The notes under the pieces were generated by a model. It did no database searches and was not told the origin of the DNA. It saw only the letters and a list, made by a program, of their open reading frames with translations. From Cupriavidus malaysiensis (GTDB lineage Bacteria; Pseudomonadota; Gammaproteobacteria; Burkholderiales; Burkholderiaceae), in assembly GCF_001854325.1 (NCBI RefSeq), contig NZ_CP017755.1, positions 62,001 to 126,000 on the forward strand: DNA of 64,000 bases. Direction: 5' to 3'. The position numbers and the translations under genes were made by a program. This document shows positions 1-64,000 of this stretch, in pieces; within the stretch, counting starts at the first letter, position 1; every line of letters starts with the position of its first letter.

Positions 1-2
1 CG

Positions 3-704
3 CTGGCGGTGGAGGGGCTGCGCAATGTACGCGCCGCCTTGCACTTCGCTGTGCGTGGCGCGCCCGACAAGGTGGTGGCCGTGACCAGTCCGGCGTCCGG
101 CGCCGGCAAGACCTTTGCCGCGGTCAACCTGGCCGTGCTGTTCGCCGAGGCCGGCCAGCGCGTGCTGCTGATCGATGCCGACCTGCGCCGGGGCAAGGTG
201 GCGCGCTGGTTCGACCAGCCCGCCGAAACCGGCCTGGCCGAAGTGCTGGCGGGGCACACGCCGTTCATGCACGCGGTGCGCCCGACCGCGGTCGGCAACC
301 TGTCGCTGCTGACCGCCGGCGCAATACCGCTCAATCCCTCCGAGCTGCTGATGCTGCCGCTGCTGGGCGATTGCCTGCGCGCGGCCAGCGCCTGCTTCGA
401 CCTGGTGCTGGTGGACACGCCCCCGGTGATGGCGGTGGCCGATGCCACGCTGGTCGCCAACCTCGCCGGCTCGACGTTGCTGGTGGTGCGCGCCGATGTG
501 ACGCCCCCCGAGCAGGTGCAGGAGACCCTGAAGCGGCTCGCGCGAGCCGATGCGCGCCTCGGTGGCGGCATCCTCAACGGCGTCACGCCCCGGCGCAGCA
601 ACCGCACCGACTTCGACGCCATGAATCCCTACCTGAGCCTGCCCCTGCCCCCTGCCGCGCAGCAGCGGCTGACGCAGACCCGGGCGATCGAGCGCAAGCC
701 CTGA
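3..704 (+). CDS. Polysaccharide BY-kinase (CpsD/CapB-type ATPase domain), 5' end outside window
   Basis: This is the cytoplasmic kinase domain of a bacterial tyrosine kinase of the kind that controls exopolysaccharide chain length. The frame is open to the left edge, so the N-terminal part, probably the Wzz/GNVR membrane region, lies outside the window; the GTG at 9 is only the first possible start inside it. Counting from that codon, a Walker A motif SPASGAGKT lies at residues 27-35, Walker A' LLIDADLRRG at about 53-62 and Walker B LVLVDTPP at 132-139. Unlike the complete kinase at 4660-6897, the C-terminus has no tyrosine cluster (one Tyr, in PYLS), so autophosphorylation in trans at a Tyr tail looks unlikely. 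The family is clear; the role in this particular polymer system is inferred from the neighbours. Confidence 0.85.
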   Translation: MAVEGLRNVRAALHFAVRGAPDKVVAVTSPASGAGKTFAAVNLAVLFAEAGQRVLLIDADLRRGKVARWFDQPAETGLAEVLAGHTPFMHAVRPTAVGNLSLLTAGAIPLNPSELLMLPLLGDCLRAASACFDLVLVDTPPVMAVADATLVANLAGSTLLVVRADVTPPEQVQETLKRLARADARLGGGILNGVTPRRSNRTDFDAMNPYLSLPLPPAAQQRLTQTRAIERKP

Positions 705-729
705 GCGCGCGGCCCGCGGCGGCGGGTCG

Positions 730-746
730 GCGTACCCATTTCTGCG
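730..746 (+). repeat. Dispersed 17-mer, copy 1 (GCGTACCCATTTCTGCG)
   Basis: This is an exact copy of the window's dispersed 17-base element. It lies in the 98-base gap between the kinase fragment and the tandem hydrolase gene. Confidence 0.85.
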
Positions 747-802
747 GGCACGTCCCGCCGGTGTGCGGCCCGCCAGCGCGCACCGTCCGCCAAGGAGCCG
801 GC

Positions 803-2674
803 ATGAAGCACATCGTCTTCGAGGGCTGCACCGGATGGCTGCATGGCGCGGCCGGCGACACCGGCGTCGTGCTGTGCGCGCCGCCCGGCCATGAGGGCAT
901 GTGGTCGCACCGGGCCTTGCGCCACCTGGCCGACGATCTTGCCGCCGCTGGCGTGCCGGTGCTGCGCTTCGACTACCACGGCACCGGCGATGCGGCGGGC
1001 AGCGACGAGGCGCCCGAGCGCCTGGCCTGCTGGATCGGCAATATCGTGGCCGCGGCCGCGCAGTTGCGCGCGCGCGCAGGCGTGCGGCAGGTGGTGCTGT
1101 GCGGCCTGCGCCTGGGCGGCAGCCTGGCCGCGCTGGCGGCCGAGGCGCTGGCCGGGCGCAACGAGGCGCCGGCCGCACTGGTGCTGCTGGCGCCGGTCGT
1201 CAGCGGTCGCGCCTTCCTGCGCGAGATGCGCGCCCTGCACGTCAACTGGCTCAACAGCATGGCGCCGGACCTGGCCTCGCGCGCCCCGCGGGAAGGCACG
1301 CTCGAGGTACTGGCGTATCGCCTGGGCGCCGACACGGTGCGCGCGCTGGAAGGGCTGCGCCTGGACCGCCGCGCCGGCTGTCCGGCACCGCGCGTGCTGG
1401 TGCTGGACCCATGGCCGGGTGCCGCCTCGACGGTGCAGGCCTTGTGTGCGCACTACCGCGCGGCCGGCGCCGAAGTGGAGGAGGAGGGGTTCGCCGAGTA
1501 TGCCGCGCTGATGCAGTCGACCGAGAATGCCGCGGTGCCGGAACAGGCGTGGCGGCGGGTGGCGGCGTGGATCCGGCAAGCTGCGGCCACGGCCGCCGAA
1601 GCTGCCGCCGGCCAGGCGATCGCCGACGCGCCGGGGCCTGATCGGGCCGACGACACGGAGTTCGCCGTGGAGGGCGTGCGCGAGCGCGCCGTGTGGCTGG
1701 ACGCGGGCCGGCAGTTCGGCATCCTGTGCATGCCGGCCGGAGCCCGCCGCGCTCCGCTCGGGGTGATCTTTCCCAATACCGGCGGCAACCATCACGTCGG
1801 CGACGGCCGGCTCTTCGTCTCGCTGTCGCGCCGCCTCGCGCGCAGCGGCGTGGCGGCGCTGCGGCTCGACCTGGCCGCGCTGGGCGACAGCCCGCAGGCG
1901 CGGCGGCGCATGAGCATTCCGGAGATCTACGCGGTCGCACCGCGCGAGCAGCTTGCCGCAGCGGTGGAGTGGATGCACGGGCAGGGCTTCGAGCACATCG
2001 TGCTGGCCGGTGTCTGCTCCGGCGCCTTTCTCAGCCTGCATGCCGGGCTGGCCAGCGACAAGGTCTGCGGGCTCGTGCTGGCCAACCTGCTGAAGTACAC
2101 CTGGGGCGAGCAGGACGTGGCCACGCTCGGCCAGGCCGAACAGCCGCTGAGCCTGCTGTGGTATGCCGCGCGCCGGCCCGGCAACTGGCTGCGGCTGCTG
2201 CGCGGCGATATCCGCCTGCTGCCCTTGCTGATGGGCTGCGCGCGCCGGGTACGCGCGCTGGTCGCCTACCGCCTGGAGCGCGTGCAGGCGGCGTTGCGCG
2301 GCGGAGCATCGCGCAAGGCGGCCGGGGAGGACGATGGCGAGGCACGCACGGCGCGCGAATTCGCCTGGGCCGCGGTGCGCAAGCTGGACCGGCGCGGCGT
2401 GCGCACGGAGTTCCTGTACGGTGCCACCGACATCGGCCTCGAAGAGACCGCGCAATGCCTGGGCCGCAACCTGGAAGCGCTGCAGGGACTGTCCCACGTC
2501 GCCGTGCAGCGCCTCGATTGCCTGGATCATGCGCTGTTCCTGCGCGAAAGCCAGGACAACTTCGGCGACCACGTGGTGCGGCACGTCGAGGCGCTGCTGG
2601 CGCGCCAGGCCGACCCCGGCCGCCCGGCCGAAGGCACCGCCACGCCGCCCTTGGCGGCGCGGGCGCAGTCATAG
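803..2674 (+). CDS. Tandem alpha/beta-hydrolase fusion, exopolysaccharide-associated
   Basis: This 623-residue protein is two alpha/beta-hydrolase folds in one chain. The first half has the usual oxyanion and strand pattern (VVLCAPPGHEG, then LRFDYHGTGD near 54-63), but its nucleophile elbow reads GLRLGG at about 101-106, with Arg where the catalytic Ser is expected. The second half begins near residue 320 (GVIFPNTGG) and has a GVCSGA elbow near 403-408. The two halves resemble the separate 'exosortase A system-associated hydrolases 1 and 2' of EPS loci, recalled from family knowledge. The ATG at 803 follows AAGGAG at 792-797; a much longer open frame upstream overlaps the kinase gene and is rejected. 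The gene probably belongs to the same plus-strand EPS operon as the kinase. The substrate is unknown, and the first domain may be non-catalytic. Confidence 0.75.
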   Translation: MKHIVFEGCTGWLHGAAGDTGVVLCAPPGHEGMWSHRALRHLADDLAAAGVPVLRFDYHGTGDAAGSDEAPERLACWIGNIVAAAAQLRARAGVRQVVLCGLRLGGSLAALAAEALAGRNEAPAALVLLAPVVSGRAFLREMRALHVNWLNSMAPDLASRAPREGTLEVLAYRLGADTVRALEGLRLDRRAGCPAPRVLVLDPWPGAASTVQALCAHYRAAGAEVEEEGFAEYAALMQSTENAAVPEQAWRRVAAWIRQAAATAAEAAAGQAIADAPGPDRADDTEFAVEGVRERAVWLDAGRQFGILCMPAGARRAPLGVIFPNTGGNHHVGDGRLFVSLSRRLARSGVAALRLDLAALGDSPQARRRMSIPEIYAVAPREQLAAAVEWMHGQGFEHIVLAGVCSGAFLSLHAGLASDKVCGLVLANLLKYTWGEQDVATLGQAEQPLSLLWYAARRPGNWLRLLRGDIRLLPLLMGCARRVRALVAYRLERVQAALRGGASRKAAGEDDGEARTAREFAWAAVRKLDRRGVRTEFLYGATDIGLEETAQCLGRNLEALQGLSHVAVQRLDCLDHALFLRESQDNFGDHVVRHVEALLARQADPGRPAEGTATPPLAARAQS

Positions 2675-2842
2675 TCCGCGGAATCGCGGAACCACGGAAT
2701 CATGGAACGCCCGCACGCCGCCCCGGCGCGCCGCGCGCGGACCCGGCGGGCGGGCGCAGCGTACGCTGTCGCACCGAATCCCGCGCGCCACGCCGGCACC
2801 ATGAGGAAGGGCGCAGAGGCCGCGCGCCGCGAGGAGGGCGAC

Positions 2843-3661
2843 ATGATTGCCGACACCGTGCAGGACCGCATCAACAGGAAGGCATGGACCAGCTGGGGCG
2901 CGCGCCACTGGTTCGCCGTGGCGGCCGATGTCACCGATCCGGGCGAGGCGGCGGCGCTGGCGCTGGTGGCCGATGCCGCGCGCGGCGCGCCGCTGCTCGA
3001 CGTCGGTGTCGGCGGCGGACGTACGGTGCCGATGCTGCGCGCGCTCAGCCAGGACTACGTGGCGATCGACTACACGCCGGAGATGGTCGAGATCTGCCGG
3101 CGCAACCATCCCGGCGTGGCCGTGCACCAGATGGACGCGCGCGACCTGTCGGCCTTTCCCGACGACCATTTCGGCCTGGTCATGTTCAGCTTCAACGGCA
3201 TCGACGCGGTGGATCCCGCCGGACGCGCGGCGATCCTGCGCGAGTTCGCCCGCGTGCTGCGTCCGGGCGGCCTGCTGCTGTTCTCCACGCACAACCTGCG
3301 CGGCCCGAGCTACCGCGAGAACCTGACGCGCTTCCTGCGCCTGCCGCGCTGGTCGCCCAATCCCCTGCGGCTGGGCTTCGACACGGCGCGCATCGTCGTC
3401 AACCTGCCGCTGGCCACCATCAACTACCTGCGCCACTCGCGGCTGAACCGCGAGTTCGATGGCTATGCGCTGCGCGTATGCGCTGCCCACAAGTTCGGCA
3501 TCGTCATCCACTACATCGAGCTGGCCGCGCAGCAGCGCGCCCTGCTCGAACTCGGCCTGCGTACCGAGGCCATCTTCGGCAACCTGGACGGCCATGCGCT
3601 GCGCGGGCAGGAGGATCTCAGCCAGGTCTACTGGTTCCACTTCGTCGCCAGGAAAGGTTGA
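2843..3661 (+). CDS. Class I SAM-dependent methyltransferase
   Basis: The 272-residue product has a Rossmann methyltransferase core. Motif I reads LLDVGVGGGRTV at about residues 52-63, followed by an acidic end-of-strand-2 segment (VAIDYTPEMVEICRRNHPG) and a motif IV region (LVMFSFNGID). It closely follows the type-11/25 methyltransferases common in polysaccharide clusters, which modify sugars or lipid carriers. The start is fixed by GAGGAGG at 2831-2837, six bases from the ATG. The gene is followed 16 bases later by a GT2 gene, so the two are probably co-transcribed. The acceptor substrate cannot be read from the sequence. Confidence 0.8.
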   Translation: MIADTVQDRINRKAWTSWGARHWFAVAADVTDPGEAAALALVADAARGAPLLDVGVGGGRTVPMLRALSQDYVAIDYTPEMVEICRRNHPGVAVHQMDARDLSAFPDDHFGLVMFSFNGIDAVDPAGRAAILREFARVLRPGGLLLFSTHNLRGPSYRENLTRFLRLPRWSPNPLRLGFDTARIVVNLPLATINYLRHSRLNREFDGYALRVCAAHKFGIVIHYIELAAQQRALLELGLRTEAIFGNLDGHALRGQEDLSQVYWFHFVARKG

Positions 3662-3677
3662 GGGGCGGGCGTCGGCC

Positions 3678-4559
3678 ATGAGCGGCATCTCGGTCCTGAT
3701 CCTGACCAAGAACGAGCAGCAGGACCTGCCAGGCTGCCTGCAGTCCGTGGCCTGGTCGGACGATATCCATGTCTACGACTCGATGAGCACCGACCGGACC
3801 GTGGAGATCGCCCGCGCGCACGGTGCCAAGGTAGTGCAGCGTCCGTTCGACAACTGGTCCGCGCACCAGAACTGGGGGCTGCGCAATATCCCTTTCCGCC
3901 ACGAGTGGGTCTACTACACGGATGCCGATGAGCGCGTGACGCCCCAGCTCGCCCACGCCATGCAGCTGGCCGTGACGGACCCGGGCGATGCGGTGGCCTT
4001 CCGCGTCTCCCGCCGCGACCACCTGCAGGGGCGCTGGCTGCGCCACGTCACGCCGACGTCGTTCTACATCCGCCTGTTCAAGCCGGCCAGCGTTCACTAC
4101 GAGCGGCTGATCAACCCGGTCACCATTGTCGACGGCGAGGTGCGCGACCTGGCCGCGCACATGGACCACTTCCCGTTCAGCAAGGGGATGTCGCACTGGT
4201 TCGACAGGCACAATCAATACAGCTCGCTGGAAGCCCGCCAGATCGTGCAGAACCGGCAGCAAGGCACGTCGTTCAGCGTGCGCAGCGCCCTGCTCGAAAA
4301 GGACCCCGGCCGGCGCCGCTATCACCAGAAGGAACTCTACTACCGGCTGCCGATGCGCCCGCTGCTGATGTTCCTGCTTCTCTATGGCTTGCGGCGCGGC
4401 TTCCTCGACGGCTCGGCCGGCCTGACGTACGCGCTGCTGCGGGCCTACTACGAATACATGATCGTGCTGAAGGTACGAGAACTCGATCGCGCCGACGGCA
4501 GCCAGGACAGTCAACGCAGCCAAGGCAAGCAAGGCAGCCAGGGCAGCCAGGGCGGCTGA
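3678..4559 (+). CDS. Family 2 glycosyltransferase (WaaE/KdtX-like)
   Basis: The 293-residue protein starts with the GT-A signature ISVLILTKNEQQDLPGCLQSV and carries a DXD-like metal site in VYYTDADERVTPQ. The later region (HLQGRWLRHV, IRLFKP, HMDHFPFSKGMSHWFDRHNQYSS) matches the WaaE/KdtX-type transferases that add hexoses to LPS or EPS. The last 20 residues are a low-complexity Ser/Gln/Gly tail encoded by repeated GGCAGCCAG units. The start at 3678 is chosen because it leads directly into the first beta-strand; no strong ribosome site is visible. It is the last gene of the plus-strand group and is convergent with wzc. Confidence 0.85.
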   Translation: MSGISVLILTKNEQQDLPGCLQSVAWSDDIHVYDSMSTDRTVEIARAHGAKVVQRPFDNWSAHQNWGLRNIPFRHEWVYYTDADERVTPQLAHAMQLAVTDPGDAVAFRVSRRDHLQGRWLRHVTPTSFYIRLFKPASVHYERLINPVTIVDGEVRDLAAHMDHFPFSKGMSHWFDRHNQYSSLEARQIVQNRQQGTSFSVRSALLEKDPGRRRYHQKELYYRLPMRPLLMFLLLYGLRRGFLDGSAGLTYALLRAYYEYMIVLKVRELDRADGSQDSQRSQGKQGSQGSQGG

Positions 4560-4659
4560 CACCGGATGATACCTGAGCGCGGTCCGCCGCGCATGCGTGG
4601 CCGCGCCTTGTCTCGCCTCGGACGGCGCCGCATGCCGGCGGCGCCGGATTGCCGCGGCC

Positions 4660-6897
4660 TCAGGCCTGCCTGCTGCCGGTGCCTCCGTACTGGTTCAGGT
4701 AGCGGTACTTGCCGAAGCGGTAATGGGCCCGGTACCAGCGGCCATCGACATTGAGGCCGTTGAACAGCACGCCCTTCACTTCTCCGCCCGCCTGCTGGAT
4801 GGCCCGCTGCGAAGCGATCAGCTCGTCGGGCGTGGTCTTGTCCGCGCGCGCGACGAGGAAGACGGCGCCCGCCCGTGCGGCCAGGATGCCGGCATCGGCG
4901 GCGGCGAGGACAGGCGGCGTGTCGAGCAGGACGATGTCATAGCTTGCCTGCAGCAGGTCGAACAGGCGGTCCATGTTCGGGCTCTGCAGGAGGTCCGCGG
5001 CCTGGGGCGGCTGGGCGCCGGTCGCGATGAAGTCGACGCCCGGCAGCACGTCGCGCTGCAGCACGGCATCCAGCGCGGTCCCGGCCAGGTACTCGCTGAG
5101 TCCGGGGCTGCGATGCGTGCTGAAGCGGTGGTTGAGCCCGCCGCGACGCAGGTCGGCGTCGACCAGGACCACCCGGCGTCCGCTGCTGGCCATCACGGCG
5201 GCGAAGTTCGAGCACACGAAGGACTTGCCGACGTCGGGGGCCGGGCCGGTGACCAGCACCACGCGGTTGCGGCTGTTCAGCAGGGCGAACTGCAGGGCCG
5301 TGCGGAAGCCGCGCAGGCTTTCCAGGGCGGGGTCGTCCGGGCTGTCGCGCGCCAGCAGGCCGCGCGACGGCGCGTCGCCCTGCCGCCTGCCCTGCTGGGG
5401 AGAGAACGGGATCGTGCAGTAGACCGTCATGCCGGTGAGCCGCTCGATCTCGTCCGCGTCGGTGATGCCGCCGTCGAGCGTGCGGCGCAGGACCACCGCC
5501 AGGACGCCGGCGACCAGGCCGAGCACGATGGCGGCACCGCCGATCATCAGGCGCTTCGGCCGCACCGGATAGAGCGGGACGTCGGCCATGTCCACCAGGC
5601 GCGAAGTGCCGATCTTGCTGGCCCGCACCAGCCGCAGTTGCTGCACGTCGTTGAGCAGGGACTGGTACAGGTCGGTGCTGACCTTGACGTCACGCATCAG
5701 GCGCAGCACGTCCTGCTCGACCTCGGGCAGCTTCTCGATCTTGCCGGTCACGCCATTGAGCTGGGAGCTCAGGCTGGCGATCTGGCCGTCCAGGATGGCG
5801 ATGATGGGGTGGTTCGGCGTGAAGCGGGCGATCAGTTCCTGGCGCTTCTGGCGCAACTCCTGCAAGCGCGTCTGGATCTGCACCGATTGCGTCAGCACCA
5901 GCTTGGATTCCTCGCTCAGGTCGATCGTGCCGCGCTTGTTGCGCATGGCGTTGTAGCGGCTTTCGGCGTTCTCCACCTGCTGCTTGAGCAGCGGCAGCTG
6001 GGCCTCGAGGAACTCGAGCGATTTCTCTGCCTCGGCGGCCTTGCGCCGCACGTTCTGGTCGACATATTCGGTGCCGATCGCGTTCAGGATGGCCGCGGTG
6101 CGCTCGGCGGAGCTTCCCTCCAGCGAGATGCCGATCACGCCGCTCTGCTTGCCGCGCTCGAGGATCACGAGCTGGTTCTGCAGGTTGTCGATGGCCACGC
6201 TGCGGGCAATGTGGCGCACCACGAATTTCGCGCCCGGGCGTCCGTCCAGCTGGCTGATCAGGATCGTCACCGGGCCGCCCGGCGTCGGGATGACGAGCGG
6301 CGTTCCCACGGTGCCGGTGGCCGTCACGCCCTCGCTGTGCAATTCGGCACGGAATTGGTCCGAGGCCAGGGCGGTCACCATGATGGGACGCCCCTCCACC
6401 CGGACCGGCACGTCGAGCCTGGCGACGGAGATCGCTTCGGCACCCCACGCAAAGCCGCCCCAGCCGAGCAGGCCCGGCTCGGAGAGCACCGGGTTGTAGC
6501 GCGCGATCGCGGTCCCGAGCAAGGGGAAGTAGCGCGGCGCCGCCTCGATGTTCAGGTGCAGGGAGTCGACCGCCTTGCCGACCACCATGCGCGAGCGCAG
6601 CAGCTCGATTTCCGCGGCCGCCGCCGGCTTGACATCGAGCGCGGGGGAGACGCTGGCGACCAGCTTGGCGGTGCTGCTGGGCGTGGCGCCTTCCTCCACC
6701 TGGATCAGGATATCGGTGCGGTACACGGGCTTGGCCAGGAAGGCGTACGCCAGTCCGGAGCAGGCGATGACGCCGACCATCAGCAGGAAGGTCCAGCGGT
6801 AGCGGACCAGCACATCGAGGCACTCGGTGAGGTCGATCGGCCTGCTGTCCTGGCCGGTCGGCTCGTAGTCCCGGCCCGTCGCATTCTCTGTGCTCAT
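4660..6897 (-). CDS. wzc: Polysaccharide co-polymerase / tyrosine autokinase Wzc
   Basis: This 745-residue BY-kinase spans the inner membrane and sets EPS chain length with Wza and the phosphatase. The N-terminus is cytosolic, a first membrane helix lies at about 36-54, and a periplasmic Wzz/GNVR region with coiled coils follows (about 60-440). After a second helix near 450 comes the kinase domain: Walker A GPAPDVGKS near 549-557, Walker A' VLVDADLRRGG near 577-587 and Walker B IVLLDTPP near 653. The tail holds a tyrosine cluster (RAHYRFGKYRYLNQYGG), the usual autophosphorylation site. The start codon overlaps the stop of the phosphatase gene in an ATGA, with GGGAGAC upstream. It is the third gene of the minus-strand wza-wzb-wzc operon. 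Confidence 0.93.
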   Translation of the reverse strand: MSTENATGRDYEPTGQDSRPIDLTECLDVLVRYRWTFLLMVGVIACSGLAYAFLAKPVYRTDILIQVEEGATPSSTAKLVASVSPALDVKPAAAAEIELLRSRMVVGKAVDSLHLNIEAAPRYFPLLGTAIARYNPVLSEPGLLGWGGFAWGAEAISVARLDVPVRVEGRPIMVTALASDQFRAELHSEGVTATGTVGTPLVIPTPGGPVTILISQLDGRPGAKFVVRHIARSVAIDNLQNQLVILERGKQSGVIGISLEGSSAERTAAILNAIGTEYVDQNVRRKAAEAEKSLEFLEAQLPLLKQQVENAESRYNAMRNKRGTIDLSEESKLVLTQSVQIQTRLQELRQKRQELIARFTPNHPIIAILDGQIASLSSQLNGVTGKIEKLPEVEQDVLRLMRDVKVSTDLYQSLLNDVQQLRLVRASKIGTSRLVDMADVPLYPVRPKRLMIGGAAIVLGLVAGVLAVVLRRTLDGGITDADEIERLTGMTVYCTIPFSPQQGRRQGDAPSRGLLARDSPDDPALESLRGFRTALQFALLNSRNRVVLVTGPAPDVGKSFVCSNFAAVMASSGRRVVLVDADLRRGGLNHRFSTHRSPGLSEYLAGTALDAVLQRDVLPGVDFIATGAQPPQAADLLQSPNMDRLFDLLQASYDIVLLDTPPVLAAADAGILAARAGAVFLVARADKTTPDELIASQRAIQQAGGEVKGVLFNGLNVDGRWYRAHYRFGKYRYLNQYGGTGSRQA

Positions 6898-7358
6898 GAT
6901 GTCTCCCGGAAGCCAGCCGGAGACGCATCCCCGGCGATCTTGCCCGCCCACGAATCGACGCCCTGACGGATCAGGCTGAAGGCGAGGAGGAACAGGCCGT
7001 GCGTGCCGCCGTAGGGGTCGGGAACATCGAGGTCCAGCGACTCGCACAGGCGGAACGTCCTGCCGTGCGCGGCAGGAAAGCTCTGTTCGACCATTTCCAT
7101 CTGCTGCGCCTCCATCACCAGGATCAGGTCGGCGAAGTCGACCATGGCCGCGTTCAAGCGCTGCGCCCGATGCTCGTCCATGGCGATGCCTTCGAGCGCC
7201 AGCAGCCGGCCGGCGCGGGGATCGACCAGGGCGCCCACCGCCGGCGCGATGCCCGCGGAGATGACCTGGCACGCGGGCAGGCTGCGCCGCAGCAGCGCTG
7301 CCGCCATCGGGCTGCGGCAGCGGTTGCCGAGGCAGACCACCAGGATGGATCGGATCAT
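6894..7358 (-). CDS. wzb: Low-molecular-weight protein-tyrosine phosphatase (Wzb-type)
   Basis: The 154-residue protein has the phosphatase P-loop CLGNRCRS at residues 9-16 (Cys9 nucleophile, Arg15), placed right at the N-terminus as the family requires. The general-acid loop DVPDPYGG lies near residue 114. In EPS systems this enzyme removes phosphate from the tyrosine tail of Wzc and keeps polymer export cycling. The gene lies between wza and wzc, 11 bases after wza and overlapping the wzc start by 4 bases, which supports co-translation. Confidence 0.93.
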   Translation of the reverse strand: MIRSILVVCLGNRCRSPMAAALLRRSLPACQVISAGIAPAVGALVDPRAGRLLALEGIAMDEHRAQRLNAAMVDFADLILVMEAQQMEMVEQSFPAAHGRTFRLCESLDLDVPDPYGGTHGLFLLAFSLIRQGVDSWAGKIAGDASPAGFRETS

Positions 7359-7369
7359 CTACCGTTCCT

Positions 7370-8533
7370 TCAAGGCTTGATGAAGCTGGAGGTGCCCACC
7401 ACCGGCTGCACCAGCAGGCTCATCACGCGGCTCCAGCGGACCACGCCGCGCGCGTCCACGTAGACCACGTCCTTGGGCTGCAGCTCGAAGCCTTCGGCGA
7501 TGGCCAGCGCGGCGGGCGACGTGCCGTCCAGGTGATAGACCTTGGGGGCGTCGCTCAGTCCCTTGCGGATGACGAAGATCTCTTCAGCGTTGGCGGTGGC
7601 CGGATTGACACCGCCGGCATCGCCCAGGGCCTCGTTCAGCGTCATGCGGCCGTTGCGCATCAGCAGCGAGGTCGGGCGCACCACCTCGCCGGTGACGAAG
7701 ATCTTGCTGTCTTCGCGCTGCTCGACGCGGACGATGTCGCCGGACTTCAGCAGGATGCGCGCCGGATCGACGCCCTTGGCCAGCAGGGCCGGGATGTTGA
7801 CGTACCAGCTGCGGTCGCCGCGCGTGACGCGGATGCGGCTGTTGTCGCCGGTCTGGTTGAGCACGCCGCCGGCGCGGTTCAGGGCCTCCACCAGGGTCAT
7901 CGGCGCATCGTCGATCGCCAGCATGCCCGGCGTCTTCACTTCGCCGTCGACGTAGACGCGCTGGCTGCGGAAGCCCAGCACGCGCACCGTCATCTGCGGA
8001 TCCCTGACGACGCGCGACAGCACGCGCGCCATCTGTGCGCGCACTTCGTTGGCGGTCTTGCCGGCGACCCGCATGACCCCGGCGTACGGGAACTGGATAT
8101 CGCCCTGGGGACTGACCACGTACCCCGGCATGTTCGAGCCGCCGGTCGAGGTGGGGATCTCGAAGGCCGCGCCGATGCTGTAGGTCTGCGTCGGGAAGAC
8201 CAGTTCCGGATGATCCCAGACCACCACGGAGATGATGTCGCCGGTGCCGATCCGGTACGGCTGGGGCTGGCCGAACAAGGCTTCGACGTCCTGGTTGGCG
8301 ACGGGGGCCTTGTTGCGCAGTTCGCGCACCAGCTCCAGCGTGATCGGGGTGACCTCGGGAATCGCGTCCGGTCCCATGGCGCTCACCGGCGCGCCGGCGC
8401 TGAAGTGCATGCCCGGAGACGCCGCGCAGGCGCCCAGCAGGACGCAGGCGCCGAGCGCGAGGCAGCGCGCGCGCGCCATGGCCCGCGCCGTGCCGGCGGC
8501 ATCTGTGCTGGAGAGCGAGCGGCTTGGATGCAT
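7370..8533 (-). CDS. wza: Outer-membrane polysaccharide export lipoprotein Wza
   Basis: The 387-residue lipoprotein forms the outer-membrane exit channel for the polysaccharide. A lipobox LGAC ends at Cys36. It is followed by the polysaccharide-export domain (YRIGTGDIISVVVWDHPEL) and SLBB-type soluble ligand-binding repeats (VYVDGEVKTPGML and IFVTGEVVRPTSLL). The ATG at 8533 follows GGGAGG on the minus strand; a start 16 codons upstream lacks such a site and is less likely. It is the first gene of the wza-wzb-wzc operon and is divergent from a GT4 gene across a 281-base promoter region. Confidence 0.92.
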   Translation of the reverse strand: MHPSRSLSSTDAAGTARAMARARCLALGACVLLGACAASPGMHFSAGAPVSAMGPDAIPEVTPITLELVRELRNKAPVANQDVEALFGQPQPYRIGTGDIISVVVWDHPELVFPTQTYSIGAAFEIPTSTGGSNMPGYVVSPQGDIQFPYAGVMRVAGKTANEVRAQMARVLSRVVRDPQMTVRVLGFRSQRVYVDGEVKTPGMLAIDDAPMTLVEALNRAGGVLNQTGDNSRIRVTRGDRSWYVNIPALLAKGVDPARILLKSGDIVRVEQREDSKIFVTGEVVRPTSLLMRNGRMTLNEALGDAGGVNPATANAEEIFVIRKGLSDAPKVYHLDGTSPAALAIAEGFELQPKDVVYVDARGVVRWSRVMSLLVQPVVGTSSFIKP

Positions 8534-8620
8534 GACGGTACCTCCCTGCTGAGGCAACGGCAGCATGGGCTGGGCGACCACGCTGGCCTATGGGAGCAGA
8601 GTAGGCGGCCGTTGGCGCCG

Positions 8621-8650
8621 TTTCGGTGCGCTTTCGCACAGTTTCGTGCG
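8621..8650 (-). promoter_or_regulatory. Helically phased TTTCG repeats and GTGCG-N4-CGCAC dyad upstream of wza
   Basis: TTTCG recurs at 8621, 8632 and 8642, spacings of 11 and 10 bases, so the repeats lie on one face of the helix. A perfect inverted repeat GTGCG-CTTT-CGCAC lies inside at 8626-8639. The site is about 90-115 bases upstream of the wza start and 165 bases before the divergent GT4 gene, a reasonable place for a regulator of either. Function is inferred from pattern and position only. Confidence 0.35.
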
Positions 8651-8814
8651 CGCGGAGCCGCACCGTACCGCGCGGCGCCTGCGCCGGCGCCGGCGCAGGG
8701 TGCCGGGCGCCTTGCGTGTGCCTGCGCACCGAAGGGGGCAGCGGGCCGGCCATAGTCTGGAGCAGCCTGGCCGGCGCACCGGCCGGTCGACCCCATCCGA
8801 GCGAGCCAGCGAAC

Positions 8815-10005
8815 ATGAAGATCCTCCATGTCATATCGTCGATCGACCCCGCCTCCGGAGGCCCGCCGGAAGGGCTGCGGCAGTTGCGGCAATCGCTGAC
8901 GCTGCAGGGCGTGCAGTCCGACATCTGCTGCTGCGACCCGCCCGATGCCGGTTACCTGGCGGCGGGCAGGCCGGGCCTGGTCGCACTCGGGCCATCGCAA
9001 CTGCGCTATGCCTTCAATCGGCGCCTGTTCGGCTGGCTGGCGCGCTACAGCGCCGGCTACGACGCCGTCATCGTCAACGGCATCTGGCAATTCCACGGAC
9101 TGGCGGTCTGGCTCGCGCTGCGCGGCGGGAACGTACCGTACTTCGTCTTCACGCACGGCATGCTCGATCCCTGGTTCAGGCAGCGCTATCCGCTCAAGCA
9201 TGCCAAGAAGCTGCTGTACTGGACGCTGTGCGAGCGGCACATCCTGCGCGATGCCCGCGCCGTGCTGTTCACCGCCGAGGAAGAGCGGGTGCGCGCGCGC
9301 CAGTCCTTCCCCTTCTATCAATGCCGGGAACTGGTGACCTCGTACGGGACCGCGCTGCCGCCGCAGGACGGCGAGCGCCTGCGCGCGGGCTTCCTCGCCG
9401 GACATCCCGGGCTGCGCGGGCGCCGGCTGCTGCTCTTCCTCGGCAGGATCCATGAGAAGAAGGGGGGCGACCTGCTGGTGCAGGCCTTCGCTGCCGTGGC
9501 GGGCAGCGACCCCGCGCTGCACCTGGTCATGGCCGGCCCCTGCGATGCCGAGATGCGCGCACGGCTCGAACGGATCGCCGGGCTGTGCGGGGTCGGCGCA
9601 AGGATCACCTGGACCGGCATGCTGGAGGGCGATGCCAAGTGGGGAGCCTTCTACGCGGCCGATGCGTTCTGCCTGCCGTCGCACCAGGAGAATTTCGGCG
9701 TCGCGGTGGCCGAGGCGCTCGGTTGCGGCCTGCCGGTGCTGATCTCGGACAAGGTGAATATCTGGCGCGAGACAGAACGGAGCGGAGCCGGCCTGGTTGC
9801 ACCGGACTCGCTGGCCGGGACCATCGACGTCCTGCAGCGCTGGCTGGGCCTGGACGCGGCACGGCGGCGCGCGATGGGCGCCAACGCGCGCCGCGCCTTC
9901 GACGAGTCCTTTCACAGTGCCCGGGCCGCGGCCCGGCTGCGCGAACTGATCGAAGCGGAAACAGTGGCCGCGCGGGAAGAGCGGCTCATGCAGTACAGCC
10001 GGTAG
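8815..10005 (+). CDS. Family 4 glycosyltransferase
   Basis: The 396-residue protein has a GT-B fold. The N-terminal domain begins MKILHVISSIDPASGGPPEG, with the Gly-rich loop that binds acceptor. The C-terminal GT4 domain begins near RRLLLFLGRIHEKKGGDLLVQAFA and contains the nucleotide-sugar site ADAFCLPSHQENFGVAVAEALGCGLPVL, with the E-x7-E motif. It likely adds one sugar of the EPS repeat unit; the sugar is not predictable. The start at 8815 leads straight into the first strand; only a weak GA-rich site precedes it. It stands alone on the plus strand, divergent from wza. Confidence 0.87.
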   Translation: MKILHVISSIDPASGGPPEGLRQLRQSLTLQGVQSDICCCDPPDAGYLAAGRPGLVALGPSQLRYAFNRRLFGWLARYSAGYDAVIVNGIWQFHGLAVWLALRGGNVPYFVFTHGMLDPWFRQRYPLKHAKKLLYWTLCERHILRDARAVLFTAEEERVRARQSFPFYQCRELVTSYGTALPPQDGERLRAGFLAGHPGLRGRRLLLFLGRIHEKKGGDLLVQAFAAVAGSDPALHLVMAGPCDAEMRARLERIAGLCGVGARITWTGMLEGDAKWGAFYAADAFCLPSHQENFGVAVAEALGCGLPVLISDKVNIWRETERSGAGLVAPDSLAGTIDVLQRWLGLDAARRRAMGANARRAFDESFHSARAAARLRELIEAETVAAREERLMQYSR

Positions 10006-10110
10006 TGGCAAGCCGGCAATGGCGGGGGGCAAAGGGAGCGTCTACGCCGCATGACGGTCCGCCGGTGGCCGCCGAGCCACGTCCCGGGCCCGACCGGTCT
10101 GTCGGCTTGG

Positions 10111-10665
10111 TCAGGCCTGCCGCCGCCGTTGCCCGATCGGCCTGGCCGGAACGCCCCCATATACCGTCCAGGCGTAGGGCAGCGACTTCGTCACCACCGC
10201 GCGGGGCGCGACCACGGCGCCTTCGGGTACCGTCACGCCGGGAGACAGGAAGGCCTCCGCGCAGATCCATGCGTGCCGCTGGACCACGATCGGCGCGGCG
10301 ATCAGCTGGAACGTCGGATTGTTGTAGTCGTGCGAGCCGGTGCAGAGATGGGCGCCCTGGGACACGATGCCGAATTCGTGGATGGTGATGGGGCTGATGT
10401 TGTACAGGGTGGCGCCGTCGGCGACCGCGGCATGATCGCCCATGCGCAGGTTCCACGGAGCCCACACCTTGGCCGAGGGATAGACGTGCACCTGGCGCCC
10501 GAGCTGCGCGCCGAACAGCCGCAGCAGGCCGGCACGCCAGCGGTGCAGCGGGCGCGGGCTGGGACGGAACAGCAGCAGCCAGGCACAGTTCCAGAGCTGG
10601 CGCACGGCGCGGTTGCCGAGGGGGAATGACGGACCGGCGACCCGGTCCCGGCGTTCGATGATCAT
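10111..10665 (-). CDS. wcaF: WcaF-like hexapeptide-repeat acetyltransferase
   Basis: The 184-residue protein carries left-handed beta-helix hexapeptide repeats (VHVYPSAKVWAPWNLRMGDHAAVADGATLYNI) and the catalytic His region GAHLCTGSHDYNNP, typical of colanic-acid acetyltransferase WcaF/WcaB. It would O-acetylate a sugar of the EPS repeat, using acetyl-CoA at the cytoplasmic face. The ATG at 10665 begins MIIERRDR and gives the family's usual length; the frame is open further upstream but without family-like sequence. It is transcribed after the WcaI-like glycosyltransferase, 139 bases downstream. Confidence 0.82.
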   Translation of the reverse strand: MIIERRDRVAGPSFPLGNRAVRQLWNCAWLLLFRPSPRPLHRWRAGLLRLFGAQLGRQVHVYPSAKVWAPWNLRMGDHAAVADGATLYNISPITIHEFGIVSQGAHLCTGSHDYNNPTFQLIAAPIVVQRHAWICAEAFLSPGVTVPEGAVVAPRAVVTKSLPYAWTVYGGVPARPIGQRRRQA

Positions 10666-10804
10666 ATGACGGCCCCGCTGTAGTCTCGAGGATGATGCCG
10701 GGCGTGCTGCCCCTTGCCTTGCCATCCTGCGCCGGCGCGCCGCGCGGCTCGGTGTGGAGGCCCACATTGGGCCCGGTGCCGGCGCCGGCCTGCTTCTCGC
10801 CGGC

Positions 10805-12073
10805 CTACTTCTCGCCCAGCCCCTCGAGCGTGGTGCCGCGCGTGCCGGCGCCGCCGCCCTCGGTCAGCCGGCGGAGTTCGCTTTCCAGCCGCGCCAGCAC
10901 GGCGTGCCGGTCGAGATGGGAGGCGGCCCACGCTTTGCCGGCGGCGCCGAACAAGCCGCGCCGGGCCGGCCGCTCGGCCAGGGCCTGGAGTGCCCTGACC
11001 ATGGCCTGTGCGTCGCCGGGAGGCGTGACGATGCCGAATTGCGAGACCAGGCTGGCCAGTTCGGTGCCGGCCTCCGCCGTGGCGATCACGGGCCGTCCGC
11101 TCGCCAGCATGCCGGCCAGCTTCGAGGGCAGGACCAGGTCCGCGGCGTCGGCGCGCTGCGGCAGCAGGTGGATATCGGCGGCACCGAGCAGTGCCGGGAA
11201 CTGCTCGGCGGGCTGCAGCGCCAGGAAATGCACCTGGGGCAGGTCCTGGCAGCGCTGCTCGAGCAGCGCCCTGCCCGGCCCCGCGCCGCAGAAGATGAAG
11301 TGGATCCCGGTCTCGCCGGCGAGCAGGCGCGCGGCCTCCGCGAGGATCTCCAGGCCCTGCTTGTTGCCCATATTGCCCGAGTAGAGCGCGGCCACGGCAT
11401 GCGCGGGGATGCCGAGCGCGCTGCGCAGGGCGACGCTGCTGGCCGAAGGGGCGATGGCAAGATCGGCCCAGTTGGGCAGGTAGACCAGCCGTTCATCCGG
11501 CACGGCCTTGCGGCGGGCCAGTGACAGCATGGACGAGGAGATCGTCGAGATGCGGTCGAAGTGCATCAGCGCGTGGCGTTCCAGCGCGCTCGCCGCCAGT
11601 TCGAGCCAGGGATGCTTGAGCAGTCCCAGGGCGAAGGCGGCCTCGACCTCGTAGTCCTGGATATGGAGCCAGGCCTTGCAATGGCGCAGGCGCGCGAAGG
11701 CGAGCGCGGCCGGGCTGCAGGCGAGCGGCGGCTCTACCAGGAAGATCACCTCGGGACGCCAGCGCCACTGCGCCGCGAGCAGGGGCAGGCTGCACAGCGC
11801 GAAGCTGGCCAGGTGGAGGAGCCGCTTGATGCTGGATGGCGTGTGCGGTACCCAGAGCGGTGCGCGGAACACCGTCACGCCAGCCCGCTGCTCGCGCTGG
11901 TAGCGCCAGCCGCAGTGGTCGTCTGCCACGCGCCATGCGGGATAGTAGGGGTGCGAGGTGATGACCCTGACATCGTGTCCGTGCATGGCCAGCCACTCGG
12001 CCTGCTCGGCGGCGTACTTGCCGATGCCGGTCAGTTCCGGGGCGTAGTTCAGGCAGTAGATGAGCAGTTTCAT
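10805..12073 (-). CDS. wcaI: WcaI-family glycosyltransferase
   Basis: This 422-residue GT4 protein starts MKLLIYCLNYAPELTGIGKYAAEQAEWLAMHGHDV, the hallmark N-terminus of the colanic acid WcaI family. It continues with VITSHPYYPAWRV and the GT-B C-domain (AALYSGNMGNKQGLEILAEAA, then LPSKLAGMLASGRPVIATAEAGTELA). In colanic acid synthesis WcaI is thought to add fucose or a related sugar to the lipid-linked chain. That fits the gmd and fcl genes further right, which would supply GDP-fucose. The start at 12073 is set by homology; the ribosome site is weak. A CGTTGGCTAACG palindrome lies 108 bases upstream. Confidence 0.88.
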   Translation of the reverse strand: MKLLIYCLNYAPELTGIGKYAAEQAEWLAMHGHDVRVITSHPYYPAWRVADDHCGWRYQREQRAGVTVFRAPLWVPHTPSSIKRLLHLASFALCSLPLLAAQWRWRPEVIFLVEPPLACSPAALAFARLRHCKAWLHIQDYEVEAAFALGLLKHPWLELAASALERHALMHFDRISTISSSMLSLARRKAVPDERLVYLPNWADLAIAPSASSVALRSALGIPAHAVAALYSGNMGNKQGLEILAEAARLLAGETGIHFIFCGAGPGRALLEQRCQDLPQVHFLALQPAEQFPALLGAADIHLLPQRADAADLVLPSKLAGMLASGRPVIATAEAGTELASLVSQFGIVTPPGDAQAMVRALQALAERPARRGLFGAAGKAWAASHLDRHAVLARLESELRRLTEGGGAGTRGTTLEGLGEK

Positions 12074-12180
12074 GACGGCGATGGACGTGGGGTTGGCTGA
12101 CGGCCGGGCCGTGTCGTCGATGAGGCGCGCGGTGGCAAGGCGCGGCTCATGCCACCTTACGGCCGCGCGCCGCCCGCCAC

Positions 12181-12192
12181 CGTTGGCTAACG
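12181..12192 (-). promoter_or_regulatory. CGTTGGCTAACG palindrome upstream of wcaI
   Basis: A 12-base inverted repeat, CGTT-GGCT-AACG, lies 108 bases before the wcaI start and 165 bases before the divergent wzx gene. Its GTTGGCTA core is shared with the palindrome 97 bases upstream of gmd at 19533-19550. The pair suggests a common EPS operator, possibly for the LuxR-type protein at 19679-20554, but this is inference. Confidence 0.4.
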
Positions 12193-12356
12193 CACGCACG
12201 CAGACTGGCGTGGCGCCGCGCCCGCGCCGGAACCGGCGCCGCGCCGATGTGCGCTAGCGAACCGAGGGGCCCGGGCGGCAGCCGCAAAGTGGCGTGGTCC
12301 GTGCCGTGCTGCCGGCAAGCGCGCGGCGGCCACGGCCGGGGGATCACGGGGGAGCC

Positions 12357-13658
12357 ATGAATCGAATCGCCCGCAGCATCGGCGCCAACGTCTTCGCCCA
12401 GGCGTCGACGGTGGCGACCCAGTTGCTGACTGTTCCCCTGCTGCTGATGGCGTGGGGGCCGGAACGCTTCGGCGCCTGGATCATGATGGCGACCATCGCC
12501 GCCTATCTGTCGCTGGCCGACCTGGGCTTCACCGGCGTGGCACTGAACCGCATGATCATGTGCATTGCCGCGGACAATGCCAGGTCGGCGGCCGTCAGTT
12601 TCCAGTCGGCCCTGCTGCTGCTCGTCGTCGTCGGCACCGTGTTGACCGCCGCCGCCGTGCCGATCGGGCTGCTGCTCGGTGCGCCGGTGGCGGGCTGGTT
12701 CGGGCTGGCGCGTGCCGAAGTCGCGCCCGCCCTGGTGATGATCGCGCTGCAGTCGAGCCTGCAGATGCTGGCGGTGCTGCTGTGCGGCGTGTTCCAGAGC
12801 GAGCGGCGCTATGCCGAGTCCACCCTGTGGATGAATGTGGCCCGCCTGCTGGAGTTCGCCCTGGTGGTGATCGGGGCGCTCGTGTTCAAGGCGGGTTTCG
12901 CCGTGCTGCTCGGCGTGATCGCCGCGGTCCGCGTGCTGCTCGTGCTGGTGCTCTACCTGCGCTCGCGCACGTTCGCCGCCTGGTCCGTGGCGGGGTTCGC
13001 GCTGGCGTCGTGGCGGGAGCTGCGCGAGATGCTGGTGCCGGCGATCGCCTTGCTGGCGTTCTCGCTGGGCGGCGCGCTGAACCTGCAGGGCATCGTGCTG
13101 CTGACCGGCACGCTGTTCGGCCCGGTCGCGGTGGCGCACTTCAGCGCCATGCGCACGCTGGCGCGCGTGCCCTACCAGCTCTCCCAACTGGTCAATCTCG
13201 CCCTGGCACCGGAGATCGGCCGCCTCTACGGCGAGGGCAAGGCGCACGCGCTGCGTTCGCTGTACCGGCGCGCCACCGCGGGCTGCTTCCTGCTCGCGGC
13301 GACCTCGAGCCTGGCCCTGTATCTCGCCGCGGACGTGATCTGCCGCTACTGGACGCATGGCAAGCTGCAACCGGTGGAGCCGGACTTCGGCCTGCTGCTG
13401 GCCGCTGCCGTGGTCAACTCGCTCTGGTACACGGGTTCGTTGATGTTCACCTCGACCAATAATCACGTGCGCTACGCGGTGGTCTACCTGGCGGCCAATG
13501 CCAGCGGGCTCGCCATCGCGCTGATGGCGGGACCGCTGCTGGGAACTGCCGGCGCCGCGCTCGGCGTGCTGGGAACCGAGGTGCTGCTGCTGGTGGCCCT
13601 GCTGCCGCGCCTGCGGGGATTCTCGCGCGAAGGCATGGCGGCGCCGCGCTCCGCCTAG
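12357..13658 (+). CDS. wzx: Oligosaccharide flippase (Wzx, MATE/PST family)
   Basis: The 433-residue protein is almost entirely hydrophobic, with about 12 predicted membrane helices, and has the RfbX/Wzx start (SIGANVFAQASTVATQLLTVPLLLMAWGPERFGAWIMM). It would flip undecaprenyl-linked repeat units to the periplasm for Wzy polymerisation and Wza/Wzc export, all encoded nearby. The ATG at 12357 follows GGGGGAG closely; the open frame runs 21 codons further upstream without a better start. It is divergent from wcaI and convergent with the GT4 gene at 13737. Confidence 0.88.
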   Translation: MNRIARSIGANVFAQASTVATQLLTVPLLLMAWGPERFGAWIMMATIAAYLSLADLGFTGVALNRMIMCIAADNARSAAVSFQSALLLLVVVGTVLTAAAVPIGLLLGAPVAGWFGLARAEVAPALVMIALQSSLQMLAVLLCGVFQSERRYAESTLWMNVARLLEFALVVIGALVFKAGFAVLLGVIAAVRVLLVLVLYLRSRTFAAWSVAGFALASWRELREMLVPAIALLAFSLGGALNLQGIVLLTGTLFGPVAVAHFSAMRTLARVPYQLSQLVNLALAPEIGRLYGEGKAHALRSLYRRATAGCFLLAATSSLALYLAADVICRYWTHGKLQPVEPDFGLLLAAAVVNSLWYTGSLMFTSTNNHVRYAVVYLAANASGLAIALMAGPLLGTAGAALGVLGTEVLLLVALLPRLRGFSREGMAAPRSA

Positions 13659-13723
13659 CGCGGGCGCGGCAGGACGCACGGGATACGCGAGGCGCGCAGG
13701 GGCACGAGGCGGGCGCGCCGCCG

Positions 13724-13749
13724 GCCGGCATCCCTGTCAGGATGCCGGC
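13724..13749. terminator. Perfect hairpin between convergent wzx and GT4 genes
   Basis: GCCGGCATCC pairs exactly with GGATGCCGGC across a 6-base loop. The stem covers the last codons of the minus-strand GT4 gene and sits 65 bases past wzx. No U-tract follows on either strand, so this is a probable bidirectional terminator of the T-less kind rather than a textbook one. Confidence 0.45.
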
Positions 13750-14864
13750 GCATCCTTCCAGGCGCCTTGCTCCGCTCCGGGCGGCGCGGCCGGACGGACG
13801 CCACGGCCCCGGGTGGGCGCAAGCGAGCGCATCAGGTTGTCGAACCACAGCGACGGGTGGAACTGCATCGCCAGGGACAGGCTGCCGCGCGACATCCGTA
13901 GCAGCGCCTCATCGTGCTGCGTGGCGACCGCCGTCATGGCGGCGAGCAGCTCGTCGACGCTGCCCTGCGGGAACTTGTAGCCGTTGAAGCCGTTCTTGAC
14001 GAGATGGACCGAGGCGCCGCAGCGGGTCGTGCAGACGATAGGCAAGGCCAGGGCGGCGCCTTCCTGGATCGCCACGCACCACGGATCCCGATCGCTCGGC
14101 ATGAGCAGGACCCGGTGGCGCGCCAGCGCCGCGGGCAGGTCCTCCGGCTGGACGAAGCCGTGCCGCACCACGCCCGGCAGGCGTTCGGCCTCGCCCAGGC
14201 TGCCCGCGCCGTAGACGTGCAGGTTCCAGGGCGCTTCCTGGTTCGCGCGATAGGCCTGATAGGCCGCCATCAGGGTAGCGAGCCCTTTCTCGGGGGACAG
14301 GCGGCCGACGAAGACGAAGCCTTCGCCGTCGAGCGGATCGCGCGCCGCGCCGGTCTCGTAGAAGCGCTTGTCGCAGGTGAACAAGCCGTCGATGATCTCG
14401 CCGTCGTCGAAGCCCAGCCTGCGCGCGAACTGGTACTGCCGCTCGCCGGGCACGAAGGCGCGGTCGAAGTAGGGCGCGATCAGGAAGCGGGACAGCAGGC
14501 AGCCGCCGATCTGCTTGAGGCGTGCTTCCCACGGGTTGTCCATGGCGAGCACGCGGACCGTGCGGCCCCGCATCGCCGTGCAGATCTTCAGGTAGGAGCG
14601 GAAGTTCCAGCCGGATACGATCATCACGTCCGGCGCGAAGCGCGACACCTCGTCGAGCAGACTGGCGTCGTCGATCTGTCCGCGCGTCCATTCCAGCAGC
14701 CGCACGCTTTCCCGCCGCCCGCGCGCCAGCGCCTGGTAGGGCGAGGCCGGATGCGGCGTGAAGCAGGACAGCAGGACGGCGGCACCGTGGTCACAGGCGG
14801 TGTTGATCGCAGCGTTCAGGTATCCGGAGCCTTGTGGCCAGAGGATGGCAAGACGGGTCGGCAT
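13737..14864 (-). CDS. Family 4 glycosyltransferase
   Basis: The 375-residue GT-B protein starts MPTRLAILWPQGSGYLNAAIN, and its C-terminal domain has FVFVGRLSPEKGLATLMAAYQAYR and LMPSDRDPWCVAIQEGAALALPIVCTTRCGASVHLV, the donor-binding region with the family's E residues. It would add a sugar of the EPS unit in the cytoplasm. The start is placed at 14864, seven bases after the stop of the GT2 gene; the frame stays open upstream, but only as a shadow of GT2. It is the last gene of the minus-strand wzy-GT2-GT4 group. Confidence 0.85.
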   Translation of the reverse strand: MPTRLAILWPQGSGYLNAAINTACDHGAAVLLSCFTPHPASPYQALARGRRESVRLLEWTRGQIDDASLLDEVSRFAPDVMIVSGWNFRSYLKICTAMRGRTVRVLAMDNPWEARLKQIGGCLLSRFLIAPYFDRAFVPGERQYQFARRLGFDDGEIIDGLFTCDKRFYETGAARDPLDGEGFVFVGRLSPEKGLATLMAAYQAYRANQEAPWNLHVYGAGSLGEAERLPGVVRHGFVQPEDLPAALARHRVLLMPSDRDPWCVAIQEGAALALPIVCTTRCGASVHLVKNGFNGYKFPQGSVDELLAAMTAVATQHDEALLRMSRGSLSLAMQFHPSLWFDNLMRSLAPTRGRGVRPAAPPGAEQGAWKDAPAS

Positions 14865-14871
14865 GTCGGGG

Positions 14872-15642
14872 TCATCTCCAACGGGACGGCAGTCGGGTGA
14901 GCAGGTGCTTTTCCAGCAGGAACACGCCGGCGGGGATGCAGTCGTACAGGCGGCGCTCCCTGTGCATCGCTTTGCGGAACAGGCGCTCGCCATCCTGGCG
15001 GTAGGACTCGACCAGTCGTCCGGTCCCCGAGATGGAGGCATCGTGGATGCGGAACAGGGCCAGCGGCCTGCGGGTGCTGCGGAAATGCGCGCCTTGCAGG
15101 GCCATGTCGAGGATCAGCTCGCCGTCCCAGCAGGTCCGGTTGTCCACGTTGAAGCCGTTCACCTGGCGGAAGCTGCCGGCGCGGAAGAACATGCCTTGCT
15201 GGAAGAAGTTGACGGCCCCGTAGGCCAGGCGCAGCAGCGAGAGCGGCGAGGCGCGGATTTCCCGCAGCGTGCGGTCGTCGCCGTCCACCTTCATGCCGCT
15301 GCCGCACAGCACGTCGACACGCGGATTCGCCTCGAACACAGACGCCACGTACGCGAGCGAACCGGGCAGCAGCGCGTCGTCCGCGTTGAGGAAGTGGAAG
15401 ATGTCGCCGGTGGCGCGCGCGAAGCCGCGGTTGAGCCCGTCGGCGGGACCGCGGTCCGGCTCGTAGATGCGTTCGACGCGGTCGCCGCAGGCATCGATCA
15501 GCGTCCTGCTGGCATCGCTGCTGCCCGGGTCGACGACGATGTACTGCAGGTCGGGATAGTCCTGCGACAGCACCGAGTCGAGACAACGCTTCAGGTAGTC
15601 TCCCTGGTTGTAGGAAATGGTCACCACGCTGATCTTGAGCAC
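14872..15642 (-). CDS. Family 2 glycosyltransferase
   Basis: The 256-residue GT-A protein opens KISVVTISYNQGDYLKRCLDSVLSQDYPDLQYIVVD, with the metal-binding region FLNADDALLPGSL near residue 85. A GTG start at 15642 is chosen: it precedes the first strand by one residue and has AGGA eight bases upstream; an ATG just before it is out of frame. It lies 4 bases after the polymerase stop and 7 bases before the GT4 start, so the three are an operon. The sugar donor is unknown. Confidence 0.87.
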   Translation of the reverse strand: MLKISVVTISYNQGDYLKRCLDSVLSQDYPDLQYIVVDPGSSDASRTLIDACGDRVERIYEPDRGPADGLNRGFARATGDIFHFLNADDALLPGSLAYVASVFEANPRVDVLCGSGMKVDGDDRTLREIRASPLSLLRLAYGAVNFFQQGMFFRAGSFRQVNGFNVDNRTCWDGELILDMALQGAHFRSTRRPLALFRIHDASISGTGRLVESYRQDGERLFRKAMHRERRLYDCIPAGVFLLEKHLLTRLPSRWR

Positions 15643-15646
15643 GTCG

Positions 15647-16963
15647 TCATTCCTGGGCGGGTCTACGGGAAAGAGCCGGCCGGCGCTTCGGCGTGCGTGG
15701 CTGCGCGGCCTGCCGGCCGCGCGGCCGGGGCCAGGTCCAGGCGAACAGCAGGCCGATGTAGAGCGCCGCCAGCCAGCGGTTGTCGGCACCGAAGGGGGAG
15801 AAGAAGGCATCCCAGAGCAGCTGCGGCATGCCGACGCAGAAGTAGACCGGCAAGCGCCGCAGGTGGAGCAGGAAGGTGCGCAGGCAGGAGCCCAGCAGCC
15901 CCGCCCAGAAGATCCCGCCGGTGATGCCGGCCCAGACCATCGCGCTCATGATGAACGAGTGCGTCGGGATCAAGGTGGAATCGAGCTCCGGGAACTTGTC
16001 GGTCAACGACATGCCGAGCTGGTGCGACAGCAGGTTCAGCTCATCCACGTAGCCGCCCGTGTCGAGCGCCCACGAGCCGTGGCCGAGCAGCGGCGCGTCG
16101 GCGAAGGCGCGCAGCGAGACCAGCAGCTCCGGCCTGCCGCCCAGCAGGATGCCGAGATCGCTGGTGGCCTGCACGGTGTACTTGTGCGCGGCATCCTGCG
16201 ACAGGAAGCCGAAATCGGCGGAGTGAGCGAAGAGGAAGGAAAAGACCTCGTTGAGCAGGTAGATCCCCATCGCGAGCGTGAGCGCGATGACGATCATGCC
16301 GCCGCTGGCGCGCGCCGCGCGCGCGAGGTAGGCGGCGGGTCGCGAATCGCGGTACAGGTAGGCCATGGCGCCGAACAGCGGCAGCGCGGCATTGCTGCGG
16401 AAGTCGAACACGATGGAGACGGCGCTGAACATCAGCAGGCAGACGAGCACCTTCATATTGCTGGCGCGCCTCAGCGACAGGTACGCCAGCAGCAGGCTCA
16501 GCACCGGTATCGCGTAGCCCCACTTCCACGGATTCTCGATCGCCACGTCGATCGGGTTGAAGGTGGTGTCGTAGAGCCGGTAGAGGGTGGTGCCGGCGAC
16601 GAAGAACCACAGTGACTTCTCGTGCCGGCTGTCGAAGCCGTTGCCGACCGCGTAGATGGTCGCGAAGAACACCAGGGGCGCCAGCACGCCCTTCATGGAG
16701 GTGGAGACATCGGTGCCGTTCTCGAGGTCGGAGAAGATCTGCGCGATCGACCACAGCAGCGTGAGCCCCAGGATGCCGGCGAACCTGCGCTCGACCTGCA
16801 GCGAGCAGAGCAGGTAGATCGTATAGACGGCCGCGATGAACTCACCCATGTAGATCTCGCCCAGCAGGTTGAGCTTGATCGAGGCGATGCCGCCGAGGAT
16901 CAGGTAGGCGATGGGGTGTTCCGAATCCGCGGAGCGCTTTCGGATGGAGGTCTGTTGCAGCAT
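15647..16963 (-). CDS. Wzy-like polysaccharide polymerase / O-antigen ligase family membrane protein
   Basis: The 438-residue protein is polytopic, with about ten hydrophobic helices and a longer hydrophilic stretch in the middle to late part (about 270-350). That is the large periplasmic loop expected of Wzy and WaaL proteins; sequence identity in this family is always low. The assignment rests on topology, on length and on its position among GT genes with a flippase close by. It would join flipped repeat units in the periplasm. The start at 16963 (MLQQTSIRKRS) is the first in-frame ATG giving a short cytosolic N-terminus; the much longer open frame upstream is Arg/Pro-rich and not family-like. 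Confidence 0.75.
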   Translation of the reverse strand: MLQQTSIRKRSADSEHPIAYLILGGIASIKLNLLGEIYMGEFIAAVYTIYLLCSLQVERRFAGILGLTLLWSIAQIFSDLENGTDVSTSMKGVLAPLVFFATIYAVGNGFDSRHEKSLWFFVAGTTLYRLYDTTFNPIDVAIENPWKWGYAIPVLSLLLAYLSLRRASNMKVLVCLLMFSAVSIVFDFRSNAALPLFGAMAYLYRDSRPAAYLARAARASGGMIVIALTLAMGIYLLNEVFSFLFAHSADFGFLSQDAAHKYTVQATSDLGILLGGRPELLVSLRAFADAPLLGHGSWALDTGGYVDELNLLSHQLGMSLTDKFPELDSTLIPTHSFIMSAMVWAGITGGIFWAGLLGSCLRTFLLHLRRLPVYFCVGMPQLLWDAFFSPFGADNRWLAALYIGLLFAWTWPRPRGRQAAQPRTPKRRPALSRRPAQE

Positions 16964-17200
16964 CGCGTCGTCCACTTGCCATCCGTCGCGCCTTCCGCCG
17001 GAACGCCGCCGCGCGGGCGGCGCCGCCGGTGCGCCGGGGTGGCTGGCCACTGGGTCCGGCCGCGCCCGGCGTGCGGCCGGTACGCGTCCGCCTGCCGCGC
17101 CTGGCGGCCGGGCTCCTGCGAGGCCGGGCTGTGGCGGGCGGCTCGCCCTGGTTCGATGGGAGCAGCATTCCACGAACCGGGTCGATCCATCTGTGCGTCC

Positions 17201-18241
17201 TCACACATTGGCGTGCGGGGCGGCCGCATGGCCGGCGGCGCCGCATGCCGCATCCGGCGCCGCCTCGGCCGGGCAGGAGGCCAGGGCAGCCGAGCGTACC
17301 GCCTCGGCATAGGTGCTGCGCAGGCCCGCTTCCAGTCCGATGCGCGCTTGCCAGCCGAGGCGGCGGATGGCGCCGCTGTCGAGCAGCTTGCGCGGCGTGC
17401 CGTCCGGCATCGATGCGTCGAAGTCGATCGCGGCGCGGCAGCCGACCACCGCGGCGATCATGCCGGCCAGGTCGCGGATGCTGATGTCGTCGCCGCTGCC
17501 GACGTTCAGGTGGGTTCCGTCCGGTCCGGTGCAGTCGCGATAGGCCGAGACCGGCGCGCGCATCGTGAGCAGGCAGGCACGTGCCAGGTCATCCACGTGC
17601 AGGAACTCGCGCCGGGGCTGCCCGCTTCCCCAGATCGCGACGCGTTCCGCGCCGTGTTGCCGCGCTTCGTGGAAGCGCCGCAGCAGCGCCGGGATCACGT
17701 GGCTGTGCGTCGGGTGGTAGTTGTCGCCGGGACCGTACAGGTTGGTCGGCATCAGGCAGCGGAAGTCGGTGCCGTACTGCCGGTTGTAGCTGTCGCACAG
17801 CATCACCCCGGCGATCTTCGCCAGCGCGTAGGGCGCGTTGGTGGGCTCCAGCGCGCCGGTCATCAGTGCGCCTTCGGCGATTGGCTGGCTGGCGAACTTC
17901 GGGTAGATGCAGCTCGAGCCCAGGAACAGCAGCCGCGCGACGCCCGCGGCGCGGGCCTGGTGGATGACGTTGGCGGCGATCATCAGGTTCTGGTAAAGGA
18001 ACTCCGCCGGGAAGCTCTGGTTGGCATGGATGCCACCGACGCGGGCGGCTGCCACGTAGACCTGATCGACGCGTTCGCGCGCGAAGAAGTCGCGCACGGC
18101 CTGCTGGTCGCAGAGGTCGAGGCCGGCATGCGGGCGGGTGACGCACTCCACATCGCCCTCGGCCTGCAGGGCGCGCACGATGGCCGATCCGACCATGCCC
18201 CGGTGGCCGGCGACGAAGACGCGCAGCGAGCGGCTACTCAT
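17201..18241 (-). CDS. fcl: GDP-L-fucose synthase
   Basis: The enzyme makes GDP-L-fucose from GDP-4-keto-6-deoxymannose by 3,5-epimerisation and NADPH reduction. The 346-residue SDR has the nucleotide motif [12 protein letters not shown] near residues 9-20, the family stretch [22 protein letters not shown], the SSCIYPK Ser region and the YALAK Tyr-x3-Lys pair. It is about 25 residues longer than the Escherichia coli protein because of an Ala-rich C-terminal tail. The start overlaps the end of gmd by 8 bases, so the two are translationally coupled. Confidence 0.94.
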
Positions 18242-19436
18242 GATGATCGTAGGCGCGGAAGCCTGCCATGCGTACCAGTGCGTCGCGCCGCGCGGCGGCA
18301 TAGTCCGCCTCGGTCATCTCGCGCACCAGCTCCGCGAAACCGACGCGCGGGGTCCAGCCGAGCCGCTCGCGCGCGCGACTGGCGTCGCCCAGCAGCGTTT
18401 CCACCTCGGTGGGGCGGAAGTAGCGCGGGTCGACGCGTACGATCACGTCCCCCACCTTGCACGCGGGACGCGTGCGGCCGTCGCGCACGTCGATGGCCTC
18501 CACGATGCCGACCTCGTCGCTGCCGTTGCCGTGGAAGGCCACGGCAATGCCGAGGACGCGCGCAGCCTGCGTGACGAATTCGCGCACGCTGTGCTGCTGC
18601 CCGGTGGCGATGACGAAGTCCTCGGGCTGCGGCTGCTGCAGCATCAGCCACTGCATCTCGACGTAGTCGCGCGCATGGCCCCAGTCGCGCAGCGCCGACA
18701 GGTTGCCCAGGAAGAGCGTGTCCTGCAGCCCCAGCGCGATGCGCGCCAGGGCCCGCGTGATCTTGCGGGTGACGAAGGTCTCGCCGCGCACGGGGCTCTC
18801 GTGGTTGAACAGGATGCCGTTGCAGGCATACATGGCGTAGGCCTCGCGATAGTTGACGGTGATCCAGTAGGCGTAGAGCTTGGCCGTGGCGTAGGGGCTG
18901 CGCGGATAGAAGGGCGTGCTTTCCCTTTGCGGCGTCTCCCGTACCAGGCCGTAGAGTTCCGACGTCGATGCCTGGTAGAAGCGCGCATGGCGCTCCATGC
19001 CGAGGATGCGCAGCGTTTCGAGCATGCGCAGCGTACCCAGCGCATCGGTGTTGGCCGTGTACTCCGGCTCTTCGAACGAGACATGGACGTGGCTCTGCGC
19101 GGCGAGGTTGTAGACCTCGTCTGGCTGGGCCAGCTGGACCACGCGCAGCAGGCTGGCGGTGTCGGTCATGTCGCCGTGGTGGAGGATCAGGCGGCGCTCG
19201 GGTTCCTGCGGATCCTGGTAGAGGTGGTCGATGCGTTCGGTGTTGAACTGCGAGCTGCGCCGCTTGATGCCATGCACCTCGTAGCCCTTGGCCAGCAGCA
19301 GTTCGCACAGGTAGGAGCCGTCCTGGCCCGTGATGCCCGTGATCAGCGCGCGCCTGGGGCGTGATGGCTGGCGCGTGTCGGCGTCGCTGATCCCGGCAAG
19401 GGGTTGGAGGTCGTTGTGGAGGTCGTTGGCACCCAT
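18234..19436 (-). CDS. gmd: GDP-mannose 4,6-dehydratase
   Basis: The enzyme catalyses the first step from GDP-mannose towards GDP-fucose. The 400-residue extended SDR has [10 protein letters not shown] at about 35-44, the dehydratase region ASTSELYG, the catalytic YATAK and the conserved [10 protein letters not shown]...[13 protein letters not shown] block. One Arg of the usual SPRRGET is Val here (SPVRGET). The first 30 residues are a non-conserved extension, but no later in-frame start precedes the Rossmann motif. A ribosome site GGGGAGC lies 11 bases upstream. It is coupled to fcl. No manB or manC is present, so GDP-mannose must come from elsewhere. Confidence 0.95.
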
Positions 19437-19532
19437 GTTTTCCGTCGCTCCCCGAGTGGCCCGCAGGCGTGTGCATGTCGGCGGCGTACCGCGCGTGTGT
19501 GAACCGACTGTAGGCCGGCGCGGAGCGCGTCT

Positions 19533-19550
19533 CTGTTGGCTAGCCCACAG
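19533..19550 (-). promoter_or_regulatory. 18-base palindrome upstream of gmd
   Basis: CTGTTGGCTAGCCCACAG is an inverted repeat with a single mismatch, centred about 105 bases before the gmd start. It shares GTTGGCTA with the palindrome upstream of wcaI. This is the best candidate operator of the EPS region; the cognate regulator is not shown by the sequence. Confidence 0.5.
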
Positions 19551-19607
19551 TGGCGGAGAGGGGGGAAGCCGGCCTCGCAGGCGCGCATGGGCCGGCTGGA
19601 ATGCCTA

Positions 19608-19624
19608 CGCAGAAACAGGTACGC
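19608..19624 (-). repeat. Dispersed 17-mer, copy 2 (one mismatch)
   Basis: Reads CGCAGAAACAGGTACGC on the plus strand, one base off the consensus. It lies 32 bases from copy 3 in the same orientation, in the gap between gmd and the LuxR-type gene. Confidence 0.8.
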
Positions 19625-19639
19625 CGGGGGCGCGTCGGG

Positions 19640-19656
19640 CGCAGAAACGGGTACGC
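19640..19656 (-). repeat. Dispersed 17-mer, copy 3
   Basis: An exact reverse-strand copy (CGCAGAAACGGGTACGC), ending 22 bases from the 3' end of the LuxR-type regulator gene. Confidence 0.85.
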
Positions 19657-19678
19657 CCGGTCCGTTTGCGCCGGCGGA

Positions 19679-20554
19679 CTAGACGACGGCGGCGTCGGCG
19701 CCGTGGCGCGCGGCCTCTTCGCGCCGGCCCGGCGCCAGGCGTGCCGCGTGCTCGTCGCCATTGACCCAGTCGAGCGTGGCGCCGCGCTGCAGGGCGGCGT
19801 ACACGGCCTCGCCCTTGTTGCGTACCTTGAGCCGCTGGTAGAGCGTGCAGGCGTGGCTCTTCACGGTGGCCACCGAGATATTGAGCATGCGGCTGACGGT
19901 CTTGATCGGGTAGCCGCGCGCGAGCAGCACCAGCACCTCGTACTGGCGCGGCGTGATCTTGAGCATCTCCGCTTCGTCATAGCTCGGCTCGTCGTCCATC
20001 GACGCCGCCGGCGCGGCGTGCACCGGCAGCACGGCGTGGTGGCCGGTGCGTGCCGACGACAAGCGCGGGTCGCCGCCGGTGGCCGCCGGCAGCGGCAGGG
20101 GCACGGAAGAGGCGAGCGACGGCGTGGCTGGCAGCCCGAGCCGCGAGGCGGCTGGCGGGCTGGCGCTTTCGCTCGCCATCACCAGGGCCTGGCTGCCGGA
20201 CACCGCCAGGCGGATGGCAGCCTCCAGCACCGCCAGCGAGGCGGTCTTGGGCAGGCAGCCGCAGATGCCGGCCGCGCTCTCGGCAGACGGGGCATGCAGC
20301 GGCAGCGCGTCGGCCAGCACCAGGATGCGCACCGGTGCGAACAGTTCGCGCGCCTGGTCGAGTTGCCGCCAGCCGTGCGCGGTGTCGCCGGTCATGCCGA
20401 AGATCATCAGGTCGATATTGCCGCGATAGCTTTCGTACGGGGCCATTTCCGCAGGCGAGAGTGCGAAGGCCTGGTCGCAGCACTGGATGCTCCCGAGCAT
20501 CTGGTAGAGCCCGAGGCGGAGCAAGGGATGCTCCTCGATCAGCAAAGCGTTCAT
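19679..20554 (-). CDS. LuxR/NarL-type regulator with degenerate receiver domain
   Basis: The 291-residue protein has an N-terminal receiver-like domain (about 1-115), a 75-residue Ala/Ser/Pro-rich linker and a C-terminal LuxR helix-turn-helix (about 196-255: TPRQYEVLVLLARGYPIKTVSRMLNISVATVKSHACTLYQRL). In the receiver the acidic pair is Glu7-Glu8 and the conserved Lys is Lys103. The phospho-acceptor position, five residues after Asp48, is Gly53 instead of Asp, and the switch Thr/Ser is Ala81. It is therefore probably a phosphorylation-independent regulator. It lies next to gmd-fcl on the same strand, so control of EPS genes is a fair guess. It is preceded by an unusually AT-rich leader. Confidence 0.85.
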   Translation of the reverse strand: MNALLIEEHPLLRLGLYQMLGSIQCCDQAFALSPAEMAPYESYRGNIDLMIFGMTGDTAHGWRQLDQARELFAPVRILVLADALPLHAPSAESAAGICGCLPKTASLAVLEAAIRLAVSGSQALVMASESASPPAASRLGLPATPSLASSVPLPLPAATGGDPRLSSARTGHHAVLPVHAAPAASMDDEPSYDEAEMLKITPRQYEVLVLLARGYPIKTVSRMLNISVATVKSHACTLYQRLKVRNKGEAVYAALQRGATLDWVNGDEHAARLAPGRREEAARHGADAAVV

Positions 20555-21283
20555 TTTGTTGTTGCTCCCCGTTCAACCGGTTGGAGGCGTTTGGTGCCTT
20601 GCTTGACGGAATATTGGATGACGTGGCAGACCTGCGCGCCACGACTGCGGCAACCCCGTTGCGTCCATGACCGCGTGCCGCCCACTATGGTTGGAGGCTG
20701 TCGCTCTGCCTGGAGGCCTGACCCGACCCTTACCCGGAAAACCTAGCTGATAAATCAGCGTAAAACCATCTTATGGGCTGATTGAAATGAATGCAAGCGA
20801 GCCTAAATCCCTCATTCGGGGGTCGCAGAAAAATATTCCTGATGTGGCGAAAAGCCTTTGCTGTCGCGGGTTTGCGGTGTCGGCTATGCGCCATCCGTGG
20901 TGCCTGGAAATCCGTTTCATCGCTGCAACAGATTGGCCAGGATTATGTTTCAGCCATGAAACTGATTATCGGGAATTCTGCTGGAGATGCCGTGATTAAT
21001 GACCCGCATGGGGGAGCCAGGATTATCGGTGGCGGCAATCCTGCTGCATTTCTGAAACGAACCGGCCGGGTGGGGCGCGTGTGGCCCGGACTGGACCGTC
21101 AGGGCCCGGCGAGGAGGGCGGGGAGGGCGGGCCTCATGCAAAAGGACGATGCCCCCTCCGCCTTGTGGGGGAGAGGCTTGGAAGGGGTCCGCAGGGGTGG
21201 AAAAGGGCGCCAAGAGGTGGAAGGCGGGGTGGACGGCTGGCGGCGCCGACCCGCCTGCCCGGGGCGGGGCAGGCGCCGGGCGC
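20555..21283. other. 729-base intergenic region with a low-GC segment
   Basis: No supported gene is seen. From about 20,740 to 21,080 the base composition drops to roughly half GC, against two-thirds or more around it. It contains a GCTGAT-AA-ATCAGC dyad at 20746-20759 and a further GCTGAT at 20777. Short open frames here lack a ribosome site and family-like sequence. At about 21,152-21,180 is a GC-rich palindromic repeat resembling those near lldP. The segment may be the promoter/leader of the LuxR-type gene or a piece of acquired DNA. Confidence 0.5.
20746..20759 (-). promoter_or_regulatory. GCTGAT-AA-ATCAGC dyad
   Basis: A perfect 6-base inverted repeat with a 2-base centre, about 190 bases upstream of the LuxR-type gene in AT-rich sequence; one arm is repeated at 20777. 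It looks like a regulator site or a small hairpin; nothing identifies the binding protein. Confidence 0.35.
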
Positions 21284-21607
21284 TCAGCGGGTCCAGCGGC
21301 CGGGGCGCAGGACCCAGCCGTGCGGTCCCCTGACCCATTGTTCGGGCACATAACGGTAGCCGGGGCGGCCGTGCGCCCAGTAACCGCCGGCCCAGGTGTA
21401 GCGCGGACCGTCGGCGCGCCAGTGGCCCGGCACCCAGACCTGGCCGGGCCGGGCCGGCGGGCGGTGTTCATAGCGCGGCGGCGGCGGGCCGTCGCGCCGA
21501 GCATAGGGCGGGGGGCCGCCCACGGGTTGCGCCTGGGCGGGGGCGACCAGGCCGGACAGATTGCCGGCGGCCAGTACGGCGGCGGCGAGCATGAGTTGAC
21601 GCTTCAT
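21284..21607 (-). CDS. Exported WXXGXW-repeat protein
   Basis: The 107-residue protein has a Sec signal peptide (MKRQLMLAAAVLAAGNLSGLVAPAQA). A short Pro/Arg-rich mature region follows with the repeat pattern VWVPGHWR, YTWAGGYWA and YVPEQWV, as in the YXWQ/WXXGXW 'BcpO-related' small periplasmic proteins. Its function is unknown; the family is often found in envelope-stress or surface loci. Two adjacent Met codons are possible starts; the second (21607) is better spaced (six bases) from GGAG. It follows a 38-residue lipoprotein gene on the same strand, and both contain a GGPPPY motif. Confidence 0.75.
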   Translation of the reverse strand: MKRQLMLAAAVLAAGNLSGLVAPAQAQPVGGPPPYARRDGPPPPRYEHRPPARPGQVWVPGHWRADGPRYTWAGGYWAHGRPGYRYVPEQWVRGPHGWVLRPGRWTR

Positions 21608-21688
21608 CATTTTCTCCGGATCGGCTTTGTCATCGCTGCCGCGCCATGGCGGCAGGCTCTGCTTCCCTATGTCCTTCCGCTTGCCGCA

Positions 21689-21805
21689 TCAGTAGCGGTA
21701 GTAGTGGTAAGGCGGCGGGCCGCCGCGCGGCGGTACCACGATGCAGGCGGAAAGCATGGCGGCTGCGCCGGTCAGCAGCACGACGAGGGCGAGGGCGCGT
21801 TTCAT
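21689..21805 (-). CDS. Small lipoprotein (38 residues)
   Basis: A short frame on the minus strand encodes a signal peptide and a lipobox MLSAC with the modified Cys at residue 21. A 17-residue mature tail follows that is rich in Pro, Gly and Tyr (RGGPPPYHYYRY). GGAG lies nine bases upstream of the ATG. It precedes the WXXGXW gene by 81 bases on the same strand and shares its GGPPPY motif, so the two may act together at the envelope. Function is unknown. Confidence 0.65.
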   Translation of the reverse strand: MKRALALVVLLTGAAAMLSACIVVPPRGGPPPYHYYRY

Positions 21806-22152
21806 GTCTTGGCTCCGAGAAAGGCTCGCGTTGAACATGGCTCCAATCTAGCGGGGCACGCGCGGTGCCGGCGTTAGCACTTGTAAGCCGCGCCGGCCAT
21901 GCCGCCGGGGCTGTGCGGCCCTGCTGCGCTCCCCGGCAACGCCCGCGGGGCCTTGCGGGCGCTGGGCTGGCGGGTGGCGCAGGGGGCCGGTTGGGGGCCG
22001 GCGGGGTCTCGCGCGCGGCGCCGCGTCTTAATCCGGCGTTACATCGGAAATGATTGCCGCAACGGTTGGCCGTCCGTGCCCGCCGTGCGCGGGCCGGAAG
22101 TCACCGTTTTGCGCACGCAGCAGGTACGCAGAAACGGGTACGCCCGGGGGTG
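21806..22152. other. Intergenic region with degenerate and intact 17-mers
   Basis: No gene is supported here. Near the right end a degenerate unit (CGCAGCAGGTACGC, about 22116-22129) runs directly into an intact reverse-strand 17-mer at 22127-22143, next to the start of the cyanase remnant. Confidence 0.5.
22127..22143 (-). repeat. Dispersed 17-mer, copy 4, at the cynS breakpoint
   Basis: An exact reverse-strand copy (CGCAGAAACGGGTACGC), lying within about 10-20 bases of where similarity to cyanase begins. Confidence 0.85.
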
Positions 22153-22458
22153 TCCGGGCAGTGGCGCGCGGTGGTGTCGTTGTTCGGCCTGCCCGAGGAG
22201 GCGCTGCCGTGGCTGATGCGGGTGCCCTGCAAGGGGTCGCTGCCGGGCGCGGTGCCCACCGACCCGCTGATCTACCGTTTCTATGAACTGGTCAGCGTCT
22301 ACGGCACCACCTTCAAGGAGTTGATCCACGAAGAGTTCGGCGACGGCATCATGAGCGCCATCGATTTCCGCATGGACCTGCGGCGCGAGGCCGATCCCGC
22401 CGGCGACCGCGTGCGCATCGAGATGTCGGGCAAGTTCCTGCCGTACAAGACCTACTGA
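22153..22458 (+). pseudogene. cynS: 5'-truncated cyanase (cyanate hydratase) remnant
   Basis: About 100 codons match the C-terminal two-thirds of cyanase: VSLFGLPEEALPWLMRVPCKG, PTDPLIYRFYELVSVYGTTFKELIHEEFGDGIMSAIDF, and the end GKFLPYKTY. The catalytic Arg and Glu of YRFYE and the Ser of ISAI/MSAID are kept. The N-terminal helical dimerisation domain (about 60-70 residues of the 156-residue family) is missing, and similarity stops just after the 17-mer at 22127-22143. The frame is open upstream to 22054, but that part encodes unrelated Arg-rich sequence with no ribosome site. It is called a pseudogene because cyanase needs its N-terminus to form the decamer. A short product from the ATG at 22216 cannot be excluded. 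Confidence 0.8.
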
Positions 22459-22602
22459 GTCCGCGGAGCCCGCGGCGCTCGCTGAGCCTGCGAAGTGCCG
22501 GTGCCGCCGGCGCTGCTGCCGCGCACTATAGTGGTTAGCGCGGGCGCCCGCGCCGCAGCCGCGGCGGCGGATTGCGCCACGCAGCCATGCCGGAGTGTGC
22601 CG

Positions 22603-23298
22603 ATGCCCGTGCCGCCCTGCTTTGCCGACCGTTGCGAGGCCGGCGCCTACCTGGCGCGGCGGCTGGCCGAACTCGGCCTGGCGGCGCCGGCAGGCGGCAC
22701 GCCTCCCCTGGTGCTGGCGCTGCCGCGCGGCGGTGTCCCGGTGGCCTTCGAGGTCGCGCGCGCGCTGGCGGCGCCGCTGGACGTCCTGCTGGTGCGCAAG
22801 ATCGGCGCGCCAGGCTATCCCGAGCTGGCGCTGGGTGCGGTGGTGGAAGGGGTTCCGCCGACCGCCGCGCCGCACACCGTGGCCAACGACGACCCGTGGG
22901 CGCGCCGGGCCATCGACAGCGGCGCCTTCGATGCCGAGCGCGGGCGGCAGCTCGATGAGATCCGGCTGCGGCAACGGCGCTACCGCGGCGGCGCACCGCT
23001 GCCGCCGCTGCAGGGCCGCACCGTGATCGTGGTCGACGACGGCGTGGCCACCGGCGCCACCATGCGCGCCGCGCTCGAAGCGGTGCGCGCGGCCGGCGCC
23101 GCGCGCGTGGTGGCGGCGGTGCCGGTGGGGGCACTGGACGGGCTGGCGGCCCTGCGCGCGGCGGCCGACCAGGTGGTCTGCCTCAATACGCCTGCGGTGT
23201 TCGGCGCGGTCGGCGCCTTCTACCTGGATTTCACGCAGACCGGCGACGAGGAGGTGCTGCGCCTGCTGCGCGCCGCCGCCGGTGGCGCCGCGCCATAG
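22603..23298 (+). CDS. Phosphoribosyltransferase-family protein
   Basis: The 231-residue protein has the type I PRTase core. The PRPP-binding loop reads VIVVDDGVATGATM at about residues 142-155, and LVLALPRGGVPVAFEVARAL near 37-56 is the usual first strand and PRGG turn. It matches the unnamed 'phosphoribosyltransferase' proteins often found alone in beta-proteobacteria, with LDVLLVRKIGAPGYPELALGAV as a conserved block. The nucleobase substrate is not evident. The start has GGAG eight bases upstream. It stands alone on the plus strand, convergent with the hydratase small subunit. Confidence 0.85.
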   Translation: MPVPPCFADRCEAGAYLARRLAELGLAAPAGGTPPLVLALPRGGVPVAFEVARALAAPLDVLLVRKIGAPGYPELALGAVVEGVPPTAAPHTVANDDPWARRAIDSGAFDAERGRQLDEIRLRQRRYRGGAPLPPLQGRTVIVVDDGVATGATMRAALEAVRAAGAARVVAAVPVGALDGLAALRAAADQVVCLNTPAVFGAVGAFYLDFTQTGDEEVLRLLRAAAGGAAP

Positions 23299-23325
23299 GG
23301 AGTCGGGAGTCGCGGACGGCGCGGC

Positions 23326-23838
23326 TCAGCCCGCGCCGGCCAGCCGGGCCTTGAGGTGTGGCATCAGGCCACCGGCGCGCAGCAGGTCGAGCAGGAAGGC
23401 GGGGATCGGCTCGCAAGCCAGGCGCCGTCCGTCCTCCAGGGCCAGGGTGGCGCTGTCGAGGTCGAGCCGGGCCATCGCGCCGTCGCGCAGGGGCGAGGTG
23501 TCGTGGCAGACCAGCACCGGCAGGCCCAGGTTGATGGCGTTGCGGTAGAACAGGCCGGCGAACGAGGGGGCGATCACCGCGGCCACGCCCAGGTGCTTGA
23601 GCGCCTGCGGTGCCTGCTCGCGCGAGGAGCCGAGGCCGAAGTTGCATCCCGCCACCAGCAGGTCGCCCCGCCGCACGGCGGCGGCGAAGCCGGGGCGCGG
23701 GCCTGCCAGGCAATGGCGCGAGAGCTCTTCGATGCCGGCCTTCATGTAGGCACCGGGTGCCATCGCGTCGGTGTCGACGTTGTCGCCGAAGCGCCAGATG
23801 CGGCCGCCAGGCTGGGGTTCGGGGAGGGCGGTGGTCAT
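23326..23838 (-). CDS. Aconitase-family hydratase, small (swivel) subunit, LeuD-like
   Basis: The 170-residue protein is the swivel domain of an isopropylmalate-isomerase-type enzyme. FGDNVDTDAMAPGAYM near residues 17-32 and LVAGCNFGLGSSREQAPQALKHLGVAAVIAPSFAGLFYRNAINLGL are the substrate-loop signatures. The start overlaps the large-subunit stop as ATGA. It is annotated LeuD-like, but an operon with a GntR regulator and a Bug receptor suggests catabolism of an imported carboxylic acid (for example a 2-methyl- or dimethyl-malate) rather than leucine synthesis. That last point is inference. Confidence 0.85.
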   Translation of the reverse strand: MTTALPEPQPGGRIWRFGDNVDTDAMAPGAYMKAGIEELSRHCLAGPRPGFAAAVRRGDLLVAGCNFGLGSSREQAPQALKHLGVAAVIAPSFAGLFYRNAINLGLPVLVCHDTSPLRDGAMARLDLDSATLALEDGRRLACEPIPAFLLDLLRAGGLMPHLKARLAGAG

Positions 23839-25121
23839 GCGAGCAGGGAGCGGGGATCGGTGATACGGCCGGTGACGGCACTGGCCGCCACGGTCATCGG
23901 CGAGCCCAGCCAGACCGCGCTGCCGGCGCCGCCCATGCGGCCGGCGAAATTGCGCGCCGTCGACGCGATGGCGCGGCTGCCGGCGGGGAAGCGCGAGGGC
24001 CCGTAGCCGGCGCAGGCATTGCAACTGTTGCCCAGCAGGGTCGCGCCGGCATCCAGCAGCACGCCCAGCGTACCCTCGGCCTCGGCCTGGCGCTGGTCGC
24101 GCAGCGATGCCGGCGCCACCTGCAGGCTGATGCCGGCGGCCACGCGGCGCCCGCGCAGCACGCGCGCCGCCATGCGCAGGTCTTCCAGCTTGGCGCCGGT
24201 ACAGGCGCCCAGGTAGGCGATCTGCAGCGCTTCGCCCTCGGCCTGTGCCACCGGCACGCTGTTGGCCGGCGAGTGGGGGGCGGCCACGTGGGGCGCCAGT
24301 GCCGCGGCGTCGAAGACATGGCTGGCCAGCAACGGGGCCTCGTCATCGCTGCGCCAGTGCGCCAGGTCGATGCCGGCCAGCGCGCCGGCATCGACGCCGG
24401 CGGCGGCGAGCCAGTCCAGCGTGGTGCGGTCGGGGGCCACCAGGCCGGTCTGCGCGCCGAGCTCGGCGCTCATATTGGCCAGCGTCATGCGTTCCTGCAT
24501 CGGCAGCGCCGCCACTGCCGGACCGGCATACTCGACGGCTTCGTAGCGGCCGCCGCCGAGGCCGAAGCGCGCGCACAGGAACAGCATCATGTCCTTGGCG
24601 CAGACGCCGTCGCCGAGGCGCCCGCTCCAGTGCACGCGGATGGTGTGCGGCACGCGCAGCCAGATCTCGCCGGTGGCCAGCACGCTCGCCATTTCGGTGG
24701 CGCCGATGCCGAACATGTAGGCACCGAAGGCGCCGCCGGTAGGACTGTGGCTGTCGCCGCCGACGATGAAGCGGCCCGGCAGCACGTGGCCGTGCTCGGG
24801 CAGCACCAGGTGGCAGATGCCCTCGCCGTCGATGAAGTGGGGCAGGCGCTGCTCGCGCACCCAGTCGCGCGTGAAGCGCACGATGGCCTGCGCCTCGGGG
24901 TCGACGGCGGGCAGGTAGTGGTCGGTCACCACCACGTAGCGCTGCGGGTCCCACACCTGCGCGCCCAGCTCGCGCAGCAGCGGCGCCACGCGGCGCGGGC
25001 CGCTCGAGTCGTGCGACATGGCCAGGTCGACCCGGCACATCACGATGCTGCCGGGCTCGACGTGCGTGCGGCCGGCAGCGCGTGCCACCAGTTTCTGGGC
25101 GAGGGTGGCGGGGACCGTCAT
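23835..25121 (-). CDS. Aconitase-family hydratase, large subunit, LeuC-like (short archaeal-type)
   Basis: The 428-residue protein is a [4Fe-4S] hydro-lyase. The cluster cysteines are in YLGACTGAKLEDLR and GNSCNACAGYGP, and the substrate region is VDLAMSHDSSGPRRV / FIVGGDSHSPTGGAFGAYMFGIGATE. At about 430 residues it is the short LeuC/HacA-type subgroup, not the 470-residue leucine enzyme of most proteobacteria. Together with the small subunit it would isomerise or hydrate a malate-like acid. It lies 28 bases after the Bug receptor gene and overlaps the small subunit by 4 bases. Confidence 0.87.
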   Translation of the reverse strand: MTVPATLAQKLVARAAGRTHVEPGSIVMCRVDLAMSHDSSGPRRVAPLLRELGAQVWDPQRYVVVTDHYLPAVDPEAQAIVRFTRDWVREQRLPHFIDGEGICHLVLPEHGHVLPGRFIVGGDSHSPTGGAFGAYMFGIGATEMASVLATGEIWLRVPHTIRVHWSGRLGDGVCAKDMMLFLCARFGLGGGRYEAVEYAGPAVAALPMQERMTLANMSAELGAQTGLVAPDRTTLDWLAAAGVDAGALAGIDLAHWRSDDEAPLLASHVFDAAALAPHVAAPHSPANSVPVAQAEGEALQIAYLGACTGAKLEDLRMAARVLRGRRVAAGISLQVAPASLRDQRQAEAEGTLGVLLDAGATLLGNSCNACAGYGPSRFPAGSRAIASTARNFAGRMGGAGSAVWLGSPMTVAASAVTGRITDPRSLLA

Positions 25122-25149
25122 GCCTTCATTCGTTCCTTCGGGTTCCGTC

Positions 25150-26193
25150 TCAATCAGGGCTCGCGCCCGAGTAGCGCACCACCTTGGCCCAGCGCTTGAT
25201 GTCCTCGCGCACGAAGCCGGCGAAGGCCTCGGGCGTGCTGCCCACCGGCTGCGCGCCGTCGTTCTCCAGGCGCTTGCGCACGGCCGGCGAATCCAGCCCG
25301 TGCCGCACTGCCTGGTTGAGGGCCTGCGTCACCTCGCGCGGCAGCCCGGCCGGGCCGAACAGGCCGAACCAGGCATTCGACTCGAAGCCCTTGACCGTGT
25401 TGCCGATCGGCTCCGCGCCGGGGAACTGCGGCAGCGGGCCGGGACTGGTCACGCCGAGCACCTTGAGCTTGCCCGCCTTGACGTGCGGCATCACGTTGAC
25501 CGTGCTGGCGAACATCAGGTCGACCTGGCCGGCCAGCAGGTCGGTGATCGCCGGCGCGGTGCCCTTGTAGGGGATGTTGACGATGTAGGTGCCCGTCATC
25601 ATCTTGAACATGTCGCCGGCCATGTGCAGCGAGGAGCCGACCGAGCCGATGGCGAAGTTGTACTTGCCGGGATGGGCGCGCGCCAGCCGGATCAGCTCGG
25701 CCACATTGCTGGCCGGCAGGCCGGGCGTGGCCACCAGCACGCTGGGCACGGTGGCCACCAGCGAGATGGGGGTGAAGTCCTGCACCGGATCGAAGGGCAG
25801 CTTCTTGTACAGCGAGGCGTTGATGGTATGGCTGGTGAAACTCATCAGCAGCGTGGTGCCGTCGGGCGTGCTCTTGGCGACCTGGTCGGCGGCGATGTTG
25901 CCGCCGGCGCCGGGACGGTTCTCGACCACCACCGGCTGGCCGAGCTCGCGCGAGATCTCCAGGCCGATGGTGCGCGCCATCAGGTCGGTGGTGCCGCCGG
26001 CCGGGGCGCCCACCAGGATGCGGATCGGCTTGCCACCGGCGATCTCGGCGCGCGCGGCCGGGGCCGCGAGGGCCAGGCCGGCGAGCGCGGCGAGCGCGCC
26101 GAGGGCTGCGGAGACGGCGCGCCGGCGGCGTGCCGCCGGCAGCAAGAACATCGGACGGAAGCGGCGTGAATCACGCTGGCTGCGGATCGGCAT
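25150..26193 (-). CDS. Bug-family tripartite tricarboxylate transporter receptor
   Basis: This periplasmic solute-binding protein of 347 residues has a long Arg-rich signal region (cleavage near ARA-E). The Bug core follows: IRILVGAPAGGTTDLMARTI, VVVENRPGAGGNIAADQVAKSTPDG and NASLYKKLPFDPVQDFTPISLVATVPSVLV. No TctA or TctB membrane subunits are nearby, which is usual for Bug genes in this group. AAGGAG lies about ten bases before the ATG; a start 14 codons later is possible. It probably binds the acid handled by the adjacent hydratase. Confidence 0.9.
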   Translation of the reverse strand: MPIRSQRDSRRFRPMFLLPAARRRRAVSAALGALAALAGLALAAPAARAEIAGGKPIRILVGAPAGGTTDLMARTIGLEISRELGQPVVVENRPGAGGNIAADQVAKSTPDGTTLLMSFTSHTINASLYKKLPFDPVQDFTPISLVATVPSVLVATPGLPASNVAELIRLARAHPGKYNFAIGSVGSSLHMAGDMFKMMTGTYIVNIPYKGTAPAITDLLAGQVDLMFASTVNVMPHVKAGKLKVLGVTSPGPLPQFPGAEPIGNTVKGFESNAWFGLFGPAGLPREVTQALNQAVRHGLDSPAVRKRLENDGAQPVGSTPEAFAGFVREDIKRWAKVVRYSGASPD

Positions 26194-26290
26194 GCGGATG
26201 GCTCCTTGTTCCGGGATGGTTGGAACCGTGCAGTATCGCCCATCCGCCGACCGGCAGGGCAGGGCCGGGCCGGCCCGTTCCCGGCGGTCC

Positions 26291-27073
26291 TCAGTCGTTC
26301 AGGCCCGCGCGCATCTCGCTTTCGACCCAGACATTGGCGCTGTCGCCGCCGGCCGGCGACAGCTCCATGCGGTATTCGTAGCGGTCGGGGCGGTACTGGC
26401 CCAGCAGGAACTGCACGGGACGTCCCTGGCTGTCCTTGACCACGCGGCGCACCGCCAGCAGCGCGCCGCCGACGGGCACGTCCAGCAGCGGCGCGACCAC
26501 CACGTCGGCCAGGCGCGCGCTCAGCACCTGGGTGGCCCGCCCCAGTTCCACGCCGCCGGCTTCGAGCAGGCGCAGCATCGGCGTGGTCTCCAGGTCCTTG
26601 CGGGTCAGCGGCCGCCCCAGCGCCGCCGGCAGGTAGGCGGTGATGTGCGACAGGGGGCGGTTGCGGTAGTGGCGCACGCGCACCACCTTCAGCACCGGGT
26701 CGCCGGGCTGGAGTTCGAGCGCCTCGGCGACCTCGGGCGTGGCATGCACCTCGTCGATCGAGATCACCTTGACCGAGGTCTTCTCGCCCATGTCGATGAT
26801 GTTGTCGAGCAGGCTGCTGGTGCGCTCCTCGGCCGTCACCGCGGGCTTGGGCGGTTGCGGGTTGACGAAGGTGCCCAGGCCGCGGTGGCGCCGCACCAGG
26901 CCTTCCTGGACCAGCCGGTCGAACACACGGCGCATGGTGACGCGCGATGCCTGGAACTGCTTGGCCAGGTCGATTTCGCCGGGCAGCGGGCCCTGGCCGA
27001 AGCGGCCCTCCACGATCTGTTGGCGGAGTACCACGTAAATCTGGTGATACAGGGGGACGACGGCTTCACTCAT
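26291..27073 (-). CDS. GntR-family transcriptional regulator (HutC/UTRA subfamily)
   Basis: The 260-residue protein has an N-terminal winged helix (PLYHQIYVVLRQQIVEGRF, then LAKQFQASRVTMRRVFDRLVQEGLVRRHRGLGTFV, residues about 6-70) and a C-terminal UTRA ligand domain (ITAYLPAALGRPLTRKDLE, then RATQVLSARLADVVVAPLLDVPVGGALLAVRRVV). It is the first gene of the minus-strand GntR-Bug-hydratase operon and probably represses it, relieved by the transported acid. An ATGTA-N10-TACAT inverted repeat lies 40 bases upstream. Confidence 0.9.
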   Translation of the reverse strand: MSEAVVPLYHQIYVVLRQQIVEGRFGQGPLPGEIDLAKQFQASRVTMRRVFDRLVQEGLVRRHRGLGTFVNPQPPKPAVTAEERTSSLLDNIIDMGEKTSVKVISIDEVHATPEVAEALELQPGDPVLKVVRVRHYRNRPLSHITAYLPAALGRPLTRKDLETTPMLRLLEAGGVELGRATQVLSARLADVVVAPLLDVPVGGALLAVRRVVKDSQGRPVQFLLGQYRPDRYEYRMELSPAGGDSANVWVESEMRAGLND

Positions 27074-27112
27074 GGCTTACCTTGCAGACGCTGGCAGGGA
27101 CGGAATGGTGTA

Positions 27113-27132
27113 ATGTACGTTGCATCATACAT
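27113..27132 (-). promoter_or_regulatory. ATGTA-N10-TACAT inverted repeat, candidate GntR operator
   Basis: Perfect 5-base arms are separated by 10 bases in the promoter of the GntR gene. Position and the T/A-rich arms fit an autoregulatory GntR site; HutC-type operators usually have a GT...AC core, which is present in both arms. Confidence 0.5.
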
Positions 27133-27407
27133 GGAGCCGGGCGCCGTTGCACGAAGGCCGCACTCGGGCGCCTATGCTAGCGCGTATCCTGCTGTCGGCG
27201 AGGCGGGATGCGACCGAAAAACAACATCTACCGCGGTGCGCGCCCGTGTCTCCGCCATACCCGCGCCAGGGTCTCTCAACCGTGTTGCAGCCGCGAAACA
27301 GCCGCCATGAGCCTAGGCGGGCGCTCGCCCGCTTCTGCTAATGCGCTGAAAGTGAAGGGATTTTCCTCAACCGCCTGGCGGGAAAACCATGGCCCGAAAT
27401 TCCCATC

Positions 27408-27425
27408 TGTCACGCTGATGTGACA
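27408..27425. promoter_or_regulatory. TGTCAC-N6-GTGACA dyad
   Basis: Perfect 6-base arms with 6-base spacing, about 255 bases upstream of the Gly-rich protein gene. The overall shape (6-N6-6) is that of CRP-family sites, but the canonical TGTGA/TCACA arms are not present, so the regulator is unknown. Confidence 0.4.
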
Positions 27426-27450
27426 CGGGGCCAGCATTTTCCCGGCCGCG

Positions 27451-27475
27451 GGACCCGGCCACCTTGGCCGGGTCC
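27451..27475. promoter_or_regulatory. 10-base perfect hairpin in the leader of the Fap-like locus
   Basis: GGACCCGGCC and GGCCGGGTCC flank a 5-base loop (ACCTT). There is no U-tract, so a simple terminator is unlikely; it may be a leader structure. Confidence 0.4.
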
Positions 27476-27679
27476 GCGCCCTGCCATTCTGCCCCGGCGC
27501 AAGCTCTTGTATCTGTTGGGTTTGCGCCGGTATCGCGCACGGGCGGCGAGAGCTGGCATCGAATATGCGGAGTGTGTGGCCGGTCCGGCAATGCGCGGAC
27601 CAGGACCGGTTGCCGCCAATCCCCGAAAACGGCGTCAACCGGTGATGTGGAAGTCTAAAGACGTTCCTGGGAGCACTTC

Positions 27680-29173
27680 ATGAACAAGACTCTACTAGCG
27701 TCAGCCATCGCGCTCGCGTTGGGCGCGGGCGGCCAGGCTATGGCGAACCCAACGGCCACCAATACGGCAGGCAGCAACAACAGGGAGACCGCAACCGCAA
27801 CGTCGGCACAGTCCGGTGCCGGCGCGTTGGCGAATGAAAATTCCAGCGCATCGCAGGACAACAGCCAGCACAACTCGGCCGCCATCAACGTGACGGCCAA
27901 CCGGACCAAGACCACCACCACCACCACCACCAAGACGAAGGGCTGGAACACCTTCAGCGATGCCTATGGCAACGCCGGCGCCAACAACGGGAGCACGGCC
28001 GTTGCCAGCTTCAGCAACGCATTCAATACCAGCAAGGCGGTGGCGATCAGCAAGCTGCAGGGTTCGGTCAGCGGCCTGTCGATCAGCAACATCGGTAACT
28101 GGGCGCAGAACAACGGCAACGCCAACGGCGCGCGCGGCGGCATGGGCGGTACCGGCAACGGCGGCATGGGCGGCACCGGCAACGGCGCAGTCGGTGCGGT
28201 GGGCGGTGCTGGCGGAACGTCGACCAATCATGGCGCACAAGCCGGCAATTCGACCAACGGCGGCGCAAGTGCCGGCAATGGTGGTGCCGGTGGCGCGGCG
28301 TCCGGCAGTGGCGGCGACGGCGGTTCCGGCCGCGGCTCCGGCGGTGACGCGCTCAGTGCCAGCGTCGGCGTTGGCGGCAGAGGCGGGAGTGGCAGCGGCA
28401 CCGGTGGCGATCCGCAGGCCGCGACTGGATCCGGCAGCGGTGGCGCCGGTGGCGGTGCGGGCAGCAGGGGCGGCGGTTCGCTTGGCGTAAGCGCTGGCGC
28501 AGGTGGCGATAGCGGCGCTAACGGTGGTGTTGCCCTCGGCGGCCTGCTCGGTGGTGCGAACCATCACTCCAGCAGCAGCGGCACGGGCGGTTCAGCCAAC
28601 TCTGGCGCGACCGCTGGCAACGCCGGTAACGGCGGCGGCGGCGCGGTCAGCACCGCAGGCGGCAACTCGGCCGCAGGCGGCGGCGCAGGCGGTGGCGCCA
28701 CCGGCGGTTCGTCGATGGCCAGCGGCGGCAACGCTGGTGGTACTGGTGGCACTGGCGGCAATGGCTCCGGCGGTATGTCCGTGGCCACTGGCGGTGCCGG
28801 CAGCGGCACCGGCGGCGCTGGTGGCGATCAAGCCAGTGTCGGCGGCAACGGCGGCGCGGGCGGCTCGGCCAGCAACGGCAGTTCGTCCACCATGGCCAGC
28901 AACGGCAGCGCGACGGCCGGCAATGGCGGCAATGGCGGCAGTGGCGGCTCCGGCGCGGGCGGTACCGGTGGCGTAGGCAATGGCGGTGTGGCAGGCGCCG
29001 GCGGCGCGGGCGGCTCGAACTCCGTCAACGCCGGTACCTTCAACATGTCCAGCACCATGTCCGCGGTCGGCAATGCGGCGGCCGGCATCATGGTGGTCAG
29101 CCAGAACAGCGGCCTGGCCTCGCTGGCGCAACAGGCTGTCACGGTGCAGTCGAACCTGACCGTGGGTCACTAA
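27680..29173 (+). CDS. Secreted Gly-rich repetitive protein of a Fap-like locus
   Basis: The 497-residue protein has a clear signal peptide (cleavage near QAMA-N). An Asn/Ser/Thr-rich region and a seven-Thr tract (about residues 77-83) come first, then a conserved-looking block (about 86-140, AISKLQGSVSGLSISNIGNWAQNN). A roughly 300-residue Gly/Ala/Ser low-complexity region (GGxGG, GNGG) follows. The C-terminal 45 residues are distinct again and end in VVSQNSGLASLAQQAVTVQSNLTV, a Q/N-S/T-G pattern reminiscent of curli and Fap amyloid repeats. With a C39 peptidase and a FapF-like barrel downstream, it is probably the major extracellular fibre or matrix protein. Homology to FapB/FapC is not demonstrated. 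The ribosome site is GGGAG. Confidence 0.75.
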   Translation: MNKTLLASAIALALGAGGQAMANPTATNTAGSNNRETATATSAQSGAGALANENSSASQDNSQHNSAAINVTANRTKTTTTTTTKTKGWNTFSDAYGNAGANNGSTAVASFSNAFNTSKAVAISKLQGSVSGLSISNIGNWAQNNGNANGARGGMGGTGNGGMGGTGNGAVGAVGGAGGTSTNHGAQAGNSTNGGASAGNGGAGGAASGSGGDGGSGRGSGGDALSASVGVGGRGGSGSGTGGDPQAATGSGSGGAGGGAGSRGGGSLGVSAGAGGDSGANGGVALGGLLGGANHHSSSSGTGGSANSGATAGNAGNGGGGAVSTAGGNSAAGGGAGGGATGGSSMASGGNAGGTGGTGGNGSGGMSVATGGAGSGTGGAGGDQASVGGNGGAGGSASNGSSSTMASNGSATAGNGGNGGSGGSGAGGTGGVGNGGVAGAGGAGGSNSVNAGTFNMSSTMSAVGNAAAGIMVVSQNSGLASLAQQAVTVQSNLTVGH

Positions 29174-29374
29174 GCGGCAGGTGAGACAAGGCGGGATCCC
29201 GGAGGATGGCGGGATCCTGCCCATGCCCGATGTCATGCAGTGCGATGCACAGGCCGCGGTACGCGCGGGAAAGCGGCGCGTGCCGCGGCCTGTGCCGCCG
29301 CGGTCAAATGCCATTACCAGGGCGCGGTGCGGCGCGCGTGCCGGCGGGCGGTGGTGGCGGAAGGAGAGAACATC

Positions 29375-29791
29375 ATGCGCATGTTCCGAATCGCCCTTGC
29401 GACGCTGAGCGGGGTTGCCTTGAGCTGGCCCGCGGCGTTCGCCTTGGCCGGACCCGCCGCGATGGACGCGGCGCAGGGCCAGGCGGCGGCCTTGCAGGCA
29501 CCCGCGGCGGGATCGGCCGAGGGCGGCGCGGCGGCGAGTGCCGACCCGTTCGGCAAGCCCGTGGCCAGCGATCGGCTCGGCGATCTGCGCGGCGGCGCGC
29601 TGACGATCAGCGATATGGATGTGGCGGGCACGGTGGCGAACAATACCGCCAACCGGGTGATGACGGGATCGAACGCCATCAACGAAGGTTCGTTCGCCAA
29701 TGCGAGCGGCCTGTCGACCGTGGTCCAGAACACCGGGGCGAACGTGCTGATCCAGAACGCGACGATCCTCAATATCCAGTTCAAGCCATGA
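29375..29791 (+). CDS. Small exported protein with double-glycine motif, Fap-like locus
   Basis: The 138-residue protein has a Sec signal peptide (to about ALA-26), an Ala-rich propeptide, then PVASDRLGDLRGG ending at Gly74. The motif has hydrophobic residues at -4, -7 and -12 from the Gly-Gly, the spacing of double-glycine leaders that C39 peptidases cut. The 64-residue remainder is Asn-rich and ends with VVQNTGANVLIQNATILNIQF, a Q/N-T-G pattern like the end of the Gly-rich protein. AAGGAG lies nine bases before the ATG. Its stop overlaps the start of the C39 peptidase (ATGA), implying a peptidase-substrate pair. A role as minor fibre subunit or nucleator is inferred. Confidence 0.75.
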   Translation: MRMFRIALATLSGVALSWPAAFALAGPAAMDAAQGQAAALQAPAAGSAEGGAAASADPFGKPVASDRLGDLRGGALTISDMDVAGTVANNTANRVMTGSNAINEGSFANASGLSTVVQNTGANVLIQNATILNIQFKP

Positions 29792-30486
29792 GACTGGCAC
29801 GCTCTCTGCTGATCGCCGCGCAGCTCTCGCTGGCGCTGCTGCCGGCCGGCGTGGCATATGCGGATATCGCCAACTTGCAGGGCAGCCAGGGCGAGAATTA
29901 CCAGGTCCGGGTGGTCAGCCTCAAGCAGGCGCGTTTCAAGACGACCATCCAGCAGCAGTATGACTTCAGTTGCGGCTCGGCCGCAGTGGCCACCCTCCTC
30001 ACTTACCAGTACGGCTACAAGATCAACGAGGAGACGGTGTTCCAGGAAATGTACCAGAGCGGCGATCAAGCGAAGATCCGCCGCGAAGGATTCTCGCTGC
30101 TCGACATGAAGCGCTTCCTCGAATCGCGCGGCTTCATGGCGGACGGCTACGAGCTGCCCCTGTCAAAGCTCGAGGAAACGCAGATACCGGCCATCGTGCT
30201 GGTGATCGAGAACGGCTACCACCACTTCGTTGTCGTCAAGGGCGTGCGCGGCTCCCGTGTGCTGATCGGCGATCCCGCCACCGGCACGCGCGCGATCTCG
30301 CGCGAACACTTCAACGCGATCTGGGACAGCCAGTTGCTGTTCGTGATCCACAACCACGAGGAGGCGGCGCGCTTCAACCTGGCCGCCGACTGGCGGGTCG
30401 CACCGAGCGGGCCGCTGGAGATGGGGGTGAACCGCGACAGCCTGTTCTTCACGGTCATGCCGAAGCATGGCCCTGGGGATTTCTAG
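29788..30486 (+). CDS. Periplasmic C39-family cysteine peptidase (FapD-like)
   Basis: The 232-residue protein has a signal peptide (cleavage near AYA-D26) and a papain-like C39 peptidase domain. The oxyanion Gln and catalytic Cys lie in QQQYDFSCGSAAVATLL (Cys62), the His in GYHHFVVVKGV (His146) and the Asp in IGDPATG (Asp162), so all catalytic residues are intact. It has no ABC transporter part and is exported by Sec, unlike bacteriocin-processing C39 domains. The closest known role is FapD of Pseudomonas functional amyloid operons. Likely substrates are the double-glycine proteins encoded immediately before and after it. Confidence 0.88.
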   Translation: MRLARSLLIAAQLSLALLPAGVAYADIANLQGSQGENYQVRVVSLKQARFKTTIQQQYDFSCGSAAVATLLTYQYGYKINEETVFQEMYQSGDQAKIRREGFSLLDMKRFLESRGFMADGYELPLSKLEETQIPAIVLVIENGYHHFVVVKGVRGSRVLIGDPATGTRAISREHFNAIWDSQLLFVIHNHEEAARFNLAADWRVAPSGPLEMGVNRDSLFFTVMPKHGPGDF

Positions 30487-30497
30487 GAATCGAGATC

Positions 30498-31331
30498 ATG
30501 TTGCGAACCCCACTGCCCCGCCCGCGCTCCGGCGCCGGTGCGCGGGCCGCTGCGGCGCTGCTGGGCCTCGGGCTGGCCTGGTGCGGCGCCGCGCAAGCGA
30601 TCAATCCGCTGCAGCGTGAAGACGGCACTGGCGATGCGATGGCTGGCGCGTCGGCCAGGACCGGGCAGGGCAGTGCGCTGTCGCGCGCTCGAGACGGCAT
30701 GGCGGCCTGGGAACCGGTCGCGGCCGAGCGTCTGGAAGCGCTGCGTGGCGGCTTCGATGTCGGCGCGGGCTTGCAGGTGTCGTTCGGCATCGATCGCGCC
30801 GTGCTCATCAATGGCCAGCTCGTGGTGTCGACCAGCCTGAACATTCCCGATGTCAGCCAGATCACGGCGGCACAGGCCAATATGCTGGCCTCTCTGCTCG
30901 GCAATGTCAGCGCCGTGGTGGCGAATGCCAACAATGCCGCAGCCGCGGCGGGCAGCAATGGTCGCGGCGGTAATGGCGCCAATGGTGGCAACGGTGGCAG
31001 CGCAAGCGTGCCGGGTACGTCCGGCGCGGCCGCGGCGGCGGCACTGGTCGGAGGTGCCGGCCTGCCGACCAGCGTGTCCAGCAATGGCACCACCACCGTA
31101 GCCACCAACGGCCTGCTGACGCTGGTACAGAACGGCGGCGGCAACAGCATCGCGCCCGGAGCCATTCCCGCCTCGCTGGCTGCCACGGTGATCCAGAATT
31201 CACTGAACAACCAGGCCATCGCGAGCCTGACCAGCATCAATGCCGCCGTCAATACCCTGGGCGCCTTCCGTGCGATGCAGGCTGGTGCGTTACTGAACAG
31301 TACGCTGATCCAATCGGCGGTATCACGGTGA
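30498..31331 (+). CDS. Exported protein with double-glycine motif and Gly/Asn-rich segment, Fap-like locus
   Basis: The 277-residue protein has a signal peptide (cleavage near AQA-I35) and then PVAAERLEALRGG ending at Gly85, nearly the same motif as in the 138-residue protein, with Val, Leu and Leu at -12, -7 and -4. After the Gly-Gly comes FDVGAGLQVSFGIDRAVLINGQLVVSTSLNIPD, probably beta-strands, then a short Gly/Asn-rich stretch (about 152-170). The C-terminal part has repeated V-x-Q-N motifs (LVQNGGGNSI, VIQNSLNNQAI). It lies 11 bases after the peptidase gene. A FapE- or chaperone-like role is possible; no firm family is recognised. Confidence 0.7.
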   Translation: MLRTPLPRPRSGAGARAAAALLGLGLAWCGAAQAINPLQREDGTGDAMAGASARTGQGSALSRARDGMAAWEPVAAERLEALRGGFDVGAGLQVSFGIDRAVLINGQLVVSTSLNIPDVSQITAAQANMLASLLGNVSAVVANANNAAAAAGSNGRGGNGANGGNGGSASVPGTSGAAAAAALVGGAGLPTSVSSNGTTTVATNGLLTLVQNGGGNSIAPGAIPASLAATVIQNSLNNQAIASLTSINAAVNTLGAFRAMQAGALLNSTLIQSAVSR

Positions 31332-31416
31332 TGGTTTGATGCAGTGAAGCCCGAACAGGCGAGCAGGTAGCGGACGCCTGCGCAATCAGTCCGCCGTCCT
31401 GGGGAGGAGAGACGTG

Positions 31417-32841
31417 ATGAAGACTTGGTCGTTACGGGGGATCGGCCTGGCCGGATGTTCCACCTTGCTGCTTGGCTCGCTGGCGCATGCGCAGACGCAG
31501 CCTGCAGTGGAAGACGTCGACACATCGGCCACGAAGCTGGAGGCGCTCAAGCGCGAGGTGGCCGAGCAGGCCGCGGCGCTCGATGCGATGAAACAGTCGA
31601 TGGCGCAGCAGGAAGCGACCATCCGGGAATTGCGCGGCGTGCTCGGGCTCGATGTGCTCGCGCGCAAGCGAGGCGGCCAGCGTGCCGGCAGCGGCACGCC
31701 GGTGACGCCGAGCGATGCCGCGACCGCGGCCACCGCCGGCGCGGCGGCGACCAGTGCGACGCAGTCCGTACCCAATTTGCCAGCCAATGTCGTGCAGGGC
31801 GCACAGCCCGGCAGCGCGCAGGGCGACGGCATGCCGCTGGCCGGCGATCCGGAGCCCGTCGGCGTGGCGCCGCAGCGCGACGCGCGGCCGCCGGAGGTGG
31901 CGCCGATCTTCGACCAGCCCGGCGTGCTGACGCCAGCGAAGAAGCTGGTGATCGAGCCCTCGTTCCAATATGGCTATTCCTCAAGCGATCGCGTGGCGCT
32001 GATCGGCTACACCATCATTCCCGCCATCCTGATCGGCCTGATCGACGTGCGCCAGGTCAAGACTTCGACCTATGTGTCGGCGCTGGCTTTCCGCTACGGA
32101 CTGACCAACCGGCTCGAGATCGAGGCCAAGGTGCCCTATGTGCATGCGACCACCGACACGATCAGCCGCGAGATCTTCACGGGCTCGGCCAATGACAACG
32201 CCTTCGGTGCCTCGGGCTCGGGCCTCGGCGACGTCGAAGCGACCATCCGCTACCAGCTCAACCAGGGCACCGAGCGCCTGCCCTACTTCATCGGCTGGCT
32301 GCGCTACAAGTCGCGCACGGGGCGGGACCCCTTCGAGGTCACCACCGATTGCGTGACGCGCTGCGTGGCCAATACGACGGGCACGGGGCTGCCGCTGTCG
32401 ATGCCGACCGGCACCGGCTTCCAGGCGATCCAGCCCGGCATCACCTGGCTGTTCCCGAGCGACCCTGCCGTGTTCTTCGGCACCTTCAGCTATCTGCACA
32501 ATTTCACGCGCAGCAATGTGAGCCGCACCGTGCTGGGCGGGCAGCAGGAGTTCCTCGGCGACATCCGTGCAGGCGACATCTTCGAGTTCAGCTTCGGCGT
32601 CGGCCTGTCGCTCAACGAGAAGGCATCGTTCAGCATCGGCTATGACCAGAGCATCATCTGGCCGACCAAGCAGAACGGTGCGACGGTGCCGGGGTCGGTG
32701 CGCGTCACCCTGGGCACCTTGCTGGTGGGTTACTCGTACCGGTTCAGCAAGCGCTATACGCTGAACGTGTCGGTGGGCGCGGGCCTGACGCGCGACACGC
32801 CGGACCTGCAGGTCACGGTCCGGCTACCGATCACTTTCTGA
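31417..32841 (+). CDS. FapF-like outer-membrane secretion channel (coiled coil plus beta-barrel)
   Basis: The 474-residue protein has a signal peptide (AHA-Q near 25) and a coiled-coil segment (about 37-75, LEALKREVAEQAAALDAMKQSMAQQEATIRELRGVL). A Pro/Ala/Thr linker and a beta-barrel of about 300 residues follow, with alternating hydrophobic strands, ending VTVRLPITF with a terminal aromatic. Coiled coil, linker and C-terminal barrel is the layout of FapF, the amyloid exporter of Pseudomonas. The ATG at 31417 is eight bases after GGGGAGGA; a GTG one codon earlier is less well spaced. It would carry the Gly-rich and double-glycine proteins out of the cell. Confidence 0.78.
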   Translation: MKTWSLRGIGLAGCSTLLLGSLAHAQTQPAVEDVDTSATKLEALKREVAEQAAALDAMKQSMAQQEATIRELRGVLGLDVLARKRGGQRAGSGTPVTPSDAATAATAGAAATSATQSVPNLPANVVQGAQPGSAQGDGMPLAGDPEPVGVAPQRDARPPEVAPIFDQPGVLTPAKKLVIEPSFQYGYSSSDRVALIGYTIIPAILIGLIDVRQVKTSTYVSALAFRYGLTNRLEIEAKVPYVHATTDTISREIFTGSANDNAFGASGSGLGDVEATIRYQLNQGTERLPYFIGWLRYKSRTGRDPFEVTTDCVTRCVANTTGTGLPLSMPTGTGFQAIQPGITWLFPSDPAVFFGTFSYLHNFTRSNVSRTVLGGQQEFLGDIRAGDIFEFSFGVGLSLNEKASFSIGYDQSIIWPTKQNGATVPGSVRVTLGTLLVGYSYRFSKRYTLNVSVGAGLTRDTPDLQVTVRLPITF

Positions 32842-32998
32842 TGGCGCGTGCCGCACCGGGTGAAGCGTGCGAGTCTTTCCCCGGATGCCGCCTTGCGCCG
32901 GCCATGCCGCTGGCGTACAAAGAAGTCAGCCACTCTTCCCGAGCGGCGCAAGCCGGCGGGGTGCAGAGGAGGCAACGTCCTCAAAGGAGGAGACGACC

Positions 32999-33511
32999 AT
33001 GCGCAAACGTATCTTCTGGTTGTTGCCGGACACGGCTTGCGCGCGTCGCGCAATGGACGACCTGCTGCTGGCCCGCATCGAGCACAGCCGCATCCATTTC
33101 GTGGCGCGCGAGGACACGGACATGACGGGCCTGCACGAGGCCAATCTGTTCCAGACTTCCGACATCGTCCACGCGGCCGAGATGGGCCTGATGGTGGGCG
33201 GCGGCGTGGGCATCGTGGCCGGGGTGGTGGTGGCGATGTTCCCGATCGTCAGCGATTCGCCGCAGTGGGGCCTGGTGGGGGTGCTGGCGGTCCTGGGCGC
33301 GATCATCGGAGCCTGGGCGTCCAGCATGATCGGCAGTTCGGTGCCCAACAGTCGTCTGCGCTCGTTCACGACCGACATCGAGGCCGGCAAGATCCTGCTG
33401 ATGGTGGACGTGCCGCGCGGCCGCGTAGACGAGATCGAACAGCTGCTGCAGCGGACCCATCCGGAAGCCCGCTTCGCCGGCCTGGATCCGGCCATACCGG
33501 CCTTCCCCTGA
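32999..33511 (+). CDS. DUF1269-family membrane protein
   Basis: The 170-residue protein has a soluble N-terminal half (RIFWLLPDTACARRAMDDLLLARIEHSRIHFVARED) and two strongly hydrophobic, Gly-rich segments at about 64-82 and 90-112. A C-terminal DEIEQLLQRTHPEARFAG follows, as in DUF1269 proteins predicted to be inner-membrane. Function is unknown. The start is supported by AAAGGAGGAG. It stands alone, followed by a strong hairpin. Confidence 0.8.
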   Translation: MRKRIFWLLPDTACARRAMDDLLLARIEHSRIHFVAREDTDMTGLHEANLFQTSDIVHAAEMGLMVGGGVGIVAGVVVAMFPIVSDSPQWGLVGVLAVLGAIIGAWASSMIGSSVPNSRLRSFTTDIEAGKILLMVDVPRGRVDEIEQLLQRTHPEARFAGLDPAIPAFP

Positions 33512-33541
33512 ACCGTTCCGGCCCGGCATGCCGGGCATGCT

Positions 33542-33571
33542 GACGCGGCCGGCCTGCGGGCCGGCCGCGTC
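33542..33571 (+). terminator. 13-base perfect hairpin after the DUF1269 gene
   Basis: GACGCGGCCGGCC pairs fully with GGCCGGCCGCGTC over a TGCG loop, about 30 bases past the stop. The T-run is short, as is often the case in this GC-rich sequence. It probably also insulates the SDR gene. Confidence 0.6.
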
Positions 33572-33597
33572 GTTGCCGGCTGCGGTATAGTCTGCGC

Positions 33598-34458
33598 ATG
33601 ACTACCGCACCCGACATGCCCGCAGCCTCCGCGGCATCCGCTTCGTCAACTTCGTCAGCCTCGTCCGCAACTTCCGCCGCTTCATCTCCTGCGGCCGGCG
33701 CGCCATTCGCGCTGCACGGCCGCGTGGCTCTCGTCACCGGCGGTGCGCAGGGCCTGGGCGAGGCCATTGCCGCGGGCCTGGCCGCGGCGGGCGCCCACGT
33801 GCTGGTGGTGGCGCGCTCGGTGCCGCGCGTTGCCGCCGCCGTCGACCGCTTGCGCGCGCTAGGCGGCAGCGCCGAAGGACTGCCGCTGGACATCACCGAC
33901 GATGCCGCCGTGGAGGCCGCCTTCGCGCACATCGATGCCGCGCACGGCCGTCTCGACATCCTGGTCAACAATGCCGGCGCGCGCCAGCGCAGTACCATGG
34001 CAGAGCTCGGCGCGGCCGAGCTGCGCAGCATGCTGGAGACCAACCTGGTGGCGCCGTATGCGCTGTGCCGCCACGCCGCGCAGCGCATGCGCGCGGGGGG
34101 CTACGGGCGCATCGTCAACGTCAGCTCGATCGCCGGCCAGGTAGCGCGCTATGGCGACGTGCTCTATCCGGCCACCAAGGGCGGGCTCGATGCGCTCACC
34201 CGTGCCATGGCCGCCGAACTCGGCCGCGAGGGCATCACCGTCAATGCCGTCGCGCCGGGTTATTTCGCCACCGAACCCAACCAGCCGATGGTGGCCGATG
34301 CCACCGTGGCGCAGTGGCTGCGCGACCGCACCTCGCTGGGCCGCTGGGGCAGGCCGGACGAAGTGGCCGGCGCGGTGGTGTTCCTGGCCTCGCCGGCCGC
34401 CTCCTATGTCACCGGCCACGTGCTGGCCGTCGACGGCGGCTACCTCGGCCACTTCTAA
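33598..34458 (+). CDS. Short-chain dehydrogenase/reductase
   Basis: The 286-residue classical SDR has TGGAQGLG as cofactor motif (about 43-50), NNAG (about 122-125), a catalytic Ser in VNVSSIAGQ and YPATK as the Tyr-x3-Lys pair. The C-terminal VAPGYFATEPN / ASYVTGHVLAVDGGY is as in the gluconate-5-dehydrogenase/FabG-like group. The first 35 residues are an unusual Ala/Ser-rich tail not normally found in the family; a later start is not obvious because the ATG at 33598 is the only close one. The substrate is unknown. It is convergent with the LysR gene, 2 bases away. Confidence 0.87.
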   Translation: MTTAPDMPAASAASASSTSSASSATSAASSPAAGAPFALHGRVALVTGGAQGLGEAIAAGLAAAGAHVLVVARSVPRVAAAVDRLRALGGSAEGLPLDITDDAAVEAAFAHIDAAHGRLDILVNNAGARQRSTMAELGAAELRSMLETNLVAPYALCRHAAQRMRAGGYGRIVNVSSIAGQVARYGDVLYPATKGGLDALTRAMAAELGREGITVNAVAPGYFATEPNQPMVADATVAQWLRDRTSLGRWGRPDEVAGAVVFLASPAASYVTGHVLAVDGGYLGHF

Positions 34459-34460
34459 CT

Positions 34461-35411
34461 CTAACGCGGCTGACGCGGCTGACGCGGTTTCAGGCGCGGA
34501 CCCGGACCCGTCCCGGCGCCGGCCCGGCCGTCGCCGTAGTGCGCGCGCAGGTCCTCGATCAAGGCCGCCGCCGCGGCGGTGTCGCCACGCTCCTTCAGGC
34601 GTATCAGGCAGATATCGCGCGACAGTCCGGGGATCTGCAGCGGCCGCACCACGAGGCCCTCGCGGCGGAACTGGAACAGTGCCAGCGTCGGCACCGCGGT
34701 GATGCCGAGGCCGGCCGCCACCAGCCCCGCGACCGTGGCGAGCTGTTCCACCTCCATCACGCCTTCCAGGCGCTCCGGGTGCAGCGCGGCGTCCAGGTGC
34801 TGGCGCACGCTGCTGGTGCGCGAAAGATGGATGAAGGGATGGCCGGCCAATGCCTGCGGCGTGACGCTGCGCCGCGCGGCCAGTGCGTGGCCGGCCGGGC
34901 AGACCAGGTGGAAGCGCTCGCGCAGCAGCGGCTCGACGCGCAGGTCGGCGGCCTGGGCCGGCGCCGGCGCCAGCGCGAAGTCGGCGCGGGCGCGCCGCAC
35001 GAGGTCGATGCAGCCGTCGGCCAGCAGGTCGAACAGTGCGATCTCGATGCCCGGATAGCGCGCGCGGAAGGCCGCCAGCAGCGGTGGCAGATCGCCCGCC
35101 GCCAGCGACGGCAGGGCGGCGATGGAGACGCGCCCCTTGCGCCGCAGCGCGTGGTCGCGCAGGTCGGCCAGCGCCGCCTCGAAGTCGGCCAGCAGGCGCC
35201 GCGCCACTTCCTCGAAGCGCCGTCCGTCCGCGCTGAGCTCGACATGGCGCGTGGTGCGCTCGAACAGGCGGCTGCCGGCCTGCTCTTCGAGCGTGTGGAT
35301 CAAGGTGCTGAAGGCCGACTGCGACAGGTGGCAGGCCTGTGCCGCGCGGGTGAAGTTGCGTTGCTCGGCGAGCGCCACGAAGGCGCGCAGGTGCTTGACC
35401 GACAGGTTCAT
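34461..35411 (-). CDS. LysR-family transcriptional regulator
   Basis: The 316-residue protein has the LysR helix-turn-helix at the N-terminus (LRAFVALAEQRNFTRAAQACHLSQSAFSTLIHTLEEQAGSRLFERTTRHVELSADG) and a periplasmic-binding-like ligand domain. It is divergent from the AtuA-like gene across 134 bases that carry two LysR-type dyads, so it probably activates the AtuA/Bug operon in response to its substrate. Confidence 0.9.
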   Translation of the reverse strand: MNLSVKHLRAFVALAEQRNFTRAAQACHLSQSAFSTLIHTLEEQAGSRLFERTTRHVELSADGRRFEEVARRLLADFEAALADLRDHALRRKGRVSIAALPSLAAGDLPPLLAAFRARYPGIEIALFDLLADGCIDLVRRARADFALAPAPAQAADLRVEPLLRERFHLVCPAGHALAARRSVTPQALAGHPFIHLSRTSSVRQHLDAALHPERLEGVMEVEQLATVAGLVAAGLGITAVPTLALFQFRREGLVVRPLQIPGLSRDICLIRLKERGDTAAAAALIEDLRAHYGDGRAGAGTGPGPRLKPRQPRQPR

Positions 35412-35443
35412 GCGGCGGCCCCGTTCTGTTCATCCAGGATTTC

Positions 35444-35477
35444 GATAGATTAATCCAAACTATCCATTTCTGAGATA
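35444..35477. promoter_or_regulatory. LysR-type operator dyads between lysR and the AtuA-like operon
   Basis: GATAG-N11-CTATC at 35444-35464 is a classic T-N11-A LysR box. Its right arm doubles as the left arm of TATC-N9-GATA (35461-35477), giving two overlapping sites in an AT-rich stretch of the divergent promoter. Confidence 0.6.
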
Positions 35478-35545
35478 ACTGCGTCCAACCTAGAATGGCC
35501 TGGCCGGCGGGAATCGTCCCGCCGCGATCCAGGATGGTCCGTTCC

Positions 35546-36910
35546 ATGACCGCATCATTGTTGATCGGCTCGGGCGCCGGTTTCTCCGGCGACCGTACCG
35601 ATGCCGCCCTGCCGGTGGTCCGCACGCTGATCGCGTCCGGCCAGCCGGGCGTGCTGATCTTCGAGACGCTGGCCGAGCGCACCTTGGCGCTGGCCCAGCT
35701 CGCGCGCCGCCAGGACCCGGCAGGCGGCTACGAGCCGCTGCTCGACGCCCTGCTGAGCCCCGTGCTGGGGCCTTGCCTGGCGCACCGCATTCCCATCGTC
35801 GGCAATTTCGGCGCGGCCAATCCGCGTGCGGCGGCGCGGCGCGTGCTGGCGCTTGCCGCCAGCCTCGGCCTGCCGGCGCCGCGCGTGGCGGTGGTCGAGG
35901 GCGACGACCTCTCGCATCCTGCCGGCCGCACGCTGCTGCAAGGCATCGTCGGCGCGGACTTCGATGCGGCGCGCCTGGTCTGCGCCAATGCCTATATCGG
36001 CGCCCAAGGCATCGCCGACGCCCTGCGCGCCGGGGCCGACGTGGTGGTGTGCGGCCGCGTGGCCGACCCGGCATTGGCGGTAGGGCCGGCCATGGCGCAC
36101 TTCGGCTGGTCCTGGCAGGATTGGGACCGCCTGGCATGCGCGACCATCGCCGGCCACCTGCTCGAATGCGGGGCGCAGGTGACCGGTGGCTACTTTGCCG
36201 ATCCCGGTTTCAAGGACGTGCCCGACGTGCACGCGCTCGGCTACCCGATCGCGCAGCTCGGCGCGGACGGCGGCATCGAGATCTTCAAGGCCGCCGGCAC
36301 CGGCGGCTGCGTAGACCTGCGCACGGTGAAGGAGCAACTGCTGTACGAAGTGCACGACCCCGCCGCCTACCTGACGCCCGACGTGGTGGCGGACATCAGT
36401 GCGGTCACGCTCGCACAGGCCGGCCCGGACCGCGTGGCGGTGCGGCAGGTGCGCGGCCACCCGCGTCCCGAGCAGCTCAAGGCCAACCTGTTCTACGAAG
36501 GGGGCTGGATCGCCGAAGGCGAGATCTCGTACGCCGGTCCCAATGCGGCCGCGCGCGCGCGTCTGGCGGCGCAGATCGTGCGGCGGCGCATGGAGGGGCT
36601 CGGCCACGCGGTGCCGATCCGCTTCGACCTGATCGGCGTGCTCAGCGTGTTCGCCGACGATGCCGGCGCCTTGCTCGGGCAGCCGCGGCCGGGCGAGGAC
36701 GCGGCCGCCGACGTGCGCCTGCGTGCCGCGCTGGCGCACGACGAGCGCGAGGTGGCGCAGGCGCTGCTGCGCGAGGTGAACGCGCTCTATACCTGCGGTC
36801 CCGCCGGCGGCGGCGGCGTGCGCACGGCGCTGCGCCCGCGCCTGAACGCCACCTCATGCCTGGTGCCGCGCGGCGCCGTGTCCCCCAGCCATACCCTGAT
36901 CGCATCATGA
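35546..36910 (+). CDS. AtuA-family (DUF1446) protein, acyclic terpene utilisation-like
   Basis: The 454-residue protein matches the AtuA family: LLIGSGAGFSGDRTDAALPVV at the N-terminus, then IVGNFGAANPRAAARRV, DVVVCGRVADPALAVGPAMAHFGWSW and ECGAQVTGGYFADPGFKDVPDV. AtuA is needed for citronellol/geraniol breakdown in Pseudomonas, but its reaction is not established, and many relatives sit in other acid-degradation operons. Here it is followed by its usual small partner and a Bug receptor, suggesting breakdown of an imported acid. An in-frame ATG at 35534 is an alternative start. The stop overlaps the next gene (ATGA). Confidence 0.85.
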   Translation: MTASLLIGSGAGFSGDRTDAALPVVRTLIASGQPGVLIFETLAERTLALAQLARRQDPAGGYEPLLDALLSPVLGPCLAHRIPIVGNFGAANPRAAARRVLALAASLGLPAPRVAVVEGDDLSHPAGRTLLQGIVGADFDAARLVCANAYIGAQGIADALRAGADVVVCGRVADPALAVGPAMAHFGWSWQDWDRLACATIAGHLLECGAQVTGGYFADPGFKDVPDVHALGYPIAQLGADGGIEIFKAAGTGGCVDLRTVKEQLLYEVHDPAAYLTPDVVADISAVTLAQAGPDRVAVRQVRGHPRPEQLKANLFYEGGWIAEGEISYAGPNAAARARLAAQIVRRRMEGLGHAVPIRFDLIGVLSVFADDAGALLGQPRPGEDAAADVRLRAALAHDEREVAQALLREVNALYTCGPAGGGGVRTALRPRLNATSCLVPRGAVSPSHTLIAS

Positions 36911-37245
36911 CCGAGACCGTCGCGCTCCACCGCCTTGCCCACGGCCGCACCGGCGACAAGGGCAATCGCTGCAACATCAGCGTGATCGCCTACGAGGCGG
37001 AGGATTTCGCCCACCTCGCCGAGCACGTCACCGAGCAGGCTGTCGCCACCCTGTTCGAGCACCGCCGGCCGAGCGCCGTGCGCCGTTACCTGGTGCCCTC
37101 GCTGCAGGCGATGAACTTCGTCATCGACGGTGTGCTCGACGGCGGCGTCAACGACGCGCTCAACCTCGATACGCACGGCAAGGCCCTGGCCTTCCTGCTG
37201 CTGCAACTGGAGATCCCGTTGCCGCCGCGCCTGCGCGCCGCCTGA
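36907..37245 (+). CDS. AtuA-associated small domain protein
   Basis: The 112-residue protein is the AtuA-like C-terminal ferredoxin-fold domain that in many bacteria is fused to AtuA; here it is a separate, overlapping gene. Conserved blocks are LAHGRTGDKGNRCNISVIAY and the end NLDTHGKALAFLLLQLEIPLP. It probably forms a complex with the AtuA-like protein. Confidence 0.85.
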   Translation: MTETVALHRLAHGRTGDKGNRCNISVIAYEAEDFAHLAEHVTEQAVATLFEHRRPSAVRRYLVPSLQAMNFVIDGVLDGGVNDALNLDTHGKALAFLLLQLEIPLPPRLRAA

Positions 37246-37303
37246 CCTCTGCCGCGCGCGCGGCCCCCTGCAAGACCCTCAGCAAAACACAGGAGACAAC
37301 CCC

Positions 37304-38281
37304 ATGCCAGCCATTTCCCGCTCCGCGCGCGCCGCGGCGCTCGCCGCCGCCTTCGCCGCCCTTGCCCTGCCCGCCGGCGCGCACGCCGAGTTCCCCGACA
37401 AGCCGATCCGCTTCGTGGTGCCGTTCGCCGCCGGCAGCGCCACCGACCAGCTCGCCCGCGCCATCGGCCAGGCCATGAGCGTGGAGGCCAAGGTGAGCGT
37501 GGTGGTGGACGACAAGCCGGGCGCCAACGGCTTCATCGCGGCCGGCGACGTGGCCAAGGCCAGCCCGGACGGCTACACGGTGCTGATCACGACCAACACC
37601 ACGCACGCCGCCAACGAGCACCTGTATAAGAAGCTGCCCTACGACCCGGTCAAGGATTTCGCGCCGCTGAGCGCGCTCGGCCGCGGCGGCCAGATCATGG
37701 TGGTCAATCCGCAGCTGCCGGTGAAGACGGTGGGCGAGTTCATCGCGCTGGCGAAGAAGCAGCCGGGCAAGCTCAGCTTCGGCAGCGGCAGCTCGTCCTC
37801 GCGCATCGCCGGCGAGCTGTTCCAGCAGATGGCGCATGTGGAACTGCTGCACGTGCCCTACAAGAGCAATCCGCTTGCCGTCACCGACCTGCTCGGCAAC
37901 CAGATCCAGATGATGATCACCGACACCGCGACCGGCCTGCCGCAGGTCAAGAGCGGCAAGCTGCGCGCGCTGGGCGTGTCGGGCAAGGCGCGCTCGCCGC
38001 TGGCGCCGGACGTACCCACCATCGACGAGGCCGGCGTCAAGGGCTATGAGATGAGCTACTGGTTCGCCGCCTATGCCCCCGCCGGCACGCCGCCGGCCGT
38101 GGTGGGCCGGCTCAATGCGCTGCTGGTGAAGGCCGCGCACAGCGAGACCGCGGCCACCTTCTACCAGACCACCGGCACCGAGGTGTTCACCGGCAGTCCG
38201 GCGGAGCTGGCGAAGTTCCAGGCGCAGGAGTCGGCCAAGTGGGGCCGCATCATCAAGGCGGCCAACATCCAGCCGGAATGA
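37304..38281 (+). CDS. Bug-family tripartite tricarboxylate transporter receptor
   Basis: The 325-residue periplasmic binding protein has a signal peptide (AHA-E near 28) and the Bug blocks IRFVVPFAAGSATDQLARAI, DDKPGANGFIAAGDVAKASPDGYTVL, EHLYKKLPYDPVKDFAPLS and LLHVPYKSNPLAVTDLLGNQIQMM. AGGAGA lies seven bases upstream. It is the third gene of the AtuA operon and probably supplies the substrate of that pathway. Confidence 0.9.
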   Translation: MPAISRSARAAALAAAFAALALPAGAHAEFPDKPIRFVVPFAAGSATDQLARAIGQAMSVEAKVSVVVDDKPGANGFIAAGDVAKASPDGYTVLITTNTTHAANEHLYKKLPYDPVKDFAPLSALGRGGQIMVVNPQLPVKTVGEFIALAKKQPGKLSFGSGSSSSRIAGELFQQMAHVELLHVPYKSNPLAVTDLLGNQIQMMITDTATGLPQVKSGKLRALGVSGKARSPLAPDVPTIDEAGVKGYEMSYWFAAYAPAGTPPAVVGRLNALLVKAAHSETAATFYQTTGTEVFTGSPAELAKFQAQESAKWGRIIKAANIQPE

Positions 38282-38305
38282 CGCGGCGGCGCCGGGCGGC
38301 GCCCG

Positions 38306-38330
38306 GAGCCCCTGCCGGCGGCAGGGGCTC
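38306..38330 (+). terminator. Hairpin after the AtuA-Bug operon
   Basis: GAGCCCCTGCC pairs with GGCAGGGGCTC across a 3-base loop, about 25 bases past the Bug stop. No U-tract is seen. Confidence 0.5.
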
Positions 38331-38391
38331 GCCGCCGCGCGGGTCGGCGCGCGGCTAAGATGCGGCGGTCTCCCACCTTTTCCCGCTTGCC

Positions 38392-38949
38392 ATGTCCCAT
38401 CCCGCCAGCAGCGCGCAGGCGCTGATCGAAACCTATATCCGCGCCAAGGACGAGAACCGCCCGCACCGCATGGCTGCCGCCTTCGCCGCGGACGCACAAC
38501 TGCGCATGACGGTGAAGACCGAGGCCATCGCCTTCCCCGCGGCCACCGAAGGCCTGGCGCAGATCAGCGACGTGCTGGTGCGCCGCTTCGGCCAGCGCTA
38601 CGACAATGTCTACACCTTCTGCCTGGGCACGCCGCCGGCGCCCGACGCGGATGCGTTCACCTGCGCCTGGCTGGTCGGCATGAGCGACAAGGACAGCGGC
38701 GGCGTGCGCGTGGGCTGCGGCAGCTACGACTGGCGCTTCGCCATGGGCGAGCCTCGCCGCGTGCAGTCGCTGGAGATCGTCATCGAGGCGATGGAGATCC
38801 TGGCGCCCGAGGCCGCGCACGACGTGCTCGACGGCTGGCTGGCCCGGCTGCCTTATCCCTGGTGCGGGGCGGCGCAGGCGCGCGCCCGGGCGCCGGCCCT
38901 CGACGGCCTGGCGCCGGTGCTGCAGTTCCTCGCGGCCGTCGGCTCCTGA
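38392..38949 (+). CDS. NTF2-like/SnoaL-fold protein
   Basis: The 185-residue protein begins ALIETYIRAKDENRPHRMAAAFAADAQLRMTV, typical of the SnoaL/NTF2 cone fold, with VYTFCLGTPPAPDADAFTCAWLVGMSDKD as the later strands. No catalytic residues can be assigned. It follows the Bug gene by 110 bases and a hairpin, so it may be separately expressed. It is convergent with the cupin gene. Confidence 0.7.
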   Translation: MSHPASSAQALIETYIRAKDENRPHRMAAAFAADAQLRMTVKTEAIAFPAATEGLAQISDVLVRRFGQRYDNVYTFCLGTPPAPDADAFTCAWLVGMSDKDSGGVRVGCGSYDWRFAMGEPRRVQSLEIVIEAMEILAPEAAHDVLDGWLARLPYPWCGAAQARARAPALDGLAPVLQFLAAVGS

Positions 38950-38981
38950 GTGTTGCCGGCGCCTCTCGCGGCGGGGCGGCG

Positions 38982-39482
38982 TCAGCGTGCCGTACCCGCG
39001 TCGGAGGCGGGCGACCCCGGCGGCGGGGTGCCGGGGCGATCGAAGACCTCCACCGTGTCGCCCGTGCGCACCGAACGCTTGCCCAGGCGCGGGAAATCCA
39101 CGATCTCGGCCTCGCGGTGCTCACCGCCGCACAGGTAGACCAGGTCCTGGTCGCCGGCATTGACCAGGTGGTGGGCCACGCCCGTGGCCGGGAAGGCCAT
39201 GAAGTCGCCCGCGCCGACCTCGAACACCTCACCGTCGATTTCCGCGACGCCGCGTCCCGAGAGGATGTAGATCCACTCTTCCTCGAGGTGATGCGCGTGA
39301 TACACGAAGGATTCCTTGCCCGGCGGCACCGTGGTGAAGTTGACGCCGGTGCGGCGCAGGCCGAGCATGCGGCCGAGCCTGGCGCCGGTGATCTCGGAGT
39401 TGGGGTTCCAGGGGTGGCGGAAGGTGTGCAGGCCGGCCTGGACCTGGTCGGCACGCAGCAGCAGGGGATGACCGTCTTTCAT
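38982..39482 (-). CDS. Cupin-domain protein
   Basis: The 166-residue protein has a single cupin barrel: motif 1 YHAHHLEEEWIYILSGRG (two His, Glu) and motif 2 GDFMAFPATGVAHHLVNAG (His), so a metal site is intact. The C-terminus (REAEIVDFPRLGKRSVRTGDTVEVF) is shared with a common group of uncharacterised proteobacterial cupins. No function is assigned. Confidence 0.85.
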   Translation of the reverse strand: MKDGHPLLLRADQVQAGLHTFRHPWNPNSEITGARLGRMLGLRRTGVNFTTVPPGKESFVYHAHHLEEEWIYILSGRGVAEIDGEVFEVGAGDFMAFPATGVAHHLVNAGDQDLVYLCGGEHREAEIVDFPRLGKRSVRTGDTVEVFDRPGTPPPGSPASDAGTAR

Positions 39483-39605
39483 GGCTGCGCTCTCCTCGAC
39501 GGAAGCTCCAGCCTCCAGTCTAGAACCTGCGCAGGGCGTGCGCGGGATCTGCGCACGATGTGCGCACGGTGGGCGGATCTGCGCCGGACCCGGGCTCCGC
39601 CCCGG

Positions 39606-40040
39606 TCAGCGTTTGAAACCCAGCACCAGCACGCCAGCGCCGACCAGCAGGATGCCGGCCCACTCGCGCAGGCTGGGCCGCTCGCCGAGGAAGATCACGG
39701 CGAACACGGCCACCAGCAGCAGGCTGAGCTTGTCCACCGGCGCCACCTTGGAGGCATCGCCAATCTTGAGCGCGCGGAAGTAGCAGACCCAGGAAGCGCC
39801 CGTGGCCAGCCCGGACAGCACCAGGAAGGTCCAGGTCCTGGGCGAGAGCGCGAGCGGATTGCTCCACTTGCCGGTGTAGAACACGAACAGGCTCAGCACG
39901 ACGATGATCACCCCGGTGCGGATCAGCGTGGCAAGGTCGGAATTGACGCCTTCCAGGCCGATCTTGGCGAAAATCGCGGTGAGCGCGGCGAAGGCCGCCG
40001 ACAGCAGGGCCCAGTGGAACCAGGTGGTGGAAGCGCTCAT
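39606..40040 (-). CDS. EamA-family single-domain membrane transporter
   Basis: The 144-residue protein has about five hydrophobic helices forming one EamA domain (WALLSAAFAALTAIFAKIGLEGVNSDLATLIRTGVI, then FRALKIGDASKVAPVDKLSLLLVAVFAVIFLGE), half the size of the usual DMT exporter, so it likely dimerises. The ligand is unknown. It lies 17 bases after the GNAT gene on the same strand. Confidence 0.87.
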   Translation of the reverse strand: MSASTTWFHWALLSAAFAALTAIFAKIGLEGVNSDLATLIRTGVIIVVLSLFVFYTGKWSNPLALSPRTWTFLVLSGLATGASWVCYFRALKIGDASKVAPVDKLSLLLVAVFAVIFLGERPSLREWAGILLVGAGVLVLGFKR

Positions 40041-40057
40041 CGGTGGCCGCGCCGCGT

Positions 40058-40447
40058 TCAGGAACGGCGGCGTTCCATGGCGACCATCGACGGGGTGAAG
40101 CCGAGCTGGCCGAAGAAGGCCGCTTCGGACGAGCGCGCCGCGCGCAGCACCCAGGTGATGTCGGGATCGTCGCCCATGACGTGGCGCATCAGCGCCCGGC
40201 CGACGCCCTGGCGGCGGTGGCTCGGGGCGACCGCCACCATGGACAGGTAGCCGTCCGAGATGCCGTCGCACAGCGCCCGCGCGAAGCCGACGATGCGGCC
40301 GCCGTCGACCGCGACCGCGACGCGCTGCGAGTTCGCCACGAGTTGCGCGAAGCGCTCGGGATTGTTGACCCGGTGGGCCCAGCCGTTCTCTGCAAGGAGT
40401 TGCCTGGCGGCCTCGATGTCTGCGGGCACCAGATTTCGGATTTCCAT
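40058..40447 (-). CDS. GNAT-family N-acetyltransferase
   Basis: The 129-residue protein carries the GNAT acetyl-CoA motif LSMVAVAPSHRRQGVGRALMRHVM (V-x2-x-R-x-x-G-x-G/A) and an end ITWVLRAARSSEAAFFGQLGFTPS. The start at 40447 has AAGGAG nine bases upstream. It is probably co-transcribed with the EamA gene. The substrate is unknown. Confidence 0.85.
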   Translation of the reverse strand: MEIRNLVPADIEAARQLLAENGWAHRVNNPERFAQLVANSQRVAVAVDGGRIVGFARALCDGISDGYLSMVAVAPSHRRQGVGRALMRHVMGDDPDITWVLRAARSSEAAFFGQLGFTPSMVAMERRRS

Positions 40448-40701
40448 CAACGGCTCTCCTTGCCAAACGTGTACAGCACTCCGCCGTGCCGCCATGCCGT
40501 CGGTGGCGCGGTGAGTCCGGACGCCGTCCGCGCGGGGCGGGCGGCGTAATTGGCGCAGAGTTTAGCGAGCGGGTGCGCCAGCGTCAATTTTGCCGGTGCC
40601 GGGCCGGCCGGCGTTCCACCGGCGGCGGGCTCCGCGGCGGGTGCCTGGCGCACGCACCACCGGCATGCCCGCGCCGGCGGGCGGCACGGTATCATCGGTC
40701 C

Positions 40702-42186
40702 ATGAACGCCGCCATCTATTCCCCCGCCCATCCCGCCGACCAACTGGCCGAATTCACCGACGCGGACGCCGCGCTGACGCGCATCACCGAGATCTACCGG
40801 CACTCGGTCAGTTCCATCAAGGCACGTTTCGATGCCTTCGCGCAGGGCCGGCCCCTGCCCTCGGCGGCCCATGCCTGCTATCCCTACCTGGGCATCTCGG
40901 TCAACCTGGAAACCATGGTGACCGACAGCCGGCCATCCTGGGGCACGGTGGCCTATCCGGGGGTCTATGGCACCACGCTGACGCGCCCGGACCTGTTCGC
41001 CGACTATTTCCGCGACCAGATCGAGCGCCTGATGCGCTATCACCGCGTGCCGGTGGTGGTCGGCACCAGCCGGCGCCCGATCCCGCTGCCCTTCGTCATC
41101 GAGGCGTCCACCACCGACATCAACCACACGCAGGCGCGCGAACTGGCGGCATCGTTCGTGCTGCCCGAACTGAGCCGCATCGACGATGCCATCGCCAACG
41201 GCACCTACGAATCGGTGCCGGGCGAGGCCGATCCGCTGTCGATGTTCCCGGCCGAGCGCGTCGATCTCGCGCTGCAGCGGCTGTACCACTACACCGGCAC
41301 CGCGCCCGAGCACTTCCAGCGCTTCGTGCTGTTCACCAACTACCAGCGCTACGTCGACGAGTTCATCGAGCTGGGCCGCTCGCACATGGCGGCGGAGCAC
41401 GACGACGGCAACGGCTACGTGCGCTTCGTCGAGCCGGGCGACGTGGTGCAGGAGCGCGGCGGCGCGGTGCCGGACGACGCCGCGCGGCCGCGCGCCTTGC
41501 CGCAGATGCCGGCCTACCACCTGGTGCGCGGCGACAAGCTGGGCGTGACGCTGGTCAACATCGGCGTCGGCCCGTCGAACGCCAAGACCATGACCGACCA
41601 CCTGGCCGTGCTGCGTCCGCACTGCTGGCTGATGGTCGGCCACTGCGGCGGCCTGCGCCGCTCGCAGCAGCTCGGCGACTACGTGCTGGCGCACGCCTAT
41701 GTGCGTGACGACCACGTGCTCGACCAGGACCTGCCGCCGTGGGTGCCGGTGCCGCCGATCGCCGAGATCCAGGTGGCGCTGCAGGAGGCGGTGGCACGCG
41801 TGACCGGCCTGTCGGGGACCGAGATGAAGACGCGCATGCGCACCGGCACGGTGGTGTCCACCGACGATCGTAACTGGGAGCTGAAATCGAAGGCGCTGTA
41901 CGCGCGCTTCAACCAGTCGCGCGCGATCGCCATCGACATGGAAAGCGCCACCGTGGCAGCCAACGGCTTCCGCCTGCGCGTGCCCTATGGCACGCTGCTG
42001 TGCGTATCGGACAAGCCGCTGCACGGCGAGCTGAAGCTGCGCGGCATGGCCAACGCGTTCTACCGCCAGCGCGTCAGCCAGCACATGACCATCGGCCTGG
42101 AGGCGATCCGCATCCTGCGCGAGAACGGCGTCGAGCAACTGCATTCGCGCAAGCTGCGCAGCTTCGACGAACCGGCCTTCCGCTGA
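40702..42186 (+). CDS. amn: AMP nucleosidase
   Basis: The 494-residue enzyme hydrolyses AMP to adenine and ribose-5-phosphate. The N-terminal domain (ALTRITEIYRHSVSSIKARFDAF) and the C-terminal nucleosidase domain (VTLVNIGVGPSNAKTMTDHLAVLRPHCWLMVGHCGGLRRSQQLGDYVLAHAYVRDDHVLD, then AIDMESATVAANGFRLRVPYGTLLCVSDKPLHGE) match Escherichia coli Amn (484 residues) along their length. It is a single gene, divergent from the GNAT gene and followed by a hairpin. Confidence 0.95.
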   Translation: MNAAIYSPAHPADQLAEFTDADAALTRITEIYRHSVSSIKARFDAFAQGRPLPSAAHACYPYLGISVNLETMVTDSRPSWGTVAYPGVYGTTLTRPDLFADYFRDQIERLMRYHRVPVVVGTSRRPIPLPFVIEASTTDINHTQARELAASFVLPELSRIDDAIANGTYESVPGEADPLSMFPAERVDLALQRLYHYTGTAPEHFQRFVLFTNYQRYVDEFIELGRSHMAAEHDDGNGYVRFVEPGDVVQERGGAVPDDAARPRALPQMPAYHLVRGDKLGVTLVNIGVGPSNAKTMTDHLAVLRPHCWLMVGHCGGLRRSQQLGDYVLAHAYVRDDHVLDQDLPPWVPVPPIAEIQVALQEAVARVTGLSGTEMKTRMRTGTVVSTDDRNWELKSKALYARFNQSRAIAIDMESATVAANGFRLRVPYGTLLCVSDKPLHGELKLRGMANAFYRQRVSQHMTIGLEAIRILRENGVEQLHSRKLRSFDEPAFR

Positions 42187-42191
42187 GGCGG

Positions 42192-42216
42192 CCTTCGTGC
42201 GGACGCCGCACGAAGG
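42192..42216 (+). terminator. Hairpin after amn
   Basis: CCTTCGTGCGG pairs perfectly with CCGCACGAAGG over a 3-base loop, five bases past the amn stop. There is no long T-run. Confidence 0.6.
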
Positions 42217-42278
42217 TCGGCATGAACGCCGGCGCGGCGGCAGGGAGCCCCTGCCGCCGCGCCGGGTAGGAAGAGGGA

Positions 42279-42295
42279 GGCGGGCCGGGCCCGCC
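42279..42295 (-). terminator. Short hairpin after ompW
   Basis: GGCGGG/CCCGCC with a 5-base loop lies four bases past the ompW stop. On the minus strand it is followed by a pyrimidine-rich CCCTCTTCC, a weak terminator candidate. Confidence 0.4.
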
Positions 42296-42299
42296 GCCT

Positions 42300-42944
42300 T
42301 CAGAAGCGGTAGCCCACACCCATGCTGAACAGCCACGGGTCGAGGCTGACCGACGAGATCTTGGTGCCGTTGGACTTGATGTCGCTGGAGATCCAGGTCT
42401 TCTTGATGTCCGCGTTCAGGAACCAGTGCTTGGTCAGCCTGTAGTCCATGCCGATCTGCAGCGCGGGCCCCACGCTCCACTGGTCGAGCGCCAGGCCGCC
42501 GGCGATATCGGCACCCCAGATGCGCGTCACGTTCACGCCCACGCCCACGTAGGGGCGGAAGGTGCCTTCGGGCTGCAGGTGGTATTGCAGCATGAGGGAA
42601 GGCGGCAGGTGCTTGAACGAGCCGATCTTGGTGCCACCCAGGTAGACGTCCTGCTTCTGCGGCACGGTCAGCACCAGCTCGGTGGCGATGTGCGGCGTGA
42701 TGAAGTACGTCACGTCCAGTTCGGGGATCCACTTGTTGTTGACCGTCACGAGGTCGCTGGGGCCGACGCCGCCGATCGGGGCGGACGTATTGTCCATGTT
42801 CAGGTAGGTGCCGCGCAGGCGCACCATCCAGTTGCCTTGCGGCTCCACATCGGCGGCGGAGGCCGGCACGGCGGCGAACAGGGACAGCGCGGCGATGGCG
42901 AGGCAGGCGGCGCGGGTGGGGAGGAGAGGTCTGGCTTGGCTCAT
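42300..42944 (-). CDS. ompW: OmpW-family outer-membrane protein
   Basis: The 214-residue protein has a signal peptide (ASA-A near 31) and an eight-stranded barrel of OmpW type: NWMVRLRGTYLNM, PELDVTYFITPHIATELVLTVPQKQDV, LPPSLMLQYHLQPEGTFRPYVGVGVNVT, and a terminal VGYRF ending in Phe for BAM recognition. OmpW proteins are small hydrophobic-channel porins, often induced by oxygen limitation or stress. The start at 42944 gives a normal signal peptide. Confidence 0.92.
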   Translation of the reverse strand: MSQARPLLPTRAACLAIAALSLFAAVPASAADVEPQGNWMVRLRGTYLNMDNTSAPIGGVGPSDLVTVNNKWIPELDVTYFITPHIATELVLTVPQKQDVYLGGTKIGSFKHLPPSLMLQYHLQPEGTFRPYVGVGVNVTRIWGADIAGGLALDQWSVGPALQIGMDYRLTKHWFLNADIKKTWISSDIKSNGTKISSVSLDPWLFSMGVGYRF

Positions 42945-43565
42945 GGTCTTCTTGCTCTGGTTGCTCAATCTGCGAGGCCGGTCAGGTCGGCCGTTTGACG
43001 AGACCAGTGTGACCGAGGCCACTTTCCGGGGCTTTGACGCAACGCAATAAGTCGGCCGCGGTGTCTCGCCGCTGCCACAGCCCGCCACGCGAGCGCGCAG
43101 CGGCATCGCTCATGCGCCGCGCATGCCTCGCGCGCACATCCCGCGCACATCCCTCACGCGCTGTCTATCCACATGCGGAATGATTCGTGGCGCCGCGCGG
43201 CGCCCGCCCTTACGCTATGCGCACGGTCTGATCGCCGCGTGCCAGGCGCGCGGCGGCGGGCCAAGGAGCATGTCGTGGGCGTCCGCAAGGACGTCTTTGC
43301 CGGCGCGTCCCGTGGGGGCGGGACGCACCGGCATTCTTTTTCCACGGCGTTTTCCTGTCCTGCCCACTGCGGCCACGTCGTGCCCTCGGGCCCTCGGGCC
43401 CCCGTGTTCCGCGTCCCGTTCGCTGCGTCCGTTCCATCCCATTCCCGATTCCCTTGATCGCTGCGGCCACGCCCGCTCGCCTCGGCCCGGGCTCGCGCAG
43501 GCGGCACGGCGATGCTGCCACGGGAACCTCGTCGTCGCTGGGCTGGGATGGGCGCGACATGGCGG

Positions 43566-43582
43566 GCGTACCCATTTCTGCG
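43566..43582 (+). repeat. Dispersed 17-mer, copy 5
   Basis: Exact GCGTACCCATTTCTGCG; it shares the flanks GG before and TGC after with copy 6. Confidence 0.85.
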
Positions 43583-43712
43583 TGCATCACCCGAGGGGGT
43601 GGCAGGCCCCGAAAACGGGGCGCCGGTGCGGCCCGAAGGCTGCGCACGGCCCAGCCCAGCGGTATCCGCCGAGGGCATTGATGCCAGCGTGGGCATGACG
43701 GCAATGTGGTGG

Positions 43713-43729
43713 GCGTACCCGTTTCTGCG
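43713..43729 (+). repeat. Dispersed 17-mer, copy 6
   Basis: Exact GCGTACCCGTTTCTGCG, 147 bases after copy 5, same orientation. Confidence 0.85.
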
Positions 43730-43880
43730 TGCGCCGGCTCCGGCCGGTCCGGGGGGCGGATGCTGCTGGAGCGAGGCCGGAATGACGGGCCGGAAGCGCG
43801 CCGAAAGAGTACCTCCGGCGGTGGCTCACCCCGGTGCTGACGTGGCGGCTCGGTTGTCGCGGCGCCGCTCCGGGAGCGAA

Positions 43881-43897
43881 AGCGTACCCGTTTCTGC
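43881..43897 (+). repeat. Dispersed 17-mer, copy 7
   Basis: Exact GCGTACCCGTTTCTGCG, 168 bases after copy 6, same orientation, again followed by TGC. Confidence 0.85.
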
Positions 43898-44098
43898 GTG
43901 CCCGGGCGGAGGCAGGAAAGGCCTGTGGCTGCGCGGCGGATGAGCGTGCGTGTCCCGGGGCGCGGGTGTGTCCGTGGCCGGGATCGTGTGAGGGGAGCGG
44001 GTGGGACCGGGGAGGGTCGGGGAGGGTCGGCGAGGCGGGCCCGGCGCCGGAGGACAGGTGAGCAGTGCGGGCGCGGCGGCAGCCGCCGCCGGCGTGGC

Positions 44099-44389
44099 TC
44101 AGGGCTTGCGTACCAGCCGCACCGGCTGCTCGGCCGGCGGCGTGCTCGAGGCGCAGGTATTGCAGCCGCCGCTGTCGCAGCCGCTGGCGCAGCCGGCGGC
44201 CGCCTGCGGGGCCAGCCATGCGACCAGGCGTGCGCGCCAGCCGGTGGCGGCCGGGCCGCCCAGGCCGGCTGCCAGTGCGGCCTTGAAGCGCTCGCGCGTG
44301 CGCGGCGCATAGCGGGCCGCCACCGACAGCGCGCAGGCCAGCACGATCAGCGGCACCAGCAGGCTTTCGAAGGCGTGGTAGAGGCTCAT
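44099..44389 (-). CDS. Small Cys-rich membrane protein next to feoB (DUF6587-like)
   Basis: The 96-residue protein has one membrane helix (about 9-25, LLVPLIVLACALSVAARYA), a basic middle and a Cys-rich C-terminus with the pattern C-x3-C-x4-C-x2-C (GCASGCDSGGCNTC). It lies 38 bases after feoB on the same strand, where other bacteria have FeoC or FeoD. The Cys cluster could bind iron or an Fe-S centre. It shows no winged-helix like enterobacterial FeoC, so only a positional analogy is made. Confidence 0.75.
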   Translation of the reverse strand: MSLYHAFESLLVPLIVLACALSVAARYAPRTRERFKAALAAGLGGPAATGWRARLVAWLAPQAAAGCASGCDSGGCNTCASSTPPAEQPVRLVRKP

Positions 44390-44427
44390 GGCTTGGGCTC
44401 CCGGGTTCCTGGAATCGAGCGGGCCGC

Positions 44428-46281
44428 TCAACTGAACAGCAGCGCGATACGGTAGGTCAGGAAGGCGGCCAGGTAGGCCAGGCCTGCCTGGTAGGCCACC
44501 GAGAGGGCCATCACCTTCCATGAATTGGTCTCGCGGCGGATCACCGCCATGGTCGAGATGCATTGCGGCGCGAACACGTACCAGGCCAGCAGCGCCAGTG
44601 CGGTGGCCAGCGACCACTGCGCGGCGATGACCGGGGCGAGCTGCGCGGCCATGGCGTCGTCGCCGCCGCCGCCGGACAGTGCGTAGACCGTGGCCAGCGC
44701 GCCCACGGCGACTTCGCGTGCGGCCAGGCCGGGTACCAGCGCCACGCAGATCTGCCAGTTGAAGCCGATCGGGGCGAACACCTTCTCCAGCGCCTGGCCG
44801 ATCATGCCGGCGAAGCTGTAGTCGATGGCGGGGCCGGTGGCGCCCGCCGGCGGCGCGGGAAAGCTGCCAAGGAACCACAGCAGCACGGTCAGCGCCAGGA
44901 TCACCTTGCCCACGCGCGACAGGAAGATGCGGGCGCGCTCCCACAGGCCGAGCGCGAGGTCGCGCAGGTTGGGAATGCGGTAGGAGGGCAGCTCCATCAT
45001 CAGCGGATGATCGGTGCGGTCGCGGCGGAAGTACTTGAGCACGTAGGCCACCACCATCGCGCTGAGGATGCCCGTCAGGTACAGGCCGAACAGCACCAGG
45101 CCCTGCAGGTTGAACAGTCCCAGCACCGTGCGTTGCGGAATGAAGGCGCCGATCAGCAGCGTGTAGACGGGCAGGCGGGCCGAGCAGGTCATCAGCGGCG
45201 CCACCAGGATGGTGGTGAGCCGGTCGCGCGGGTCCTGGATGGTACGCGTGGCCATGATGCCGGGGATCGCGCAGGCGAAGCTCGACAGCAGCGGGATGAA
45301 GGAGCGTCCGGACAGTCCCGCGTTCATCATCAGGCGGTCTAGCAGGAAGGCCGCGCGCGGCAGGTAGCCCGATTCCTCCAGGGTCAGGATGAAGAGGAAC
45401 AGGATCAGGATCTGCGGCAGGAACACCACCACGCTGCCGGCGCCGGCGATCAGGCCGTCGGTCAGCAGGCTCTTGAGCATGCCGTCGGGAAGGTAGGTGC
45501 CGATCAGCTCGCCGAAGGCGTGCACGCCGCCCTCGATGCCGTCCATCAGCGGCGTGGCCCAGGAGAACACGGCCTGGAACATCAGGAACAGCAGTACCGC
45601 CAGGATCAGCAGACCGAACACCGGATGCAGCACGATGCGGTCGAGGCGGTCATCGAGCGCCGCCGTGCGCGCGGGCATGGAAATGGCCGCGTCCAGCAGG
45701 CGCTTGACCTCGCGGTGGACGTCGCCTTCCTCGGCCGGCACCGCCGGCACCGCCGGCAGGGTCTGGTCGAGCACCTGCAGCAGCGCCGCGGCGCCGTTGC
45801 GCTTGACTGCCACCGTCTCCACCACCGGCACGCCCAGCGCGGCCGACAGCTTGGCCACGTCGATGCGGATGCCGCGCCGTGCGGCGGCGTCGCTCATATT
45901 GAGCACCACCACCATGGGCAGGCCGAGGCGGCGCAGCTCGAGCACGAAGCGCAGGTGCAGGCGCAGGTTGGTGGCGTCCACCACCGAGACCAGCAGGTCG
46001 GGGCGCGGCTCGTCGGCGCGGTGGCCCAGGCAGATATCGCGCGTGATGGCCTCGTCGAGGCTGGCGGCGTGCAGGCTGTACGCGCCGGGCAGGTCGAGGA
46101 TGCGCACCTGGCGGCCGGCCGGCGAGACGAAATGGCCTTCCTTGCGCTCGACCGTGACGCCGGCATAGTTGGCCACCTTCTGGCGGCTGCCGGTCAGGCG
46201 GTTGAACAGCGCGGTCTTGCCGCAATTGGGATTGCCGACGAGCGCGATGCGCAGGGCCGGATGGGTCGAAGCGACAGACAT
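44428..46281 (-). CDS. feoB: Ferrous iron transporter FeoB
   Basis: The 617-residue inner-membrane protein imports Fe(II). The N-terminal G-domain has G1 GNPNCGKT (16-23), G2 Thr43, G3 DLPG (63-66) and G4 NMSD. The membrane domain has the gating repeats (FLPQILILFLFILTLEESGYLPRAAFLLDRLM) and the conserved FACAIPGIMATRTI and MTCSARLPVYTLLIGAFIP. It is about 150 residues shorter than the Escherichia coli protein, as in many beta-proteobacteria, largely at the C-terminal end. It lies 16 bases after feoA; no clear ribosome site is seen, which suggests coupling. Confidence 0.94.
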   Translation of the reverse strand: MSVASTHPALRIALVGNPNCGKTALFNRLTGSRQKVANYAGVTVERKEGHFVSPAGRQVRILDLPGAYSLHAASLDEAITRDICLGHRADEPRPDLLVSVVDATNLRLHLRFVLELRRLGLPMVVVLNMSDAAARRGIRIDVAKLSAALGVPVVETVAVKRNGAAALLQVLDQTLPAVPAVPAEEGDVHREVKRLLDAAISMPARTAALDDRLDRIVLHPVFGLLILAVLLFLMFQAVFSWATPLMDGIEGGVHAFGELIGTYLPDGMLKSLLTDGLIAGAGSVVVFLPQILILFLFILTLEESGYLPRAAFLLDRLMMNAGLSGRSFIPLLSSFACAIPGIMATRTIQDPRDRLTTILVAPLMTCSARLPVYTLLIGAFIPQRTVLGLFNLQGLVLFGLYLTGILSAMVVAYVLKYFRRDRTDHPLMMELPSYRIPNLRDLALGLWERARIFLSRVGKVILALTVLLWFLGSFPAPPAGATGPAIDYSFAGMIGQALEKVFAPIGFNWQICVALVPGLAAREVAVGALATVYALSGGGGDDAMAAQLAPVIAAQWSLATALALLAWYVFAPQCISTMAVIRRETNSWKVMALSVAYQAGLAYLAAFLTYRIALLFS

Positions 46282-46297
46282 ATGGGCTGGGGGAGGC

Positions 46298-46606
46298 TCA
46301 GGCGACCGAACGGCGTGCCGTCGAGGCATTCGCGTCCTGGGCGGCCGGTTCGAGGCGGGAGACGGAGGCGCTGGCCACTTCGATCGCGATGCGCTCGGCC
46401 TCGGCGCGGCGCAGCGCGAAGCGGGTGAAGCCGACCTGGGCCACCAGGGGGTCCTTGCCGAAAGGGCCATGGGCCACGATCTGCACCGTTTCTCCCGGTA
46501 CGAAGCCCAGCTCGCGCAGGCGGCGCGAGACCGGATCGTTCGGCATGGCGTCTTCCACTGAGGTCACGACGGCGACGGTGCGCCGCGGCAGTTCAGGCAA
46601 CCGCAT
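46298..46606 (-). CDS. feoA: Ferrous iron transport accessory protein FeoA
   Basis: The 102-residue protein has the SH3-like FeoA fold (RRLRELGFVPGETVQIVAHGPFGKDPLVAQVGFTRFALRRAEAERIAIEV), with about 25 extra residues at the C-terminus compared with the 75-residue family norm. It binds FeoB and supports Fe(II) uptake. It is the first gene of feoA-feoB-(Cys-rich gene), preceded by a near-perfect Fur box 77 bases upstream. Confidence 0.93.
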   Translation of the reverse strand: MRLPELPRRTVAVVTSVEDAMPNDPVSRRLRELGFVPGETVQIVAHGPFGKDPLVAQVGFTRFALRRAEAERIAIEVASASVSRLEPAAQDANASTARRSVA

Positions 46607-46682
46607 GATGCTTCCAGTGCAGGGACCGGCTTCGCCATCGGGGGCGCCCGCGCAAGCAGGGAAACCGCGTCCAGGATACGTG

Positions 46683-46701
46683 AATGAAAATCGTTTTCAT
46701 T
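46683..46701 (-). promoter_or_regulatory. Fur box upstream of feoA
   Basis: AATGAAAATCGTTTTCATT is a 19-base inverted repeat closely matching the Fur consensus GATAATGATAATCATTATC, 77 bases before the feoA ATG. Iron repression of feoAB is the expected result. Confidence 0.85.
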
Positions 46702-46795
46702 GTATCGCATTCTGGACCCGCCGCGCCGCCGGCGCCGTCGCGGGCGTGCGCCGCCGCCCGCAGCGGCGGGTGGAAGTGGCCGCAAGCCGCACAAT

Positions 46796-46811
46796 TAACG
46801 CAATTGCGTTA
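46796..46811. promoter_or_regulatory. 16-base perfect palindrome TAACGCAATTGCGTTA
   Basis: The palindrome is perfect and lies in the gap between the Fur box and the convergent end of the LysR gene, just upstream of a candidate plus-strand promoter and a strong terminator. It is probably a regulator site for the small transcript proposed next to it. Confidence 0.5.
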
Positions 46812-46846
46812 TTGGTCGCGCATTGCGCCGGGGGTAAGCTGCAGGC

Positions 46847-46911
46847 ACGCTGAACACCCCGTTCCACGCGTACTTCAAGGCCACCGGCCCCGCGCGGCCG
46901 GTGGCCTTTTT
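46847..46911 (+). ncRNA. Candidate small RNA ending in an intrinsic terminator
   Basis: A TTGGTC (46812-46817) and a TAAGCT (46835-46840) with 17-base spacing form a plausible sigma-70 promoter. The proposed transcript of about 65 bases ends in the hairpin and T-run at 46877-46911. No protein-coding frame of note lies in it, and no plus-strand gene precedes the terminator, which otherwise has no purpose on this strand. The transcription start is approximate. Confidence 0.4.
46877..46911 (+). terminator. Intrinsic terminator, plus strand
   Basis: An 11-base perfect stem (GGCCACCGGCC / GGCCGGTGGCC) with a 6-base loop is followed by five T on the plus strand. On the minus strand it is only preceded by A and not followed by T, so it serves a plus-strand transcript rather than the LysR gene. 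Confidence 0.8.
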
Positions 46912-46912
46912 C

Positions 46913-47839
46913 TCATGGCAGGCCGGATACGCCCACGCCATCGCCCGGTCCGTCCGGCAGCCCCTGCCCCTGCCCCACCATCTCGACGAAGCGCTCGCGC
47001 GCCGGGTGATCGGGCGTCAGCTTCCAGGCGCAGTAGACTTCCGACGGCACGGTGGACTCGGCCAGCGGGCGGAATGCCGCGCCCGCCATGCCGGAGCGCT
47101 GCAGCGCCGCCGGCACCACCGCCACGCCCATGCCCTGCGACACCAGCGAGACCACCGACAGCCAGTGGCGCACCTCGTGGCGGATCTGCGGGTAGAAGCC
47201 CTGCGCGGCGCACATCTCGAAGATGCGGTTGTAGTAGTCGGGCGATGCCTTGCGCGAGAACAGCACGAAGGGTTCGCCGCGCAACTCTGCCAGCGCCACC
47301 GCCGCGCGCGTTGCCAGCGCGTGGTCCTGCGGCATGCAGCAGACGAAGGATTCGCTGTGCGCCAGGATCGCGCCGAGTTCGTCGGGCAGGTGGCGCGTAT
47401 GCACGAAGCCGGCGTCGAGCTGGCCGTGCAGCAGGGCATCGATCTGCTCCTGCGAATTCAGCTCGGTCAGGGCCACCTCGATGCCCGGATAGCGGGCCTG
47501 GAACGCCCGCAGGTGCTCGGGCAGGCCACGGTACAGCATCGAGCCGACGAAGCCCACGCGCAGCCGCCCCACCGCGCCGGCTTCGATCTGGCGCGCCAGC
47601 AGGCGCGCCTCCTCGGCCTGGGCCAGCAAGGCCGTGGCCGACTCGCGGAAGGCGCGCCCGGCCGCCGTCAGGCGCACGCCGCGGCTGTCGCGCTCGAACA
47701 GGCGCGCGCCGACCGAAGCCTCCAGCTGCTGGATGTTGAGCGACAGCGGCGGCTGCGAGATGGCGAGCCGGCGCGCGGCGCGTCCGAAGTGCAGCTCCTC
47801 GGCCAGCACGAGGAAGTAGCGCAGGTGGCGGAATTCCAT
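46913..47839 (-). CDS. LysR-family transcriptional regulator
   Basis: The 308-residue protein has the LysR helix-turn-helix (LRYFLVLAEELHFGRAARRLAISQPPLSLNIQQLEASVGARLFERDSRGVRLTAAG) and a ligand domain of the BenM/CatM-like group (LRVGFVGSMLYRGLPEHLRAFQARYPGIEVAL). It is divergent from the acyl-CoA dehydrogenase operon and is probably its activator. A CAATA-N9-TATTG dyad lies 3-21 bases upstream of its own start codon, well placed for autorepression. Confidence 0.9.
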   Translation of the reverse strand: MEFRHLRYFLVLAEELHFGRAARRLAISQPPLSLNIQQLEASVGARLFERDSRGVRLTAAGRAFRESATALLAQAEEARLLARQIEAGAVGRLRVGFVGSMLYRGLPEHLRAFQARYPGIEVALTELNSQEQIDALLHGQLDAGFVHTRHLPDELGAILAHSESFVCCMPQDHALATRAAVALAELRGEPFVLFSRKASPDYYNRIFEMCAAQGFYPQIRHEVRHWLSVVSLVSQGMGVAVVPAALQRSGMAGAAFRPLAESTVPSEVYCAWKLTPDHPARERFVEMVGQGQGLPDGPGDGVGVSGLP

Positions 47840-47841
47840 GG

Positions 47842-47860
47842 CAATACAGAAAACATATTG
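47842..47860. promoter_or_regulatory. CAATA-N9-TATTG LysR-type dyad
   Basis: Perfect 5-base arms with 9-base spacing lie in an AT-rich stretch between the LysR gene and the acyl-CoA dehydrogenase operon. Confidence 0.5.
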
Positions 47861-48021
47861 ATCGAGCCAATTTTAGAATTAGACACGAATCGGCGGGGTT
47901 TGAATAATGGGGTTCAGCCAGTCCCCGCGCCTGGCGCCCCACCGGCCCGACCGGGATGCTTTCCCGGCACTTCCTGCCGGCGCGCGTGCCGGCAGCGGGG
48001 CCAAAGACCAGGAGACCCCTC

Positions 48022-49848
48022 ATGCCGACCAGCGCCGCCCGCCAGGGCGTACCCGTTTCTGCGTCCCCCGATTCTGCCTCCCCGGTGCCCGTTGCCCAGG
48101 CCGCCGCCGCGCACCCCGTGCCCGACCGCCACGGCAGCAACCTGTTCAGCGACGACCCGGACCTGCGCGCGCTGCTGCCGCTCTACCTGCCGCAGGCGCT
48201 GGTCTCGCACCTGCTGCCCCATCTCGACCGCATGGGCGCCCTGGCCGGCGGCGTGCTCGACGAACTGGCCCGCACCGCCGACCACAATCCGCCCAAGCTG
48301 TCGCACCGCACCCGCAGCGGCGTCGACGCGCAGCGGGTCGACAAGCACCCCGCCTATGTGCAGATGGAACGTGTGGCTTTCGCCGAATTCGGCCTGGCCG
48401 CGCTGTCGCACCGCGCCGGCGTGCTGGGCTGGGATGCGCCGATGCCGCCCGCGGCCAAGTACGCGCTGACCTACCTGTTCGTGCAGGCCGAGTTCGGCCT
48501 GTGCTGCCCGCTGTCGATGACCGACTCGCTGACGCGCACGCTGCGCAAGTTCGGCGATCCGGCCCTGGTCGAGCGCTACCTGCCGAACCTGACCACCCAG
48601 GTCTTCGAGGACCTGTACCAGGGCGCCATGTTCATGACCGAGCAGGGCGCCGGCTCCGACGTGGCGGCCACCGCCACGCGCGCCGTGCGCGACGCGCAGG
48701 CCGAGGGCGGCTGGCGCCTGTCCGGCGACAAGTGGTTCTGCTCGAACCCGGACGCCGGCCTGGCCATGGTGCTGGCGCGCGCCGAGGACGAGGCGGGCAA
48801 CGCCGCGCCGGGTATCAAGGGCGTGTCGCTGTTCCTGCTGCCGCGCACGCTGTCCGACGGCAGCGCCAACCACTTCCGCATCATCCGCCTGAAGGACAAG
48901 CTGGGCACCCGCTCGATGGCCAGCGGCGAGATCCGCCTCGAAGGCGCGCATGCCTACCTGGTCGGCGAACTCGGCCGCGGCTTCGTGCAGATGGCCGACA
49001 TGATCAACAACTCGCGCCTGTCCAACGGCGTGCGCGCGGCCGGCCTGATGCGGCGCGCGCTGACCGAGGCCCGGTTCATCGCGCGCGAGCGCCAGGCCTT
49101 CGGCAAGCGGCTCGACGGCATGCCGCTGATGCGCCGCCAGTTGCTCAAGCTGACCCTGCCCACCGAGCAGGCGCGCACCATGGTGTTCCAGACCGCCGAG
49201 GCGCTGCGCCGCGCCGATGCCGGCGAAGCCGACGCCTACCCGCTGATGCGCATCCTGACGCCGCTGATCAAGTTCCGCGCCTGCCGCGACGCGCGCAAGG
49301 TCACCGGCGACGCCATGGAAGTGCGCGGCGGCTGCGGCTATATCGAGGAATGGAGCGACCCGCGCCTGGTGCGCGACGCCCACCTCGGCTCGATCTGGGA
49401 GGGCACCAGCAATATCGTCGCGCTGGACGTGCTGCGCGCCATCCGACGCGAAGGCGCGCTGCCGGTGCTGCAGGCGCACCTGGCCGGCCTGCTGGCCGAC
49501 ACCCCGCTGCATCCTGAGGCGCGTCTCGCCTTCGCCGCCGCGGTGGCGCGCGCCGCCGGGCTGGCGCAACAGGCGGCCGAGGCTGGCGCCGACGGCGACG
49601 TGCTGGCGCGCCAGGCCGCCTCCGCCCTGTACCACGTCACCACCGCCGTCGCCATGGCGTGGGAGGCCGGCCGCATCGGCTCGGTGCGCCGCATGCGGCT
49701 GGCCCAGCTGGTGCTGGTGCATCGCGTGCTGCCGCAGGATCCGCTGGCCGGCGCGGCCGAGCCGGAATGGCTGGCCGAGACCGTCGACGCACCCGAGGAC
49801 GGCCCGCTGCGCGCAGCGGGCGCGGTCGACGCCGTCAACCTCTTCTAG
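48022..49848 (+). CDS. Acyl-CoA dehydrogenase family protein (AidB-like length)
   Basis: The 608-residue flavoprotein has the acyl-CoA dehydrogenase middle strand FMTEQGAGSDVAATATRAV, the FAD/substrate block WRLSGDKWFCSNPDAG, and the C-terminal helices with RERQAFGKRLDGMPLMRRQL and GGCGYIEEWSDPRLVRDAHLGSIWEGTSNIVALDVLRAI. Its length and LxPHLxRMG N-terminal region place it near the AidB/long ACAD group, so its true substrate is uncertain. Residues 9-14 (GVPVSA) are encoded by a dispersed 17-mer. AGGAG precedes the ATG. It is the first gene of an operon with Bug, thioesterase and CoA-transferase genes. Confidence 0.88.
   Translation: MPTSAARQGVPVSASPDSASPVPVAQAAAAHPVPDRHGSNLFSDDPDLRALLPLYLPQALVSHLLPHLDRMGALAGGVLDELARTADHNPPKLSHRTRSGVDAQRVDKHPAYVQMERVAFAEFGLAALSHRAGVLGWDAPMPPAAKYALTYLFVQAEFGLCCPLSMTDSLTRTLRKFGDPALVERYLPNLTTQVFEDLYQGAMFMTEQGAGSDVAATATRAVRDAQAEGGWRLSGDKWFCSNPDAGLAMVLARAEDEAGNAAPGIKGVSLFLLPRTLSDGSANHFRIIRLKDKLGTRSMASGEIRLEGAHAYLVGELGRGFVQMADMINNSRLSNGVRAAGLMRRALTEARFIARERQAFGKRLDGMPLMRRQLLKLTLPTEQARTMVFQTAEALRRADAGEADAYPLMRILTPLIKFRACRDARKVTGDAMEVRGGCGYIEEWSDPRLVRDAHLGSIWEGTSNIVALDVLRAIRREGALPVLQAHLAGLLADTPLHPEARLAFAAAVARAAGLAQQAAEAGADGDVLARQAASALYHVTTAVAMAWEAGRIGSVRRMRLAQLVLVHRVLPQDPLAGAAEPEWLAETVDAPEDGPLRAAGAVDAVNLF
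48047..48063 (+). repeat. Dispersed 17-mer, copy 8, inside the acyl-CoA dehydrogenase gene
   Basis: Exact GCGTACCCGTTTCTGCG, read as V-P-V-S-A in the variable N-terminal tail. Confidence 0.85.
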
Positions 49849-50009
49849 CCGCTTCCTCGCCGATCCATCGCTGGTTCATCGCCGGCCCTGGACCGGCCGC
49901 GTGCCAGGCCCTCGTGCCATGGCGCGCCGGCGCCACCGCCGCGGCGCGGCGGCGGCGCCGGTCCCGGCATACCCGCCGGGCCCACATAAGACAGACCCTG
50001 GAGACAAGC

Positions 50010-51005
50010 ATGACCACGTCCAACACGCCCCTGTGGCGGCGCTTCGCCGCGTTCGCCGGCTGCGCGCTCTGCCTCGCCGCCGCCCCCGCCTTCGCCCAGA
50101 AGGATTTCCCCAGCAAGCCCCTGATGCTGGTGGTGACCTACCCGCCGGGCGGGCCCACCGACGCCATGGCGCGCACGCTGGCGGCCGCGCTCAAGAGCAG
50201 CCTCGGCCAGCCCGTGGTGGTCGAGAACCGCGCGGGCGCCGGCGGCAACATCGGCGCCGAGGCGGTGGCGCGCGCCGAACCCGACGGCTACACGCTGATG
50301 TTCGGCACCTCGGCGCCGCTGGCCATCAACGTCAGCCTGTATCGCAAGATCAACTACGATCCGGTCAAGAGCTTCGCGCCGGTGATCCAGATCGGCCACC
50401 TGCCCAATGTGCTGGTGGTCAACCCCGGCGTCCCCGCCAGGAACGTGCAGGAACTGGTCGCCTACGGCAAGGCGCACCCGGGCAAGCTCAGCTACGCCTC
50501 GTCGGGCAACGGTGCCTCGTCGCACCTGGCTGGCGTGATGTTCAACAACCTCGCCGGCACGGACTTCCAGCACATCCCCTACAAGGGCACCGGCCCGGCG
50601 CTCAACGACCTGCTGGGCGGCCAGGTCAGCATGGCTTTCACCGACGTGCTGACGGCGCTACCCTTCATCAAGAGCGGCAAGCTGCGCGCGCTGGGCGTGA
50701 CCACGCGCACACGCTCGCAGGCACTGCCCGACCTGCCCACCGTGGCCGAGCAGGGCGTGCCCGGCTTCGACGTCTCGGTCTTCTTCGGCGTGGTGGCGCC
50801 GGCCGGCACGCCGGCGGACGTGATCGCCAAGCTCAACCATGCCTTCGCCGACGCGCTGCAGCAGCCGTCCGTGCGCAAGACCCTGCAGGCGCAGGGGCTG
50901 GAGTTCGCCGGATCCACAGCGCCGCAGCAGCTGGAGGGCTTCATCAAGTCCGAGGTGGTCAAGTGGCGCGACGTGGTGAAGAAGTCGGGCGCGCAGCTCG
51001 ACTGA
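50010..51005 (+). CDS. Bug-family tripartite tricarboxylate transporter receptor
   Basis: The 331-residue binding protein has a signal peptide (AFA-Q near 30), then LMLVVTYPPGGPTDAMARTLAAAL, VVVENRAGAGGNIGAEAVARAEPDGYTLMFGTSAPLAINVSLYRKINYDPVKSFAPVI and FQHIPYKGTGPALNDLLGGQVSMAFTDVL, all Bug signatures. Within this operon it would feed an organic acid into the CoA-dependent pathway encoded around it. Confidence 0.9.
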   Translation: MTTSNTPLWRRFAAFAGCALCLAAAPAFAQKDFPSKPLMLVVTYPPGGPTDAMARTLAAALKSSLGQPVVVENRAGAGGNIGAEAVARAEPDGYTLMFGTSAPLAINVSLYRKINYDPVKSFAPVIQIGHLPNVLVVNPGVPARNVQELVAYGKAHPGKLSYASSGNGASSHLAGVMFNNLAGTDFQHIPYKGTGPALNDLLGGQVSMAFTDVLTALPFIKSGKLRALGVTTRTRSQALPDLPTVAEQGVPGFDVSVFFGVVAPAGTPADVIAKLNHAFADALQQPSVRKTLQAQGLEFAGSTAPQQLEGFIKSEVVKWRDVVKKSGAQLD

Positions 51006-51104
51006 ACGGGAGCGGGCAGGCTGGCCGGGCGCGGGCGGCGCGCTGCGCGAGCGGTGCCGCCGCCGTATCATGGCGGCTTCGATAGTCACCGCTCTGGAAA
51101 ACCC

Positions 51105-51545
51105 ATGCAACAACCTTCCGAACTCCCTGCCAACGCATTCGCCGGCGAAGCCCCCGGTGTGCTGTTCGGCCTGCCGATGCCGATGGCCAGGGCCTTCGGC
51201 CTGCGCGGCGAGGCGATCGGCAACGATCAGGCCCGCGTGCGCATGCAACACAACACCGACTACACCAACAGCCGCGGCGACGTGCATGGCGGCGCCATCG
51301 CCACCCTGCTCGACTGCGCGCTGTCGTGCGCGGCACGCTCGCACGATCCGGCCCGCTATGGCGTGGTCACCGTCGACCTGACCGTGCATTTCATCGCGCC
51401 GGGCCGCGGCGATGTCATCGGACTCGGCTTCTGCGAACGGCGCGGCCGCGCGCTCAGCTTCGTGCGCGGCGAGGTCCGCGACGAGGCCGGCGAGCTGCTG
51501 GCGCTGGCCACCGGCACCTTCAAGCTGGTCGAGCGCGCCGCCTGA
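51105..51545 (+). CDS. PaaI-type hotdog thioesterase
   Basis: The 146-residue protein has the hotdog fold with NTDYTNSRGDVHGGAIATLLDCALSCAAR (the HGG turn of PaaI-like thioesterases) and VTVDLTVHFIAPGRGDVIGLGFCERRGRALSFVRGEVRDEAGELLALATGTF. It would hydrolyse an acyl-CoA of the pathway or a dead-end CoA ester. It lies between the Bug and CoA-transferase genes. Confidence 0.87.
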   Translation: MQQPSELPANAFAGEAPGVLFGLPMPMARAFGLRGEAIGNDQARVRMQHNTDYTNSRGDVHGGAIATLLDCALSCAARSHDPARYGVVTVDLTVHFIAPGRGDVIGLGFCERRGRALSFVRGEVRDEAGELLALATGTFKLVERAA

Positions 51546-51599
51546 CGGCAGCGCCCGGTCGACCCGCCAACCCATCCGCCGCATCGAGGAACTCACAAC

Positions 51600-52748
51600 A
51601 TGAATGCTGCACCCGCTGCTTCCGCCGCCATGCCCGGCGCGCTTGCCGGCATCCGCGTGGTCGACCTGTCGCGCATCCTGGGCGGCCCGTACTGCGGGCA
51701 GATCCTGGGCGACCACGGCGCCGACGTGCTCAAGATCGAACCGCCGCAGGGCGACGACACCCGTACCTGGGGCCCCCCGTTCAAGGATGGCGTGGCGTCT
51801 TACTACTTCGGCCTCAACCGCAACAAGCGCGTGATGACGCTGGACCTGACCCAGCCCGCGGGGCGCGAGGCGCTGCTCGCGCTGCTGGCCGACGCCGACG
51901 TGCTGATCGAGAACTTCAAGACCGGCACCATGGAGAAATGGGGCCTGGGCTATGACACGCTGTCGCGGCGCTTCCCGCAACTGGTGCACTGCCGCGTCTC
52001 CGGCTTCGGCGCGGACGGCCCGCTCGGCGGCCTGCCCGGCTACGATGCCGCCATCCAGGCCATGACCGGCATCATGAGCATCAACGGCGAGGCCGATGGC
52101 GAGCCGCTGCGCGCGGGCCTGCCGGTGGTCGACATGGTCACCGGCCTGAACGCCGCGCTGGGCGTGCTGCTGGCGCTGCAGGAGCGCGGGCGCAGCGGCC
52201 GCGGCCAGTTCGTCGAGGCGGCGCTGTACGACTCTGGCCTGTCGCTGCTGCACCCGCATGCCGCCAACTGGTTCATGAACGGCAAGACGCCGGGCCGCAC
52301 CGGCAATGCGCATCCGAACATCTATCCCTACGACACGGTCGCCACCGCTACCGACCCGATCTTCCTGGCGGTAGGCAACGACCGCCAGTTCCGCATCCTG
52401 TGCGAGCACCTGGGCGTGCCGGCACTGGCCGACGACGAACGCTACGCCACCGCCGGCGCGCGCTCGGTCAACCGCGCCGCGCTGAAGGTGGAGCTGGAGC
52501 AGCGCATGGCCGGCCGGGACGGCAAGGCCCTGGCCGACACGCTGGTGGCCGCAGGCGTGCCGTGCGCGCCGGTGCTGTCGGTGCCGGATGCGCTGAAGCA
52601 CCCGCACACCGCGCACCGCGGCATGGTGGTGGAGATGGAAGGCGGCTATACGGGCCTGGGCGCGCCGGTCAAGCTGAGCCGCACGCCGGCCACGTACCGG
52701 CATGTGCCGCTGACACCGGGCGAGACGTTCCTGCCGCGGGAGGAATAG
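51600..52748 (+). CDS. Family III CoA-transferase (CaiB/BaiF)
   Basis: The 382-residue enzyme has the family III signatures IRVVDLSRILGGPYCGQILGDHGADVLKIEPPQGDDTRTWGPPF, GLNRNKRVMTLDLTQPAGREALLALLADADVLIENFKTGTMEKWGLGYDTL and YDAAIQAMTGIMSINGEADGEPLRAG, including the catalytic Asp in GLPGYD. It would activate the imported acid to its CoA ester, which the acyl-CoA dehydrogenase then oxidises. It is the last gene of the operon. Confidence 0.9.
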   Translation: MNAAPAASAAMPGALAGIRVVDLSRILGGPYCGQILGDHGADVLKIEPPQGDDTRTWGPPFKDGVASYYFGLNRNKRVMTLDLTQPAGREALLALLADADVLIENFKTGTMEKWGLGYDTLSRRFPQLVHCRVSGFGADGPLGGLPGYDAAIQAMTGIMSINGEADGEPLRAGLPVVDMVTGLNAALGVLLALQERGRSGRGQFVEAALYDSGLSLLHPHAANWFMNGKTPGRTGNAHPNIYPYDTVATATDPIFLAVGNDRQFRILCEHLGVPALADDERYATAGARSVNRAALKVELEQRMAGRDGKALADTLVAAGVPCAPVLSVPDALKHPHTAHRGMVVEMEGGYTGLGAPVKLSRTPATYRHVPLTPGETFLPREE

Positions 52749-52822
52749 GCGGGATGGGATGCGGTCGCGCTGGACGCAGCCACCAGACACGCCAACGCCG
52801 TGGGCCAAGCATGGTGTCTTGG

Positions 52823-52864
52823 CTCCCTCGCCCCGCATGGGGAGAGGGCGGGGGAGAGGGGTGG
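52823..52864. repeat. REP-like palindromic repeat (CCCC...GGGGAGAGGG type)
   Basis: CCCCGCATGGGG hairpin followed by AGAGGGCGGGGGAGAGGGG. It belongs to the widespread CCCTCTCCC/GGGAGAGGG family of intergenic palindromes. Confidence 0.6.
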
Positions 52865-52970
52865 TTTAGCAAGGCGCCACGCCCAGCGAAGCCAACGGTG
52901 TGATCCAGCACGCGAGCACGGAAACGAAGCCGATGGTGTCATCCCACCCGCCACGGTCAGCCAGCGCCTG

Positions 52971-53006
52971 CCCTCACCCCCGGCCCCTCTCCCGCAAGCG
53001 GGAGAG
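52971..53006 (+). repeat. REP-like palindromic repeat
   Basis: CCCTCACCCCCGGCCCC runs into the hairpin CTCTCCCGC-AA-GCGGGAGAG, a common form of this intergenic family. Confidence 0.65.
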
Positions 53007-53076
53007 CGGAGCGGCGCGGCCCGGCGCGGCGCGAGCGCGGCCGCGCCGGGCCATGCCGCTTCGAACTCCGGATTCC

Positions 53077-54786
53077 CTAGCCCGGAATCATCCCCGTCAG
53101 CCAGTAGGCCTGCACCATCGTGATGAGGCCCACGATCACCGCGAACAGCAGGCTTTGCTTGACCGTGAAGCGGAACAGCTCTGACTCCTTGCCGACCAGC
53201 CCGGTGGCCGCGCAGGCCACGGCGATCGATTGCGGCGAGATCATCTTGCCGGTCACGCCGCCGGTGGTGTTGGCGGCCACCAGCAGCGTGTCGTGCACGC
53301 CGATCTGGTGGGCGGTGGTGCTCTGCAGCGAGCAGAACAGCGCGTTGGACGAGGTGTCCGATCCGGTCAGGAACACGCCCAGCCAGCCCAGGAAGGGCGA
53401 GAAGAAGGGGAAGGCCGCGCCGGTGCCGGCCAGCAGCAGGGCCAGCGTGGATGACATGCCCGAGTAGTTGGCGACGAAGGCGAAGGCCAGCACCAGGCCG
53501 ATCGACAGGATGGGGCGGCGCAGTTCCAGCAGGGTCTCGCCGAAGGTGGCCAGCAGCGCGCCGGGCTTCATGCGCAGCAGGACGGCCGATACCAGCGCCG
53601 TCAGCAGGATGGCGGTGCCCACGGCCGACAGCAGGTCGAGCTTCAGCACGGCTTCGTAGGGCTTGGGCGAGGCGACGATCGGCGCTGCCTTCAGCACCAT
53701 CTGGTCCAGCCCGGCGATCTTGAACTTCAGCACCGTGCCGGCCAGCGCGCCGTTGGCGGCGAACAGGGCCTTGAACGGCGCCAGGCTCCACACCGTGACC
53801 ACGGCGGTCAGGATCAGGAAGGGCGACCACGCGCGCAGCGTCTGGCCGGCGCTATAGGGCGAAGGCGTGCGCGGTCGCGCCGCCTTGCCGCCCAGGCCGC
53901 CACCGAAGCCCGCCAGCGCCGCGGCACCGCCGCCGACGCCGACGGTGCCGCCGGCTGCCTGCCGCGCGCTGCGCGGTTGCCACACCTTGAGAAAGGCCGC
54001 CAGCGACACCAGGCTGACCAGTGCCGAGGTGATGTCCGGCAGTTCCGGCCCGATATGGTTGGAGGTGAAGTACTGCGTCACGGCGAAGCTGCCGCCGGTG
54101 ACCAGCGCCGCCGGCCAGGTTTCCTTCACGCCCTTGGCGCCGTCCATCATGAACACCAGCCAGAACGGCACCGCCAGCGACAGCAGCGGCAGCTGGCGGC
54201 CGGCCATGGCGCCGATGTGCATGGCATCGATGCCGGTCACCTGGCCGGCGACGATGATGGGGATGCCCATGGCGCCGAAGGCCACCGGCGCGGTATTGGC
54301 GATCAGGCACAGGCCGGCGGCGTACAACGGGTTGAAGCCCAGGCCCACCAGCAGCGCGGCGGTGATTGCCACCGGCGCGCCGAAGCCCGCCGCGCCTTCG
54401 AGAAAGGCGCCGAAGGCGAAGCCGATCAGCAGCATCTGCAACCGCTGGTCGTCGGTGATGGCCAGCACCGAGGCGCGGATCACGTCGAACTGCCCGGTCT
54501 TGACCACGATCTTGTAGAGGAACACCGCCGTCACGATGATCCAGGCGATCGGCCACAGGCCGTAGGCGAAGCCGAAGCCGGCCGCCGCCAGCGCCTGCTG
54601 CGCCGGCATGCCGTAGGCGAACACCGCCACGGCGAGCGCCAGCAGCAGCGTGATGGCCGCCGCCACATGGCCCTTCAGGCGCAGCACGGTCAGTGCGAGA
54701 AAGAAGAACAGGATGGGAACGGCGGCCGCCAGCGCCGACAGCCAGAGGCTGCCGAGCGGCGTGTAGAGCTGGGTCCAGGGTTGCAC
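53077..54786 (-). CDS. lldP: L-lactate permease
   Basis: The 569-residue transporter has about 12 to 14 membrane helices and the LctP blocks [58 protein letters not shown] and [23 protein letters not shown]...[23 protein letters not shown] start at 54786 is chosen because AGGAG lies seven bases upstream and it aligns with the start of known LldP; the frame is open 76 codons further but through repeat sequence. It is the last gene of the lut operon, separated from lutB by two repeats. Confidence 0.92.
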
Positions 54787-54950
54787 AGTAGTCTCCTGAG
54801 GGATGGCGATGGATTGGTGGTGGTTGTTTTTGGGGGGCGGTGGCTTTGGCTGCCGTTGTCTTGTCTGGAGCAATCGCTTTGCCGGCGTCTCGTGCCGATC
54901 TCGTGTCGGTCCTGTCCTTGCGCGTCGCATCGCGTGCCCGCTTGTTTGCT

Positions 54951-54990
54951 CCCCTCTCCCGCTTGCGGGAGAGGGGTTGGGGGAGAGGGC
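54951..54990 (-). repeat. REP-like palindromic repeat
   Basis: CCCCTCTCCCGC-TT-GCGGGAGAGGGG hairpin followed by TTGGGGGAGAGGG; reverse orientation relative to the copies at 52971 and 55035. Confidence 0.65.
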
Positions 54991-55034
54991 AGGCAGGCGC
55001 CAGAACGACGGCACTCACTTCGCGCGAGCGCCCG

Positions 55035-55075
55035 CCCTCTCCCCCGGCCCCTCTCCCACCGGCGTGGGAGAGGGG
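55035..55075 (+). repeat. REP-like palindromic repeat
   Basis: CCCTCTCCCCCGGCCCC followed by the hairpin CTCTCCCAC-CGGC-GTGGGAGAG. Confidence 0.65.
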
Positions 55076-55108
55076 AGCAAGCCATTGGCTACGCGCGCGG
55101 CTTCAGCC

Positions 55109-56554
55109 CTACTCCGCCTGCCCGCGCTCGCGCAGCAGGTCGGCCAGGCTGCGCTCGGCCGGCACCAGCGGCGCGCGATGCCGCGTCCAGCCCATCTGCT
55201 GCGCGGGCGCCAGCGCGCGCAGCCGCGTGGCGGCCCAGCGGAACAGGCGGTAGCGCGACGGATGGGCGAAGGCGCCGCTCCAGAAGCGCCAGATCAGGTG
55301 TTCGCCGCGGCGGTACTTCGCGCCCTGGCCGCGCAGCGGGTGTGCCACCTGCTCGTGCGGGTCGCGGTTGGCCTCGGTGCGCAGCCGTACCAGCAGTTGC
55401 GGGATCGGGATACGCACCGGGCACACCTCGCCGCAGGCGCCGCACAGGCTCGATGCGGTGGGCAGGTCGGCGGTGGCCTCCAGTCCGAGCAGGTGGGGCG
55501 AGATGATCTTGCCGATCGGGCCCGGGTAGGTGGTGCCGTAGGCATGGCCGCCGATGCGCGTGTAGACCGGGCAGTGGTTCATGCAGGCGCCGCAGCGGAT
55601 GCATTGCAGCGTGGCGCGCAGCTGCGCGTCGGCGTAGGCCTGGCTGCGGCCGTTGTCGAGCAGCACCAGGTGCAGTTCGCGCGGGCCGTCCAGCTCGCCG
55701 GCGCGGCGCGGGCCGGAGATCAGGTTGAAGTAGGTGGTGATGGCCTGGCCGGTGGCCGAGCGCGTGAGCAGGCTCGACAGCGGCACGATGTGCTCCAGCC
55801 TGGCCACCACCTTTTCCATGCCCATGATGGCGATGTGCACGTCGGGCACGGTGGTGGACAGGCGGCCGTTGCCTTCGTTCTCCACCAGCCACAACGTGCC
55901 GGTATCGGCGGCGGCGAAGTTGACCCCCGACAGCCCGATGTCGGCCTCGACGAAGGCCTGGCGCAGCGCGCGCCGGCCCGTCTGGATCAGCTCGTCGACA
56001 TCCTCTGTGTAGGGCGTGCCGGGAATGTGCTGCGCGAACAGTTCGGCGATATCGCCGCGCGTCTTGTGGATGGCCGGCATGACGATGTGCGAGGGCTTCT
56101 CGCCGGCGAGCTGGACGATGTACTCGCCCATGTCGGACTCGATGCAGTCCACGCCGCGCTCGGCCAGGTAATGGTTCAGCTCCATTTCCTCGCTCGCCAT
56201 CGACTTGCCCTTGATCACACGGCGCGCGCCGCGCGCCTGGGCGATGCCGTGGATGATGGCGTTGGCCTCGTCGGCGGTCTCGGCCCAGTGGACCTGCACG
56301 CCGGCGGCGGCCAGCTTCGCCTCGAGTTGCACCAGCAGCTCGGGCAGCCGCGCCAGCGCGTGCTGGCGCACGGCTTCGCCGAGGTCGCGCAGCTGCTCCA
56401 GTTCCTCGCCGTCGGGGAACTGCACGGCGCGCTTGCCTTGCAGGAAGTCCATGGCGCCGCGGAAGCTGGCGCGCAGCTTGTCGTCCTCCAGCGCGGCGCG
56501 GGCGCGCGCCTTGAAGTCGGCGGCGGGCACGAATTGCATGGGGCGGGCGTTCAT
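55109..56554 (-). CDS. lutB: Lactate utilisation iron-sulfur protein LutB
   Basis: The 481-residue protein combines an N-terminal LUD domain (about 70-300, with GKSMASEEMELNHYL and MPAIHKTRGDIAELFAQHI) with two ferredoxin-type [4Fe-4S] motifs, CIRCGACMNHCPVY near 316-329 and CGACGEVCPVRIPI near 367-380. With LutA and LutC it oxidises L-lactate to pyruvate on the inner face of the membrane. Its start overlaps the lutC stop by 4 bases; its length matches Bacillus LutB (about 480). Confidence 0.94.
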   Translation of the reverse strand: MNARPMQFVPAADFKARARAALEDDKLRASFRGAMDFLQGKRAVQFPDGEELEQLRDLGEAVRQHALARLPELLVQLEAKLAAAGVQVHWAETADEANAIIHGIAQARGARRVIKGKSMASEEMELNHYLAERGVDCIESDMGEYIVQLAGEKPSHIVMPAIHKTRGDIAELFAQHIPGTPYTEDVDELIQTGRRALRQAFVEADIGLSGVNFAAADTGTLWLVENEGNGRLSTTVPDVHIAIMGMEKVVARLEHIVPLSSLLTRSATGQAITTYFNLISGPRRAGELDGPRELHLVLLDNGRSQAYADAQLRATLQCIRCGACMNHCPVYTRIGGHAYGTTYPGPIGKIISPHLLGLEATADLPTASSLCGACGEVCPVRIPIPQLLVRLRTEANRDPHEQVAHPLRGQGAKYRRGEHLIWRFWSGAFAHPSRYRLFRWAATRLRALAPAQQMGWTRHRAPLVPAERSLADLLRERGQAE

Positions 56555-57333
56555 TGCGGCTCTCCTTGCGGCGTGGCCGGCGCGGGGGCCTCGTCGACGA
56601 TCCACACCCACAGCCGGCGCGGGCCGTGCGCGCCGTAGGCCAGGGTCTGCTGGATGTCGGAGGTCTTGGATGGACCCGACACCATCACCAGGTTGGTCGG
56701 CATGCCATCGGCCCAGCGCTCGGCCTGCACGGCCGCGTGCAGGTCGGCATGCAGGGTGCGGGCATGGACCAGGGCCACGTGCAGCGGCGGTACCAGCGAG
56801 ACCGTGCGCGGACTGCCGGCGTCGGGCGCCAGCACCAGCGTGCCGGTGGCGGCGAGGGCGGAGCGCGCGACGGTGAAGCCGGCGTCGATGGTGTCGAACA
56901 GCTCGGCCTTCCAGGCTTCGAGCGGCTGCTTGTAGGCGCGGGCCTGCACCGAGGGCGGCAGCGCGCGCGCCAGGGCGGCGCCTTCGCTGCCGGCCGGGTC
57001 GAGCAGCAGGCGGCGCACGCCGGCCTCGGCCAGCCGGGTCGCCAGCTGCCCGGGCCAGGAGACGGCGTCGCTGCGCCAGACCTCGGCATGCGAGGCTTCC
57101 AGCGCGCGCTGCAGGGTGTCGGCCAGCGCGGCAGTGGATGGTGCCAACGCGGGCCGGCGCGCGGCGTAGTGGGCGTCGATGCGCCGGCTCAGTGCCTGTG
57201 CGCCTGCCGCATCTGCCGTAGCTGGCGCCGCGCCGGCCTGGGCCTCGGCGCGGGCCGCGCGCAGGCGGCCGAGCATGCGCTCGCGCGCGCCCTGGCCGGG
57301 CTGGGCGTTGCGGGTGGGAGCGGGGGCGCTCAT
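56551..57333 (-). CDS. lutC: Lactate utilisation protein LutC
   Basis: The 260-residue protein is a single LUD domain: GFTVARSALAATGTLVLAPDAGSPRTVSLVPPLHVALVHARTLHADLHAAV, then TNLVMVSGPSKTSDIQQTLAYGAHGPRRLWVWIVDE, the last being the family's conserved C-terminal block. It is part of the LutABC L-lactate oxidase. The stop overlaps lutB and the start overlaps the end of lutA by 4 bases, so all three are translationally coupled. Confidence 0.93.
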   Translation of the reverse strand: MSAPAPTRNAQPGQGARERMLGRLRAARAEAQAGAAPATADAAGAQALSRRIDAHYAARRPALAPSTAALADTLQRALEASHAEVWRSDAVSWPGQLATRLAEAGVRRLLLDPAGSEGAALARALPPSVQARAYKQPLEAWKAELFDTIDAGFTVARSALAATGTLVLAPDAGSPRTVSLVPPLHVALVHARTLHADLHAAVQAERWADGMPTNLVMVSGPSKTSDIQQTLAYGAHGPRRLWVWIVDEAPAPATPQGEPQ

Positions 57334-58112
57334 GCCTGCCCCTCCCCGCCGGTGCGGCGCCACAGGAAGCTGGCCAGGTGCTCCACCGGCAGCGGCGCGC
57401 CCTGGTGAACGGCGGCATGGCCGATATTGAGCAGGCAGCCGCAGTCGGCCGAGACCAGCCGTTCGCAGCCGGTGGCGCAGGCCGAGGCGATCTTGTCCTG
57501 GACCATGGCGCCGGAGATATCGGGGTGCTTGAGCGAGAAGGTGCCGCCGAAGCCGCAGCACTCGCTTTCGCGGGCGTGCTCGACGCGGGTCACGCCCGGC
57601 AGCGCGTCGACCATGGCCACGCCGTGCTCGCGCGTACCCATTTCTCGACGGGCTCCGCAGGAGGTGTGCAGCACCACCCGCTCGTGCGGCTGGCCGGCCG
57701 GCGCGCGTGCCGCCAGGTCGAGCTTCAGCACATGCAGCAGGAATTCGGTGAGTTCGAACACGCGCTCGGCGAGCGCGCGCGCCTTGGGACCGAGCGCCGG
57801 GTCGTCTTCGAACAGCCGCGGCCAGTGGTGGCGCATCATGCCGGCGCAGGAGCCGGAGGGCACCACGATGGGCCAGGGTTCGGCGAACAGGTCGAGCTGG
57901 GCGCGCGCCACGGCGCGGGCCTCCTCGGGATTGCCGCTGCTGTAGGCGGGCTGGCCGCAGCAGCTCTGCTGGCGCGGATAGTGGACGGTCAGGCCCTCGC
58001 GCTCGAGCAGCCGGACCGCATCGAGCCCGGCCTGCGGCACGAACAAGTCGACCAGGCAGGTGGCGAACAGGTAGACCTGCGCCGGGGCGGCGGGATATTG
58101 CCGATGAATCAT
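57330..58112 (-). CDS. lutA: Lactate utilisation protein LutA (CCG-domain, GlcF-like)
   Basis: The 260-residue protein has two cysteine-rich CCG domains (QQSCCGQPAYSSGN and ESECCGFGGTFSLKHPDISGAMVQDK) that bind a [4Fe-4S] cluster, and begins VYLFATCLVDLFVPQAGLDAV. It is the first gene of the minus-strand lutA-lutC-lutB-lldP operon. Part of a dispersed 17-mer overlaps its codons for R-E-M-G-T in CGARREMGTREHG, using codons unusual for this genome (CGA, GGT). The start has GGAG nine bases upstream. Confidence 0.92.
   Translation of the reverse strand: MIHRQYPAAPAQVYLFATCLVDLFVPQAGLDAVRLLEREGLTVHYPRQQSCCGQPAYSSGNPEEARAVARAQLDLFAEPWPIVVPSGSCAGMMRHHWPRLFEDDPALGPKARALAERVFELTEFLLHVLKLDLAARAPAGQPHERVVLHTSCGARREMGTREHGVAMVDALPGVTRVEHARESECCGFGGTFSLKHPDISGAMVQDKIASACATGCERLVSADCGCLLNIGHAAVHQGAPLPVEHLASFLWRRTGGEGQA
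57632..57645 (+). repeat. Partial dispersed 17-mer inside lutA
   Basis: GCGTACCCATTTCT matches the first 14 bases of the 17-mer; the last three differ. It may be a degenerate copy or chance, though the codons it forces are uncommon here. Confidence 0.45.
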
Positions 58113-58237
58113 GTCTCGCTCCGCAAGGCTTGGGCTGCGCCTTTGTCTGAGGGTGGGGACGCCGGCACGCCGGCGCGGCGGACTGCTGCGCGGCGTGTTT
58201 GGGCGCATAATTCACGCTTCCGCGCGCCAGTTCAAAT

Positions 58238-58248
58238 TGGTTGGACCA
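58238..58248. promoter_or_regulatory. TGGT-TGG-ACCA operator between lutA and lldR
   Basis: A short inverted repeat resembling the AATTGGT...ACCAATT sites of FadR-type LldR/PdhR regulators. It lies in the divergent promoter, 126 bases from lutA and 59 bases from lldR. Confidence 0.65.
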
Positions 58249-58306
58249 GAGGCAGCGCAGGCGCAGGGGACCAGGGGGAAGCGATGCAGGGAGCGGGGAA
58301 CGGACC

Positions 58307-59029
58307 ATGGCGGGGATGAGCCCGGCCGGCGGCGCGCGCGGGCGGGTCGAGGCGGTCATGCGCCGCATGGAGACCGCCCTGCTGGACGGCACCTGGGCGC
58401 CGGGCACGCGGCTGCCCGCCGAGCGCCAGCTCGCCGAGCAGTACGCGGTGGCGCGCAACACCGTGCGCGAAGCGATCCAGCGGCTGGCCGCGCGCGGCCT
58501 GCTGCAGAGCCGGCGCGGCGCCGGCGTCTACGTCACCGACCAGCTGCGCGCCGGCATCGCCTCGCCGTGGGGCCAACTGGTGGCGGACCACCCCGCGCTG
58601 CGCGACGACATCCTGGAGTTCCGCCGCGTGCTCGAAGGCGCCACCGCCTATTTCGCCGCGCTGCGCGCCGACGCCGGCGACATCGCGCGCATCCGCGCGC
58701 TGCTGCGGGAACTGGAGCGCACCCGCGCCGAGGACGACAAGGCCGCCGAGGCCGATGCCGACGCGCGCCTGCACGACGCCATCGCCCAGGCCTCGCACAA
58801 CACCATGTTCCTGCACCTGCATACCAGCGTGATCGGCATGCTGCGCGAACACATCACCATCAATGGCACCGGCCTGCGCGAGCAGGACGCCGCCGCCTCC
58901 GGGCAACTGCTGCTGCAGCACCGCACGCTGTGCGAGGCGATCTGCGCGCGCCGCCCCGAAGAGGCGCGCACGGCCATGCAGACCCATATCGATTTCGTGC
59001 GCAGCCACGTCGAGCGGGACGGCGGCTGA
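58307..59029 (+). CDS. lldR: FadR-type GntR regulator, likely LldR
   Basis: The 240-residue protein has the GntR winged helix (VEAVMRRMETALLDGTWAPGTRLPAERQLAEQYAVARNTVREAIQRLAARGLLQSRRGAGVYV) and an FCD ligand domain (ILEFRRVLEGATAYFAALRADAGDIARI, DARLHDAIAQASHN, ARTAMQTHIDFVRSHV) with the conserved metal-binding His and Asp residues. It is divergent from the L-lactate operon and should repress it in the absence of lactate. A second ATG at 58316 is an alternative start. Confidence 0.9.
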   Translation: MAGMSPAGGARGRVEAVMRRMETALLDGTWAPGTRLPAERQLAEQYAVARNTVREAIQRLAARGLLQSRRGAGVYVTDQLRAGIASPWGQLVADHPALRDDILEFRRVLEGATAYFAALRADAGDIARIRALLRELERTRAEDDKAAEADADARLHDAIAQASHNTMFLHLHTSVIGMLREHITINGTGLREQDAAASGQLLLQHRTLCEAICARRPEEARTAMQTHIDFVRSHVERDGG

Positions 59030-59068
59030 GGCCCGCCGGCCATTTCGCCGGGGGCGATGCGAGCGGAA

Positions 59069-59079
59069 TTGGTCCAACC
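59069..59079. promoter_or_regulatory. Second TTGGTCCAACC site, after lldR
   Basis: Shares TGGTCCAACC with the reverse complement of the operator upstream of lldR. It lies 40 bases past the lldR stop and 50 bases past the end of the convergent AI-2E gene, so it does not sit in an ordinary promoter. Confidence 0.45.
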
Positions 59080-59128
59080 GCTGGCGCCGCGCGGCGTATG
59101 CGCCGCGGGCCCGGCGGCCGATGCCGCC

Positions 59129-60166
59129 TCAGACCAGCTCGACGGCGGCCAGTTCGCGCTTCAGGTAGGCGTAGAAGATCGGGCCGGCGATCACGCCCGG
59201 GATGCCGTACAGGGTTTCCATCAGCAGCATCACGGTCAGCAGTTCCCACGCCGCGGCCTGGATGCGCGCACCGATGATGCGGGCGTTGAGGAAGTACTCC
59301 AGCTTGTGGATCACCACCAGGTAGAACAGGGACAGCACGGCGATCGGCAGGGATACCGACAGCGAGGAAACCACGATCGCGGTATTGGAGATCAGGTTGC
59401 CCAGCACCGGCAGCAGGCCGACCACGAAGGTGATGACCACCAGCGTCTTGCCCAGCGGCAGGTGCACGCCGAACAGCGGCAGCACCAGCAGCACGTAGGC
59501 CGCCGTCATCACCGTGTTGATCAGGGAGATCTGCACCTGCGCGAAGATGAACTGGGCGAAGGCGCGCTGCAGCATGCGCGCCCGCTCCACCAGCGCGGCC
59601 GCCAGCGGGCGCCGGTTGGGCTTGGAGATGGCGCGGTAGAGCGCGACCATGGCGCCGATCACGCAGCCCACCAGGATGTGCACCAGCGTGCGCAGCACCT
59701 CGGCCCCCAGCTTCTGCGCCATCTGCGCGTGCTCGCGCAGCCAGTGGATCAGCGTGTTGGCCAGCTCTTCCACGCCGCGCGGCAGGGCATCGCTGATCCA
59801 GGGCGGCAACTGCCCGCGCGAGCGGTCGATGATGTCGGCCACGTGGTCGAGCAGTCCGTCCAGGGTCCTGCCCTCGCCGCCGATGAAGCGGGCCAGCGCC
59901 CAGCCCGCCAGCCCCAGCGCCAGCAGCAGCAGGGTGCTGAGGATGGCGACGGCGAGCGCGTCGTGCTTCTGGTGCAGGCGGGTCAGTTTCGGCGCCAGCA
60001 CGTCGACCAGCGAATACAGCAGCAGTCCCGACAGCAGCGCCGCCACCAGGTTGGCCTGCAGCACCATCCAGAGCGCCAGCGCGCTGAGCGCGTAGGCGAC
60101 CGTGCCGACATGGGCCCAGGCCGGCAGCGGGGTGCGCGGCGATGGGGTGGGATCGGGTTCCGTCAT
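59129..60166 (-). CDS. AI-2E family (TqsA/PerM-like) transporter
   Basis: The 345-residue membrane protein has about eight helices and the family blocks LLLYSLVDVLAPKL, AQFIFAQVQISLINTVMTAAYVLLVLPLFGVHLPLGKTLVVITFVVGLLPVLGNLISNTAIVV and NARIIGARIQAAAWELLTVMLLMETLYGIPGVIAGPIFYAYLKREL. The family includes exporters of signalling molecules and Na+/H+ antiporters, so the substrate is open. It is divergent from eutB across 240 bases. The start at 60166 follows a weak site. Confidence 0.88.
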   Translation of the reverse strand: MTEPDPTPSPRTPLPAWAHVGTVAYALSALALWMVLQANLVAALLSGLLLYSLVDVLAPKLTRLHQKHDALAVAILSTLLLLALGLAGWALARFIGGEGRTLDGLLDHVADIIDRSRGQLPPWISDALPRGVEELANTLIHWLREHAQMAQKLGAEVLRTLVHILVGCVIGAMVALYRAISKPNRRPLAAALVERARMLQRAFAQFIFAQVQISLINTVMTAAYVLLVLPLFGVHLPLGKTLVVITFVVGLLPVLGNLISNTAIVVSSLSVSLPIAVLSLFYLVVIHKLEYFLNARIIGARIQAAAWELLTVMLLMETLYGIPGVIAGPIFYAYLKRELAAVELV

Positions 60167-60406
60167 GCGTTCTCCAAATGGGGATGGGGTACCGATGTGC
60201 CGGCACCGTCTCTCTGCAACGATTGTCGGTGGCGCCGGAGCCGAAGGCAAGGCCGCCCGGCTGGCGCCGCGGGTCGGGTTTGCGCGATGATGTGGCTAGT
60301 CCACTGCAGGAGCCGATGTGCCAGCCCAGACACTGCCTGCCCCCGCCCTGTCCTGCGACGCCGTCCGGCCCGGCGCGATGGCCGCGCCGCGCGGAGGCTG
60401 AGCGCC

Positions 60407-61789
60407 ATGGCCTTCACCCGCACCGTGGGCCTCGAGCGCCACGTCTTCGCCGACCTCAAGACCCTGCTGGCCAAGGCCGGTCCGGCGCGCTCCGGCGACA
60501 GCCTGGCCGGCGTGGCCGCCGCCAGCGAGGCCGAGCGCATGGCCGCGCGCCTGGCGCTGGCCGACCTGCCGCTCGCGCATTTCCTGGCCGAGGCCGTGGT
60601 GCCCTACGAGGACGACGAAGTCACCCGCCTGATCATGGACAGCCACGACCGCGCGGCATTCCGCGAAATCGCCTCGCTGACGGTGGGAGACTTCCGCAAC
60701 TGGCTGCTGCGGCACGAGACCGACGCTGCCGTGCTGGCGCGCGTGGCGCCGGCCATCACGCCGGAGATGGCGGCGGCGGCCAGCAAGCTGATGCGCAACC
60801 AGGACCTGGTCTCGGTGGCGCGCAAGTGCCGCGTGGTGACCCGCTTCCGCAATACCATCGGCCTGCCCGGCCGGCTGTCGGTGCGCCTGCAGCCCAACCA
60901 CCCGACCGACGATCCGAAGGGCATCGCCGCCGCCATCGTCGACGGCCTGCTGTATGGCTGCGGCGACGCCACCATCGGCATCAACCCGGCCTCCGACAGC
61001 CTGCCCGCCATCGTGGCCCTGCTGCGCCTGGTCGACGCGCTGCGCCAGCGCTTCGACATTCCCACCCAGTCCTGCGTGCTGACCCACGTCACCCACACGC
61101 TGCGCGCCATCGAGCAGGGCGCGCCGGTGGACCTGGTGTTCCAGTCGGTGGCCGGCAGCCAGCGCGCCAATGCCGCCTTCGGCATCGACCTCGCGCTGCT
61201 GGCCGAGGCGCGCGCGGCGGCGCGCGCGCTGGGGCGCGGCACGGTGGGCGACAACCTGATGTACTTCGAGACCGGGCAGGGCAGCGCGCTGTCGGCCAAT
61301 GCGCACCACGGCGTCGACCAGCAGACCATGGAGGCGCGCGCCTATGCGGTGGCGCGCGCGTTCTCGCCGCTGCTGGTCAACACCGTGGTCGGCTTCATCG
61401 GGCCGGAGTATCTGTATGACGGCAAGCAGATCATCCGCGCCGGGCTGGAGGATCACTTCTGCGGCAAGCTGCTGGGCCTGCCGATGGGCTGCGACGTCTG
61501 CTATACCAACCATGCCGAGGCCGACCAGGACGACGTCGACACGCTGCTGACGCTGTTCGGCGTGGCCGGCATCCACTTCATCATGGGTGTGCCGGGCGCC
61601 GACGACATCATGCTCAACTACCAGAGCACGTCCTTCCACGACGCCCTCTACCTGCGCGAGACGCTGGGCCTGCGGCCGGCGCCCGAGTTCGAGGCCTGGC
61701 TGCAACGCATGGGCCTGGCCGATGGCAGCGGCCGCCTGCTGCCGCCGGGCAGCCGCCAGCCGTTGCTGCGGCTGGCGCATGAGCTGTGA
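60407..61789 (+). CDS. eutB: Ethanolamine ammonia-lyase, large subunit
   Basis: The 460-residue subunit of the adenosylcobalamin-dependent enzyme turns ethanolamine into acetaldehyde and ammonia. Conserved blocks include LMRNQDLVSVARKCRVVTRFRNTIGLPGRLSVRLQPNHPTDDPKGIAAA, DGLLYGCGDATIGINPASDS, FQSVAGSQRANAAFGIDLALL, MYFETGQGSALSANAHHGVDQQT and GLPMGCDVCYTNHAEADQDDVD. Its length matches the 453-residue Escherichia coli protein. eutC follows 65 bases later. No ethanolamine permease or microcompartment gene is in the window. Confidence 0.95.
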   Translation: MAFTRTVGLERHVFADLKTLLAKAGPARSGDSLAGVAAASEAERMAARLALADLPLAHFLAEAVVPYEDDEVTRLIMDSHDRAAFREIASLTVGDFRNWLLRHETDAAVLARVAPAITPEMAAAASKLMRNQDLVSVARKCRVVTRFRNTIGLPGRLSVRLQPNHPTDDPKGIAAAIVDGLLYGCGDATIGINPASDSLPAIVALLRLVDALRQRFDIPTQSCVLTHVTHTLRAIEQGAPVDLVFQSVAGSQRANAAFGIDLALLAEARAAARALGRGTVGDNLMYFETGQGSALSANAHHGVDQQTMEARAYAVARAFSPLLVNTVVGFIGPEYLYDGKQIIRAGLEDHFCGKLLGLPMGCDVCYTNHAEADQDDVDTLLTLFGVAGIHFIMGVPGADDIMLNYQSTSFHDALYLRETLGLRPAPEFEAWLQRMGLADGSGRLLPPGSRQPLLRLAHEL

Positions 61790-61854
61790 AAGGCGCTGCG
61801 AAGCTGCCCCGATGCGCCCCGATGCGCCATGACAAGCCCCGAGAGGAGCCCACC

Positions 61855-62703
61855 GTGACCACGTCTTCCCCGTCCGATATCCCGCCTGCCGGCGCAAGCG
61901 TACCCATTTCTGCGTCCGCCCCGGAGCCGGGAGCCGCCGGGTCCGGGGCCGCGCCGGACGAAGCCTGGCAGCGCCTGCGCGCCTTCACGCCGGCCCGCAT
62001 CGCGCTCGGCCGCGCCGGCCACAGCCAGACCACGGACACCGTGCTGGCCTTCGGGCTGGCGCATGCGCAGGCGCGCGACGCGGTGCACGCGCCGCTGGCG
62101 CGCGCGGCCATCGGGCAGGCGCTGGAGGCCGCCGGCTTCGCCCGCCTCGACGCGCACAGCGCCGCGGCCGACCGCCAGCAGTACCTGCGCCGCCCCGACC
62201 TGGGCCGCCGCCTCGACCCGGCCAGCCGCGCCCGGCTGGCGGCGGCACGCGCCGTGCCGGGGCCCGACGTGGTCTTCGTGATCGCCGACGGCCTGTCCGC
62301 CGTCGCCGCCGAGCGCCATGCGCTGCCCCTGCTGCAGGCCGTGCGGCCGCTGCTGCCCGGCTGGCGCTTCGGGCCGGTGGTGGTGGCCGAGCAGGCACGC
62401 GTGGCGCTGGGCGATGAGATCGGCGCAGAAATGGGTACGCTTCAGGTCGTGATGCTGATCGGCGAGCGTCCCGGCCTCAGTTCGCCGGACAGCCTCGGCA
62501 TCTACCTGACCCATGGTCCGCGCGTCGGCCGCACCGATGCCGAGCGCAACTGCATCTCCAATGTGCGCCCGCAGGGGCTGTCCTACGCCGAGGCGGCGGC
62601 GCGGCTGGCCTTCCTGCTGCGGGGCGCGCTGGCGCTGGGGCGCTCTGGCGTGGACCTGAAGGATGACAGCGGGCCGGCCCTGCCGCCGCCCGGCCAGAGC
62701 TGA
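61855..62703 (+). CDS. eutC: Ethanolamine ammonia-lyase, small subunit
   Basis: The 282-residue subunit completes the ammonia-lyase. Conserved blocks are FTPARIALGRAGHSQTTDTVLAFGLAHAQARDAVHAPL, HSAAADRQQYLRRPDLGRRL, VFVIADGLSAVAAERHALPLL, LIGERPGLSSPDSLGIYLTHGPRVGRTDAERNCISNVRPQGLSYAEAAARL. A GTG start at 61855 has AGAGGAG seven bases upstream; a GTG at 61786 and an ATG at 61822 are possible but lack such a site. Two dispersed 17-mers lie inside: one in the variable N-terminus (codons for V-P-I-S-A) and one in the core just before the LIGERPGLSS motif (codons for A-E-M-G-T), where relatives usually have a different sequence. Confidence 0.93.
   Translation: MTTSSPSDIPPAGASVPISASAPEPGAAGSGAAPDEAWQRLRAFTPARIALGRAGHSQTTDTVLAFGLAHAQARDAVHAPLARAAIGQALEAAGFARLDAHSAAADRQQYLRRPDLGRRLDPASRARLAAARAVPGPDVVFVIADGLSAVAAERHALPLLQAVRPLLPGWRFGPVVVAEQARVALGDEIGAEMGTLQVVMLIGERPGLSSPDSLGIYLTHGPRVGRTDAERNCISNVRPQGLSYAEAAARLAFLLRGALALGRSGVDLKDDSGPALPPPGQS
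61898..61914 (+). repeat. Dispersed 17-mer, copy 10, in the eutC N-terminus
   Basis: Exact GCGTACCCATTTCTGCG, read V-P-I-S-A, the same frame as copy 8 in the acyl-CoA dehydrogenase. Confidence 0.85.
62424..62440 (-). repeat. Dispersed 17-mer, copy 11, in the eutC core
   Basis: Exact CGCAGAAATGGGTACGC on the plus strand, read A-E-M-G-T within the conserved C-terminal half of EutC. Confidence 0.85.
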
Positions 62704-62729
62704 GCCGGGCCGGGCGGGCGCGCCGCGCT

Positions 62730-64000
62730 TCAGTGCCCGGGTCCGGGCGCCGCGTCCGCCGCCTTGCGGACCTTGGCCACCTGGCTGGCGCTGACCGCCG
62801 GGGCATGGTTGCCCCAGCTCGCGCGCACGAAGGTCAGCACGTCCGCCACGTCCTGGTCGCTCAGGCGCTCGTCGAAGGCCGGCATGGTGAAGCGGGTCGG
62901 CGCCGACACCGTGGCCGGCATGGCGCCGCCGCGCAGCACGATGTGGATCAGCGAGGTGGGATCGGCCGAATGGACGGTCGAACTCAGCGCCAGCGCGGGG
63001 AAGGTCTGGGCATAGCCCTTGCCGCTGCTGCGGTGGCATGCCGCGCAGTTGTTGAGGTAGGTGAGCGCGCCGTTGCTGCGGTCGGTGCCGGTGCGCAGCG
63101 CCTCATGCGCGGTGCCGTCGTACACCGGGGCCTGGGTCCCGGCCCGGACCGGCGCCAGCGACTTCAGATAGGCCGCGATCGCCGCCAGGTCCGCATCCGT
63201 CATGTGCTGGGTGCTGTGCTGCACCACGTCGGCCATGCCGCCGAAGGCGGCGCTGTGGTCGTTGCGCCCGCTGCGGAGCAGGGCCACGATGTCGGCCTCG
63301 CTCCAGCGGCCGAGGCCGTCGCCGGCGTCGCTTCGCAGGTTCTTGGCGAGGAAGCCGTCGACCACGGCGCCCGACAGGAAGGCGCGGTTGTCGCCGCCGA
63401 GCGCCTTTTCCTGCAAGGCGAAGCCGCGCGGCGTGTGGCAGGCGCCGCAGTGCCCCAGGCCTTCGACCAGATAGCGTCCACGCCGGATCGGATCGTGGTC
63501 GGCGGCGGCCGCATCCTTCACGGCTGCCACCGGCGTCGGCGCGAACAGCTTGCGCCAGGCCGCGAGCGGCCATCGCATCGAGAGCGGCCAGCGGATGTCC
63601 GGCTTGCGGTTGGGCTGGCTGACCGGCTGCACGCCGTGCATGAAGTAGGCGTAGAGCGCCTGCACGTCGTCGGGGCTTACCTTGGCGTACGAGGGGTAGG
63701 GCATGGCCGGGTACAGCGTCGAGCCGTCCTTGCCGATGCCGTGGCGCACGGCCCGGTCGAAGTCTTCCAGGCTGTAGCGGCCGATGCCGGTGTCCGGGTC
63801 GGGGGTGATATTGCTCGAGTAGATGGCACCGATTGGCGAGGCCAGCGGCAGGCCGCCGGCGAACGGCTTGCCCTTGGGCGCCGAGTGGCAGGCCGCGCAG
63901 TCGGCCGCGCGGGCCAGGTACTCGCCTTGCCGGATCTGCCGTGCCTGTGCTTCATCGCCGGCGCCGGGCGCGGCCAAGGCTGCCGATGTTGCCAGGGCGG
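62730..64000 (-). CDS. Tri-haem c-type cytochrome of alcohol/aldehyde dehydrogenase type, 5' end outside window
   Basis: At least 422 residues with three haem-binding motifs: CAACH near the mature N-terminus, CGACH in the middle and CAACH in the C-terminal third, each with a downstream Met ligand candidate. The family blocks GEYLARAADCAACHSAPKGKPFAGGLPL and SSNITPDPDTGIGRYSLEDFDRAVRHGI match the cytochrome subunit of membrane-bound alcohol or gluconate dehydrogenases. The last visible residues (ALATSAALA before APGAGDEAQ) look like the end of a signal peptide, so only its first part is cut by the right edge. The dehydrogenase partner is not in the window. Confidence 0.88.
   Translation of the reverse strand, partial: ALATSAALAAPGAGDEAQARQIRQGEYLARAADCAACHSAPKGKPFAGGLPLASPIGAIYSSNITPDPDTGIGRYSLEDFDRAVRHGIGKDGSTLYPAMPYPSYAKVSPDDVQALYAYFMHGVQPVSQPNRKPDIRWPLSMRWPLAAWRKLFAPTPVAAVKDAAAADHDPIRRGRYLVEGLGHCGACHTPRGFALQEKALGGDNRAFLSGAVVDGFLAKNLRSDAGDGLGRWSEADIVALLRSGRNDHSAAFGGMADVVQHSTQHMTDADLAAIAAYLKSLAPVRAGTQAPVYDGTAHEALRTGTDRSNGALTYLNNCAACHRSSGKGYAQTFPALALSSTVHSADPTSLIHIVLRGGAMPATVSAPTRFTMPAFDERLSDQDVADVLTFVRASWGNHAPAVSASQVAKVRKAADAAPGPGH

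Follow-up and report, generated by a model that had tools for sequence, protein, structure and literature searches.

Bacteriocin leaders of the double-glycine type are processed by PCAT-type transporters, in which a C39 peptidase domain is joined to an ABC transporter. The locus described here raises the question of what a C39 peptidase does when it is itself exported by a Sec-type signal and encoded between two small proteins that carry motifs resembling such leaders. It lies at positions 27680-32841 of the window, i.e., the whole stretch of 64,000 nucleotides (64 kb) of Cupriavidus malaysiensis that was analysed. To our knowledge, it is not settled what the C39 protein does in Fap-type amyloid export. 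A first-pass annotation had proposed periplasmic Gly-Gly cleavage coupled to outer-membrane secretion: its observation is confirmed, with all ORF and motif coordinates holding on re-check, and its interpretation is partly supported.

The operon and its five products

The locus is a five-gene Fap-type operon on the forward strand: (i) ORF1 (27680..29173; 497 aa), Gly-rich, with a Sec-type signal and conserved N- and C-terminal parts, the putative major exported subunit; (ii) ORF2 (29375..29791; 138 aa), with a Sec-type signal, a variable pro-region, a leader-like motif and a 64-aa C-terminal part ending in VVQNTGANVLIQNATILNIQFKP; (iii) the FapD/FilB-like C39 peptidase (29788..30486; 232 aa), with a Sec-type signal; (iv) the FapE-like ORF4 (30498..31331; 277 aa), with a Sec-type signal and a leader-like motif; (v) ORF5 (31417..32841; 474 aa), a FapF-like barrel with a signal. 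The Sec-type signals of ORF2, ORF4 and C39 were assigned by eye. A promoter and terminator scan of the locus gave 0 promoter-like sites and 1 terminator-like site, i.e., no more than in shuffles.

As the first-pass annotation had it, C39 is exported with its catalytic residues intact, and no ABC transporter gene was found in the operon: C39 is a lone protein devoid of an ABC domain, and the only one in the genome above the Pfam C39 cut-off. Q56, C62 (codon 29971-29973), H146 and D162 are invariant across a six-row alignment; among 168 C39 frames Cys is present in 166, His in 165, Asp in 165 and Gln56 in 166, the remainder being gaps. The fold matches 6mpz (PCAT-type) at 4.9e-9. The best NCBIfam match is FapD (3.2e-40), but with 137.8 of the 330 bits of the equivalog cut-off; C39 is thus a FapD relative and not an equivalog. 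Its score with the FilB model (131.4 of 475 bits) is also below the cut-off.

ORF5 matches the solved FapF (PDB) at 1.5e-29 and the NCBIfam FapF model at 8.1e-39 but with 133.6 of 700 bits, so it is a homologue of FapF and not an equivalog. Its model contains a coil helix (37-75), a short helix (78-85), a disordered linker and a barrel that matches FapF from residue 161 onwards. The operon ends with a FapF-like coiled-coil barrel, in agreement with the first reading.

ORF1 has no match in Pfam or NCBIfam, and no leader-like motif was found in this likely main subunit. Its C-terminus, GIMVVSQNSGLASLAQQAVTVQ, gave E = 0.4 with a FapC-like set and 0.055 with a FapB-like set in profile comparison; the claim that FapB and FapC are not recognisable thus stands. 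ORF2 compared with the FapB-like set gave 17% and E = 0.0014. ORF4 is not matched by the NCBIfam FapE model, but a pairwise profile comparison with FapE gives 90% and E = 1.6e-6 over the motif and the FG core. The predicted structure of ORF4 is of moderate confidence (pLDDT 66.5, pTM 0.42); a search for a solved fold gave 359 weak matches, the best at only E = 0.49. ORF2 and ORF4 are paralogues.

The leader-like motif, its conservation and its neighbours

ORF2 contains PVASDRLGDLRGG (V63ASDRLGDLRGG74; 29561..29596, + strand) and ORF4 contains PVAAERLEALRGG (V74AAERLEALRGG85; 30717..30752, + strand). Both thus have V-x4-L-x2-L-R-G-G after a Sec-type signal, with V63, L68, L71 and G73-G74 in the former and V74, L79, L82 and G84-G85 in the latter. 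The classic double-glycine leader has hydrophobic residues at -12, -7 and -4, then GG, GA or GS, and both proteins conform to it, as first annotated. A strict pattern, composed after orthologues had been seen, is found in 2 of the 621 frames of the window (107,451 residues), exactly ORF2 and ORF4. In the fetched loci it occurs in 99/158 ORF2-type frames (some of which are FapB-like) and 102/133 ORF4-type frames, vs. means of 0.14 and 0.22, respectively, after shuffling; 6/160 FapF-type, 0/168 C39, 0/126 ORF1-type and 8/21,330 other frames have it.

The motif is kept in the orthologues of both small proteins. Within the genus, 34/34 loci have it in ORF2 and 34/34 in ORF4, two of these ORF4 carrying tandem copies (two and three). 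The locus is also found in C. metallidurans CH34. In a wider set of 81 loci the motif is found in 78 (ORF2) and 80 (ORF4) by a scoring rule in which Leu at -7 is favoured and GG or GR required; the four misses have RAG (three) or RGA (one), and those of ORF2 (L145, L148 and L146) carry RAG or RGA. MAFFT columns of chosen subsets, to which this rule was not applied, give Leu at -7 in 42/42 ORF4, 33/33 ORF2 and 40/43 ORF5, and Arg at -3 in 42/42, 26/33 and 40/43, respectively; the last two positions in ORF2 and ORF4 are exclusively Gly or Ala. Position -4 departs from the classic leader, with His or Tyr frequent in ORF2 and its relatives and Gln or Lys frequent in ORF5. In five distant ORF2 relatives (L047, L186, L191, L192, L196) -1 is Arg. 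The residue after the motif is Phe or Tyr in 39/42 ORF4, aromatic in 11/11 FapE-like proteins and mostly non-aromatic in ORF2.

With gene starts set by heuristic and no length filter, 78 of 79 called ORF2 genes have 63-69 residues downstream of the motif and 45-420 upstream. The first 20 residues past the motif are no better conserved (0.18-0.20, ungapped) than those before it (0.14-0.22). The identity of the motif itself in this comparison (0.58, 0.71) is partly built in, because the motifs were picked for being followed by 60-72 residues and for having L, R/S/T/C and G/A at fixed positions.

The first-pass annotation counted two carriers; their motifs are real, but there are three carriers, a copy in ORF5 having been overlooked. 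This third, looser copy (L76GLDVLARKRGG87; 31642..31677, + strand) lies where the coiled-coil segment ends and the disordered linker takes over. Its -4 is not hydrophobic, unlike that of ORF2 and ORF4 in the window, and -1 is T, R or M in some channels. It is present in 72/79 channels (window included) vs. a mean of 4.7 and a maximum of 11 in 500 shuffles, with a post hoc pattern: the first one missed RGA, RGT and RAG forms and was widened after inspection. The motif is also missing from four channels whose N-terminal segment is short and shows no coil. When the N-terminal 180 residues of the open frames were searched within the genus, it was found in 31/34 loci, the three misses being in longer open frames. 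It is absent from most channels of the Fap- and Fil-type loci and other distant relatives examined. At the motif, both ORF4 (helix 76-82, then a low-confidence stretch 84-88) and ORF5 have a predicted helix-then-flexible geometry. The paralogy of ORF2 and ORF4 and the third copy in ORF5 are new here.

That motif proteins stand next to C39 genes, a check proposed with the first reading, is borne out: ORF4-family genes adjoin C39 in 13/13 profile matches and FapE-like genes in 16/16, in surveys where a C39 neighbour was not required, though the genes used to build the profiles were themselves linked to C39. Most motif-bearing or FapE-like loci have a FapF-like gene nearby; in 2/16 FapE-like loci with C39 the short flanks showed none, and it may lie further away. 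As for C39 genes of another type, 3/14 adjoin small exported proteins (L069, L070, L290) with leader-like motifs ending in GS, GR and GA, and no leader-bearing neighbour was seen for the other 11. The short flanks of L259-L266, loci with this C39 type, showed no leader-like protein, and longer stretches added one case, L290.

Comparison with Fap, Fil and PCAT-type systems

The gene order had been described as departing from fapABCDEF. This does not hold: since ORF4 resembles FapE, C39, ORF4 and the FapF-like channel reproduce the D-E-F order of the Fap system known from Pseudomonas and its relatives (FapABCDEF; NCBIfam NF058557-NF058560, NF058616), and the exported C39 is therefore not peculiar to this locus. 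The Fap loci compared are best matches below the NCBIfam cut-offs, one from Aeromonas caviae and none identified by name as Pseudomonas. Their FapE-like proteins have LxDxELxxMRG[R/K], which comes close to the ORF4 motif, with Arg (12) or Lys (4) at -1 in 16/16. The window locus differs in that two FapE-type paralogues flank C39, RGG replaces RGR/RGK, ORF1 is recognisable neither as FapB nor as FapC, the channel carries a motif copy too and the scores are below the equivalog cut-offs. A second carrier is not unique to it, because in three Fap-type loci (L068, L206, L219) a small protein encoded upstream has the motif-like LSDxVLxxVxGRG.

Like the window locus, the Fil system of Acinetobacter (FilA-FilF) has a C39 that is exported (FilB) and a barrel related to FapF, but it has the additional genes FilE and FilF. 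FilA carries the leader-like MDDAALSAATGQ directly past its signal, with Gln at -1; the FilA model matches none of ORF1, ORF2 and ORF4, and neither FilB nor FilC (37 of 630 bits) reaches its cut-off at the operon. With PCAT-type export, C39, ORF2 and ORF4 share the fold, the catalytic residues and the -12/-7/-4/Gly-Gly spacing. However, C39 is here exported by Sec as a protein of its own, there is no ABC transporter, the leader follows a Sec signal and a pro-region, and ORF4 and ORF5 almost always have Arg at -3.

Candidate mechanism and rival explanations

The presence of one motif in two small proteins and in the channel suggests what the exported C39 does in such systems. We consider it probable that this is a Fap-type export operon in which C39 recognises a leader helix in ORF2, ORF4 and ORF5 and most likely cuts at the double glycine. 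The operon would then serve to export amyloid-like surface proteins across the outer membrane, their amyloid nature being suggested by the Fap relationship and QN-rich repeats. All five products would reach the periplasm via Sec, where the FapD-like C39 would bind a short helix with a hydrophobic residue at -12, Leu at -7, Arg at -3 and two small residues thereafter in its clients, i.e., ORF2, the FapE-like ORF4 and the FapF-like channel ORF5. Cleavage behind RGG would make A75 (ORF2), F86 (ORF4) and Q88 (ORF5) the new N-terminal residues. It would rid ORF2 and ORF4 of their variable pro-regions and free a 64-residue ORF2 peptide; in ORF5 it would perhaps separate the coiled coil from plug and barrel, and subunit maturation would thereby be coupled to channel opening. 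In favour of this reading are the conservation of the motif and its linkage to C39, the intact catalytic residues, the lack of any other C39 above the Pfam cut-off in the genome and the predicted geometry of ORF4 and ORF5; recognition by this C39, cleavage and the effect on the channel are inferred.

Several observations speak against it: the non-classic residues at -4, the lack of the motif in ORF1 and in most channels of Fap- and Fil-type loci, the equal conservation on both sides of the ORF2 motif, the 11 C39 genes of the other type with no leader-bearing neighbour seen and the moderate confidence of the ORF4 model. Arg or Lys at -1 in all 16 FapE-like proteins argues against one simple cleavage rule; such residues, like the Gln of FilA, would fit poorly into the narrow C39 pockets if the cut follows them. 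The motif may therefore be a recognition element, with cutting that differs between subfamilies. The same residues, the T, R or M tolerated at -1 in ORF5 and the tandem copies in ORF4 of 2/34 same-genus loci (compatible with avidity) would also suit a docking signal that C39, as a chaperone or gatekeeper, binds but does not cut, gathering subunits and channel in the periplasm while any proteolysis takes place elsewhere. We regard this as unlikely: known non-cutting C39-like domains have lost their Cys, whereas Cys, His, Asp and Gln are here kept in 165-166 of 168 frames, and both glycine positions of ORF2 and ORF4 hold only Gly or Ala. It is still harder to believe that the motif has a structural role or directs proteins to FapF, with no relation to C39 (e.g., the start of a FapE-type domain or a coil-capping helix), C39 acting elsewhere, for example on ORF1. 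The aromatic residue after the motif in ORF4 and FapE-like proteins does suggest continuity with the fold, and FapF-like genes are near most such loci; but ORF2 mostly keeps the motif with no aromatic following, two FapE-like loci have C39 with FapF unseen in the short flanks, and a similar pattern stands beside C39 in proteins with no other similarity noticed (the end of the ORF5 coil, FilA, and L069, L070 and L290).

A merely divergent Fap operon, in which FapD, FapE and FapF are the proteins already described and the FapE motif has drifted to two glycines in this lineage, would account for the FapD and FapF matches in sequence, the FapF match in structure, the resemblance of ORF4 to FapE, the D-E-F order and the second carrier upstream in L068, L206 and L219. 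It is rather improbable in our view, as the FapD and FapF scores are far under the equivalog cut-offs, FapB and FapC are unrecognised, and neither an ORF4-like paralogue before C39 nor the channel motif was seen in most Fap-type loci examined.

Recognition and probable cleavage by C39 thus being preferred, a wider reading can be put forward tentatively, with more doubt than confidence. The Sec-exported C39 proteins of the Fap, Fil and window superfamily would perform general periplasmic double-glycine processing of a leader helix shared by amyloid-type subunits and the coil-linker junction of the channel; one cut would mature the cargo and another unplug the channel, and related C39-plus-barrel loci would treat small bacteriocin-like peptides alike. 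With the shared leader-like motif, concrete candidates can be named for the substrates and cut sites of FapD-type peptidases. If the reading is true, double-glycine processing would move from an ABC transporter at the inner membrane to the periplasm and be coupled to the opening of an outer-membrane channel.

Operon products and their family assignments

The five genes lie in a single operon on the forward strand (27680-32841), i.e., ORF1 (497 aa, Gly-rich), ORF2 (138 aa, between ORF1 and C39), the C39 peptidase (232 aa), ORF4 (277 aa, after C39) and ORF5 (474 aa, last gene, with an alternative GTG start three bases earlier). By eye, a Sec-type signal opens all five proteins. An in-frame run of seven ACC codons (27911-27931) gives ORF1 a Thr stretch within a TK-rich segment.

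The C39 protein matches Pfam C39 (3.3e-25) and the NCBIfam models of FapD (3.2e-40) and FilB (3.9e-38), and ORF5 matches that of FapF (8.1e-39), all three NCBIfam scores being well under the equivalog or exception cut-offs. ORF5 also matches the solved FapF barrel (1.5e-29). ORF1, ORF2 and ORF4 have no Pfam match. The C39 domains of PCAT-type transporters resemble the C39 protein (best 4.9e-9), but the latter has no transporter parts. Since it is the sole protein of the 7.95-Mb genome above the Pfam C39 cut-off, the search revealed no classical double-glycine exporter in that genome. At a threshold of E 0.01, ORF2 has no second copy in the genome and ORF4 one weak partial match (E 0.004).

Conservation of the motif and its linkage to C39

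Of 36 same-genus genomes, the own one among them, 34 have a C39 orthologue (at least 71% identity); one of the two others is 54% complete. The 34 loci all have the five genes and the leader-like motif in both ORF2 and ORF4; in two of them, L031 and L055, the ORF4 motif is repeated in tandem, with two and three copies. Relatives of the C39 query are encoded in at least 573 stretches of named genomes, and a C. metallidurans CH34 record is among the matches. The best 80 of these (Cupriavidus, with many loci, Paraburkholderia, Burkholderia, Ralstonia, Pandoraea, Dyella, Luteibacter, Lysobacter, Massilia and others) make 81 loci with the window. Under a rule rewarding Leu at −7 and asking for GG or GR, 78 ORF2 and 80 ORF4 genes of these loci score as motif-bearing; the four misses have RAG (three) or RGA (one). 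ORF1-ORF2-C39-ORF4-FapF is the commonest order (82 among 166 typed loci, some being the same place fetched twice). It must be kept in mind that rows of these counts share descent and that the sets overlap partly.

A strict form of the V-x4-L-x2-L-R-G-G motif, drawn up after orthologues had been seen, matches 2 of the 621 stop-to-stop frames of the window (107,451 residues), namely those of ORF2 and ORF4 and no others. Among fetched loci it matches 99/158 ORF2-type frames (some of them FapB-like), 102/133 ORF4-type, 6/160 FapF-type and 8/21,330 other frames; the shuffles give 0.14 (ORF2-type) and 0.22 (ORF4-type). Two profile surveys did not require a nearby C39, their profiles being themselves built from C39-linked genes. 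The ORF4 profile has 13 matches in 12 of 398 phylum genomes (five seen before, including the own and two same-genus ones); all 13 have RGGF and adjoin genes for both C39 and ORF2. The FapE-like profile has 16 matches in 15 of 369 genomes of a reused class sample, each of the 15 having been known before to contain C39; all 16 matches adjoin C39, with RGR in 12 and RGK in 4.

Relation to Fap, Fil and other loci with C39 and a barrel

The ORF2 and ORF4 families (pairwise profile comparison 97.7%, E 2.4e-12) are paralogous. ORF4 also matches the FapE-like profile (90%, E 1.6e-6), the match spanning motif and core. The comparison proteins were named FapE, FapB, FapC and FilA by NCBIfam, each Fap label being under its cut-off and FilA above, and the Fap-type set has no Pseudomonas locus identified by name. 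Most of 11 aligned FapE-like motifs read L/I/V(−12), D(−10), E(−8), L/M(−7), M/L(−4), R-G-R. The classic double-glycine leader consensus is LSxxELxxIxGG, and the FapE-like motif is near to it except at −1. ORF1 was compared with FapB and FapC by profile, with no recognisable match. Thus the first-pass annotation, which had the operon differ from the fapABCDEF order and lack recognisable FapB and FapC, holds as to ORF1 and has to be amended as to order: as ORF4 resembles FapE, D-E-F is kept, with ORF2 an added paralogue before C39.

In the Fil system, one FilA from Acinetobacter carries, directly after its signal, M(−12), L(−7), A(−4) and T-G-Q, and similar proteins occur in two fetched loci, L221 and L224. 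The FilB-like C39 gene of L184, an Acinetobacter baumannii record, appears as two adjacent open pieces. Small exported proteins upstream in three Fap-type loci (L206, 4476-4865; L219, complement 6681-7040; L068, 2395-2751) have LSDxVLxxVxGRG-like motifs and are possibly FapA-like; the two scanned, of L206 and L219, have no NCBIfam match.

In three further loci (L069, L070, L290), C39 and a FapF-related barrel are accompanied by a small exported protein that carries LSATEMESVEGS, IDTSEMDEVRGR or LSDQEMKNTEGA. L069 (2959-3399, 3413-4561 and 4315-4977, complement) and L070 (2896-3909, 3870-4481 and 4465-5319), from two other same-genus genomes, are three-gene loci of barrel, C39 and small protein; the latter is bacteriocin-like, its motif ending GS or GR before a Gly/Ala-rich body, and has no Pfam match. 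The L290 protein (129 aa, complement 7132-7554, near the C39 and barrel genes) carries LSDQEMKNTEGA, ending GA. Of the 14 C39 genes of this type, the remaining 11 showed no leader-bearing small exported protein in the scan. In one class-sample genome, G105 (L293-L297, L299), there are seven C39 genes of the same type as in L069 and L070, and the stretch around each gives a barrel-like match (E 3e-4 or better); no leader-bearing clients were identified in these stretches.

A third copy in the channel, and possible cleavage

Two motif-bearing proteins had been annotated at first; ORF2 and ORF4 remain the strict matches, and a third, looser copy (LARKRGG, residues 81-87) lies at the end of the ORF5 coiled coil. 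The pattern L-x3-R-[GA]-[GATRS], picked after inspection, matches 72 of 79 channels (window and named relatives) within the 125 residues that precede the barrel; 500 shuffles give a mean of 4.7 and at most 11. With L-x3-R-G-G alone the count is 30, compared with 0.3 in shuffles. When 43 channels are aligned, Leu −7 and Arg −3 each reach 90% conservation or more. The seven channels without the pattern are L091 (RGM), L108 (RHATG), L092 (segment cut short) and L109, L119, L145 and L148 (short N-terminal segment, no coil visible). Among the channels of loci that are Fap-type, Fil-type or otherwise distant, most lack the motif; some have RGG (L193, L195) or a form like RGR or GRG (L047, L049, L050, L200).

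AlphaFold2 predicts for ORF5 (mean pLDDT 76.0) a coil helix (37-75) and a separate helix (78-85) stopping at the motif Arg, nearly all of 86-154 being of low confidence. For ORF4 (mean pLDDT 66.5, pTM 0.42) a helix (76-82) is followed by a low-confidence stretch (84-88) and strands. In 78 of 79 called ORF2 genes (starts heuristic) 63-69 residues follow the motif and 45-420 precede it. In the 25 positions that lead up to the last seven of the motif, ungapped pairwise identity is 0.14-0.22 for ORF2 and 0.13-0.29 for ORF4 (63 and 62 loci, respectively); over the 20 positions after the motif, it is 0.18-0.20 and 0.43-0.44.

These features are consistent with a leader helix that the periplasmic C39 reads, and recognition of the motif by C39 is very probable. 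A single cutting rule is disfavoured by the −1 residue, which is R or K in FapE-like proteins, Q in FilA and, for some distant relatives of ORF2, R; these motifs would be either cut after the first glycine or bound without cutting. For ORF2 and ORF4, cleavage is the likelier outcome: a C39 cut at the small residues would free a mature ORF2 peptide and the ORF4 domain. The same cut in ORF5, which is suggested more tentatively, would separate the coiled coil from plug and barrel.
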